NCBI GenBank assembly: GCA_947598485.1
Contig: CANQFJ010000017.1
Span: 1 to 37,842 of the forward strand
Source: an uncultured Bacilli bacterium
Lineage (GTDB): Bacteria > Bacillota_I > Bacilli_A > RF39 > UBA660
Reading direction: 5' to 3'
DNA length: 37,842 nucleotides
Both the position numbers and the translations under genes were made by a program. The number at the start of each line of letters is the position of its first letter. Positions within the stretch are counted from its first letter, which is position 1. Below, in pieces: positions 1-37,842 of the stretch. The notes under the pieces were generated by a model. It saw nothing but the letters and a program-made list of their open reading frames with translations, was not told the DNA's origin and did no database searches.

Positions 1-101
1 TTATATATTTTTACCGAAATAAGTCTGCTTTTTGAGAAACTTTTAGAAAAAAATGAATTTACTCTAAAAATTTACGTAAATTTTTCTTAATATTTACAAA
101 A

Positions 102-524
102 TTATCTTGTTATACCCGTAAGACCTTCTAAATAATTTCTTTCTTTTAATGCATTTGTTACATTGAACTCATATAAAGCATCTAAATATTCACTTCCAAA
201 TTTTCGAGTCAAATATTCTCTTAAAATATTAGAAAAATCTCTGTTAGGCCTTTCATTGTCATATGATACCAAGAAGAAGTCGGAAACAGCATAAATACTA
301 TATACCCCTCTTTTTTGAAAAGTAATTGCTCTTTTAGATTCATAACCATTTTTTATAGGAGTTCTTTGGCCATAAAAGGCTATCCATCTTTGACCGGCCT
401 CTATAAAACTAGTTTCTCTACTGACACTATCGACCATCGATTTATCATAGTATTTTACTAAAGATGAATTACATAGATTTATTAGATTGACAAGATCAGT
501 ATCATCTAGTTTTTCGATAAACAT
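102..524 (-). CDS. Unknown protein, downstream member of a tandem paralog pair
   Basis: I do not recognise this family. The 140-residue product has no signal peptide or membrane segment. It is clearly a paralog of the gene directly upstream: both start with a short acidic 'LDDTD/LSDED' stretch followed by 'LVNL(I/V)NLCN', both have an 'REY(L/M)..KFG(S/T)EYLD(A/S)LYE' helix near residues 100-120, and both end in 'GITR'. The stop contexts are also almost identical at DNA level. The ATG lies 1 nt past the upstream stop, with only a weak ribosome site (AAGATAAG), so translation is probably coupled. A recent tandem duplication is the simplest reading. No function can be assigned. Confidence 0.75.
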   Translation of the reverse strand: MFIEKLDDTDLVNLINLCNSSLVKYYDKSMVDSVSRETSFIEAGQRWIAFYGQRTPIKNGYESKRAITFQKRGVYSIYAVSDFFLVSYDNERPNRDFSNILREYLTRKFGSEYLDALYEFNVTNALKERNYLEGLTGITR

Positions 525-525
525 C

Positions 526-927
526 TTATCTTGTTATACCTATTTTGGCCTCTAATGCTTTTCTTTCTGCTAAAGCATTAGCAATATTATGCTCATATAG
601 GCTATCTAAGTACTCTGTTCCAAATTTTTTGGCCATATATTCTCTGAAAATAGGTGTGCAATCTCTTTGCGCCGTAAATGGTTCGCATGAAGCCATCCAA
701 AAATCAGTCGCTTTATATTGCCCAATGAATTTAGGCACATCTCCTCTTCTAACTCCTCTAAGCCAATAGTATCTTTCTCCACTTTCAAGGCATCTATCAT
801 CTTCATTTGATATTAATACCAAATCTATAGTATCGTTTAAATCTATACCTGCAAAATAATTTTCTGTCCCATTACACAAATTGACTAAATCGACAAAGTC
901 TTCATCACTAAGTCTATCTAAAAACAT
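526..927 (-). CDS. Unknown protein, upstream member of a tandem paralog pair
   Basis: This is a 133-residue soluble protein of unknown family and the upstream partner of the duplicated pair. The ORF track starts at a TTG (948), but the strong Shine-Dalgarno AAGGAGG lies inside that extension and sits 7 nt before the ATG at 927, so I use the ATG ('MFLDRLSDED...'). A TATAAT-like -10 is visible shortly upstream, between this gene and the glyS stop, which suggests the pair has its own promoter. Shared motifs with the downstream copy are 'DLVNLCN', 'FREYMAKKFGTEYLDSLYE' and the terminal 'GITR'; the middle thirds have diverged more. Function unknown. Confidence 0.75.
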   Translation of the reverse strand: MFLDRLSDEDFVDLVNLCNGTENYFAGIDLNDTIDLVLISNEDDRCLESGERYYWLRGVRRGDVPKFIGQYKATDFWMASCEPFTAQRDCTPIFREYMAKKFGTEYLDSLYEHNIANALAERKALEAKIGITR

Positions 928-983
928 AAAAAAACCTCCTTGTAACAAACATAGAATATTATATTACAAAAAGGTTTAGATTA

Positions 984-2360
984 CTAGAATTTAATTCTAT
1001 CTTCAACAAATTTTATTACTTCGTCTACGTTTAATGTTTCTTGTTCCATAGTATCACGATTTCTGATAGTTACAGTATTATTGTTTAGAGTATCATCATC
1101 GATTGTAATACAATATGGTGTTCCACAAGCATCCGCTCTACGATATCTTTTACCTATAGTTCCGCTTTCATCATAGCTTGTCATAAAGCTTTTAGATAGC
1201 ATGTTATATATTTCCATGGCTTTTTCACTATGATTTTTCTTAATAAGAGGAAGTACAGCAACTTTAATTGGTGCAAGATAAGGACTAAGTTTTAATACTT
1301 CTCTTTCTTCGCCATTTTCTAAAGTTTCTTTATGATAAGCTTCACACAATAACGCTAAAACAGTTCTACCTACACCATAAGTAGATTCAACAATATATGG
1401 TGTATATTTTTCATTCGTTTCAGGATCTAAATATTTTTGAGGTACACCACTATATTCTTCATGTCTTGTTAAATCATAATCAGTTCGATCATGAGTACCA
1501 TTTATTTCACCCCAGCCAAAAGGGAACTTATATTCAATATCACAGGCTGCAGCCGCATAGAAAGCTAGTTTTTCATGGTCATGAAATCTAAGTTTTTCTT
1601 CCGGTAAGCCTAAATCCATAAAGAATTTTTTACCATAATCTTTAAAGTATTCATAGAATTTTAAATCATCGCCTTTTTTACAAAAAGTTTGATACTCCAT
1701 TTGTTCAAATTCAATAGTTCTAAAAATAAAATTTCCAGGAGTAATTTCATTTCTAAAGGCTTTACCAATTTGACCTATACTAAATGGAATTTTAGCCCTC
1801 ATACTTCTTTGCACATTTAAAAAGTTAACATATTCTCCTTGAGCATTTTCTGGTCTTAAGTAAACTACCGATTTATTATCTTTAGTTACTCCTCGATATG
1901 TTTCAAACATTAATTTAAATTGACGAATATCCGTAAAATCACACTTACCGCATTTTGGACATGGAATATTATTTGTTTTAATATAATTTAATAATTCTTC
2001 ATTGGTCATCTTATCGCCTATAGAACTATTAGTAAAATCATTAACTAAATTGTCGGCACGATATCTTGTTTTACAATGACGGCAATCTGTTAAAGGGTCA
2101 GCAAAGGAATCAACATGTCCTGAAGCCTCCCATACTCTTGGGTGCATCAAAATATCTGCATCAAGTTCATAGGCGTTTGGCCTTTCTTGGATAAACCTTT
2201 TACGCCAAGCATCTTTTAAATTGTTTTTAAGTCTTGAACCTAAAGGACCATAATCCCAAGTATTAGCAAGTCCTCCGTATATATCGCTACCTTGAAATAT
2301 GTAACCATACGCCTTACAAAAATTGACCATATCTTCCATTTTAAATTCTTTTTCTTCCAT
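984..2360 (-). CDS. glyS: Glycyl-tRNA synthetase, homodimeric type
   Basis: This cytosolic class II aminoacyl-tRNA synthetase charges tRNA-Gly with glycine. The 458-residue length and the motifs 'WEASGHVDSFADPL', 'RPENAQGEYVNF' and 'FEQMEYQTFC' identify the single-chain alpha2 form rather than the two-subunit GlyQ/GlyS enzyme of B. subtilis. A zinc-binding pair 'CRHC' and 'CPKCGKC' lies in the insert near residues 93-140, and the anticodon-binding domain fills about the last 110 residues ('VAVLPLIKK'). The ATG is preceded by TAAGGAGG. Expression should be set by the T-box leader directly upstream. It lies at the end of the recO cluster, as glycine synthetase genes do in Bacilli. Confidence 0.97.
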   Translation of the reverse strand: MEEKEFKMEDMVNFCKAYGYIFQGSDIYGGLANTWDYGPLGSRLKNNLKDAWRKRFIQERPNAYELDADILMHPRVWEASGHVDSFADPLTDCRHCKTRYRADNLVNDFTNSSIGDKMTNEELLNYIKTNNIPCPKCGKCDFTDIRQFKLMFETYRGVTKDNKSVVYLRPENAQGEYVNFLNVQRSMRAKIPFSIGQIGKAFRNEITPGNFIFRTIEFEQMEYQTFCKKGDDLKFYEYFKDYGKKFFMDLGLPEEKLRFHDHEKLAFYAAAACDIEYKFPFGWGEINGTHDRTDYDLTRHEEYSGVPQKYLDPETNEKYTPYIVESTYGVGRTVLALLCEAYHKETLENGEEREVLKLSPYLAPIKVAVLPLIKKNHSEKAMEIYNMLSKSFMTSYDESGTIGKRYRRADACGTPYCITIDDDTLNNNTVTIRNRDTMEQETLNVDEVIKFVEDRIKF

Positions 2361-2374
2361 AAAATCCTCCTTAA

Positions 2375-2545
2375 AATAAAAAATCCTTCAGTTAAATACT
2401 TAGGGACGAAAATCATTTCCGCGGTTCCACCCTAATTATTCACTAAGGAATCTCTTTTAATATTATATAGCTCTTGGTTTGCCAAACCCGTCATCACTTG
2501 TATGAACTAATGTTATCACTAAAACTCTAAATTTGCAAGAACTAA
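2375..2545 (-). promoter_or_regulatory. T-box riboswitch, glycine (glyS leader)
   Basis: The minus strand carries the hallmark T-box AGGGTGGAACCGCG (2420-2433). Downstream, a hairpin of the type ATTCCTT...AAGGAT followed by TTTTTTATTTT forms the terminator just before the glyS ribosome site. The base of stem I can be drawn as GTTCTTG (2536-2542) with CAAGAGC. The triplet just inside its 3' arm is GGC followed by A (2481-2483), a glycine specifier, which fits the downstream gene. Uncharged tRNA-Gly would stabilise the antiterminator and let glyS be transcribed. The leader begins within 10 nt of the stop of the upstream Rpn gene. Confidence 0.92.
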
Positions 2546-2549
2546 TCAA

Positions 2550-3452
2550 TTAACAATTATGCTTTAATTCTTGAGCAACTTTCTCTACTATATCTATATC
2601 AACATTTGCTAGCTTAACTATCTCTTTTATTTCCATCCCATTTTGAAGCATATTCCTAATAATCAATTTTATTCCATCGTTTTGTCCTTCTTTACGACCT
2701 TCTTTGCGGCCTTGTTCAAGTCCTTCTATACGTCCTGCCTTTAAGCCATTTTCTCTAGCTACCTTTTTCATTGTATTTAATATCATTCTATCGTCTTCTT
2801 CAGGTGTCAAAAATGATATTCCTCCGGGATTTAATCTCCCCAATCTTTCTGCTAAACTTTCCATAAACTTATCATCTCCTTTATTTTCTTCTATTTCATT
2901 TACTGTCATATCTAATGCCGCAAAATGTCTTACATCTTCACTTTTATCTCCAGTATAGTATAGTTTTTTAGCTTTATTTATGTTTACTTCATACATTTTT
3001 ATATTACTTATTCGCTCTTTTTGTTCACTACTTTGGATCTTATATTCTTCTATTAAATTATATTTTTTACCTAAGCCCATTGTTAGATTAATGCTTATAT
3101 ATTCTTTGTTTAATTTATACTCTTCACCAACTTGATGATCAAGAAGTATTACACCTGAAAAATATACAAAGTTTCTAAATATAGTTATTTTCGAAGGACT
3201 AGAATTTAATTCAATATGAATTAATCCTTCTTTAGCTTTGACAAGTAAATCGATTATTTTAGTTCTTTCCGTTACACTTATTTTAGCAAGTTCACTATTT
3301 TGGTATTCAATTATTTCAACATTTCTTTTAAGAATGTCTTTTAGTAAAGTTTCTAATAGCACCGCCCCTTTTTTGGTGCCAAATATAGTTTTAAAAGCTA
3401 CATCATTTATAGGTTTTCATTTTGTCTTATCGATAGCTGCCCTATTATTCAT
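2550..3452 (-). pseudogene. Rpn-family PD-(D/E)XK nuclease/putative transposase, disrupted at its 5' end
   Basis: The family (Rpn, PDDEXK_2) comprises DNA nucleases linked to recombination and phage defence. The ORF track opens at an internal GTG (3362), but in-frame translation upstream gives the family N-terminus 'KPINDVAFKTIFGTKKGA', cut off by a TGA at 3417-3419. An ATG at 3418-3420 would give 'MKPINDVAFK' if one A were removed from the run ATGAAAACC, so a 1-nt insertion or an equivalent nonsense change is likely. The nuclease core is visible as 'DLLVKAKEGLIHIELN'. The C-terminal third has the usual 'LNPGGISF.TPEEDD' segment and a K/G/E-rich repeat 'EGRKEGRKEGQ'. An ATG at 2864 behind AAAGGAG could start a 104-residue C-terminal product. 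A second, shorter copy sits at the right end of the window. Confidence 0.7.
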
Positions 3453-3528
3453 AAATCATTTAAATTACTTATCAGAAATTCTCCTTTCTATAAAGGTATA
3501 AAGTACTCATAATTTATCCCTCTATTAT

Positions 3529-3542
3529 TATATATACCCGAT
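3529..3542 (-). repeat. Shared 14-bp motif, copy A (upstream of the Rpn gene)
   Basis: ATCGGGTATATATA (minus strand) occurs exactly here and at 13850-13863 before the bacteriocin transporter. In both places it is preceded by a GGAAA/A-rich stretch and followed by an AATA-rich stretch. It contains a TATATA -10-like element but lacks a clear, well-spaced -35. It may be a shared promoter or protein site; this is a pattern observation only. Confidence 0.45.
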
Positions 3543-3618
3543 AAAAGTCAAATTTCCTTTTTTTCTGTTTAAATTTTTTTAAAAAATAAAAAAGATATTA
3601 AGACAATTGTACAAAGTC

Positions 3619-4341
3619 TTATAATAAATTTTCTATAAATTTCTTACTTTGTAAATATAAACCGGTAAAAGATTCGTAATAATCTGTTATAAATTTATCA
3701 ATTATTTTTTTATATTTATCATCAACATTTATTTTATTAATACTTGCTATATCAACGTAATAATACATTCTTATAAGCTGAATTATTTTTTTATCAAGAA
3801 TAGGCTCATTTTGATAACAATTTTTACAAATGAGACCACCATAAGAAGCATCTATTGTTACAATTTGGGTTTTATTTCCGCATCTGATACACTCATCCAA
3901 ATTAAGCCCCACGCCCAAAAGAGGTAAACATTTAAGCTCTAAGACATTCGTAATAATCAAAGGGTCTAAACCATTTTCAATTTTTATAAGGCTTTGCAGT
4001 AAAAAATCAAACACATCTTCATCTGTTTGCTTTACAACTTGACTTATAAGTTCACATAAATATGTAGCAAAACTTATTTTAGTTAAGTCACTATGTATTT
4101 CTTTCCACATATTTTTAACATCAACGTTTTTTAAAGTAGAAAGTTTACCTTCTTTATAATAAATCGAAAATATCCCATATGTAAGAATTTGGGTAGACGC
4201 TCTAAGCGAAGATTTCATACTTTTAGCGCCTTTGCACATAATGCCAATAAGTCCTTTTTCTTTACTCAATATATTAATAATTTTACTCGTTTCACCATAT
4301 GGTGATTCACTTAATACTATTCCTTCAACTTCTATTATCAT
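3619..4341 (-). CDS. recO: DNA repair protein RecO
   Basis: RecO helps load RecA on SSB-coated single-stranded DNA in the RecFOR pathway. The N-terminal OB-fold begins 'EVEGIVLSESPYGETSKIINILSKEKGLIG', the classic RecO opening. A zinc-finger-like set 'CIRCGN...GGLICKNC' lies around residues 150-175, and the 240-residue length is normal. The ORF track starts at a TTG 18 nt earlier. I prefer the ATG at 4341, which restores the standard 'MIIEVEGIVL' start and lies about 9 nt after a GGAG. A TATAAT sits just upstream, so the gene may have a promoter in addition to readthrough from the preceding gene. Its link to era and yqzL is conserved in Bacilli. Confidence 0.94.
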   Translation of the reverse strand: MIIEVEGIVLSESPYGETSKIINILSKEKGLIGIMCKGAKSMKSSLRASTQILTYGIFSIYYKEGKLSTLKNVDVKNMWKEIHSDLTKISFATYLCELISQVVKQTDEDVFDFLLQSLIKIENGLDPLIITNVLELKCLPLLGVGLNLDECIRCGNKTQIVTIDASYGGLICKNCYQNEPILDKKIIQLIRMYYYVDIASINKINVDDKYKKIIDKFITDYYESFTGLYLQSKKFIENLL

Positions 4342-4388
4342 ACTCCATATCTCCGCCAAATATTATACCATCCTCTTTTTAATAAATG

Positions 4389-6332
4389 CTATCCAATGTA
4401 TTTATAATAATTCTCTGTCATAATTAATCTACTCATATTAATTTTATTATTAACTATGTTATTCATATTGCTAACATAATCTTTAGGTATTTTCGTATTT
4501 TCCTTAGGAACAAATTTAGATGTTGAAGAGTAATATGTTCCATAATCACTTACCCAAGAATTATTGCCAAATATAGCTAAACCTGGAGTTGTGCTTAAAA
4601 TATCCTTGCCTATAATAAGCCTAGAATCATACTCTAAGCCAAATACATTATAAATAGTAGGTAAAACATCTATTTGACTACCAACTTTTTCAACCTTAAC
4701 TTTATCCATTTTATTATTCCACAAAATAAAATTACTATGATTTATTTCCACCACAAAATCTTTGGTATTTTTAGTTATGCTATTAATGTCATCTTCGGAC
4801 AATAAATAAGGATAATGGTCTCCTACTAAGGCAATAACAGTATCATCTAATTTACCACTTTTTTCTAATTTTTTTAGCAAAGATTCCAATGCCCTATCGA
4901 GTTCAATTTGACTAGCTATATAAGCTTTTGCATTTTCAGAATAGTTTAAATTATCAACTAGTTCTTTATTTTTTTGACTTATCTCATTACCACTCCAAGA
5001 ATAACCACCATGGCCACTTACAGTAACATAATATGTAAAAAAAGGTTTATCACTATTTATGTAATCATCAAAAGTTGAATTGATTAGTTCAACATCACTC
5101 TCAGGCCATGAATCACAATTTATCCTCTTTTCTAGGCCATTACCACAGCCTAAATAATTATTAAAACCTAAAGCGGATAAATATAGATTACGATCTTGAA
5201 ACGTATAAATATGATTATGGTAAGCAAAAGTATTATAACCACCATTTTTAAACATATTAGCAATACCAAATGGAAAAGCATTCTTTCCGTTTCTCCAAGG
5301 TGATAAAAAGCTTGATGATGCAACCAAACCCGTTAATTCTTGAAACTCTCCGCCTATTGTACTACTGATAGTAGGTGTATAAAAGTTTGAAAATACAAAT
5401 CCACTATTTACCAATTTATATAAAGTTGGGGTTAACTTTTTATCTACAGCTATTTCATTAAAACTTTCAGCCATAAATAAAATTAAATTTTTATTTTTAA
5501 AAAAGCCCGTATACTCATTTTGTAATGTTCCTGGATCATTTTTAAAGTATTCATGCATCATTTTTATGGTACCACTGCTTTTAGCAATCAAATCATCAAA
5601 TTGAATATCTAAATTATTATATTTATAATTTTTATCGCTATTGTCATTATTTAATCCATTATTAATATTTGATGCCGTAGGGTCTATATTTGTGTCAAAG
5701 CCAATAAAGTATCTTACTAAATCAATAAACATTGTATGAGCTACCCCAAGTCTTTTTAAACTAAGTTCAACATTATGAGTATTATAAAATAAATTATAGG
5801 CAGAATAATAATCATCTTTATTAATATTTAAACTTAGTAAAAATAATCCATATACAGCAAGTGTTAAAGGAATAAGCAATAAATTTTTCGTAAATTTAAT
5901 AGAATTAGTACTAATTTTTTTATTTATAAATGCTACTATAACCATTGGCAAGAAAACAATTAATAAGTAAATAAAATTGTGAATAATTAATTTTATGGTT
6001 TCACCCGAAAAAGTTAAAACCTGATCTATAGTACGCAGAAGAGAAAAATCAAAATAAAAATTAAAAATATTATGAACTAATATTTGGATAGCAAAAAATA
6101 AACTTATTATACCTATAAATATAAACATCAATATTTTATTAATCTTGCTAGAAAATAAAGATGTTAAAAATTTGCAAGCCAAAGACAAGGCAATAATATA
6201 TAGTAAATTATTTACTAGGTTCCATGAAAAGATACTATGAGCATTTATTTTAAATACAATTTCTAAATAGCAAAAAACAAGAAAATAAATAAACAAAGAA
6301 TCTATTTTTTGAGAATGTTTTAATCTTTTCAT
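4389..6332 (-). CDS. LtaS-family sulfatase-fold phosphoglycerol transferase
   Basis: This 647-residue membrane enzyme resembles lipoteichoic acid synthase, which transfers glycerol-phosphate from phosphatidylglycerol onto a growing polymer on the outer face of the membrane. About five hydrophobic segments fill residues 10-185. After a low-complexity linker rich in N and D, the extracellular alkaline-phosphatase/sulfatase domain begins near residue 285 with 'LILFMAESFNE' (metal-binding Glu), then 'SSTIGGEF', where the catalytic Thr of LtaS is expected. It ends with 'VIALVGDHYPYL' (metal-binding Asp/His). Its polymer or lipid substrate cannot be told from sequence; an LtaS-like or other sulfatase-fold transferase is equally possible. 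It is inserted between recO and yqzL/era, which are adjacent in B. subtilis. A good sigma-A promoter precedes it. Confidence 0.85.
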   Translation of the reverse strand: MKRLKHSQKIDSLFIYFLVFCYLEIVFKINAHSIFSWNLVNNLLYIIALSLACKFLTSLFSSKINKILMFIFIGIISLFFAIQILVHNIFNFYFDFSLLRTIDQVLTFSGETIKLIIHNFIYLLIVFLPMVIVAFINKKISTNSIKFTKNLLLIPLTLAVYGLFLLSLNINKDDYYSAYNLFYNTHNVELSLKRLGVAHTMFIDLVRYFIGFDTNIDPTASNINNGLNNDNSDKNYKYNNLDIQFDDLIAKSSGTIKMMHEYFKNDPGTLQNEYTGFFKNKNLILFMAESFNEIAVDKKLTPTLYKLVNSGFVFSNFYTPTISSTIGGEFQELTGLVASSSFLSPWRNGKNAFPFGIANMFKNGGYNTFAYHNHIYTFQDRNLYLSALGFNNYLGCGNGLEKRINCDSWPESDVELINSTFDDYINSDKPFFTYYVTVSGHGGYSWSGNEISQKNKELVDNLNYSENAKAYIASQIELDRALESLLKKLEKSGKLDDTVIALVGDHYPYLLSEDDINSITKNTKDFVVEINHSNFILWNNKMDKVKVEKVGSQIDVLPTIYNVFGLEYDSRLIIGKDILSTTPGLAIFGNNSWVSDYGTYYSSTSKFVPKENTKIPKDYVSNMNNIVNNKINMSRLIMTENYYKYIG

Positions 6333-6353
6333 AATTCACCACTACTAATTATA

Positions 6354-6381
6354 ATTATAGCAATATTATTTAATGTTGTAA
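6354..6381 (-). promoter_or_regulatory. Sigma-A promoter of the LtaS-like gene
   Basis: On the minus strand TTACAA and TATAAT are separated by 16 nt, about 20 nt upstream of the ATG at 6332. The preceding 100 nt up to the yqzL terminator hold no ORF, so this looks like an independent transcription start. Confidence 0.6.
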
Positions 6382-6483
6382 CTATTATTTAAACTAATTT
6401 ATATTTGCAAAATTTAGTTTTTTTCGATGTTTATAATACCCCACTTTTAAAATTTTATAGTATATTTTTGTTTTAAGATAAAT

Positions 6484-6520
6484 CAAAAAAAGAAAGACTA
6501 TTCTTCATCGTCTTTCTTTT
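6484..6520 (-). terminator. Intrinsic terminator downstream of the era-yqzL unit
   Basis: AAAGAAAGAC and GTCTTTCTTT pair around an 11-nt loop, followed on the minus strand by a run of seven T. The hairpin overlaps the last codons and stop of yqzL, so the rpsU-side operon appears to end here. Confidence 0.75.
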
Positions 6521-6587
6521 TATATTCCAAATAATCCTCTATCTTGCCACTTTCTTTAAACTTTTCCCAAGCTTCTTTTTTATTCAT
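6498..6587 (-). CDS. yqzL: YqzL-like small protein
   Basis: This 29-codon gene is too short for the ORF track. It encodes MNKKEAWEKF...SGKIEDYLEYK..., which matches the pattern of the small YqzL family (a Trp and Phe followed by '(T/S)G.I..YL.YK'). YqzL proteins sit between era and recO in Bacilli, and that is exactly the position here. The ATG is preceded by AAAGGA at a suitable distance. The function of the family is unknown to me. The terminator for the operon overlaps its 3' end. Confidence 0.8.
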   Translation of the reverse strand: MNKKEAWEKFKESGKIEDYLEYKKKDDEE

Positions 6588-6631
6588 ATCATTTTTCCTT
6601 TCAACATAATTATGTGATAGGAAAACAAATT

Positions 6632-7516
6632 TTATTCATTATTAACGTAACCTAGTTCTAATAAATATTTTTCTTTATCCTTCCAGTTCTTTATTGTTTT
6701 AACATAAAGTTCAAGATATACTTTTTTATTTACCATTTTTTCAATTTCTTCTCTAGCTAAAATGCCTACTTTTTTAAGGCGATTACCATTTTTACCTATA
6801 ACTATTTTCTTTATTGAATCTCTGTCTACTATGATGTCTACCAATATATTAACAATATCTTTTTTTTCTTCATAGCCCGTGCAAGTGCAAGCAATAGAGT
6901 GAGGCACCTCATCAATTGTATCATTTAAAAGCTTTTCTCTGACGATTTCTCCTACCATAAAGCTCATAGAGTTTGTAGTTATATAATCATCATCAAAATA
7001 CTTAACATCATCTTTTAGGTATTTTTTAATAACCTTTAATAAAACATCAGTATTATCGCTAGTTTGAGCCGATACTGGTACAATGTCACTAAAAGAATAT
7101 AAATCTTTATAATCAAGAATAGTTTTCATTATTTCTTCTTCACGCATTTGATCAATTTTATTGATTACTAAAACCACTGGAGTTTCTACCTTTTTTAACA
7201 TTTCGATTATATACCGATCTCCAGGTCCTATCCCTTTTTTACCATCTACTACCAATAAGACACAATCAACATCTTTAATTTGTTCTAAAGATTGCTTATT
7301 CAAGGCTCTGCCAAGTTTATTTAAAGGCTTAGCAATTCCTGGGGTATCTACAAATACAATTTGTAAATCCTTTTCATTATAAATTCCTTGAATAATATTT
7401 CTGGTTGTGCCGGCTTTATCGGATGTGATAGCAATTTTGTTCAATATAAGGGTATTTAATAAAGTGCTTTTTCCAACGTTAGGTCTACCTATTAAACTTA
7501 CAAAACCGCTTGTCAT
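6632..7516 (-). CDS. era: GTPase Era
   Basis: Era binds the 3' end of 16S rRNA and checks 30S ribosome assembly. The 294-residue protein has an N-terminal GTPase domain with G1 'GRPNVGKST', a switch region 'AGTTRN', G3 'DTPG' and G4 'NKID', followed by a C-terminal KH domain with 'IVIGKNGNRLKKVG'. The ATG has a GAGGGG ribosome site inside the gap to dgkA. The ybeY-dgkA-era order matches Bacilli, but the cytidine deaminase gene cdd, usually between dgkA and era, is missing. Confidence 0.98.
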   Translation of the reverse strand: MTSGFVSLIGRPNVGKSTLLNTLILNKIAITSDKAGTTRNIIQGIYNEKDLQIVFVDTPGIAKPLNKLGRALNKQSLEQIKDVDCVLLVVDGKKGIGPGDRYIIEMLKKVETPVVLVINKIDQMREEEIMKTILDYKDLYSFSDIVPVSAQTSDNTDVLLKVIKKYLKDDVKYFDDDYITTNSMSFMVGEIVREKLLNDTIDEVPHSIACTCTGYEEKKDIVNILVDIIVDRDSIKKIVIGKNGNRLKKVGILAREEIEKMVNKKVYLELYVKTIKNWKDKEKYLLELGYVNNE

Positions 7517-7526
7517 ACTTCCCCCT

Positions 7527-7931
7527 CTATTTAAAAAGTTCTATTATATAAGGTATAAATATTACAGCATTGGCCGCAACAGCTAAAAATGTTGAAATAC
7601 AAGTTGCTGCACTGCCACAGTCTTTTGCTGCCCCTGCTAAGGGGTTATATTCAGGACATACCATATCCACTATACACTCAAGAGCGGTATTTAATGATTC
7701 AATAACCATAATCAAAAAAATGCTTCCTAAAGTTAATAGCCATTCAAAAGCCGTAATATGAAAGAAAATACCAACTCCTATAGCCGCGACTAACGCAATT
7801 GTTTCAAATATAAAACTTGTTTCATTTTTAAAGCAATACGCAAGCCCTTGAAATGAATATTTAAATTTATTTAAGACATCCTTAATTGGACCTTTTTTTC
7901 TAGTTTCTTCGTTTCGTTTCACTGTATTCAT
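7527..7931 (-). CDS. dgkA: Diacylglycerol kinase family (undecaprenol kinase-like)
   Basis: This is a small integral membrane kinase of the DgkA family. In Gram-positive bacteria members phosphorylate undecaprenol, feeding the lipid carrier for wall synthesis. The 134 residues hold three hydrophobic helices, with the family motif 'FVIMVIESLNTALE'-like segment seen here as 'FLIMVIESLNTALECIVD' around residues 76-93, where the conserved Glu binds metal, and 'AKDCGSAA' following. The 5' end overlaps ybeY by about 30 nt, a common arrangement in Firmicutes. Confidence 0.93.
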   Translation of the reverse strand: MNTVKRNEETRKKGPIKDVLNKFKYSFQGLAYCFKNETSFIFETIALVAAIGVGIFFHITAFEWLLTLGSIFLIMVIESLNTALECIVDMVCPEYNPLAGAAKDCGSAATCISTFLAVAANAVIFIPYIIELFK

Positions 7932-8349
7932 TTAATACCAACTCCTGTTTTGCAAACATTACTTCTTCGTCTTCTTTTTTCATATGATCATACCCAAGTA
8001 AATGTAGCAGCCCATGAACTCCTAAAAAAGCTAGTTCTCTTGTTTCGGTATGTCCATATTCTTTAGCTTGCTGTTTCATTCTAGGAATACATATATATAT
8101 TTCTCCCAAAATTCTAGTATTATTATACACCCTTTTATCATTATCTTCAAAAGCGAAAGATATAACATCAGTAACTTTATCTTTACCCCGATAATCGCGA
8201 TTAATGTTTTGAATCTTTTGTTCATCAACAAGTACCACACTAAAAAAAGCATTTTTTACTTTTTCCATTTTTAAAGTGGACTTAAATACTTTATTTAATA
8301 TTTTATAGTCTTTATAACCATATTCATCAATTATTTCAAATTTATTCAT
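7900..8349 (-). CDS. ybeY: Endoribonuclease YbeY (rRNA maturation)
   Basis: YbeY is a zinc-dependent protein required for 16S rRNA 3' processing and ribosome quality control. The three-histidine motif 'HGLLHLLGYDH' is intact near residues 114-124, and the preceding 'TDVISFAFE' is the usual family core. Length (149 residues) is normal. Its neighbours dgkA and era are the expected ones, whereas phoH and pgpH, which precede it in B. subtilis, are replaced by a VanZ-like gene. Confidence 0.96.
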   Translation of the reverse strand: MNKFEIIDEYGYKDYKILNKVFKSTLKMEKVKNAFFSVVLVDEQKIQNINRDYRGKDKVTDVISFAFEDNDKRVYNNTRILGEIYICIPRMKQQAKEYGHTETRELAFLGVHGLLHLLGYDHMKKEDEEVMFAKQELVLNEYSETKRRN

Positions 8350-8350
8350 T

Positions 8351-8977
8351 TTAAACCAATCCCCATGCTCCTAAAACAGATAAAATCAAAACCACTAATA
8401 TTATAATACAAACTAAATTTCTAAGCCAGTCACTTTTTAAAAAATCTGGTAAGTGTCTTTCAATAGCTTGCCATGCCACGTATATTAAAAATCCTATTAT
8501 ACATCCTAGGGTATTTAATAAGATATCATCTACATCAAAACTACGCCCAATTTGAAGTTGAACGAGCTCAATCGTACAACTTACAATTACCGCAATAATA
8601 GTATTTGTCCACATATTTTTAGGTTTAATGTAAGAAGAAACTATATAACCAAAAGGAACAAATAAAATCACATTTCCTAGAACATTAATATAAAATTGAG
8701 TACTAGAAAGCTCATATCTAGTTATTTCTTTAAAAGGAATAATATTAAAGCCTCCATGAGAGCTATTAAAATCCACATTAGTAACTAGCTGATAAAGTAG
8801 TAATAAATAAATAATACCTACTAAAAGCCAGAATTCTTGATATAAATGAAAGTGATCTCGATGAGTTTTAAGATAACCAATTCTAACACATATCAAAGCA
8901 ACACAAACAATTGCAAGAGATGGCCAAAGCGAAGACATACTAGTATTAATTATTTGTTTAAGTGATTCTATCACCAT
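8351..8977 (-). CDS. VanZ-like integral membrane protein
   Basis: The 208-residue protein has five or so hydrophobic helices and the VanZ-family signature: 'NIIPFKEI' followed by an 'NVLGNVILFVPFGYIV' helix and 'ELVQLQIGRSFDVDDILLNTLGCIIGF'. VanZ domains are linked to low-level teicoplanin resistance in enterococci, but most members in Bacilli have no defined role in the envelope. It overlaps yqfD by 20 nt and ends 1 nt before ybeY, so it is embedded in the operon at the place usually held by phoH and pgpH. Confidence 0.88.
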   Translation of the reverse strand: MVIESLKQIINTSMSSLWPSLAIVCVALICVRIGYLKTHRDHFHLYQEFWLLVGIIYLLLLYQLVTNVDFNSSHGGFNIIPFKEITRYELSSTQFYINVLGNVILFVPFGYIVSSYIKPKNMWTNTIIAVIVSCTIELVQLQIGRSFDVDDILLNTLGCIIGFLIYVAWQAIERHLPDFLKSDWLRNLVCIIILVVLILSVLGAWGLV

Positions 8978-10106
8978 CTAGCATGGCCTCCTTTTGTGTT
9001 GCAATGTTTTCTTCTGCTACTATAAATATATCTATATCAATTGTACTATCATTTATAGTTTTTTGCAAAACATTTTGTGATATGATTTTTTCGTCATTTT
9101 CTAGGGTTAACTCTATTTTGCTTTGAGCCTCTTTTATCGCCTTATCTTCTGCCTCTTTTATTGTATATTTTTTCTTATTTTTAGTTACTTCTTCGTCTTT
9201 TTGCAAATATACTTTAACGCCTAAAAGATTAAATAATTCTTTTTTCGATGAGGAAAAATTATTCAAACGATTTTTAAATAATTGATAATCTACACCATTA
9301 TAGTTTATTAATATATTATTTCTAATCTTCCCTGTTTTTTCTTTTACAACATAATTAAGGGGAACTTTAACATTGACAGTGTACCATACTTCAGCATAAA
9401 TATTTGCCTTGGCACAGACATTGCCAACAACTTCATCATTTAAATGAATATCTCCACTTACTAAAAGATCGCCCTTTTTAACATAGTCTCCTAAATCAAC
9501 TTGCATTTCCCCCTCTTCTAATTTAATGCTTTTTATAACGCCATCCTTTGTAGAATAAACATGACAATATTCTTTTATATTTTCTTCAGAATTAATAATT
9601 CTCTCTTCAACCCTAACAACATACTTCATACCTTCTTTAGTAATTTCAAGCCAATCTATTTTATCTAAATTATTGTCTCTAATTTTATCTTTTATATTTT
9701 GTAATTCGTCAAAACTTTTGGCTAAATGAAACTTCTTAACTCCATAAGTTTCAAGTTCATCTAAAATTAAATCAACAAGCTTTTCGTTATTATGCAGCAC
9801 CGTTATATCTACAATAAAATGCGAAGAAAAAAACACCAAAAGAGCTGCACAAACTATAGTAGATAAAACTAGCCAATATTTTCTTAAAACTTTTTTAAAA
9901 TATAAAGGCCCAGTATATTTTATTTTTTGAACATTCATTGTTTTAAGATATTTATCTATCTTATCATAATCGCTTGCAAGTATTTTAATGATAATGGCAT
10001 TTTTTTCTTCTTTGACTGCAAACACCTTAACGTTTATTTTATGTAGTTTGATAATGATATTATATTTGTCTTGGTTTTCAAACCTTATAAATAAATAACT
10101 ATTCAT
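8958..10106 (-). CDS. yqfD: Sporulation protein YqfD
   Basis: YqfD is a conserved protein of endospore formers encoded next to yqfC and expressed in the mother cell. The 382 residues include a single hydrophobic helix near residues 92-115 ('YWLVLSTIVCAALLVFFSS'), followed by a 'ELETYGVKKFHLAKSFDELQNIKDKI' stretch and the 'GVIKSIKLEEGEMQVDLGDYVKKGDLLVSG' barrel-like segment typical of the family. It overlaps yqfC by 8 nt. Its exact biochemical role is unknown. Confidence 0.93.
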   Translation of the reverse strand: MNSYLFIRFENQDKYNIIIKLHKINVKVFAVKEEKNAIIIKILASDYDKIDKYLKTMNVQKIKYTGPLYFKKVLRKYWLVLSTIVCAALLVFFSSHFIVDITVLHNNEKLVDLILDELETYGVKKFHLAKSFDELQNIKDKIRDNNLDKIDWLEITKEGMKYVVRVEERIINSEENIKEYCHVYSTKDGVIKSIKLEEGEMQVDLGDYVKKGDLLVSGDIHLNDEVVGNVCAKANIYAEVWYTVNVKVPLNYVVKEKTGKIRNNILINYNGVDYQLFKNRLNNFSSSKKELFNLLGVKVYLQKDEEVTKNKKKYTIKEAEDKAIKEAQSKIELTLENDEKIISQNVLQKTINDSTIDIDIFIVAEENIATQKEAMLDGDRIT

Positions 10107-10344
10107 ATTTTTTACTTACCTCATCGATGATGCCAGAAATTAATATTTCATTTTTATCAAGTTGTTTCACAAATAAATCATGACCTAAAATATTTAGTTG
10201 AAAATTGCTAACGGAAAGGCTAACTTTCGTTTCTTTTAAAAGTATAATATCTTTATAGTTATAAACATATATTTCATTTTCAAATAGAGCAATAAAATAA
10301 TTTTTATCATACAAAAAACTACTTAATGAATTAAAGATATTCAT
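10099..10344 (-). CDS. yqfC: Sporulation protein YqfC (YabP/YqfC family)
   Basis: This is an 81-residue member of the YabP/YqfC family, which accompanies yqfD in endospore formers. Family hallmarks visible are 'NEIYVYNYKDIILLKETKVSLS' and 'LNILGHDLFVKQLDKNEILISG'. The start has GGTGAT as ribosome site. A terminator between yqeY and this gene implies that yqfC-yqfD begin a new transcription unit, consistent with sporulation-specific expression, though I do not see a convincing sigma-E promoter. Confidence 0.9.
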   Translation of the reverse strand: MNIFNSLSSFLYDKNYFIALFENEIYVYNYKDIILLKETKVSLSVSNFQLNILGHDLFVKQLDKNEILISGIIDEVSKKYE

Positions 10345-10364
10345 ATAATCACCAATAAATTATA

Positions 10365-10394
10365 TGAAAAAAGAATAGATTAATTTAATCTATC
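10365..10394 (-). terminator. Terminator after rpsU-yqeY
   Basis: The minus-strand sequence forms ATAGATT-AAATT-AATCTAT followed by TCTTTTTTC. It overlaps the yqeY stop and separates the constitutive rpsU-yqeY unit from the sporulation genes yqfC-yqfD. Confidence 0.7.
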
Positions 10395-10817
10395 CTTTAT
10401 CATTTTACTAACCATAGCCATATTGGCATTAGTAAGTTTTGTGCTAACTTCACGCATAACTTTGCCCATATCCTTCATTGAAGTTGGATTAAGCTCTGCA
10501 AACACACTATCAATTACTTTAGTGATTTCTTCTTCACTCATTTCTGCAGGCAAGTATTTATTTAGCACTTCTACTTCTCTAGTAAGATCAGCAACTAAAT
10601 CACTTTTACCATATTTGGTATATTCCTCGATTGAGTCCTTACGAACTTTAACTTGATGCTTAATAACTTTAATAGCTTCATCATCAGTAAGTTCATGCAT
10701 GCTACCTTTGCGGCTTTCGTTAATAAATTCACTTTTTAGCATTCTTAGCACTGATAAGGTGAATTTATCTTGCGTTTTCATTGCTTCTTTTATATCTTCA
10801 TTAATTTTATTAATCAT
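10380..10817 (-). CDS. yqeY: GatB/YqeY domain protein
   Basis: YqeY is a small helical protein related to the C-terminal tRNA-binding domain of the amidotransferase subunit GatB. The 145 residues match the family throughout: 'AMKTQDKFTLSVLRMLKSEF', 'EYTKYGKSDLVADLTREVEVLNKYLP' and the closing 'MKDMGKVMREVSTKLTNANMAMVSKMIKDRL'. It follows rpsU directly, as in most Bacilli, and shares its promoter. A role in tRNA-linked metabolism is assumed in the family but not proven. Confidence 0.95.
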   Translation of the reverse strand: MINKINEDIKEAMKTQDKFTLSVLRMLKSEFINESRKGSMHELTDDEAIKVIKHQVKVRKDSIEEYTKYGKSDLVADLTREVEVLNKYLPAEMSEEEITKVIDSVFAELNPTSMKDMGKVMREVSTKLTNANMAMVSKMIKDRLN

Positions 10818-10828
10818 TTAAAGACCTC

Positions 10829-11014
10829 TTAGTTATGATTTCTACGTCTAGAGTTTTTAATATTTTCTTTTTTCTCATTTCTTCTCTTTACGCCAGGTTT
10901 CTCATAACACTTTCTTTTCTTAAGCTCAGAAGGGACGCCACTGCGAGCAAACTTTGCTTTAAATTTCTTTAGAGCAAGATCAACATTACCATTTTGAACT
11001 ACAACCTTTGTCAT
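10829..11014 (-). CDS. rpsU: 30S ribosomal protein S21
   Basis: S21 joins the platform of the 30S subunit near the 3' end of 16S rRNA. The 61-residue basic protein has the family pattern 'LALKKFKAKFARSGV..ELKKRK.YEKP' and an Arg/Lys-rich tail. The ORF track starts six codons early, within the ribosome site AGGGAGGG; I use the ATG at 11014 ('MTKVVVQNG'). A strong sigma-A promoter is visible upstream. Confidence 0.97.
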   Translation of the reverse strand: MTKVVVQNGNVDLALKKFKAKFARSGVPSELKKRKCYEKPGVKRRNEKKENIKNSRRRNHN

Positions 11015-11043
11015 CAATATCCCTCCCTTCATTAACTAGGAAT

Positions 11044-11072
11044 ATTATAACACTTGCCCCAGTCTTTGACAA
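11044..11072 (-). promoter_or_regulatory. Sigma-A promoter of rpsU-yqeY
   Basis: TTGTCA and TATAAT are separated by exactly 17 nt on the minus strand, about 30 nt before the rpsU start. The -35 begins only about 10 nt after the stop of the second bacteriocin-like peptide, with no terminator between, so transcription from the peptide operon could run into rpsU. Confidence 0.8.
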
Positions 11073-11081
11073 GAATTTTAA

Positions 11082-11234
11082 TTAGCACTTACCAAATAGT
11101 CTTTTAAAGGTATAACCAATATCTTGGCCTATACCATAGACGGCATTTACTAGGGATGTAATTGCCGCAACAAAAGATGCTGTAATACCTGCTCCACCAA
11201 CACATTTAAGTGCTTCATTTTTGCTCAATTTCAT
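11082..11234 (-). CDS. Double-glycine leader peptide, candidate bacteriocin peptide B
   Basis: This 50-residue ORF is missing from the supplied track. The N-terminal 14 residues 'MKLSKNEALKCVGG' form a typical double-glycine leader (Leu, Glu, Leu and hydrophobic positions before GG). The predicted mature peptide starts 'AGITASFVAAITSLVNAV', is rich in Gly/Ala, and finishes with a basic end 'FKRLFGKC'. Its ATG overlaps the stop of the preceding peptide as TAATG, so the two are translationally coupled and expected in equal amounts. With a C39 transporter in the same operon it should be cleaved after GG and exported. An unmodified class II bacteriocin peptide is likely; a quorum-sensing peptide is the alternative. 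Confidence 0.8.
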   Translation of the reverse strand: MKLSKNEALKCVGGAGITASFVAAITSLVNAVYGIGQDIGYTFKRLFGKC

Positions 11235-11377
11235 TAATTTTTACACGTAGGGCTAAAAAAGGCATTAACAAAACCTAAAGCAAAGCTAACTAATGCGCTA
11301 ACAATAACGGCAGCGCCAAGAGTTATTTTGAAACCGCCTATAAACTCTCTAGCTTCATCAGCTGTTAAAACTTCCAC
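11234..11377 (-). CDS. Double-glycine leader peptide, candidate bacteriocin peptide A
   Basis: This 47-residue ORF, not in the track, starts at GTG behind a strong AGGAGG. The leader 'MEVLTADEAREFIGG' ends in GG and has Leu/Glu/Phe at the positions C39 peptidases read. The predicted mature part is very hydrophobic ('LGAAVIVSALVSFALGF') with small-residue spacings such as SxxxS and AxxxG, and ends 'SPTCKN'. Together with the overlapping peptide B it looks like a class IIb two-peptide pair. No cyclase, dehydratase or other modifying enzyme is nearby. No dedicated immunity gene is evident. Confidence 0.8.
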   Translation of the reverse strand: MEVLTADEAREFIGGFKITLGAAVIVSALVSFALGFVNAFFSPTCKN

Positions 11378-11390
11378 TACTTCCTCCTTT

Positions 11391-11792
11391 CTAAAAGATA
11401 ATGTCTATTATCTTTCTTATTATTCTTTGCTTATCATAATAGAAAGTTATTTCAACCACTTGGTTATTTTGATATTCTTTCATAATTTTTAAAGAATAAG
11501 TTTGATAGTTAATACTACCTTCAACTTGTAAATCTGATATTTCTTCAATTTTAAAGTCATATTTATAATCATCAATTTTTAGATATGTCCCTTTATTTAC
11601 TGCGTCAGAGTTATCTATGGGAATATCAACATAAAGATGGTTATCAATAAAAACTCCATATGTTTTAAATGAACTATAAGCTTTTAATCTAAATGATATA
11701 ACCATGCTGCTTATAAAAATTATTATCAAGAAAATAGCTAAAATATGTTTTTTATAAGGTATTTGATACAAACTAACATAGCTCTGCTTCAT
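11391..11792 (-). CDS. Short membrane-anchored accessory protein of the peptide exporter
   Basis: The 133-residue product has one transmembrane helix near residues 15-33 ('ILAIFLIIIFISSMVISF') and an extracytoplasmic beta-rich remainder. Segments such as 'NKGTYLKIDDYKYDFKIEEIS' resemble the membrane-proximal barrel of HlyD-type adaptor proteins that accompany C39 transporters, but the long coiled coil and lipoyl domains are absent, so it would be a minimal version. It overlaps the transporter gene by 20 nt and precedes peptide A by about 13 nt, so it is certainly part of the operon. An immunity role is possible. The family assignment is weak. Confidence 0.6.
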   Translation of the reverse strand: MKQSYVSLYQIPYKKHILAIFLIIIFISSMVISFRLKAYSSFKTYGVFIDNHLYVDIPIDNSDAVNKGTYLKIDDYKYDFKIEEISDLQVEGSINYQTYSLKIMKEYQNNQVVEITFYYDKQRIIRKIIDIIF

Positions 11793-13824
11793 TATTAATG
11801 TCTATTACCCTTTCAAACATATTATCCAATTTTTTGTGAGAAACATAAATTAAAGTCTTATTTGGAAACAAATTCTTAATATTATTAATAATTTGCTTTT
11901 CAAGATAATAATCCGTCTCACTTAAAGCTTCATCTAAAACGAGAATATTACAATCATTCATTAGAGCTCTAGCCAAAATAATTCTTTGCTTTTCTCCTCC
12001 TGACAAGTTGCTGTCATTATCAATGCCACTGTCATAACGAAATTGTTTATTTTTAACAATATCCTCAATAGCACAAGCCTGACATACTTTTTCAAAAAGA
12101 TCATTAGGACTTTTATAAAAAAGAATGTTATTTTTAATTGTATCGCTAAAAATTCGTTCTTTTTGCCCTACATAGCAAATATTATTCTTAATAGTTTTTA
12201 ACGAATAATCTTTTAAGTTTTTCTTACCGATTAATATTTCTCCCTCATCAGGAGTTATATTTTTTTGGAGCAAGTTGCAAATAGTACTCTTACCACTGCC
12301 ACTTTTACCTTTTAACATCACCTTTTCACCCCTTTTTATTTTTATTGATAAATTATTTAGGATATTGATATCTTTGTTGTAAGAAAAACTTACTCCTGTA
12401 AAAGTTATATCATCATTTACAAATTTTTCATTTTCACCCATTACCTCCTCATCCAAATCTATAAACTCGCTAATTTTCCGAAAAGAAGCTTGTAAAAAAT
12501 TAAACTTCGGTAAGATAGCCATTATATTCTTTATTGGATCAGTAAAGTACATCATTATTGTATTAAATGTTATTAAACTAATAATTTGTAATTTACCTGT
12601 ATAAACAAAATATAGTCCTAAAGTATTAATTACGAAAGTACCTATTTCATCAATACTATTTTTGAGTGAATTTAAAATTACCATAAATTTAGAAAAGCTA
12701 TAATTATCATATAATAGATTAACTAAATCTTTTTCTAAATTTTCAAGAACCTCATTAGTTCTATCTAAATTTTTAATGCTATGAATCATATCTAAATGTC
12801 CAATTAATTTAGCATTAACGATTGTTTGAAAGTTGATATTTTGTTTAATTCTTTTATAAACATACGAATTAGTTGTAAAAGATAACATTATATAGATGAC
12901 AATTATCAAGCAAAGAATTAAACAAAGTTTCCCATCTATATAAAATAAACAAACTAGGCTACCGATAGACAGAAGCAAATTAAGTAAACACGAAATAAAT
13001 ATTTCCGAAAATAAATCTTTGATACTCGTAATTTCATTTACCCTCGTAATAATTTCTCCTGTTGATCTTTCGCCAATAACTTTCAAAGGGAGTTTAAATG
13101 TATGCGTAATAAAATTACTTAGTACACTTACATCAATATTTTTATTAATATGATTTTCATATGAACTTTTGATATAATTTACAACAATTTTTGTAATAAC
13201 TATTACACTGAAAAGATAAATTGCAACTTTGATTATATTTATATCATAGCCATCCACAATCATTTCATATATAACCTTAAAATATAAACCCATGATAATA
13301 GTCAAAATCATAAATACAAAAGTATAAGTCAATAATCTTAAGCATAATGCTTTATTAGAAGCTAGAATTTTAAAAAACAATTCGTAAATGCTAGTTTCTT
13401 TTTCTAACAGAATTATTGGCTTATTGACTGCTAGTTCAAGTACAACACCAGTAAATATTTTACTAAATTCTTCTATACTCATACTCACTTTGCCTTTAGC
13501 TGGATCCATTAATAAAAGCTTTTTGCCATAATCGTAGAGAACCATAAAATGCAGTAACCCATTTGGATATTTTACATGAACAATAGCTGGAGTTTGAATA
13601 TTTTTTAAGTCTTTATAAGTACACTTTTTAGCAATTGCATCAAAGCCGTAACTCTTTGCCGCTTCTGCTAAATGATATATACTTGTTCCCTTATTAGTGG
13701 TATAAGTGTCTTCGCGAATTTTTTCTACAGAAACAAATCCTTTATAATAACGAATTATAGACTGCAAACAACAAGCCCCACAATCTTTAGCATCATGTTG
13801 ACTTACAATAACTATTTTTTTCAC
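11773..13824 (-). CDS. C39-peptidase ABC transporter (bacteriocin processing and export)
   Basis: The 683-residue PCAT protein cleaves double-glycine leaders and pumps the mature peptide out of the cell. The N-terminal C39 peptidase shows 'QHDAKDCGACC' with catalytic Cys15, 'LHFMVLYD' with His92 and 'MDPAKG' with Asp107. About six membrane helices follow (residues 155-430). The C-terminal ATPase has Walker A 'GKSGSGKST', signature 'LSGGEKQRI', Walker B 'ILVLDEAL' and H-loop 'SHK'. The start is a GTG. The accessory gene and the two GG peptides follow in the same operon, so the substrate is almost certainly those peptides. All catalytic residues appear intact. Confidence 0.95.
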   Translation of the reverse strand: MKKIVIVSQHDAKDCGACCLQSIIRYYKGFVSVEKIREDTYTTNKGTSIYHLAEAAKSYGFDAIAKKCTYKDLKNIQTPAIVHVKYPNGLLHFMVLYDYGKKLLLMDPAKGKVSMSIEEFSKIFTGVVLELAVNKPIILLEKETSIYELFFKILASNKALCLRLLTYTFVFMILTIIMGLYFKVIYEMIVDGYDINIIKVAIYLFSVIVITKIVVNYIKSSYENHINKNIDVSVLSNFITHTFKLPLKVIGERSTGEIITRVNEITSIKDLFSEIFISCLLNLLLSIGSLVCLFYIDGKLCLILCLIIVIYIMLSFTTNSYVYKRIKQNINFQTIVNAKLIGHLDMIHSIKNLDRTNEVLENLEKDLVNLLYDNYSFSKFMVILNSLKNSIDEIGTFVINTLGLYFVYTGKLQIISLITFNTIMMYFTDPIKNIMAILPKFNFLQASFRKISEFIDLDEEVMGENEKFVNDDITFTGVSFSYNKDINILNNLSIKIKRGEKVMLKGKSGSGKSTICNLLQKNITPDEGEILIGKKNLKDYSLKTIKNNICYVGQKERIFSDTIKNNILFYKSPNDLFEKVCQACAIEDIVKNKQFRYDSGIDNDSNLSGGEKQRIILARALMNDCNILVLDEALSETDYYLEKQIINNIKNLFPNKTLIYVSHKKLDNMFERVIDINNEAELC

Positions 13825-13849
13825 TAGGTCTTTTTCTCCCTTCTATATT

Positions 13850-13863
13850 TATATATACCCGAT
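13850..13863 (-). repeat. Shared 14-bp motif, copy B (upstream of the bacteriocin transporter)
   Basis: Second exact occurrence of ATCGGGTATATATA on the minus strand, about 25 nt upstream of the transporter GTG. See copy A at 3529-3542. It lies where the promoter of the peptide operon must be. Confidence 0.45.
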
Positions 13864-13943
13864 GCATTTCCGTTTTCCTTTTTTTTTAATACATTTTTTC
13901 AAAATTTTTTCATATAGTTTAATTAACAAGGAGGAAATTCTAA

Positions 13944-14432
13944 ATGATTAACAAGCAAAATCTCTGGTTTATTACTTTATTTTCTTTAGTTTTAGTCTTA
14001 GGAATTTATTACATTTCATTGCCAAATGATGATGCTTTAGCTTTAAAGGATACTGATAATAGTTCCACCGCTGTAGAAATAATGGAAAATGATGTGATTG
14101 TCGCATTAAAAGTTGAAGCAGAAGAACAAATGCTCTCAGAAATGGAAGAAGCTCAAAAAGTTTTACTTGATTCTGGCTCTACTGTAAGTGATAAAAATGA
14201 AGCATATGATAAACTCCAAAATTTAAATCGAAAAAAAGGAAAAATAGAAGAAATTGAAAAAAGAATTAAAGAGAAATTCTCCAAAGACAGCTGTGTAACC
14301 ATTGAAGGAAATAAAATAAATATTACAATCTCAGATAAAGATAAGGGAACTTCTTATGCCAATAATATTATAAAAGAAGTGCAAAGCTTGTATACTGAAG
14401 ATATGTATATAACGGTTAAATTCAGTGGATAA
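13944..14432 (+). CDS. spoIIIAH: SpoIIIAH-like stage III sporulation protein
   Basis: SpoIIIAH is a mother-cell membrane protein whose extracellular ring-forming domain binds SpoIIQ across the intermembrane space during engulfment. The 162-residue protein has one N-terminal helix (residues 7-26), a long acidic coiled region ('KVEAEEQMLSEMEEAQKVL'), and a YscJ/FliF-like alpha-beta domain at the end ('CVTIEGNKINITI... YANNIIKEVQSLY'). It is shorter than the B. subtilis protein (about 220 residues), mostly in the linker. A clear AAGGAGG precedes the ATG. The rest of the spoIIIA operon is not adjacent. Confidence 0.85.
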   Translation: MINKQNLWFITLFSLVLVLGIYYISLPNDDALALKDTDNSSTAVEIMENDVIVALKVEAEEQMLSEMEEAQKVLLDSGSTVSDKNEAYDKLQNLNRKKGKIEEIEKRIKEKFSKDSCVTIEGNKINITISDKDKGTSYANNIIKEVQSLYTEDMYITVKFSG

Positions 14433-14448
14433 TTAGGCTAAACCCTAC

Positions 14449-14475
14449 ACTTTCTTATCATCTTAACATAAAATA
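14449..14475 (+). promoter_or_regulatory. Candidate sigma-K promoter of gerE
   Basis: AC, 16 nt, then CATAAAATA matches the B. subtilis sigma-K consensus (AC-N16/17-CATAnnnTA). gerE is a sigma-K gene in B. subtilis. Transcription would begin near 14482, beyond the first ATG (14478), which argues for translation from the ATG at 14499. Confidence 0.6.
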
Positions 14476-14498
14476 AAATGAACAAGAAAGTGAGGCAT

Positions 14499-14708
14499 AT
14501 GGGTAACAAACTATTAACTAAAAGAGAAAAAGAAATCTTTGAGCTTTTAGTTAGGAATAAATCAACTAAAGAAATTGCTTCTACTTTAGGCATAAGCGAG
14601 AAAACAGTACGTAACCATATATCAAACACTATGCAAAAGTTAGGAGTAAATGGTAGATGTAATGCTATCATTGAACTTCTAAAGCTTGAAGTAATTTCGT
14701 TAAAATAA
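14499..14708 (+). CDS. gerE: Sporulation transcription regulator GerE
   Basis: GerE is a LuxR-type DNA-binding protein that tunes late mother-cell (sigma-K) coat gene expression. The product is essentially one helix-turn-helix domain and is very close to B. subtilis GerE: 'LLTKREKEIFELLV', 'TKEIASTLGISEKTVRNHISN.MQKLGV' and 'GR.NAIIELLKL'. There is no receiver domain. The ORF track starts at 14478 (76 residues). I prefer the second ATG at 14499 (69 residues), because it has a GTGAGG ribosome site and the sigma-K-like promoter would place the transcript start past 14478. It lies between spoIIIAH and gerM in a plus-strand sporulation run. Confidence 0.93.
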   Translation: MGNKLLTKREKEIFELLVRNKSTKEIASTLGISEKTVRNHISNTMQKLGVNGRCNAIIELLKLEVISLK

Positions 14709-14710
14709 AG

Positions 14711-14735
14711 TCAACTAGAGTTGGCTTTTTATTTG
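14711..14735 (+). terminator. Terminator after gerE
   Basis: GTCAAC-TAGA-GTTGGC hairpin followed by TTTTTATTT, starting 2 nt after the gerE stop. Confidence 0.75.
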
Positions 14736-14778
14736 GTATAAACGCCTTATTTAAACATATATTTTTATAGGTGATGTT

Positions 14779-15684
14779 ATGCTTAAAAGAAGTGCTATTA
14801 AAAGAATTATAGTGGCATCTTTAGCACTTGTTATTATGTTTTTATTTTACCTATTTCCTAGAACAGATGAGCTTTCCATTCCTGAAGAAGTAATTTATGT
14901 TGATGAAATTTTCCTTCCTATTTATGCCGCCCAAAAAAATGGATATGTTGCTCGAAGCTCCGTTATTAAAAACGATAAAAACGAAGATGACATTAAATAT
15001 TTAATTGATATGCTAACGATAGATAGTCAAAAATCTCTTTTGCTTCCTAATAACTTTACTGCAGTAATTCCACCTGATACTAAAGTTATCGACTATACTA
15101 TTGAAGACAAAATTTTAAAAATCAATTTTACAAAAGAGTTTTTAAATGTTAGAGAATATAACGAAGAAAAAATGATTGAAGCTCTTACTTATTCTTTAGT
15201 AGAACTTGATGGTGTTAAGGGTATCATGATATATGTTGAAAATTCTTTACTTGATCATTATCCAAATTCAGGTAAAAGACTTCCTAAAATTCTTGATAGA
15301 AATTTAGGAATTAACAAGTCCTATGACATCTATGATATTAAAGACACAAAAATGACAACAACGTATTATATAGGTAAAGATAATGATAATTACTATTATA
15401 TTCCTATAAGTAAAATAACTAATGAAAAAATTGAGCCATTAGAAATTATCGTTAATGAACTTAAAACCACACCCATATACGAAACTAATTTAATAAGCTA
15501 TTTAAATGCTTCTTATGAGCTTAAAAGCTATCAAATTCTTGAAAATAGTATAAGTCTATCTTTTGATAATGAGATTATTGCAGGGCTATCAGATAAAGAT
15601 ATTAATGAGCAAATAGTGTATACTTTATCTCTTTCTATTAGAGATACTTATGACATTGATAAAGTGGATATAAGCATTAACTAA
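14779..15684 (+). CDS. gerM: Spore germination/sporulation protein GerM
   Basis: GerM is a membrane-anchored protein of the engulfing mother cell; its loss in B. subtilis affects sporulation and germination. The 301-residue protein has an N-terminal hydrophobic segment (residues 9-25) and two copies of the GerMN domain, roughly residues 55-150 and 190-300. They are recognisable by 'IDMLTIDSQKSLLLPNNFTAVIPPDTKV' and the parallel 'IVNELKTTPIYETNLISYLN', each ending in an 'IVYTLSLSI..' or 'EALTYSLVEL' helix. The start has AGGTGATG as ribosome site. It may be transcribed separately from gerE, since a terminator lies between. Confidence 0.9.
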   Translation: MLKRSAIKRIIVASLALVIMFLFYLFPRTDELSIPEEVIYVDEIFLPIYAAQKNGYVARSSVIKNDKNEDDIKYLIDMLTIDSQKSLLLPNNFTAVIPPDTKVIDYTIEDKILKINFTKEFLNVREYNEEKMIEALTYSLVELDGVKGIMIYVENSLLDHYPNSGKRLPKILDRNLGINKSYDIYDIKDTKMTTTYYIGKDNDNYYYIPISKITNEKIEPLEIIVNELKTTPIYETNLISYLNASYELKSYQILENSISLSFDNEIIAGLSDKDINEQIVYTLSLSIRDTYDIDKVDISIN

Positions 15685-15687
15685 AGC

Positions 15688-15716
15688 TTGATATTTAAAA
15701 AGACTTGATATATAAT
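15688..15716 (+). promoter_or_regulatory. Sigma-A promoter of tRNA-Arg
   Basis: TTGATA and TATAAT are separated by exactly 17 nt, with the tRNA 5' end 12 nt after the -10. The -35 starts 4 nt after the gerM stop. Confidence 0.8.
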
Positions 15717-15727
15717 TTAGTTGTGCT

Positions 15728-15804
<77 letters not shown>

Positions 15805-15815
15805 TAAAAAAAATT

Positions 15816-15838
15816 AGCCTTTATCATAAGGCTTTTTT
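15816..15838 (+). terminator. Terminator of tRNA-Arg
   Basis: AGCCTT-TATCAT-AAGGCT followed by TTTTTT, 11 nt after the CCA end of the tRNA. Confidence 0.8.
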
Positions 15839-15863
15839 ATTTGAATAAAAAAACTAGCAAATG

Positions 15864-16352
15864 CTAGTATTCAAGTTTATTTTCAAACATTGCTTTAACA
15901 GCGTCAATACAAACATCAGCCTTAAAGCATCTAAATATTTCTTTTTTAAAAAGTTCCTGCCAATTTTCTTTATATCCCGCGAAACCTTTTTCGCCAACAA
16001 CGATATAAGGAGTGCCATCAACCTCATCATCAAAATAAGCAGCAACGTTAAGCATTAATAACTCCGTCTTATCATCTATAGCATGCCATTTTTCATCATA
16101 AATTTCCACATAATTATAATCAAACATGTCTTTATAATTAGGATTATTTTCTAAAGAAGTAAAAAAATCATTTGCTTTACTACATATAGGGCAATCTTTT
16201 TTGCCAAAAACATAAACTTTTACTTTTTTATCACTAGTGGAAATAATTTTTTGAGCATTAATACCATAATCAATCTCTTCTTTATTATTTAGACTGCATC
16301 CTGTAGCAAGTAGCAAAAAAAGCATTATAGCTAATATTTTTTTCATTTTCAT
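15864..16352 (-). CDS. Thioredoxin-like lipoprotein
   Basis: The protein has a lipoprotein signal (short basic N-terminus, hydrophobic stretch, lipobox 'LLATGC') followed by a thioredoxin-fold domain with 'VYVFGKKDCPICSKAN', a CxxC redox motif, and the conserved 'DGTPYIVVGEKGFAGYKE' with a cis-Pro. It should sit on the outer face of the membrane and act in thiol-disulfide exchange; the partner is unknown. The ORF track begins six codons earlier, inside miaB. I use the ATG at 16352 just past the miaB stop, which gives a normal signal sequence. It is co-transcribed with miaB. Two further cysteines near the C-terminus ('FRCFKADVC') are notable. Confidence 0.8.
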   Translation of the reverse strand: MKMKKILAIMLFLLLATGCSLNNKEEIDYGINAQKIISTSDKKVKVYVFGKKDCPICSKANDFFTSLENNPNYKDMFDYNYVEIYDEKWHAIDDKTELLMLNVAAYFDDEVDGTPYIVVGEKGFAGYKENWQELFKKEIFRCFKADVCIDAVKAMFENKLEY

Positions 16353-16353
16353 T

Positions 16354-17754
16354 CTATAAAGCTGTGCCATCTAAGCTAAAGCTTTTGGCATCTTCTATTT
16401 TAACATTTACTATTTGCCCAATTAAATCTTTACTTCCTATAACATTTACTAATTTATAGGTGTCAGTATAGCCATAAAGTTTTGTGCTATCTTTTTCACT
16501 TTCACCAAGTATTAAAACAGGTACTACTTTACCTAATAACTTTTCATTATTTATTCTAGAGTATTTATTAATAACTTCATTTAATCTTTGAAGTCTTTCT
16601 TCTTTTTCTTTTAAAGGTGTATCATCTTTCATAAATGAAGATGCCGTACCCTTTCTTTCTGAATAAATAAAAGTATAAGCACCATCATATTTACAGTATT
16701 CGGCAATATCCAAAGTTTTTTGGAAATCTTCTTCGGTTTCCCCAGGAAAACCTACGATTATATCCGTCGTAATACTAACACCCGGGATTCTATCTTTCAT
16801 CTTATTAAATAAATTTTTATATTCTTCTATAGTATATCTTCGATTCATCTTCTTTAATATAGCATCGCTACCTGATTGAATAGGCAGATGAATATACGGC
16901 ATAATATTATCGTATTTAGCTATAATATCTATCATTTTATCTGTGAAATTCCAAGGATGAGATGTCACAAAGCGAAGACGAGAAATCCCAAGCTTAGCTA
17001 CATTTTCTAAAAGATCGGCAAAATCATAACCTAGTTTTAAATCATTGCCATACGCATTAACATTTTGCCCAAGCAAAGTTATTTCTCGATAGCCATTTTG
17101 CACAAGATGAGAGCACTCTTCTAAGATATTTTCCATCTTACGGCTTCTTTCTCTTCCCCTTGTAAAAGGAACAATGCAATAAGTGCAGAATTTATCACAG
17201 CCATACATGATATTTACCCAAGCACATATTTTAGAATCTCTTTCATAGTTAACATTCTCAGGTACGATATCACTATTTGAATATACTTCAATATTTTGGC
17301 CTGTCTTTTTTTCAATTAATAATTTAGGTAAATCATATAAGTTATTGGTGCCTACCAAAATATCGACATATTTATGATTTTTCATTATATCTAAAGCCAC
17401 ATCTTCTTGAGATGCCATACATCCAGTTATCGCAATTATTAAATCTTTCTTATCCTTTTTTAAATGCTTACATCTACCAAGATAACCCATTACTTTTTCA
17501 TGAGCATTTTCTCTAATAGCACAAGTATTTAAAACAATAACATCAGCATCTTCTAAAGTCTCGGTAGCTTCCATTCCAAGCATAGTCATATATCTTTTTA
17601 TTTGTTCACTATCATGAACATTCATCTGACAACCATAAGTTCTTAAAAAATATTTCTTACCTTTATATATTTCATCATAATTTTTATTAACATCCAAATA
17701 TTTTATATCAACTTTTTCCCTGTTTTTAGCTTCACTATAATTAGGTAATTTCAT
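16354..17754 (-). CDS. miaB: tRNA-2-methylthio-N6-dimethylallyladenosine synthase MiaB
   Basis: MiaB is a radical-SAM methylthiotransferase that adds a thiomethyl group to i6A37 of tRNAs reading UNN codons. The 466 residues show the N-terminal UPF0004 domain with three cluster cysteines (Cys42 in 'YGCQMN', Cys78 in 'NTCAIREN', Cys112 in 'TGCMASQ'). The radical SAM motif 'CDKFCTYC' follows with 'IVPFTRGRERSR', and there is a C-terminal TRAM domain. A TATAAT lies about 20 nt upstream, with a possible -35 (TTCAAA) inside the left arm of the inverted repeat described at 17798-17906. Confidence 0.97.
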   Translation of the reverse strand: MKLPNYSEAKNREKVDIKYLDVNKNYDEIYKGKKYFLRTYGCQMNVHDSEQIKRYMTMLGMEATETLEDADVIVLNTCAIRENAHEKVMGYLGRCKHLKKDKKDLIIAITGCMASQEDVALDIMKNHKYVDILVGTNNLYDLPKLLIEKKTGQNIEVYSNSDIVPENVNYERDSKICAWVNIMYGCDKFCTYCIVPFTRGRERSRKMENILEECSHLVQNGYREITLLGQNVNAYGNDLKLGYDFADLLENVAKLGISRLRFVTSHPWNFTDKMIDIIAKYDNIMPYIHLPIQSGSDAILKKMNRRYTIEEYKNLFNKMKDRIPGVSITTDIIVGFPGETEEDFQKTLDIAEYCKYDGAYTFIYSERKGTASSFMKDDTPLKEKEERLQRLNEVINKYSRINNEKLLGKVVPVLILGESEKDSTKLYGYTDTYKLVNVIGSKDLIGQIVNVKIEDAKSFSLDGTAL

Positions 17755-17797
17755 AAAGGACCACTTCCAAAGGTATTATAACAAACATAAATATAAT

Positions 17798-17906
17798 TTG
17801 AAAGAGGGTTTTGGATGACATGGGAATATTACAAAAAGAATAATGATAATAAAATTGGATCGAATGATATGAAAATGGTAAAAAAATACCAAAACCCGTC
17901 TTTCAA
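17798..17906 (-). ncRNA. Candidate small RNA enclosed by an 18-bp inverted repeat
   Basis: TTGAAAGA(C)GGGTTTTGG at 17889-17906 (minus strand) is repeated in inverted orientation at 17798-17814, differing by one base, so the 109-nt transcript would close on itself. A sigma-A promoter with a Spo0A box upstream would place the 5' end almost exactly at the right arm. A small inner hairpin GGTATTTTTTTACC follows the 5' arm. There is no clear T-run after the left arm, so the RNA may continue into miaB as a structured leader. I do not recognise the family. Confidence 0.45.
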
Positions 17907-17910
17907 TTAG
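17815..17910 (+). CDS. Possible 31-residue small ORF inside the inverted repeat
   Basis: An ORF opening MTWEYYKKNN... lies wholly between the arms of the inverted repeat, on the strand opposite to the candidate RNA. GAGGG precedes the ATG by 6 nt. There is a TATAAT upstream but no good -35. Composition (K/N rich, no hydrophobic core) gives no function. It could well be fortuitous. Confidence 0.25.
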   Translation: MTWEYYKKNNDNKIGSNDMKMVKKYQNPSFN

Positions 17911-17912
17911 TC

Positions 17913-17951
17913 ATTATACACAATAAAAAAAGAAGTTCAACACTTTCGACA
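17913..17951 (-). promoter_or_regulatory. Sigma-A promoter with Spo0A box
   Basis: On the minus strand TTGAAC, 16 nt, TATAAT (17913-17940). Four bases upstream of the -35 is TGTCGAA (17945-17951), the exact core of a Spo0A box. The predicted start site falls at the first base of the inverted repeat arm. This suggests control by the sporulation master regulator. Confidence 0.6.
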
Positions 17952-17986
17952 AAATATAGCAAAATGTTACAAAATATTCTCAATAA

Positions 17987-19210
17987 TTAGTGCCTTTTAA
18001 TCTTATTTATAAACTCTATTAAATAATAAAATGCTGATAAAGGATAAACAAACTCACCTATTAATTCTTCTACATACCCATTAAAGCCAACTTTAAAATC
18101 ATATACTCCATAATCTTTATCATTTTTATCAAAGTTACCTGATATACCATAAAAGTTATATCTTTCAAAGCCTCTTGTCATCGCATACTTAATCATATGC
18201 CATTGAATAGCATATGCAGTGCCAAAATGCATAAACTCTTGTTTATTTCCGCCGAACAAGTATACTACCTCATATCCAAAAGTCATAAATACTCCTGAGG
18301 AAGCTGGAATAATATCTCCGTATTGATTTTTAAGTTCTTGAACCTCAATTATTTGTTTTTCTACTCTTTCTAAATCCTCTTTGGCTTTAGAAATTTTTTC
18401 CTCTTTAGCTTTTTGATCTATCATTATTCTAATATTCTCATCGATTTCGGCTTTTTGTTTATTTAACTCATCTAGCATAGAATTTACATCAATTTCAGCA
18501 ATAATAAACTTAACATCATCCTTATTAAAGAAGTTATACATATTTTGAAAATAAGCCAAATTACGATTAGCAAAGCTTTTTCTTTCACAGGTGGAATCCA
18601 ATATTTCTTTTACAAGAGGTAGTTCATCATATTGAGCTTCACGAACAATAATCTTATTTCTAATACTTTTTTGAATATTACGTCTAGTAAATGAACGCAT
18701 TTTTTTTAATAGTTCTTCTTCGCTTTTATCTTTAACATCAAGAACATACATCCATTTCACTTGCTTCATATCTTTTTGGGTAATAGTTTTATATCCTAAT
18801 GATTGAAGATGCTTTGATATATCTCGGTTATCAATACCGCCCTCGACTATTTCTCCTGCACTATTTCTTTGAACATTTATAACATAAGGATCAATCCTAA
18901 ACACATAACCGTCATGCTCTTTAACATATTTTTTTAGATTATCCGTAAAAAAATCAACTAATTCTTTATTTTGGTAATCCATTAAAAGACCACGGGGAGC
19001 ATAATACTCTTTCTTACCAAAGTATCTTGCAATAAAAGTAAACATGGAAGCAGTCACAACTTTATCGTCTTCTTTTACACCTAGATAAACAACCTTCCAG
19101 CCAGATTTTTCTCTTATTTTACCCATTTCTGGAGTTTGCATGAAAGTTCTTTGAGGTGATTTATCTAAAAAGTTTCGATATTCATTTTCTTCAAGTTCAC
19201 AAAATTTCAT
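17987..19210 (-). CDS. FemABX-family peptidyltransferase
   Basis: FemABX enzymes use aminoacyl-tRNA to add amino acids to the lipid II stem peptide and so build the peptidoglycan cross-bridge. The 407-residue protein has two GNAT-like subdomains ('MQTPEMGKIREKSGWKVVYLGV' at the start; 'GVFMTFGYEVVYLFGGNKQEFMHFGTAYAIQWHMIKYAMTRGFERYNFYGISG' near residues 308-360). A charged coiled-coil arm at about 245-295 is typical of FemA/FemX and implicated in tRNA contact. 'YYAPRGLLMDY' is also conserved. The residue added and position in the bridge cannot be told. The start has GGGAG. It stands alone between two intergenic regions. Confidence 0.92.
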   Translation of the reverse strand: MKFCELEENEYRNFLDKSPQRTFMQTPEMGKIREKSGWKVVYLGVKEDDKVVTASMFTFIARYFGKKEYYAPRGLLMDYQNKELVDFFTDNLKKYVKEHDGYVFRIDPYVINVQRNSAGEIVEGGIDNRDISKHLQSLGYKTITQKDMKQVKWMYVLDVKDKSEEELLKKMRSFTRRNIQKSIRNKIIVREAQYDELPLVKEILDSTCERKSFANRNLAYFQNMYNFFNKDDVKFIIAEIDVNSMLDELNKQKAEIDENIRIMIDQKAKEEKISKAKEDLERVEKQIIEVQELKNQYGDIIPASSGVFMTFGYEVVYLFGGNKQEFMHFGTAYAIQWHMIKYAMTRGFERYNFYGISGNFDKNDKDYGVYDFKVGFNGYVEELIGEFVYPLSAFYYLIEFINKIKRH

Positions 19211-19261
19211 AAGACTACTCCCATCATCAATCTACTTAAATTATATTAAATATTCTTTTCT

Positions 19262-19313
19262 TTAGCAATTAAAAAGAAGTTAAATTAATAACTCCAACTC
19301 CTTTATCTTATAT
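19262..19313. repeat. Direct repeat, left copy, flanking an accessory module
   Basis: The sequence matches 21492-21537 except for one substitution and a 6-bp AACTCC duplication. Read on the minus strand it contains AAGGAGTTA-TTAATT-TAACTTCTT followed by T5, a plausible intrinsic terminator. It lies just downstream of the DUF4143 gene stop and upstream of femX. Confidence 0.75.
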
Positions 19314-19315
19314 TT

Positions 19316-20518
19316 TTAAAAATTATCATCCATTAGGAAATCAAAAACATTAAGATGCTTAATTCCATTTTGAGAAAAGTCTTCTTTATTAGGAGAAATC
19401 ACATATTTAGGATGATTATCGTTTATATTATTAAAGGCATTAAATTCTCTAAGCCTAGTTTCTTCATTTTTTAAATCGTAGCAAGCTTGAATATATTTAA
19501 TATTTTTATTTTTAGATGCTATAAAATCGATTTCACTATCTTTGGTTTTGCCAACATAAACTTCATACCCTTTCTTTATTAATTCATTATATATTAAATT
19601 TTCAAAAGCTTGAGAGTAGTTAATCTCTTTATTATTAGTTTTAATTTTTTTTACACCTAAATCTGTAGCATAAAATTTATTCAATGATTTTAAAACTGCT
19701 TTCCCATTTATATCATATCTATAAACCCTGTTAATAATGAATGTTGAACAAAGTGCCTCTAGATATTTATACAAAGTATCAGTAGCTACTTTATTACCGC
19801 TTTGGACTAAATAATCTAACACATTTGTTGCAGAAAATTCTCTAGTTTCAGTTTCTAAAATATATTGAAGTATTTTATTAAACGAAGTAACATCTGATAT
19901 TCCAAGTCTTTCTACCACATCCTTAAGAAGTATAGAATCGTAAACATCTCTAATATAATTTTCTCTTGAATTATTATTTTCAAAGATAAACCTTTGTGGT
20001 AGTGTTCCCCATTCAAAAATATCCAATAATAAATTAGAATAATTCTCTGGTTTAGTGTTAGTTAATTCAACAACTTCTTTAAAGGACAAGGGATTAATTC
20101 TAAAACTTACATATCGACCTGATAAATCTGTAGATAATTCTAAAAAAGTCATCTTACTGTTTGAACCAGTAATAAAAATACTAAATTGATCAGTAATTCT
20201 TAAAGAATTAATCGCTTTTTCAAAATCTTTTACCTTTTGAATTTCATCTAAAAATATATAGTAAGTATCTTTATCCTTTACTAAAGACTTAATATAATCA
20301 TTTAATTCTATCGCATCTGTTATATTAGCATAATCGAGTGATTCGAAATTAATATATATTATATGATTGGCTTTGATTCCATCGTCCTTAATTTCTTCTA
20401 TTATTTGTTGCAATATTACTGACTTTCCACTTCTTCTTAGGCCACACAAAATTTTTATTAATGAGTTCACATAATAAAAATCTCTAATTTTATTCAAATA
20501 AAAGCTTCTTTTTAACAT
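19316..20518 (-). CDS. AAA ATPase with DUF4143 domain
   Basis: The 400-residue protein belongs to the AAA_14/DUF4143 ATPases, a large mobile family of unknown role often found near nuclease or toxin genes. The N-terminal ATPase has Walker A 'GLRRSGKSV' (residues 27-35) and Walker B 'YYIFLDEIQ' around residue 90. 'FITGSNSKMTFLELSTDLSGRYVSF' is the sensor/arginine region. The DUF4143 part near the C-terminus has the PD-(D/E)XK-like 'DSEIDFIASKN..IKYIQACYD', where the last catalytic Lys position reads Cys. Ribosome site GAGGGG. It is part of a 2.2 kb module bounded by direct repeats, which also holds a second, broken member of the same family. Confidence 0.9.
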   Translation of the reverse strand: MLKRSFYLNKIRDFYYVNSLIKILCGLRRSGKSVILQQIIEEIKDDGIKANHIIYINFESLDYANITDAIELNDYIKSLVKDKDTYYIFLDEIQKVKDFEKAINSLRITDQFSIFITGSNSKMTFLELSTDLSGRYVSFRINPLSFKEVVELTNTKPENYSNLLLDIFEWGTLPQRFIFENNNSRENYIRDVYDSILLKDVVERLGISDVTSFNKILQYILETETREFSATNVLDYLVQSGNKVATDTLYKYLEALCSTFIINRVYRYDINGKAVLKSLNKFYATDLGVKKIKTNNKEINYSQAFENLIYNELIKKGYEVYVGKTKDSEIDFIASKNKNIKYIQACYDLKNEETRLREFNAFNNINDNHPKYVISPNKEDFSQNGIKHLNVFDFLMDDNF

Positions 20519-20566
20519 CTTATTTCACCCCTCATTAATATTATATAATAAAGCCGCTTAAATTAA

Positions 20567-20629
20567 AAGTTTTTTTGTTGAATTGGAAAAGCTTTTTTAT
20601 TTCAGAAGTTTTTTTGTTAGATTGGAAAA
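20567..20629. repeat. Two 24-bp direct repeats upstream of the DUF4143 gene
   Basis: AAGTTTTTTTGTTGAATTGG... (20567-20590) and the same sequence with GA changed to AG (20606-20629) are 22/24 identical and start 39 bp apart. They lie in the promoter region of the DUF4143 gene and downstream of the UPF0158 gene. Regulatory site or leftover of a duplication; AT-richness makes this a weak call. Confidence 0.4.
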
Positions 20630-20653
20630 AATATTAGAATTAAATTGACATTT

Positions 20654-21055
20654 TTATTCATAATCTATACTATTTTTATTACACCAATCAATGGCTATTT
20701 TTTTATACTTTTCATCTCTAAATTTATACCATTTTTCGATAATATCAAAATTTAGACAAGTGTCTTTAAACCTGCGAAATGCACCTTGACCATTTATAGC
20801 AATTAGTAGTTGATTATGAATAGTTTTATCATCAATAGTTTCTATAAAGCTTTCCATCATTGAATATTCATTTATCTCATATCTTGTTGGTAACATAATA
20901 GACTTTGCAAATAATTCATCAAGTTCATCTTCGTTTAAATCTTCATAATCTCCAATATTTGACATAAAAATTTCTTTATTATCCGGATTATAATAAAAAT
21001 CTATTTCTTGACTTGTTTCTTGTAAAGCTTCAATTATATCATCTAATTTAACCAT
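20654..21055 (-). CDS. UPF0158 family protein
   Basis: The 133-residue acidic protein fits the uncharacterised UPF0158 family: 'LDDIIEALQETSQEIDFYYN..NKEI', 'LPTRYEINEYSMMESFI' and the conserved 'AINGQGAFRRFKD.......EKWYKFRDE.YKKIAIDWC'. Nothing suggests a catalytic activity. Members are scattered and often mobile. Ribosome site AGAAGG. It lies between the intact and the broken DUF4143 genes inside the repeat-flanked module. Confidence 0.88.
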   Translation of the reverse strand: MVKLDDIIEALQETSQEIDFYYNPDNKEIFMSNIGDYEDLNEDELDELFAKSIMLPTRYEINEYSMMESFIETIDDKTIHNQLLIAINGQGAFRRFKDTCLNFDIIEKWYKFRDEKYKKIAIDWCNKNSIDYE

Positions 21056-21093
21056 TTTTATACCTTCTCTCTATTATTCATAAATAATTTATA

Positions 21094-21498
21094 CTATAAA
21101 TCTAAACTATTTTGATTTAATAAAAATTCCTGTACCCCGATTACTAGTATGCCTTCTTCTGTGTATCAATGCTTAATATTATCTTTTACTACAATTATTT
21201 TCTTAAAATTATCATTAATATTCATTAAAGTTTTTTCTTCTTGGATTGTCTTTTCTCTTGTTTCTAAATTTAATGCTGACTGAACATAATATCCTTTATT
21301 TCCTAAATTACATACAAAATCGATTTCTTTTACAAGATCGTTTAAAACATCTATTCTCTCTATTTTATTTCTTTCATAATGTTCTTCAATATGATTATAT
21401 AATCTTTTTAATGTCTTCACAATATTTTCGTTGAATTTTTTGCCACTTTTGCCACTTTTATGGAATGAAATTTTTATATGTAATATTAATGTTAGCAA
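21094..21498 (-). pseudogene. Remnant of a second DUF4143 ATPase (C-terminal part)
   Basis: The ORF starts directly at the right-hand repeat with a non-homologous N-terminus, then becomes the C-terminal end of a DUF4143 protein: 'VKEIDFVCNLGNKGYYVQSALNLETREKTIQEE' and 'NFKKIIVVKDNIKH'. The ATPase half is missing. A TGA (21166-21168) interrupts it, and after the TGA the same frame continues with 'YTEEGILVIGVQEFLL', the normal end of the family, to a TAG at 21094. So it is both truncated at the front and broken near the end. Confidence 0.75.
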
Positions 21499-21537
21499 TT
21501 AAAAAGAAGCTAAATTAATAACTCCTTTATCTTATAT
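21492..21537. repeat. Direct repeat, right copy, flanking an accessory module
   Basis: Right partner of 19262-19313. It begins within the last codons of serS and contains the serS terminator (AAGGAGTTA...TAGCTTCTT then T5 on the minus strand, with G-T pairs). Since this copy belongs to serS, the left copy is presumably the duplicate. Confidence 0.75.
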
Positions 21538-22827
21538 CTTTTTGATTTGTTTTTCGATTTTTTCTTTGCCACCCATATATGGTCTTAAAGCTTCAGGAAT
21601 ATTAATGCTTCCATCTTCATTATAATTATTTTCAACAAAGGCAATTAATGCTCTTGGACTAGCAAGGACAGTATTATTTAAAGTATGAACAAAGTATGTA
21701 CCCTTTTCTCCCTTAGTTCTAATAGAAAGTCTTCTGGCTTGAGCATCTCCTAAAGTTGAACAAGAACCTACTTCAAAGTATTTCTTTTGTCTTGGACTCC
21801 AAGCTTCAACATCACAAGATTTAACTTTTAAATCGGCAAGGTCACCAGAGCAGCACTCTAAAGTACGAACAGGTATATCTAGACTTCTAAATAGTTCAAC
21901 GGTGGCTTTCCACATCTTTTCATACCAAGTAAAGGAATCTTCAGGCTTACATAATACAATCATTTCTTGTTTTTCAAATTGGTGAACACGGTATACGCCC
22001 TTTTCTTCAAGGCCATGAGCTCCCCCTTCTTTTCTAAAGCATGGAGAGTATGAAGTTAAAGCAATAGGAAGTTTATCTTCATCAATTATTTGGCCTAAGA
22101 AACGACCAATCATTGAGTGCTCACTTGTACCAATTAAGTATAAGTCTTCACCCTCAATTTTATACATCATAGCTTCCATTTCAGGAAATGACATAACGCC
22201 TTCAACAACTGAAGCATGAATCATAAATGGTGGAACACAATATGTAAATCCTTTATCAATCATAAAATCACGAGCATAAGTAAGCATTGCACTATGAAGA
22301 CGAGCTATATCCCCAGTTAAATAATAGAAACCTTCGCCTGAAGTTCTACCAGCACTTTCTTTATCAAGGCCGGCAACCCCATTTAAGATATCAGCATGAT
22401 ATGGAATTTCATAGTCAGGTACTACTGGTTCACCAAATCTTTCATTTTCCACATTTTCACTATCATCTTTACCAATCGGAACACTATCATCAATAATATT
22501 AGGAATAACAAGCATAATATCTTTGATTTGTTTAGCTAGTCTTTCTTCTTCAACTTCAAGACCTGCAATCTTAGTATTTACTTCATTAACCTCTTTTTTT
22601 ACTTCATTTGCTTCGTCTACTTTCTTTTCACGCATCAAAGCCCCAATAGAATCACTTAATTTATTTCTTTGTGAGCGTAGTTCATCAACTTCAGATTTAA
22701 TTTCACGATACTTAATATCCTTTTCATATACTTCATCAACTAAAGGAAGTTTCTCATCTTGAAATTTCTTTTTAATATTTTCTTTTACTAAATCTCTGTT
22801 TTCTCTAATTAAATTCATATCTATCAT
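21532..22827 (-). CDS. serS: Seryl-tRNA synthetase
   Basis: This class II synthetase charges tRNA-Ser (and tRNA-Sec where present). The N-terminal coiled-coil tRNA arm is visible at residues 30-100 ('EVDELRSQRNKLSDSIGALMREKK'). It is followed by 'GTSEHSMIGRFLGQIIDEDKLPIALTSYSPCFRKEGGAHG' (motif 2 region) and 'LNNTVLASPRALIAFVENNYNEDGSINIPEALRPYMGG' (motif 3 and C-terminus). The track begins at a GTG nine nt upstream. I use the ATG at 22827 ('MIDMNLIREN'), 8 nt after AAGGG. Control is by the serine T-box upstream. Confidence 0.97.
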   Translation of the reverse strand: MIDMNLIRENRDLVKENIKKKFQDEKLPLVDEVYEKDIKYREIKSEVDELRSQRNKLSDSIGALMREKKVDEANEVKKEVNEVNTKIAGLEVEEERLAKQIKDIMLVIPNIIDDSVPIGKDDSENVENERFGEPVVPDYEIPYHADILNGVAGLDKESAGRTSGEGFYYLTGDIARLHSAMLTYARDFMIDKGFTYCVPPFMIHASVVEGVMSFPEMEAMMYKIEGEDLYLIGTSEHSMIGRFLGQIIDEDKLPIALTSYSPCFRKEGGAHGLEEKGVYRVHQFEKQEMIVLCKPEDSFTWYEKMWKATVELFRSLDIPVRTLECCSGDLADLKVKSCDVEAWSPRQKKYFEVGSCSTLGDAQARRLSIRTKGEKGTYFVHTLNNTVLASPRALIAFVENNYNEDGSINIPEALRPYMGGKEKIEKQIKKI

Positions 22828-22847
22828 AAATATCACCCTTCCTTAAA

Positions 22848-23050
22848 TAAAAAAGCACCACACATTGCAAGGAGCAAATAATGCGGTGCCATCCTTTAGA
22901 TAACTTAATTATGTTAACGAGTTTTATACCCGGGATTTATTAGATCCTCTAGAAAGTAGATTCATAGATTATTATTTACTAGTTTTCACCAAACACTAGC
23001 TCTCTTCAAAATAAACCTCTATTACTGGTCTTTCTTTAAACGATTTACGC
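22848..23050 (-). promoter_or_regulatory. T-box riboswitch, serine (serS leader)
   Basis: The T-box variant AAGGATGGCACCGC lies at about 22881-22895 on the minus strand. GCACCGCA...TGTGGTGC followed by TTTTTTATTT forms the terminator. Stem I closes with AGAAAG (about 23029-23035) and CTTTCT. The triplet before the latter arm is TCT followed by A (22958-22960), a serine specifier in agreement with serS. The CCCGGGTAT segment lies in the stem II/III region. Confidence 0.92.
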
Positions 23051-23090
23051 CCTCATTGTAGCATTATTTAAAAATTTTTGCAAGAAACAA

Positions 23091-24635
23091 TTACCTTTGA
23101 CGATATTCCGCCATTAGCTCTTGAGATTTTTCTAAAGCATTTTTAGGATTAATGCTACTTATTTGGCCATAGATATCCATAAAAGCTTCACTTGAAGGTA
23201 TCGTGGGCATTAGTTTTGATATTGGTAAGTCTTTTATACTACTATAATATTCTGCAAAGTTGGGATATAAATCTTGAATTCTTCGTATTTCATCATTACG
23301 GTTTAACGTATTAAATAAGGCAATATTTCTTAAAAAGAATCTTGTAAAAACATCTTCAAAAGTCTTAATATCAAAGTCTATAGAAGTCTTTTTTAAAATA
23401 TATTTAAGTTTTTGAATAATTATCTTTCTTTTATTAGGATTTAAATCTTCAAACAAAAGCTCTAATAATAAATTAGCTACATCACCATAAAAGTTAATAA
23501 AATTACTCTCGTAAGAAGGCAGAACATATCCTGAAGTATCTATACTTTTGTCTTTTTTCATAAGTCTTTCTAATAAACTTATACCTGAACGCAAAGAGTA
23601 ATCACTATCTTTGTAAGAATCTAAAAATATTAAATTAGAATCCATATAGCATTTAACACAATAAGGGTTATCCGTTGTAAGTAATATTTCAAAGATTCTA
23701 AGTGAGCCATATCTTTTGTAAAATTCCAGGTTCGCATTATCTATCTGCATCATACTATAGTAAACATGATCTACCATCTGTTTCATTTTATTACTATTTT
23801 TTCCTTTAGAAACATCAGGATTATATAGAAAAGATATATCTATATCGGAAAAGTCTGATATAAATCCATATTTTTTATAAAGGCCTACAGAACCTTGAAC
23901 AAAATAATTATCCATATAGTTTGCCAGAGAAGATAAAACAAATGTATATAAATAATCTTTTAATAAAAGTATAGGACTTACATTATATTTGTCACTGATA
24001 AAGCTAACACTTTCACCAAATGCAGGACTGTTGATAAAAAGAGGAATTCCCTGTTCAAATTCACTTTTAGTTTTTCCTAAGAAGTAGGGTTTGTAATCTA
24101 GCACTTCACAAGTAACATTAGTATATCTATCATCATCAAAGTGCGTTTCCTCATGAAGATGCCCATGGTAATTATGAGCTCCTATAGTTTTCTTGAACTC
24201 TGTTTCAATAAGTTTAAATGTCGAGTTGTTATTTTGCCCAGGAATTAAAGGCTCATGAGAAAGATAGGCATTATCAAGTCTAATAGGCATTGTAAATACC
24301 CCTTCCAAGCCCAAGGAAGGATAGGCATTAACTATTGAATGTTTATCATGATTACCCATGACTAAATATTTATGACCATTTAACCTGCTTAATAGATTAC
24401 TAATTTTACCTTTTTTAAAAGAAAAGTCACCAAGGAAAATAACTATATCATCTTGCCCTACTACCTCATTATGCTTTTGTATTATATGTTCATTCATTTG
24501 TTCTACGCTGCTAAACCCTCCTCTACCATAGCTAAGGATGTTTTGATGGTAAAAGTGTTGATCAGAAATTAGATAAATATTTCTATTAGGATACTTTCTA
24601 GACAATGTATTATAGATATCTTTGCAAAATGTCAT
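23091..24635 (-). CDS. Metallophosphoesterase fused to a nucleotidyltransferase-like domain
   Basis: The N-terminal 200 residues form a calcineurin-like phosphoesterase: 'ISDQHFYHQ' (Asp25, His27), 'FLGDFSF' (Asp70), 'VMGNHDKHS' (Asn95-His96-Asp97), and 'YHGHLHEE', a complete metal-ligand set. After residue 240 a pol-beta-type nucleotidyltransferase core appears: 'QGSVGLYKKYG' then 'DFSDIDISF', i.e. GS with a DxD pair, followed by a helical C-terminal half that I do not recognise. The substrate is unknown. A nucleotide repair or RNA-end activity is only a guess. The gene is divergent from the LexA-controlled polymerase, and an 8-bp-arm palindrome lies between them. Confidence 0.8.
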   Translation of the reverse strand: MTFCKDIYNTLSRKYPNRNIYLISDQHFYHQNILSYGRGGFSSVEQMNEHIIQKHNEVVGQDDIVIFLGDFSFKKGKISNLLSRLNGHKYLVMGNHDKHSIVNAYPSLGLEGVFTMPIRLDNAYLSHEPLIPGQNNNSTFKLIETEFKKTIGAHNYHGHLHEETHFDDDRYTNVTCEVLDYKPYFLGKTKSEFEQGIPLFINSPAFGESVSFISDKYNVSPILLLKDYLYTFVLSSLANYMDNYFVQGSVGLYKKYGFISDFSDIDISFLYNPDVSKGKNSNKMKQMVDHVYYSMMQIDNANLEFYKRYGSLRIFEILLTTDNPYCVKCYMDSNLIFLDSYKDSDYSLRSGISLLERLMKKDKSIDTSGYVLPSYESNFINFYGDVANLLLELLFEDLNPNKRKIIIQKLKYILKKTSIDFDIKTFEDVFTRFFLRNIALFNTLNRNDEIRRIQDLYPNFAEYYSSIKDLPISKLMPTIPSSEAFMDIYGQISSINPKNALEKSQELMAEYRQR

Positions 24636-24676
24636 ATTTTTCCAACCCCCTTAACTAGGGACTTATCCTATCACAT

Positions 24677-24694
24677 TTTGCTAAAATTAGCAAA
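24677..24694. promoter_or_regulatory. Palindromic site in a divergent promoter region
   Basis: TTTGCTAA-AA-TTAGCAAA has 8-bp perfect arms. It lies between the phosphoesterase gene (start 24635) and the polymerase promoter. A related TTGCT-TTTT-AGCAA overlaps the polymerase -35. It is a plausible operator for an unknown regulator. Confidence 0.4.
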
Positions 24695-24710
24695 TTTTCA
24701 AAAGATGTTA

Positions 24711-24758
24711 TTGCTTTTTAGCAAGAATTTATTATAATTATTTTAGAACGTTTGTTTG
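24711..24758 (+). promoter_or_regulatory. Sigma-A promoter with LexA box (Y-family polymerase)
   Basis: TTGCTT, 16 nt, TATAAT (24711-24738). Directly after it, AGAACGTTTGTTTG (24745-24758) is close to the Gram-positive LexA box (CGAACnnnnGTTCG) and sits over the expected transcription start, so DNA damage should induce the gene. Confidence 0.65.
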
Positions 24759-24772
24759 CTTATGGAGGCTTT

Positions 24773-26032
24773 ATGGAAAGGATAAATCGAAATATTATAT
24801 GTATTGATCTTAAAAGTTTTTTTGCTTCATGTGAATGCTTACGTTTAGGTGTTGATCCTTTTTCATATCCCTTGGTAGTGGCTAATCCTAATCAAGGACA
24901 AGGTGCCATAACTTTAGCCGTTACTCCTTTCTTAAAAGAGCAAGGAGTACCTTCGCGAGGAAGACTATTTGAAATAGATAAAAAAATCAAGTATAACATT
25001 GTAGCTCCCCATATGAATCTATATGCTGCTAAAAGTAAAGATGTTGTAAATGTTTATTTAGATTATGTAGCTGCGGAGGATCTACATATTTATTCCATTG
25101 ATGAATGTTTTTTAGATGTAACTCACTATTTAAAACTATATAATAAAACAGATTATGAACTAGCTTTAGATATTCTTAACAAAGTCAAGGAAAAGACCGG
25201 ACTTACAGCTACCGCGGGGATTGGGCCTAATATGCTTTTGGCTAAAGTTTCGATGGATATTGAAGCTAAACATATGCCTAATTGTATAAGTAAGTGGACA
25301 TATGATGACGTTGAAACGAAACTATGGAGTATTACGCCTCTTAGTAAGATGTGGGGCATCGGCAAAAGAATGGAAAGAAATTTAAATATCATGGGCATAT
25401 ACTCTATCAAGGATTTAGCAAGCTATGATGCTGGTAAATTAAAAGATAAATTTGGCATTATGGGAAAAGAACTATGGCTTCATGCCAATGGCATAGATAA
25501 CTCCGTTATTTCCGACTTTAAAAGCATAAGTAAAGAACAATCATACTCCCACTCTCAAGTTTTGTTTAAAGATTACGATGAAAGTAATATTTTACTAATT
25601 GTTGATGAAATGGTGGATGTTTTATGTGCAAGACTTAGAAAAAATCATAAACAATGTACTGGAATTGGTTTTGGTATAGGCTATTCTAAAAATATTGGTG
25701 GAGGCTTTTATCATAGTACGAAGCTCGAAAATCCTACAGATAATGAAAAAGAAATTCGCGATATTTGTCATATTATTTTTGAAAGATTCTATGAATTTAT
25801 GCCTATTCGTAAAGTTTCGATATCCTGTCAAGGCATCGTATCTAAGATTGGGGTACAATTAAATCTTTTTGAAAAAAGCGAAAACATTGTTAAAGAAGAA
25901 AATGTAAGTGAAGCTATCGATTCAATTAAGGCTCGCTATGGGAAAAATAGCCTTTTAAAAGCCTCGGCCCTTTTAAAGGACTCTACCGCTATTGAGCGAA
26001 ATAAAAAAGTTGGTGGTCATAATGCCGAATGA
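24773..26032 (+). CDS. Y-family DNA polymerase (UmuC/DinB type, translesion)
   Basis: The 419-residue enzyme copies damaged DNA with low fidelity. The palm carries catalytic acidic residues in 'CIDLKSFFASCE' near the N-terminus and 'YSIDECFLDVT' around residue 110. The fingers and thumb follow ('TATAGIGPNMLLAKVSMD', 'MWGIGKRMERNL'), and a little-finger domain fills the C-terminal third. It resembles the B. subtilis YqjW/UvrX group. The track ATG at 24752 precedes the ribosome site; GGAGG lies 5 nt before the ATG at 24773, which I use. It overlaps the YolD gene by 11 nt, the usual pair. Confidence 0.95.
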   Translation: MERINRNIICIDLKSFFASCECLRLGVDPFSYPLVVANPNQGQGAITLAVTPFLKEQGVPSRGRLFEIDKKIKYNIVAPHMNLYAAKSKDVVNVYLDYVAAEDLHIYSIDECFLDVTHYLKLYNKTDYELALDILNKVKEKTGLTATAGIGPNMLLAKVSMDIEAKHMPNCISKWTYDDVETKLWSITPLSKMWGIGKRMERNLNIMGIYSIKDLASYDAGKLKDKFGIMGKELWLHANGIDNSVISDFKSISKEQSYSHSQVLFKDYDESNILLIVDEMVDVLCARLRKNHKQCTGIGFGIGYSKNIGGGFYHSTKLENPTDNEKEIRDICHIIFERFYEFMPIRKVSISCQGIVSKIGVQLNLFEKSENIVKEENVSEAIDSIKARYGKNSLLKASALLKDSTAIERNKKVGGHNAE

Positions 26033-26336
26033 ACAACGTGGTATCATAAAGTGGCGCCCTTTTGATAGTGTTATTTCTGGTAATAAAGTAGTAAAAGAAC
26101 TTTTAAAAGAGCGTTCTAAAATCAAAAAACCGATTCTTTCTGAAGAGCAAGAAAATATTTTAGAGCAAAAACTTGTAATAGCTTTTTATACTAATTCATC
26201 TATAAAAGTTTCCTATTTTAATAATGGAACAATTACTGGATTTGAAGATCAAATAAAAAAAATAGATTCCATTTACCATAAAATCTATTTTTATCATCAC
26301 ACTTTATTATTTGAGCAAATTATAGAAATATTATAA
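26022..26336 (+). CDS. YolD-like protein
   Basis: YolD-like proteins are encoded next to Y-family polymerases in Bacillota and are thought to act with them in the SOS response; the mechanism is unknown. The 104-residue protein starts 'MPNEQRGIIKWRPFDSV' with the conserved 'RG.IKW.PF', and ends in 'ITGFEDQIKKID' with a beta-rich core. The track starts ten codons earlier. The ATG at 26022 has GGTGG ahead of it and overlaps the polymerase stop, so the pair is translationally coupled under the LexA box. It converges with the acidic protein gene, overlapping by 6 nt. Confidence 0.88.
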   Translation: MPNEQRGIIKWRPFDSVISGNKVVKELLKERSKIKKPILSEEQENILEQKLVIAFYTNSSIKVSYFNNGTITGFEDQIKKIDSIYHKIYFYHHTLLFEQIIEIL

Positions 26337-26861
26337 ACCACAATAGCGAGAAAGCAACAGCCAAACAATTAGTAAAGTAATAACCATTAAAATCGCTGTT
26401 CCAATAATTTGAGCAACTTTACTAGGCTCAGATTCTTCTTTTGGGGTATATTCTTTTTTTTCTTCAGGCTTTTTAACCGGTTTTTCTTCCTCATTCATTT
26501 CATCATCATAATCTTCTTGAACTGTATGAGACTTTTTAGAATTCTCATAAGGATAATCATCTTCTTGATCTTCATCATTTATAGAAATTTCTTCTTGTTC
26601 TTCCTCTTCTTCAAGAGATATTTCCTCATCTTCAGTTATCTTTTCATGAACGTCTTCGTCATCATCATTGTAAGAATCATCATCGTGATATCTTATATCA
26701 GTTTCTTCTTCATCACTATCACTATCTGAAGACTCATCATCAGAAAAGGCAATTTCATCTTCTTCGTTATCTTCAAGAAGAGGCTTTTCATCTTCACTAG
26801 CATTATTTTTTGGTACTGACTCGCCCTTTAATGCAGGCATTTCTAATTCTTCATCTTCCAT
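26331..26861 (-). CDS. Very acidic tail-anchored membrane protein
   Basis: I do not recognise a family. Of 176 residues about 66 are Asp or Glu, in long runs, with some Ser; the first 145 residues should be disordered and strongly negative. A Lys/Pro/Glu region follows ('KPVKKPEEKKEYTPKEE'), then one C-terminal helix ('IIGTAILMVITLLIVWLLL') and a four-residue tail, giving a tail-anchored topology with the acidic part in the cytosol. It lies downstream of spoVAE in the same direction after an 80-nt gap. A link to spores is possible but unproven. Confidence 0.8.
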   Translation of the reverse strand: MEDEELEMPALKGESVPKNNASEDEKPLLEDNEEDEIAFSDDESSDSDSDEEETDIRYHDDDSYNDDDEDVHEKITEDEEISLEEEEEQEEISINDEDQEDDYPYENSKKSHTVQEDYDDEMNEEEKPVKKPEEKKEYTPKEESEPSKVAQIIGTAILMVITLLIVWLLLSRYCGL

Positions 26862-26941
26862 AAATCATCCTACCTTTAGTATAATTATGGCATAAAATTA
26901 AGAATATGACTAGTCCTAAATTTATAAATTTAATATAATTT

Positions 26942-27292
26942 TTAATCTTTAGGATTAAAGAACAAGGATAAGATAAAAGAGAAAACAATTGCTGAAGTAA
27001 TAGCAATAGATGATTTAGTAAGCATGCCGGAAAAAATTCCTATAAGCCCAGCACTTTTATAACCCTCTGCTGCTCCTTGATATAAAAGATGGCCAAAGTT
27101 CATAATTAAAGTAGTAGCTCCTCCACCTACATGATTTACAAGCCAAGGGTAAACGCCAATAAATGATAAAAAAGCTCCAATTATAGTTAAAGCTGTTGTT
27201 ATGTGTCCCGCAGTAAGTTTAGTATTGTCTAAAATTATTTGACCTAACATACAAACGAATCCCGAAAATAAAAAAGCATATAAATAAATCAT
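26942..27292 (-). CDS. spoVAE: Stage V sporulation protein AE
   Basis: Part of the spoVA machinery in the inner spore membrane that moves dipicolinic acid into the forespore and out at germination. The 116-residue protein has three to four hydrophobic helices with family motifs 'FLSFIGVYPWLVNHVGGGATTLIMNFGHLLYQGA' and 'GLIGIFSGMLTKSSIAITSAI'. The ATG overlaps the spoVAD stop (ATGA). It corresponds to SpoVAEb. Confidence 0.94.
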   Translation of the reverse strand: MIYLYAFLFSGFVCMLGQIILDNTKLTAGHITTALTIIGAFLSFIGVYPWLVNHVGGGATTLIMNFGHLLYQGAAEGYKSAGLIGIFSGMLTKSSIAITSAIVFSFILSLFFNPKD

Positions 27293-28266
27293 GAAAGCAC
27301 CTCAATTTCTACGGCATGCGCTACGGAAGGAATTGTTTCACTTTGGTTTAATAAAACCGGAGTATGAAGCGATCCTGTTCCAACAATAAGAACTCTATGA
27401 TATTTAGGATTTTGCAATATTTTGCAAACAAGAACCATAGGTAGGCAAACCGGGCCACTTCCCCCAGCATACATATTTTGACTATCTAAATAAATGCTAC
27501 TACCCGCATCAATAACATTTAAAAGTTTTTGATTATAAACCTTTTCATAATATTCTTTCAATATAGAAACTCCTACTTTACCAAGATCACCACTTAAAAT
27601 AACATCATACTCACTTGGCGTTTTATTCATATTTTTTAAATGATTATATATTGTATCTGCACAAGCAGGAGCCATAACTGCACCCATGTGATTTACATCT
27701 TTTATTCCCATGTCAATAACCTTGCCAACTGTAGCAGATTTAATTTTAATTTTTGTTTTTTGGTTCGTTAATATTACACCAACTGCTCCCGTTGCTGTAC
27801 AAGTAGCAGTATTTGGCTTAGTATTTCCATACTCAATTGGATAGCGATATTGTCTTTCAGCACTCAAGCTATGGGAAGATGTAAGGCAAATAATATTATG
27901 AGCATTACCACTTTCAATCAAATTTGCTCCGTGAAACAAGCTAAGAGGAAAAGTTGCACAGGCAGCATAAACGCCAATAAAAGGAATGGCAAAATTACGA
28001 GCACTGTAAGAAGTTGCGCAAATTTGATTAAGTAAATCTCCTCCAATTAAATAATCAATGTCCGTATCTTGATAGTTTTTTTTAGAAAGGAGATTATTTA
28101 TTACAGTTTTTTGCATATTTACTTCTGCTTGTTCAACGGTTTTGGATTCATAATAATAATCATCTATGGTAAGATCAAAATTATCTAATTTACCATTTTT
28201 TTCTTTAGGACCACCAATAACAAAATGACTATCTAAATAAACATTATCAAACTTTACACTAGCCAT
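27289..28266 (-). CDS. spoVAD: Stage V sporulation protein AD
   Basis: SpoVAD is a soluble thiolase-fold protein that binds dipicolinic acid on the surface of the spore inner membrane. The 325 residues show 'GVYAACATFPLSL' (around residue 108, the thiolase nucleophile region), 'AERQYRYPIEYGNTKPNTATCTATGAV' and 'YAGGSGPVCLPMVL', all typical. It ends in TGA overlapping the spoVAE ATG and starts inside spoVAC by 8 nt, so the three genes are tightly coupled. Confidence 0.96.
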   Translation of the reverse strand: MASVKFDNVYLDSHFVIGGPKEKNGKLDNFDLTIDDYYYESKTVEQAEVNMQKTVINNLLSKKNYQDTDIDYLIGGDLLNQICATSYSARNFAIPFIGVYAACATFPLSLFHGANLIESGNAHNIICLTSSHSLSAERQYRYPIEYGNTKPNTATCTATGAVGVILTNQKTKIKIKSATVGKVIDMGIKDVNHMGAVMAPACADTIYNHLKNMNKTPSEYDVILSGDLGKVGVSILKEYYEKVYNQKLLNVIDAGSSIYLDSQNMYAGGSGPVCLPMVLVCKILQNPKYHRVLIVGTGSLHTPVLLNQSETIPSVAHAVEIEVLS

Positions 28267-28696
28267 TTATAACAACCCCCAATATGCAGAAGAAAAAGGC
28301 AGCTACTACCCCATAAAGAATGGCACTACCCGCAAGCTTAAAGGCATTTGAACCAATTCCCTTGATAAAACCATCTTTTTTATAATCAATCGTTGCTGAT
28401 GCCATTGAATGGGCAAATCCTGTAGTAGGAATAATAAGCCCACATTTCCCCTTCTCTACTAAATTATCAAAGACACCAAAAGCAGTTAACATAGAAGTTA
28501 TCAAAATAACGGTAAGACAAGCCACACTCATTGAATCAACTCTTGAATAACCAAAAATCATCATATATAAATTAATTAATCCTTCGGATATAATTCCCAT
28601 AATTCCACCAAATAAAAAAGCCAAGAAAAGATTTAACCCTCTCTTTTCTTTGGGCAGTTTACGACTAATAAGGACTTTGTATTCTTCTTTGTTCAC
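28259..28696 (-). CDS. spoVAC: Stage V sporulation protein AC
   Basis: SpoVAC is a membrane protein of the spoVA complex that can act as a mechanosensitive channel during spore germination. The 145 residues have about four hydrophobic segments and the family stretch 'LNLFLAFLFGGIMGIISEGLINLYM' and 'CGLIIPTTGFAHSMASATIDYKKDGFIKGIGSNAFKLAGSAILYGV'. It starts at GTG with GGTGA. The usual spoVAA and spoVAB genes are missing, giving a minimal AC-AD-AE set. Confidence 0.95.
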   Translation of the reverse strand: MNKEEYKVLISRKLPKEKRGLNLFLAFLFGGIMGIISEGLINLYMMIFGYSRVDSMSVACLTVILITSMLTAFGVFDNLVEKGKCGLIIPTTGFAHSMASATIDYKKDGFIKGIGSNAFKLAGSAILYGVVAAFFFCILGVVING

Positions 28697-28712
28697 TTTA
28701 TTTCACCAATAT

Positions 28713-28741
28713 TATTATTGGAAAATATTGTAAAGTTATAC
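28713..28741 (-). promoter_or_regulatory. Candidate forespore (sigma-F/G type) promoter of spoVAC-AD-AE
   Basis: GTATA, 17 nt, AATAATA on the minus strand between sigF and spoVAC is near the B. subtilis sigma-G pattern (GnATR-N17/18-CATnnTA, six of seven at -10). spoVA is a sigma-G operon in B. subtilis. The AT-rich context makes a chance match possible. Confidence 0.35.
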
Positions 28742-29379
28742 TATTTAGTTAAAAAAGCACACATTTTGTCTAAGCTACGTTTTTCATAACGCGATACCAT
28801 TACTTGAGTCATACATAATTTTTTAGCTACTTCACTTTGCGTTAAATCTTCAAAATATCTTGCTTTAATAATCTTTTTTTCTTCATCATTTAGTTCATCG
28901 ATACTTTCTTCGAGTAAAATTTGATCATCCAAGCTAACTTTTTCTTCACTTCTTAAGCTGTCGTATAAAGTAGCCTCTTCACCTGAATCTAAAGACATAA
29001 TGTCACTTCCAGCCATAATTGCATCTTCAATATCTTTTTCACTCATTTCTAGAAAGTGAGCCACTTCACTGTTCGAGGGAATCCTCCCATACCTTTGGGC
29101 TAAAGCATATCTAGTCTTTTCTATATCACGATACAATTTTAAAATATCTTTATTAACTTTCATAGCCTTATTATGGGCAAGCATATACATTTCACCATAA
29201 ATGTAATTATAAGCATAAGAAGAAAATTTAGTATTTTCATTTTTATCATAATTTTGATAAGCTTTAATTATTCCTAATACTCCTGCTTGATATAAATCTT
29301 CTTTCTCCACACCATAAAATGCACTAGCTATTTTAAATATTAATCCTTCATTTTCTTTAATCAAAATATCAAGGTTCAT
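28741..29379 (-). CDS. sigF: RNA polymerase sporulation sigma factor SigF
   Basis: A sigma-70 family factor of the SigF/SigG/SigB group that should direct early forespore transcription. Regions visible in order: 2.1-2.2 'DLYQAGVLGIIKAYQNYDKNENTKFSSYAYNYI' (residues 27-59), region 3 'RIPSNSEVAHFLEMSEKDIEDA', and region 4 with a helix-turn-helix 'LTQSEVAKKLCMTQVMVSRYEKRSLDKM'. Length is 212 residues against about 255 in B. subtilis, the shortfall being before region 2. Its place between spoIIAA and spoVA identifies it as sigF. The start, 2 nt after the spoIIAA stop, has GAGGTG. spoIIAB is absent. Confidence 0.9.
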   Translation of the reverse strand: MNLDILIKENEGLIFKIASAFYGVEKEDLYQAGVLGIIKAYQNYDKNENTKFSSYAYNYIYGEMYMLAHNKAMKVNKDILKLYRDIEKTRYALAQRYGRIPSNSEVAHFLEMSEKDIEDAIMAGSDIMSLDSGEEATLYDSLRSEEKVSLDDQILLEESIDELNDEEKKIIKARYFEDLTQSEVAKKLCMTQVMVSRYEKRSLDKMCAFLTK

Positions 29380-29381
29380 GA

Positions 29382-29714
29382 CTACACCTCGATTACTTTA
29401 TAGGCAATAAGTTCATTATCTATCTTTTTTATTTTAAGCTTACTTACTGTTTTATTTAACATTTTATTAACTTCACAAACGTAAATTAAACCACCATTTT
29501 GCTTAATCGCTGCCTTAGTGTTTAATAGAGCATCCACGCCATCTTCATCTATATCAATTAGATTGTATAAATTATACACTAAATATTTAATTTTATGTTT
29601 CAATAAGATAGTTAGTAAACAGTTATTTATTTTATATGTAGTTTTGCGATTTAGTTTACCATCGAGTCTGACAAATAATATACCTTTGCTGTATTCCATG
29701 TCCATTTTAAGCAT
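29382..29714 (-). CDS. spoIIAA: SpoIIAA-like anti-anti-sigma factor with altered phosphorylation site
   Basis: This is a STAS-domain protein. In B. subtilis SpoIIAA frees sigma-F by binding SpoIIAB and is switched off when SpoIIAB phosphorylates Ser58. The 110-residue product aligns along its length ('VRLDGKLNRKT', 'YLVYNLYNL', 'KQNGGLIYVCEV'). At the phosphorylation loop, however, B. subtilis DSSG reads DEDG, so residue 58 is Asp. The track begins at a TTG; the ATG at 29714 has AGGTGA and gives the usual length and numbering. Tandem Spo0A boxes lie upstream. With no spoIIAB next door, the classical switch cannot work as described. Confidence 0.85.
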   Translation of the reverse strand: MLKMDMEYSKGILFVRLDGKLNRKTTYKINNCLLTILLKHKIKYLVYNLYNLIDIDEDGVDALLNTKAAIKQNGGLIYVCEVNKMLNKTVSKLKIKKIDNELIAYKVIEV

Positions 29715-29770
29715 ATATATCACCTTTTCCAAGCAACACTATAATATTAATATGATAGTAATTAAATACT

Positions 29771-29787
29771 TTCGACAGACTTCGACA
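29771..29787 (-). promoter_or_regulatory. Tandem Spo0A boxes upstream of spoIIAA-sigF
   Basis: TGTCGAA occurs twice on the minus strand (29771-29777 and 29781-29787), exactly 10 bp apart and so on the same face of the helix. The boxes are about 57 nt upstream of the spoIIAA ATG. Spo0A directly activates spoIIA in B. subtilis. AT-rich -10-like sequences follow (ATATTATAGT). Confidence 0.8.
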
Positions 29788-29840
29788 GAAAGGCAATTTA
29801 TATACTATGTAAAGTATGTAAAGTTTACACTATTTCAAAT

Positions 29841-29868
29841 AAAAAAGATAACCTCTTAGATTATCTCT
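29841..29868 (-). terminator. Terminator after the transglutaminase-like gene
   Basis: AGATAATC-TAAGA-GGTTATCT followed by TTTTTTATTTG on the minus strand. It overlaps the end of the gene and isolates the spoIIA operon from upstream transcription. Confidence 0.7.
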
Positions 29869-30808
29869 TAGTAAAACTCATATTAGGATTTTTAAGACTT
29901 CTTTTTTGATATCCTATATTTTCATATCCTTCATGTAAAACTTGATTATCAAGTTCTGAAAGGAAATTGTAATAGTCCGAAATGTTATATGGGGTTTCAT
30001 AAGAAAAATCCCCTGTTTTTTCATAGTATAAACCATTACGGTAAAATAGTGTAAAACCATCAAAATAATTTTTCATATTTTCTTTAGTCAGTTCAATCCA
30101 ACCATTATCTAATAAATCTTGAGCCGTATTTTTCCTTGAACCATTCATAACCATAAAAGTTCCTGGATTAGGGCTAGATAAATATGGTGTACCCAGTTTT
30201 TCAAGTAAGCATCTTTTTTGCATAAAAAATTGTTTATAAGTTGCATCAACTAAATAAGCTTTAGCTTTATAATTAATAACAACCACAATGTGTTTACACC
30301 CTCCATCGTAAAGTGGAGAATTATATAAGTATCCTGGTTCAATAATTTTTATTTTAGCATCAAGGCCCATCGTTCTAGCCATCTTATAAATTGATAAGGA
30401 TGATTCCTGGCAATCACAGTATGCATCATAGTCTTCAAAACTTTGATAACCTAAATTCTTAGCATGGGCAAATAATCGGCATCTTTCTTGATAAACAAGA
30501 GCATCAAGTATTTGATTAATATCCATAGTTCTTTCAAGCCATTTTTCATCATTAAAATTATATGGTTTTATATTTATAATACTTTCATTAGGCATAAATT
30601 TTATAATTGACTCAATTTGATGAGATATAAAAGGTAACTTAAGAAAATAAGCTCCCGTATCGTTTAATGCAGCAGATGCGTGTTTATAATAGCTAAAAAT
30701 CTCTCGTAAAAGATCATACTTTTTATCACCTTGAGCAAAAATAATTTGTTCATGATAATTATCTATTTCTTTTTGCATGTCTGCTAGTATTTTAGAATCT
30801 TGTGCCAT
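29861..30808 (-). CDS. Transglutaminase-like cysteine protein
   Basis: The 315-residue protein has a papain/transglutaminase-like arrangement in its middle: 'CDCQESSLSIYKMARTMGLDAKI' (Cys133, possibly Cys131), 'CKHIVVVIN' (His173) and 'AYLVDATYKQF' (Asp188), the usual Cys-His-Asp order. The N-terminal 100 residues are helical and the C-terminus has Tyr-rich loops. No signal peptide or membrane helix, so it acts in the cytosol of its cell. It has its own strong promoter and terminator and lies between dacF and spoIIAA, neighbours in B. subtilis. Cross-linking of spore coat or protease activity is conceivable but not shown. Confidence 0.65.
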   Translation of the reverse strand: MAQDSKILADMQKEIDNYHEQIIFAQGDKKYDLLREIFSYYKHASAALNDTGAYFLKLPFISHQIESIIKFMPNESIINIKPYNFNDEKWLERTMDINQILDALVYQERCRLFAHAKNLGYQSFEDYDAYCDCQESSLSIYKMARTMGLDAKIKIIEPGYLYNSPLYDGGCKHIVVVINYKAKAYLVDATYKQFFMQKRCLLEKLGTPYLSSPNPGTFMVMNGSRKNTAQDLLDNGWIELTKENMKNYFDGFTLFYRNGLYYEKTGDFSYETPYNISDYYNFLSELDNQVLHEGYENIGYQKRSLKNPNMSFTKR

Positions 30809-30832
30809 AAAACCCCCTTCTTGACTTAAACT

Positions 30833-30860
30833 ATTATAATCATAATCTAAAATATGTCAA
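30833..30860 (-). promoter_or_regulatory. Sigma-A promoter of the transglutaminase-like gene
   Basis: Consensus TTGACA and TATAAT separated by 16 nt on the minus strand, 25 nt before the ATG. A consensus vegetative promoter suggests expression outside sporulation. Confidence 0.8.
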
Positions 30861-30872
30861 GAAACAGAATCA

Positions 30873-32012
30873 TTAAATGAATGATAATGCTATTTTAAGA
30901 TTTTTAACAAAAAAGTTTAAAATATTTGCTTTTTCAACATTTTCTTTAACAGTTACGCCTACTTCGTTAACTAATTTATTTTGTTCGTTAAATATTTTAA
31001 TTTTACCTATTACTTCCTCTTTTTTAACGGGAGCTTTTATTTTATTAGTAGACAATTCAAACCGATAATTTGAGCTTTTATCATTAATTTTTAAAAGTTC
31101 AGTAGCATCTTCCATTAAGATAATATCTTCATAATCTTTCTTGCCACCTTCAACCTTGATTCTTCCTATTATTTCGCCCTTTTTCTTAATTAGATTAACT
31201 TTATACATATTAAAACCATAGTTTAATAATTTAACCGTATCTTGACTACGATCTTCAATAGTTTCTTCTCCCATGACTACGCCAATAAGTCGCAAGTTAT
31301 TTTTTTTAGCAGTAGATGTTAAACAATAACCTGCAGTAGATGTATATCCCGTTTTTAAACCATCAACACCATCATAAAATCGAACTAATTTATTTGTATT
31401 AACTAGCCAAATTTGAGAACCATCTGGCCTTTTTAAATATTCTTCATAAACCGATGTGTATTTCAAAATATCTTCATGTTTTAATAATTCTTTAGCCATA
31501 ATTGCCATATCATAAGCTGAAGAATAATGATTTTCATCATCAAGACCATGAACATTCACAAAGTTAGTATTTTTTAATTTTAATTCTTTAGCTTTATTGT
31601 TCATTGCTTCAATAAAAGCTTCTTTGGACCCATATGTTTTTTCTGCTAAGGCTGTTATGGCGTCATTAGCGCTAGACATAGCAACGGCCTTTAAAAGCTC
31701 ATTAACCGTATATTTATCTCCGGTTTGTAAAAAAATTTGACTTCCACCCATTGATGATGCGACGTCAGATATCACTACCTCATCATCATAATTTAATGCG
31801 CCAGTATCAATTTTTTCCATAATTAAAAGTAGACTCATTATTTTCGTCATTGAGGCCATTGGTCTTTTTTCATTTTCATTTTGTTTATATAAAATTTCCC
31901 CTGTATTTTGATCAATTAAAATAGCACTTTTGGCTTTTAGGCTTAATGTATCAGCTTTCACAATTTTCAAAGGAATAATTAATACTGTTAACAAAAATAT
32001 TATTTTTTTCAT
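30873..32012 (-). CDS. dacF: D-alanyl-D-alanine carboxypeptidase (DacF type)
   Basis: This low-molecular-weight penicillin-binding protein trims the terminal D-Ala of peptidoglycan stem peptides; DacF acts in the forespore on cortex cross-linking. A signal peptide (residues 1-20) precedes the S11 peptidase domain with 'SMTK' (Ser54, Lys57), 'SSAND' (SxN) near residue 115 and 'LKTGYT' (KTG) near residue 218. A PBP5-type C-terminal beta domain and an amphipathic end follow ('NILNFFVKNLKIALSFI'). The ATG at 32012 has GAGG; the track start is a GTG two codons earlier. Its vicinity to spoIIAA recalls the dacF-spoIIA order. Confidence 0.93.
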   Translation of the reverse strand: MKKIIFLLTVLIIPLKIVKADTLSLKAKSAILIDQNTGEILYKQNENEKRPMASMTKIMSLLLIMEKIDTGALNYDDEVVISDVASSMGGSQIFLQTGDKYTVNELLKAVAMSSANDAITALAEKTYGSKEAFIEAMNNKAKELKLKNTNFVNVHGLDDENHYSSAYDMAIMAKELLKHEDILKYTSVYEEYLKRPDGSQIWLVNTNKLVRFYDGVDGLKTGYTSTAGYCLTSTAKKNNLRLIGVVMGEETIEDRSQDTVKLLNYGFNMYKVNLIKKKGEIIGRIKVEGGKKDYEDIILMEDATELLKINDKSSNYRFELSTNKIKAPVKKEEVIGKIKIFNEQNKLVNEVGVTVKENVEKANILNFFVKNLKIALSFI

Positions 32013-32060
32013 ATCCACCTCATAGTAAATAATATTGTTTCTTCCTTTAAATTAGAATTC

Positions 32061-32163
32061 AAAAATAAAAAAGGAACTTAAAATTAATTAAGTTCCAAAG
32101 TTAAATCAAGAAGAAGCATTTGGTGCTGTCAACCCTTTAACATTCCCACGTGTTTACCATGGT
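32061..32163 (-). ncRNA. Candidate small RNA or leader upstream of dacF
   Basis: A sigma-A promoter and an intrinsic terminator bracket about 100 nt without an ORF. Within it, GTTAAA and TTTAAC can close a helix around AGCA-CCAAA-TGCT, and ACCATGGT near the 5' end is self-complementary. The terminator is GGAACTTAA-TTAATT-TTAAGTTCC followed by TTTTTTATTTTT. It could be a free small RNA or an attenuating leader of dacF, whose start is 50 nt further on. I do not recognise a known riboswitch or RNA family. Confidence 0.5.
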
Positions 32164-32169
32164 ATTTTA

Positions 32170-32198
32170 AGTATATGCTATTTACATTTTCTTTTCAA
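32170..32198 (-). promoter_or_regulatory. Sigma-A promoter of the candidate small RNA
   Basis: TTGAAA and TATACT separated by exactly 17 nt on the minus strand; the expected start is near 32163. Confidence 0.65.
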
Positions 32199-32297
32199 CA
32201 TGTGTGTTATGCTTTTACACATATATTCGTAAATATATTATAAATTACTTACTATCTTAGTATTTTGATATAATGGTTTTAGAAAGAAGGTATTAAC

Positions 32298-33860
32298 TTG
32301 ATTAAAAAGAAAAAGGAGTATAAACCTACAATTTGGCTTTTCATTGTTATGTTTGCTCTCCCTATGGTCCTTTCTCTTTTATACTTCAAAGGTTTAGACA
32401 ATGATATTTGGTATATTTTAAGCGAAGGTAGATATATTGTCCAAAATGGTATTTATCATATAGATCCTTTATCAATGCATCAAGGTCTACAGGTAGTAGT
32501 TCAAAACTGGCTATCTGCTAGTATATTTTGGATTATATATGATTTATTTGGAGAAATGGGATTACTGTTTTTAGTTCTAATATGCAATTTCTTTATATGT
32601 TTATTACTTTATAAGATATGTTTACTAATAAGTGAAAGAAATTATATATTATCGTTGCTTCTTATGTTCTTATGTGATGTTACTTTAGCTTCCCATTATA
32701 TTGTGTCAAGACCTCAGGTTATAAGTTTTATTATTCTCTTGGGTGTTATTTACGCTTTAGAATTATATGTTAAAACCGAAAATAAAAAATACTTAATTTG
32801 GCTTCCTATCTTATCCCTGCTTGAAGCAAACCTACATGGTTCACTATGGTGGATGATTTTCTTATTTACTTTACCTTATGTAATAGACTCATTTAATATT
32901 AAACTTTTAAGAACCCAAGGCTTTAAAAAGAGACCTTTGTTTATTGCCATAGCTATTGCCTTTTTAGTAGGTTTTATCAATCCTTACGGTTACAAGATGA
33001 TAACTTTTATATTTACTAGTTATGGCGACAAATACATGCATTTATATATTAATGAGCTATTACCATTTACTTTTAAAAACAATTTATGTAAGCATATGTT
33101 TATTACTGCAGGAGCTATAGCATTTTGCTATGCCTTTTTCAGAGAAGGACACGTAAGATTAAGATATTTGTGTTTATACGCTGGCACTTTACTATTAGGA
33201 TTTATGTCCGTTAAAGGTTTTAGTCATTTTATATTAGTTAGTTTTTTTCCTTTAGCGTATTTCTTCAAAGATATTTTACCAAATGATTTTTCAGAATTAG
33301 ATCAAAAAATTAAAAATGTTATAAAAGCCTTATTAATTCTTTTTTCTGGTTGTTGCTTTGGAGCATTTTTATTTCTTATGATAAAAGCTCCTGATACTGT
33401 CAAACTTAAACATGATGCTCAAGATATTATGATTTTTATGCAAAAAGAATTTAACCCAAATGATGTAACTATGTATTCTTCATTTAACAATGGTGGTTTA
33501 GTAGAATTTTATGGTTTTAAACCATATATAGATCCAAGAGCTGAATTATACCTTAAAAAGAATAACAAAAAGGACGACATTTTTAAAGAAATTTATAATT
33601 TACAATATCGTAACATTTCTATTAAAGAATTTATTGAAAAATATAATTTTACTCATTTATTAGTTCAAAATACTGATGTACTATATAATAGCGCTGACGT
33701 TCAAGATAAATACTTCATAATATATGAAAACTCTAAATTAGGATATCGCTTGTTCATGCGTAATGATTTATTAACCGATGAAGAACGAGAGAAAGTCATT
33801 AACGAGTATAATAGCGCCGTTGATAAAGCAAAAGAAGAAGCAGAAAATAAGACAAAATAA
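32298..33860 (+). CDS. GT-C-like polytopic membrane protein
   Basis: The 520-residue protein has about ten membrane helices. The first outer loop, 'GLDNDIWYILSEGRYIVQNGIYHIDPLS', with its acidic pair, followed by 'VVQNWLSASIFWIIYDLFGEMG', has the layout of GT-C glycosyltransferases that use lipid-linked sugars. Residues after 380 form a soluble outer domain ('MYSSFNNGGLVEFYGFKPYIDPRAELY'). The donor, acceptor and even the activity are not certain. The start is a TTG, 7 nt after AAGAAGG, with a TATAAT about 25 nt upstream. It is a single-gene unit ended by a strong terminator. Confidence 0.65.
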   Translation: MIKKKKEYKPTIWLFIVMFALPMVLSLLYFKGLDNDIWYILSEGRYIVQNGIYHIDPLSMHQGLQVVVQNWLSASIFWIIYDLFGEMGLLFLVLICNFFICLLLYKICLLISERNYILSLLLMFLCDVTLASHYIVSRPQVISFIILLGVIYALELYVKTENKKYLIWLPILSLLEANLHGSLWWMIFLFTLPYVIDSFNIKLLRTQGFKKRPLFIAIAIAFLVGFINPYGYKMITFIFTSYGDKYMHLYINELLPFTFKNNLCKHMFITAGAIAFCYAFFREGHVRLRYLCLYAGTLLLGFMSVKGFSHFILVSFFPLAYFFKDILPNDFSELDQKIKNVIKALLILFSGCCFGAFLFLMIKAPDTVKLKHDAQDIMIFMQKEFNPNDVTMYSSFNNGGLVEFYGFKPYIDPRAELYLKKNNKKDDIFKEIYNLQYRNISIKEFIEKYNFTHLLVQNTDVLYNSADVQDKYFIIYENSKLGYRLFMRNDLLTDEEREKVINEYNSAVDKAKEEAENKTK

Positions 33861-33895
33861 AACCTATAAATCTTAAACAATTTATAGGTTTTTTC
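33861..33895 (+). terminator. Terminator after the GT-C-like gene
   Basis: AACCTATAAAT and ATTTATAGGTT form an 11-bp stem around an 8-nt loop, followed by TTTTTC. Confidence 0.85.
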
Positions 33896-33896
33896 A

Positions 33897-33926
33897 ATAA
33901 AAAAGATGATTTAAGTCATCCTTTTT
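33897..33926 (-). terminator. Terminator after the surface protein gene
   Basis: GATGA and TCATC, extended by A/T pairs, with T6 downstream on the minus strand. It touches the stop codon of the surface protein gene. Confidence 0.65.
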
Positions 33927-35257
33927 TAGTCTCTAGCATTTTTAAGTAAGGCAAATAAACCAATAGATAATAACGCTAAACTACTTACTAAAACTGCTAA
34001 ATTCTTAGGCATCGAATCAAGGGTGTTAGGGTTTTGTTCGCTTGGCACTCCAGTTTGAACAGCCATCGCCTCCGCTAAGGTGTATACACTAAAATGACTT
34101 GTTTCAAATGTAGCCATGTTATTATTAACTACTACATCATAAGTCTCAATAGCATTATTATCACCAACATAATAAACTGCTAAATCTTTTCCTTGTAAAT
34201 TTTCTGGAACAGGTATACTAACAATAAATTTACCATTATTAAGTTTAGTAATATATTTTTCTTCAGTTTCAGAATAAGCTTTTAAATCAAACATTACAGC
34301 ATTATTAGCTTTTAATACTGCGTTAATGTTTTTATATTCTTCACTATCTTCAGCTAGTTTAGTAACTTCAAGTTTTACATCCGCAGGAACTTCAGCACTT
34401 GATGAAGATAAAGTTACATTAGTTTTATCATCTTTTCCAACTCTAAATACGGGTTCTGATATTTTACTACTATCTTTCATAATAATGAAATATTGAAAGC
34501 CGCCTTCTTCATAGCCATAAAGATAATCACTCATTTTAGATTCATCACCAAACTCAGAAAAGTCCATATACTCTAAAACTTCTTCTTTAATTCCCTTTGG
34601 TATTAAATCTAATTCTTCATTAGCATATTTTTTATATCTTTCTTTAGCAGCCGCTAAAAAGGCTTCGGAAGTATCTTCTGTATCATCTGGTACATAAATA
34701 ACATTAATATCATCAAATGATACCATTTTTTCTAATTCTAGATATATTACACCATTATAAGAAATAAATAAGTTAGTATCTGAAGTACTTGATTTTACTC
34801 CTGAAGTTGCGCCACCACGTATCAAAACCTCACCATCAAAAATTTGACCATCAAATACGCTTTGGAACGCTTCTTGAAAGAATTTTTCTTCATAGCCAGT
34901 ATGTTTACTAGCATATAATACGCCAAGATCATCTAATACAAAAACTTTTCTTTCTTTAAAATTAGCTTCTACAAACTCATCGAGCTTAGCTTTAATGTTT
35001 TCATCAGGGACTGTCCAATTCATCTTAACATTTTCATATTTTGCATCTTTATATTCTATTGTACAAGTAGTATAAAGATTATCACAATTATATATTGAAT
35101 ATTCATTCTCATCATCTAATTTAGAAATTATTCTCGAATTAGCCGTTGGATTATCCTGTTTAACCGCGTTAACGTTAAATTCTGTTAATTCCTCAGCCTT
35201 AACCCCACCTACAAATACCATCATTGATGCTATTAAAAATAAAATTTTCTTTTTCAT
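33926..35257 (-). CDS. Secreted surface protein with C-terminal anchor signal
   Basis: The 443-residue protein has a signal peptide ('MKKKILFLIASMMVFVGGVKAEE') and a large extracellular part of no recognised family, rich in Asp/Glu. The C-terminus has the tripartite layout of a wall-sorting signal: 'QNPNTLDS', a hydrophobic helix 'LAVLVSSLALLSIGLFALL' and a short charged tail 'KNARD'. The motif is not LPXTG but resembles NPxT variants. The track start is 17 codons too early; AAGGAG lies 8 nt before the ATG at 35257. It may also simply be membrane-anchored. Confidence 0.8.
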   Translation of the reverse strand: MKKKILFLIASMMVFVGGVKAEELTEFNVNAVKQDNPTANSRIISKLDDENEYSIYNCDNLYTTCTIEYKDAKYENVKMNWTVPDENIKAKLDEFVEANFKERKVFVLDDLGVLYASKHTGYEEKFFQEAFQSVFDGQIFDGEVLIRGGATSGVKSSTSDTNLFISYNGVIYLELEKMVSFDDINVIYVPDDTEDTSEAFLAAAKERYKKYANEELDLIPKGIKEEVLEYMDFSEFGDESKMSDYLYGYEEGGFQYFIIMKDSSKISEPVFRVGKDDKTNVTLSSSSAEVPADVKLEVTKLAEDSEEYKNINAVLKANNAVMFDLKAYSETEEKYITKLNNGKFIVSIPVPENLQGKDLAVYYVGDNNAIETYDVVVNNNMATFETSHFSVYTLAEAMAVQTGVPSEQNPNTLDSMPKNLAVLVSSLALLSIGLFALLKNARD

Positions 35258-35344
35258 CTCTAGTCTCCTTATAATGTGATTATCTTCCAAAATAAAGTCA
35301 ATTAACATTTCAATGTAAAAGAAGTGTTTAATCAGAACACTTCT

Positions 35345-35611
35345 TTAGTTTTTGTTTGCACTTTTGCTTTCATAATTTCTTAGTTTTTCTAAAAGTTTTA
35401 AGTGCTTTAAATTGCTTTCATAATAATCTAATTTATTCTTAGCATTATTAATTATTTTACCTACATAGCTTTTGGATACTTTTTTATATTCGGCTATCTC
35501 ACTTAACGAAAGATTTTCTTCAAAATATAAACTAAATATTTCCTTTTGCTTTTCTGTGAATAAAAAGGAATAAATGTCGTAAAGCTCACAATAATAAATA
35601 AATTCTTTCAT
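35345..35611 (-). CDS. ylxM: YlxM/UPF0122 DNA-binding protein
   Basis: YlxM is a small helix-turn-helix protein encoded beside ftsY/ffh in Gram-positive bacteria and may regulate the SRP pathway. The 88-residue product has 'LFTEKQKEIFSLYFEENLSLSEIAEYKKVSKSYVGKIINNAKNKL', a sigma-region-4-like HTH. It overlaps the ftsY stop by 3 nt (ATGA). ffh, which usually follows, is not here. Confidence 0.88.
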   Translation of the reverse strand: MKEFIYYCELYDIYSFLFTEKQKEIFSLYFEENLSLSEIAEYKKVSKSYVGKIINNAKNKLDYYESNLKHLKLLEKLRNYESKSANKN

Positions 35612-36591
35612 TTAATAAAATCCTTAAATAAACCATATATATAATTTTCAATATCAAAAGTTTCTAAATCCGTCATCTTTTCGCCTAAGCCAACAAATTT
35701 GACGGGGATACCAACGCTTTCTTTAATAGCAAGCACAATTCCACCTCTGGCGGTACTATCAAGTTTTGTCAAAACTATACCCGTGATATTAGTTATTTCC
35801 TTAAAAGCTTGGGCTTGCATAATACCGTTTTGACCAGTTGTAGCATCAATAACAAGTAGCGTTTCATGAGGGGCATCCGGAATAAATTTACCAATTACAC
35901 GATTCATTTTTTCGAGTTCAGCCATTAAATTCACTTTATTATGAAGCCTTCCAGCAGTATCAATTAATACGATATCACTATTTAAACTTTTAGCCATTGT
36001 TAATCCATCAAAAATAACTCCCGCGGGATCTGCATTTTCTTTCCCAAAGAAATCACACTCGACTTTTTGACTCCATATCTCAAGTTGTGAAACAGCTCCT
36101 GCTCTAAAAGTATCCGCAGCAATCATCATAACTTTCTTACCCATATTTTTATATTTATAGGCTAGTTTAGCTATGCTGGTTGTTTTACCTACACCATTTA
36201 CGCCAACAACTAAAATAACAGTAGGCCCACTTTGAGCCATATTTATTTTATCTGTTAAGCTTTCATTATTAACGTATATAATGAATAATTCATCCACTAT
36301 TACTTCATTTAAATAGGCTGTATCAACTATATTTTCTTTTTTTACTCTGTCTTTAATTCTATCCATAAAATCAAAAACAGTTTTAACTCCAATATCAGCC
36401 ATAATAAGAAGATTTTCTAGTTCTTCAAAATACTCTTCACTAACTTTAGTATATTTAATACCAAGCAAACTAAGTTTAGACACAAACTCTTCGCGAGTTT
36501 TTTCTAAACCTTTCTCATAAACTTCTACCTCTTCATTTTTTGTTTCTTGTTTCTTTTGAAACTTTTCTTTAAATTTTGTAAATAGTCCCAT
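35608..36591 (-). CDS. ftsY: Signal recognition particle receptor FtsY
   Basis: FtsY is the membrane-associated GTPase that receives SRP-ribosome complexes for co-translational insertion. The short charged A region (residues 1-30) is followed by the four-helix N domain and the G domain with 'GVNGVGKTT' (residues 130-138), 'DTFRAGAVSQLE', 'LIDTAGR', 'TKLD' and 'GLGEKMTDLETF'. At 327 residues it is a compact Gram-positive type. It is 1 nt downstream of yebC and ends in TGA overlapping ylxM, which shows that TGA is a stop in this genome. Confidence 0.97.
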   Translation of the reverse strand: MGLFTKFKEKFQKKQETKNEEVEVYEKGLEKTREEFVSKLSLLGIKYTKVSEEYFEELENLLIMADIGVKTVFDFMDRIKDRVKKENIVDTAYLNEVIVDELFIIYVNNESLTDKINMAQSGPTVILVVGVNGVGKTTSIAKLAYKYKNMGKKVMMIAADTFRAGAVSQLEIWSQKVECDFFGKENADPAGVIFDGLTMAKSLNSDIVLIDTAGRLHNKVNLMAELEKMNRVIGKFIPDAPHETLLVIDATTGQNGIMQAQAFKEITNITGIVLTKLDSTARGGIVLAIKESVGIPVKFVGLGEKMTDLETFDIENYIYGLFKDFIK

Positions 36592-36592
36592 A

Positions 36593-37309
36593 CTATAGCT
36601 CTACATTATGATAAATATTTGAAACATCTTCAATATCATCTAATAATTTTATCAGAAGTTCAAAATTTTCTTTATCTTCCCCTTCTAAAGTGATTTTGTC
36701 TTTAGCAAACATGCCAACTTCATCATAGTCAAACTCAACATTAGGCATAACGCTTTCAATAGCATCTTTTAATTTATTTTCATCACTTGGACTTACAGAA
36801 ATAGTAAGAACGCCATCTTCACTTTCAAAATCTATTGGTTCTACACCAGTCTCAATTAATTTGTCTAATATAGCCTCTTCCTTATCGCATTTGAAAGATA
36901 CAATTCCTAAATAATCATAATTATATGAAACGCTATTCGTAACCCCTAAAGACTTATGGATTTTATTAAAAGCCGCTCTAACAAGTCCTACAGTTCTATT
37001 AACATTATCAGTTAGGCATTTAATGATAAGAGTAGATTGACCTGGACCAAAGCCTTCATAAGTTACTTCAGAATATTCCTCTTGCCCAGCTCCCTTTGCT
37101 TTAGCTATTGCTCTGTCAATAATGTCACTTGGAACTTGACTTTTTTTAGCTTTTTCAATTTTTCTTTTTAAAGTTATATTAGCATCTGGATCAGGTAAGC
37201 CCTTTTTAGCAGCCAAATATATTTCTTTAGCAAAAGTTGAATAAAGTTTAGCTTTAGCCATACCTGTCTTTTGAATACTTGCTTTTCTTACTTCGTATGC
37301 TCTTCCCAT
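36593..37309 (-). CDS. yebC: YebC/PmpR family protein
   Basis: The family was first seen as transcription regulators; YebC-type members have also been linked to relief of ribosome stalling at proline stretches. The 238-residue protein starts 'MGRAYEVRKASIQKTGMAKAKLYSTFAKEIYLAAKKG', followed by 'IDRAIAKAKG', 'YEGFGPGQSTLIIKCLTDNVNRT' and the acidic C-terminal domain ('FDYDEVGMFAKD'). Ribosome site AAGGAAGTG. It forms an operon with ftsY and ylxM. Confidence 0.95.
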   Translation of the reverse strand: MGRAYEVRKASIQKTGMAKAKLYSTFAKEIYLAAKKGLPDPDANITLKRKIEKAKKSQVPSDIIDRAIAKAKGAGQEEYSEVTYEGFGPGQSTLIIKCLTDNVNRTVGLVRAAFNKIHKSLGVTNSVSYNYDYLGIVSFKCDKEEAILDKLIETGVEPIDFESEDGVLTISVSPSDENKLKDAIESVMPNVEFDYDEVGMFAKDKITLEGEDKENFELLIKLLDDIEDVSNIYHNVEL

Positions 37310-37374
37310 ACGTTCACTTCCTTTTCTCTATGCCCAATTATACCAAAAATATAGTTATTTTCAAAACTATTTCA

Positions 37375-37743
37375 TTAAATATTCATTTTCTTTTTTATAT
37401 TTTTAATTAGGTTTATATTTATATTAGTATATTTAACAATATCGTCTAAGGGAACTCCAACTTTTAACATATTCTCTACTATTTGTTTTTGACTTTCCAT
37501 TGTTCCACGCTCAAAGCCTTGTTCAATGCCTTGTTCAATGCCTTGCGCAATTCCCTGTTCAATACCTTGCTCTATTCCCTTTTTTAGTCCTTTCTTAATA
37601 CCTTTTTTCATACCCATTCGTTCACCAGCTCTTTTTGCGGCTAGCTTCATTGTATTCATTAGCATCATGTCATCTTCTTCTGGTGTTACAAATGATATTC
37701 CTCCCGGGTTTAATCGTTCCAATCTTTCTGACAAACTTTCCAT
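37375..37743 (-). pseudogene. C-terminal-only Rpn-family gene (possible stand-alone product)
   Basis: This is the C-terminal part of an Rpn nuclease, paralogous to the one at 2550-3452 ('MESLSERLERLNPGGISFVTPEEDD' is nearly identical). The nuclease domain is absent and an in-frame TAG lies upstream. The track uses a GTG at 37788; the ATG at 37743 sits 8 nt behind GAAGGAG and is a better start, giving 122 residues. The centre is a 4-residue repeat of GIEQ/GLKK type (12-nt DNA repeats, about 37515-37619), then 'KQIVENMLKVGVPLDDIVKYTNI', a helical end. It could be a dead remnant or an expressed C-terminal protein. Confidence 0.65.
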
Positions 37744-37765
37744 AAATTTATCTCCTTCTTTATAT

Positions 37766-37796
37766 GGTAGTGTGCATAGTTTATACACAAACTACC
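37766..37796 (-). promoter_or_regulatory. Hairpin upstream of the C-terminal Rpn ORF
   Basis: GGTAGT-TT-GTG pairs with CAC-ACTACC on the minus strand (nine pairs, 2-nt bulge), just before the GAAGGAG ribosome site. Possible translation control element; could be fortuitous. Confidence 0.3.
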
Positions 37797-37842
37797 TGTT
37801 TTTTCCTTTATTTATCTATATTTTTTTATATATTTTCTTTTA

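Follow-up and report, generated by a model that had tools for sequence, protein, structure and literature searches.

The stretch of DNA analysed here, referred to as the window in the following, comprises 37,842 nucleotides and harbours on its minus strand a gene for a STAS-domain protein of 110 amino acids (29382..29714), assigned via Pfam STAS, TIGR02886, PDB entry 1th8_B and an AF2 model as a descendant of SpoIIAA. It is followed on the same strand by sigF (28741..29379), which codes for a sigma-F of 212 amino acids. Merely 2 nt separate the stop codon of the STAS gene from the start codon of sigF and no spoIIAB is present in between, as a previous reading of the letters alone (the sequence-only reading) had noticed and as the gene coordinates bear out. 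The last two codons of the STAS gene read GAGGTG (29385..29390, minus strand) and were recognised by eye as a putative Shine-Dalgarno sequence of sigF, the minus-strand context being GTAATCGAGGTG TAG TC ATG. Its position inside the 3' end of the STAS gene would probably couple the translation of both genes. As start codon of the STAS gene the ATG at 29714 was preferred over the TTG at 29732 because the family consensus begins with ML; the probable Shine-Dalgarno sequence belonging to it is AAAAGGTG (29721..29728, minus strand).

The neighbouring genes, all of which are likewise encoded on the minus strand, comprise spoVAC (28259..28696; TIGR02838 with 117 bits, under the cut-off of 164), spoVAD (27289..28266; TIGR02845 with 341 bits) and spoVAE (26942..27292; TIGR02839 with 106.6 bits), the latter two also scoring under their respective cut-offs. 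On the other side of the STAS gene, a D-alanyl-D-alanine carboxypeptidase with NCBIfam matches of the PBP/DacA type occupies the position of dacF (30873..32018); it is syntenic and 84% identical in the related metagenome-assembled genome (MAG) L110. Between this gene and the STAS gene, a protein of 315 amino acids belonging to no Pfam family is encoded (29861..30808), which is syntenic in L110 with 59% identity and shows, between the window and L110, the lowest conservation of any gene from dacF to spoVAE. Its Cys/His/Asp pattern (CDCQ, CKHIVVV, VDATY) is reminiscent of enzymes of the papain or transglutaminase type. Right after spoVAE, at 26331-26861, the window encodes a highly acidic low-complexity protein with a C-terminal transmembrane segment, syntenic in L110 with about 47% identity. 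In B. subtilis the genes are arranged in the order dacF-spoIIAA-spoIIAB-sigF-spoVA. Judged against this order, the locus in the window is a spoIIA operon from which spoIIAB is missing.

The STAS protein scores above the cut-off of Pfam STAS (42.8 bits) and finds its best NCBIfam match in the SpoIIAA model TIGR02886 (E 9e-11), albeit with 41.7 bits well under the equivalog cut-off of 114.75. A sequence search against the PDB retrieves the SpoIIAA structures 1th8, 1tid and 1auz with E values of about 1e-8, and the top fold match of the AF2 model (pLDDT 95.3) is 1th8_B, i.e. SpoIIAA from its complex with SpoIIAB, at a TM score of 0.91. The C-terminal part of the window protein is, however, shorter than that of SpoIIAA. 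The statement of the sequence-only reading that the protein aligns along its whole length is therefore too strong, while the match to the STAS fold itself stands. The same reading had placed a phosphomimetic aspartate at position 58, which is off by one: HMMER alignments, including those to 1th8, 1tid and 1auz, place DEDG of the IDEDG motif onto D57-S58-S59-G60 and thus yield Glu58 and Asp59, with the numbering of B. subtilis SpoIIAA cross-checked against the PDB alignments. The two nearest relatives of the window also carry Glu58 (DEDG and DEEG). Over 71 distinct copies from the family, however, position 58 varies freely (E 13, I 11, M 11, L 9, N 9, K 4, Y 3 and others), with serine or threonine present in just three of them. 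The notion of a conserved phosphomimetic residue was hence rejected, and the alignments do not support the idea that such a residue is what matters about this site. The pattern within these alignments rather indicates that a constraint on position 58 has been lost than that an acidic residue has become fixed.

This loss extends to the surface by which SpoIIAA recognises its partners. Published complexes assign partner contacts to D23, Y53 and S56 of RsbV and to E21 of SpoIIAA (PMC7340262), and R67 has been described as a further partner contact of SpoIIAA (PMC11418112). Comparison of 29 canonical SpoIIAA proteins from the class with 40 STAS copies from the family reveals that E21 drops from 26/29 to 9/40, D23 from 28/29 to 2/40 and S58 from 29/29 to 2/40, while F55 and R67, both invariant in the canonical proteins (29/29), occur in none of the 40 family copies. 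Positions supporting the fold are, in contrast, retained in the family (G20 in 40/40, N49 in 38/40, D57 in 37/40, G76 in 38/40). These counts show that the SpoIIAA descendant has lost the phospho-serine together with the residues docking SpoIIAB and SpoIIE and has kept the STAS fold. Conservation has been gained in the family at E8, K/R11, G12, R17, E106 and A109, which may constitute a new partner face or else be of structural significance.

Among the sporulation sigma factor models, the sigma-F of the window is best matched by the SigF model TIGR02885 (137 bits compared to 97 bits for the SigG model TIGR02850), although its 137.3 bits lie under the equivalog cut-off of 321.45. In addition to this best match, its assignment is based on the spoIIA-spoVA synteny and on the presence of separate SigG and SigE proteins in the genome. 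The top PDB match is 1l0o_C, the SigF chain of a SpoIIAB-SigF complex (E 5e-29), residue 31 of which pairs with residue 4 of the window protein. Accordingly, about 27 N-terminal residues are missing relative to 1l0o_C. This shortening is common to nearly all members of the family, few of which carry the respective columns.

The genome to which the window belongs (1.26 Mb in 38 contigs, 96.6% complete) was inspected for the remaining components of the switch. Profile searches of this assembly yielded no SpoIIAB over cut-off and no match to SpoIIE; the weak HATPase matches which did appear are sensor histidine kinases possessing a phospho-acceptor (DHp) domain. The Pfam STAS search finds a single copy in the genome, namely that of the window. 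On these grounds, a hidden SpoIIAB or a second, canonical SpoIIAA, which together would have pointed to another role of the STAS protein, was rejected. The early part of the relay is, in contrast, present: ftsZ-spoIIGA-sigE-sigG is intact on another contig (G000:C21), and both SpoIIR and Spo0A are found.

The same picture emerges beyond this genome, the absences given here resting on profile searches as well as on selected stretches of draft genomes. Within the family, 50 of 58 genomes contain sigF, the same 50 contain SpoIIGA and SpoIIR, and Spo0A_C exceeds its cut-off in 52. None of the 58 has a match over the curated cut-off to SpoIIAB or to SpoIIE, which upholds the earlier suggestion that the partner switch is lost. 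Fin, a known anti-sigma-F factor, equally gave no match over its curated cut-off in the 58 genomes, so that its replacing SpoIIAB was rejected. SpoIIAB is also missing over cut-off from all 117 genomes sampled from the order, each of which is at least 90% complete. In the class it exceeds the cut-off in 32 of 149 genomes, accompanied by a canonical SpoIIAA in almost every operon examined. The STAS gene is retained in 42 of the 50 sigF-bearing family genomes, 40 copies having been identified at the locus by the ORF caller and another two, whose start codon is probably unusual, by profile search; across a wider family set it is present in 141 of 193 genomes. At the majority of the 50 loci sigF is its direct neighbour, in many cases no more than 30 nt away, while in one of the 40 ORF-called cases metK separates the two. 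As this arrangement without spoIIAB recurs in dozens of genera as well as in the named MAG relatives L110 and L111, it is more than a chance event. The nearest named relatives are Bacilli MAGs from the gut, one of them from goat rectum, and the gene pattern (no spoIIAB or spoIIE, spoIIGA kept, tiny gut genomes) agrees with the description of RF39 (PMC10868615). The lineage thus probably corresponds to the GTDB order RF39, and the loss of the partner switch is lineage-wide.

Two findings bear on whether the remaining STAS gene still matters to its carriers. Compared with L110, whose STAS protein is 94% identical, pN/pS amounts to 0.043 for the STAS gene, 0.116 for sigF and 0.188 for spoVAD; compared with L111, the values are 0.193, 0.364 and 0.397. 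Since synonymous sites are near saturation the values are rough, but the ranking is clear and identical in both comparisons. The STAS gene is therefore under the strongest constraint among the operon genes measured; it is not decaying in the clade of the window, and its being a pseudogene was rejected. The gene is, on the other hand, absent from 8 of the 50 genomes possessing sigF, spoIIGA and spoIIR, which on the SigF tree corresponds to about six losses, at least three of them defined by well-supported branches. Consequently, STAS is not indispensable everywhere. A distance-matrix analysis of coevolution between STAS and SigF gave no specific signal (partial r 0.20 compared to 0.27 for the SpoVAC control), and there is no clear case of SigF columns shifting along with STAS loss.

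Taken together, the phospho-switch is gone while a phosphorylation-free descendant of SpoIIAA persists. We infer that sigma-F would have to be confined in some other way, as the sequence-only reading proposed; with the switch absent but SpoIIR and SpoIIGA kept this follows logically. As to the role of the STAS protein, we tentatively put most weight, short of an even chance, on an ancestor of the lineage having dismantled the SpoIIAA-SpoIIAB-SpoIIE phospho-switch and having recruited the SpoIIAA descendant for a task in the forespore pathway that does not depend on phosphorylation. In its likeliest form, STAS would touch sigma-F or its holoenzyme directly, tuning activity or stability; timing would be set by transcription of spoIIA under Spo0A, and SpoIIR and SpoIIGA would go on relaying sigma-F activity to pro-sigma-E. 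Direct contact is given most weight because the adjacency of STAS and sigF is so persistent, while the coevolution analysis lends it no support and the independent losses of STAS, which imply that sigma-F can be managed in its absence, count against it. Should a repurposed, phosphorylation-free SpoIIAA indeed bind sigma-F directly, which we consider rather doubtful in this full form, an order of gut bacteria bearing endospore genes would have solved the first cell-fate decision of sporulation in a second way, starting forespore-specific transcription without kinase, phosphatase or phospho-STAS. The losses of STAS, about six without loss of sigF, spoIIGA or spoIIR, sit more easily with a scheme in which sigma-F has no anti-sigma factor whatsoever. 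It would then be confined by the timing of spoIIA transcription, by a shortened sigma-F that binds the core weakly and by gene dosage that is unequal while the chromosome is being translocated into the forespore, with STAS being merely co-expressed and acting elsewhere, for instance on a membrane or septal protein. In favour of it, many genera encode a conserved protein with signal peptide and C-terminal transmembrane segment immediately upstream of STAS; partners other than sigma factors are known for STAS proteins (MlaB, which is among the fold matches), and a short STAS paralogue is found beside yqfC-yqfD. Yet the STAS-sigF adjacency holds across deep divergence, and sigma-F without control is harmful to B. 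subtilis, so that we regard this scheme as possible but somewhat unlikely.

If, alternatively, SpoIIAB had been replaced by an unrelated anti-sigma factor, STAS might still act as anti-anti-sigma factor, displacing the replacement without phosphorylation. Loss of the SpoIIAB face along with newly conserved positions, strong selection on STAS and the maintained compartment signalling via SpoIIR and SpoIIGA would all fit. However, no new gene is conserved between or beside STAS and sigF in all lineages (the upstream gene varies by clade, the downstream one usually belongs to spoVA), Fin is absent, and each independent loss of STAS would demand loss of the inhibitor too, which renders a replacement unlikely. 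That STAS is a remnant in decay as sporulation is being lost might be read from its several losses, from shortened relics in genomes devoid of sigF and from sporulation loss within the family, which includes a member of the window's own genus; a pN/pS of 0.043, below that of sigF and spoVAD even with synonymous sites near saturation, an intact fold and the presence in 141 of 193 genomes make this highly improbable. Just as little credit is due to an artefact by which spoIIAB was overlooked owing to assembly gaps or extreme divergence. The genomes are draft MAGs and their proteins strongly divergent, but in dozens of them STAS and sigF directly adjoin each other on a single contig, SpoIIAB is absent from 117 genomes of at least 90% completeness although its model does detect it in sister families, and the short matches that were checked turned out to be histidine-kinase fragments.

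The protein of the window resembles B. subtilis SpoIIAA (PDB 1th8, 1auz) in its STAS fold, its position directly with sigF and its dacF/spoVA neighbourhood; it differs in lacking Ser58 and the docking residues, and in residing in a genome without SpoIIAB kinase and SpoIIE phosphatase. The RsbV-RsbW-SigB partner switch exhibits a homologous STAS/kinase/sigma architecture, but here no RsbW-type kinase was found and the conserved serine is missing. MlaB, the STAS subunit of the MlaFEDB transporter, is likewise a small STAS protein and binds a partner other than a sigma factor, yet its partner and pathway are different and it is only a weak fold match to the window protein. Textbooks present the partner switch of sigma-F as the mechanism of cell-type-specific transcription. 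A lineage which has kept the relay (SpoIIR, SpoIIGA, sigma-E, sigma-G) and lost the switch allows one to ask for the minimum needed to confine sigma-F, and also how a STAS protein changes partners. A large group of gut bacteria with tiny genomes, whose sporulation is predicted from their genes, must presumably start spore development under other control. That spoIIAB and spoIIE are reduced or absent in RF39 is already known from its sporulation gene set (Field, Bowerman and Hugenholtz 2024, PMC10868615), a gene-presence list which does not mention spoIIAA in its main text and does not treat residue 58, a remodelled surface or selection. New here are the remodelling of the retained SpoIIAA, which has lost Ser58 and the residues for docking, as well as the make-up of the operon, the constraint on the STAS gene and its recurrent loss. 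A recent sporulation predictor, which finds spoIIAB in all its predicted spore-formers, assigns RF39 MAGs a sporulation probability of 0% (PMC12536801); the spoIIAB-less lineage is a warning against predictors based on gene lists.

Several further observations concern STAS genes and their surroundings elsewhere in the family. A genome of the same genus as that of the window (G007) has lost its sporulation genes. Two others, G057 (L178) and G304 (L179), contain a shortened STAS of 78-79 amino acids; the former shows no match to SpoIIGA or SpoIIR and no SigF-like sigma factor, and in the latter STAS comes after the conserved upstream membrane protein with no sigF following. Both may possibly be relics of sporulation loss. 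L170, L171, L173, L182 and L183 harbour a short STAS paralogue of about 77-82 amino acids, which covers the N-terminal portion of the fold. It immediately precedes sporulation genes resembling yqfC-yqfD, recognised by eye, and adjoins a divergent Mur-ligase-like gene; in L173, where the contig ends, only the yqfC-like gene is present. In L176 (G310), a separate STAS gene with the serine motif ISSAG lies beside a PP2C-type phosphatase-like ORF. This pair resembles an ordinary RsbU/RsbV system, of which the family is otherwise devoid, and may result from acquisition or contamination. Many loci of the family (e.g. L160:1907-3301, L048:1216-2610 and L053:3087-4439) encode, ahead of STAS, a member of a conserved protein family which does not occupy that position in the genome of the window. 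This protein measures about 350-480 amino acids and comprises a signal peptide, a beta-rich outer part and a C-terminal transmembrane segment; it matches no credible Pfam family, and its PDB fold matches are meaningless (TM about 0.06). Finally, the genome of the window encodes two adjacent giant RpoD-type sigma factors of 1196 and 913 amino acids (G000:C6:1000-9500; L195:715-4305 and 4371-7112), in which regions 1.2, 2, 3 and 4 are followed by about 450-750 residues outside any Pfam family. In G041:C23, comparable long ORFs containing sigma segments likewise stand in tandem.
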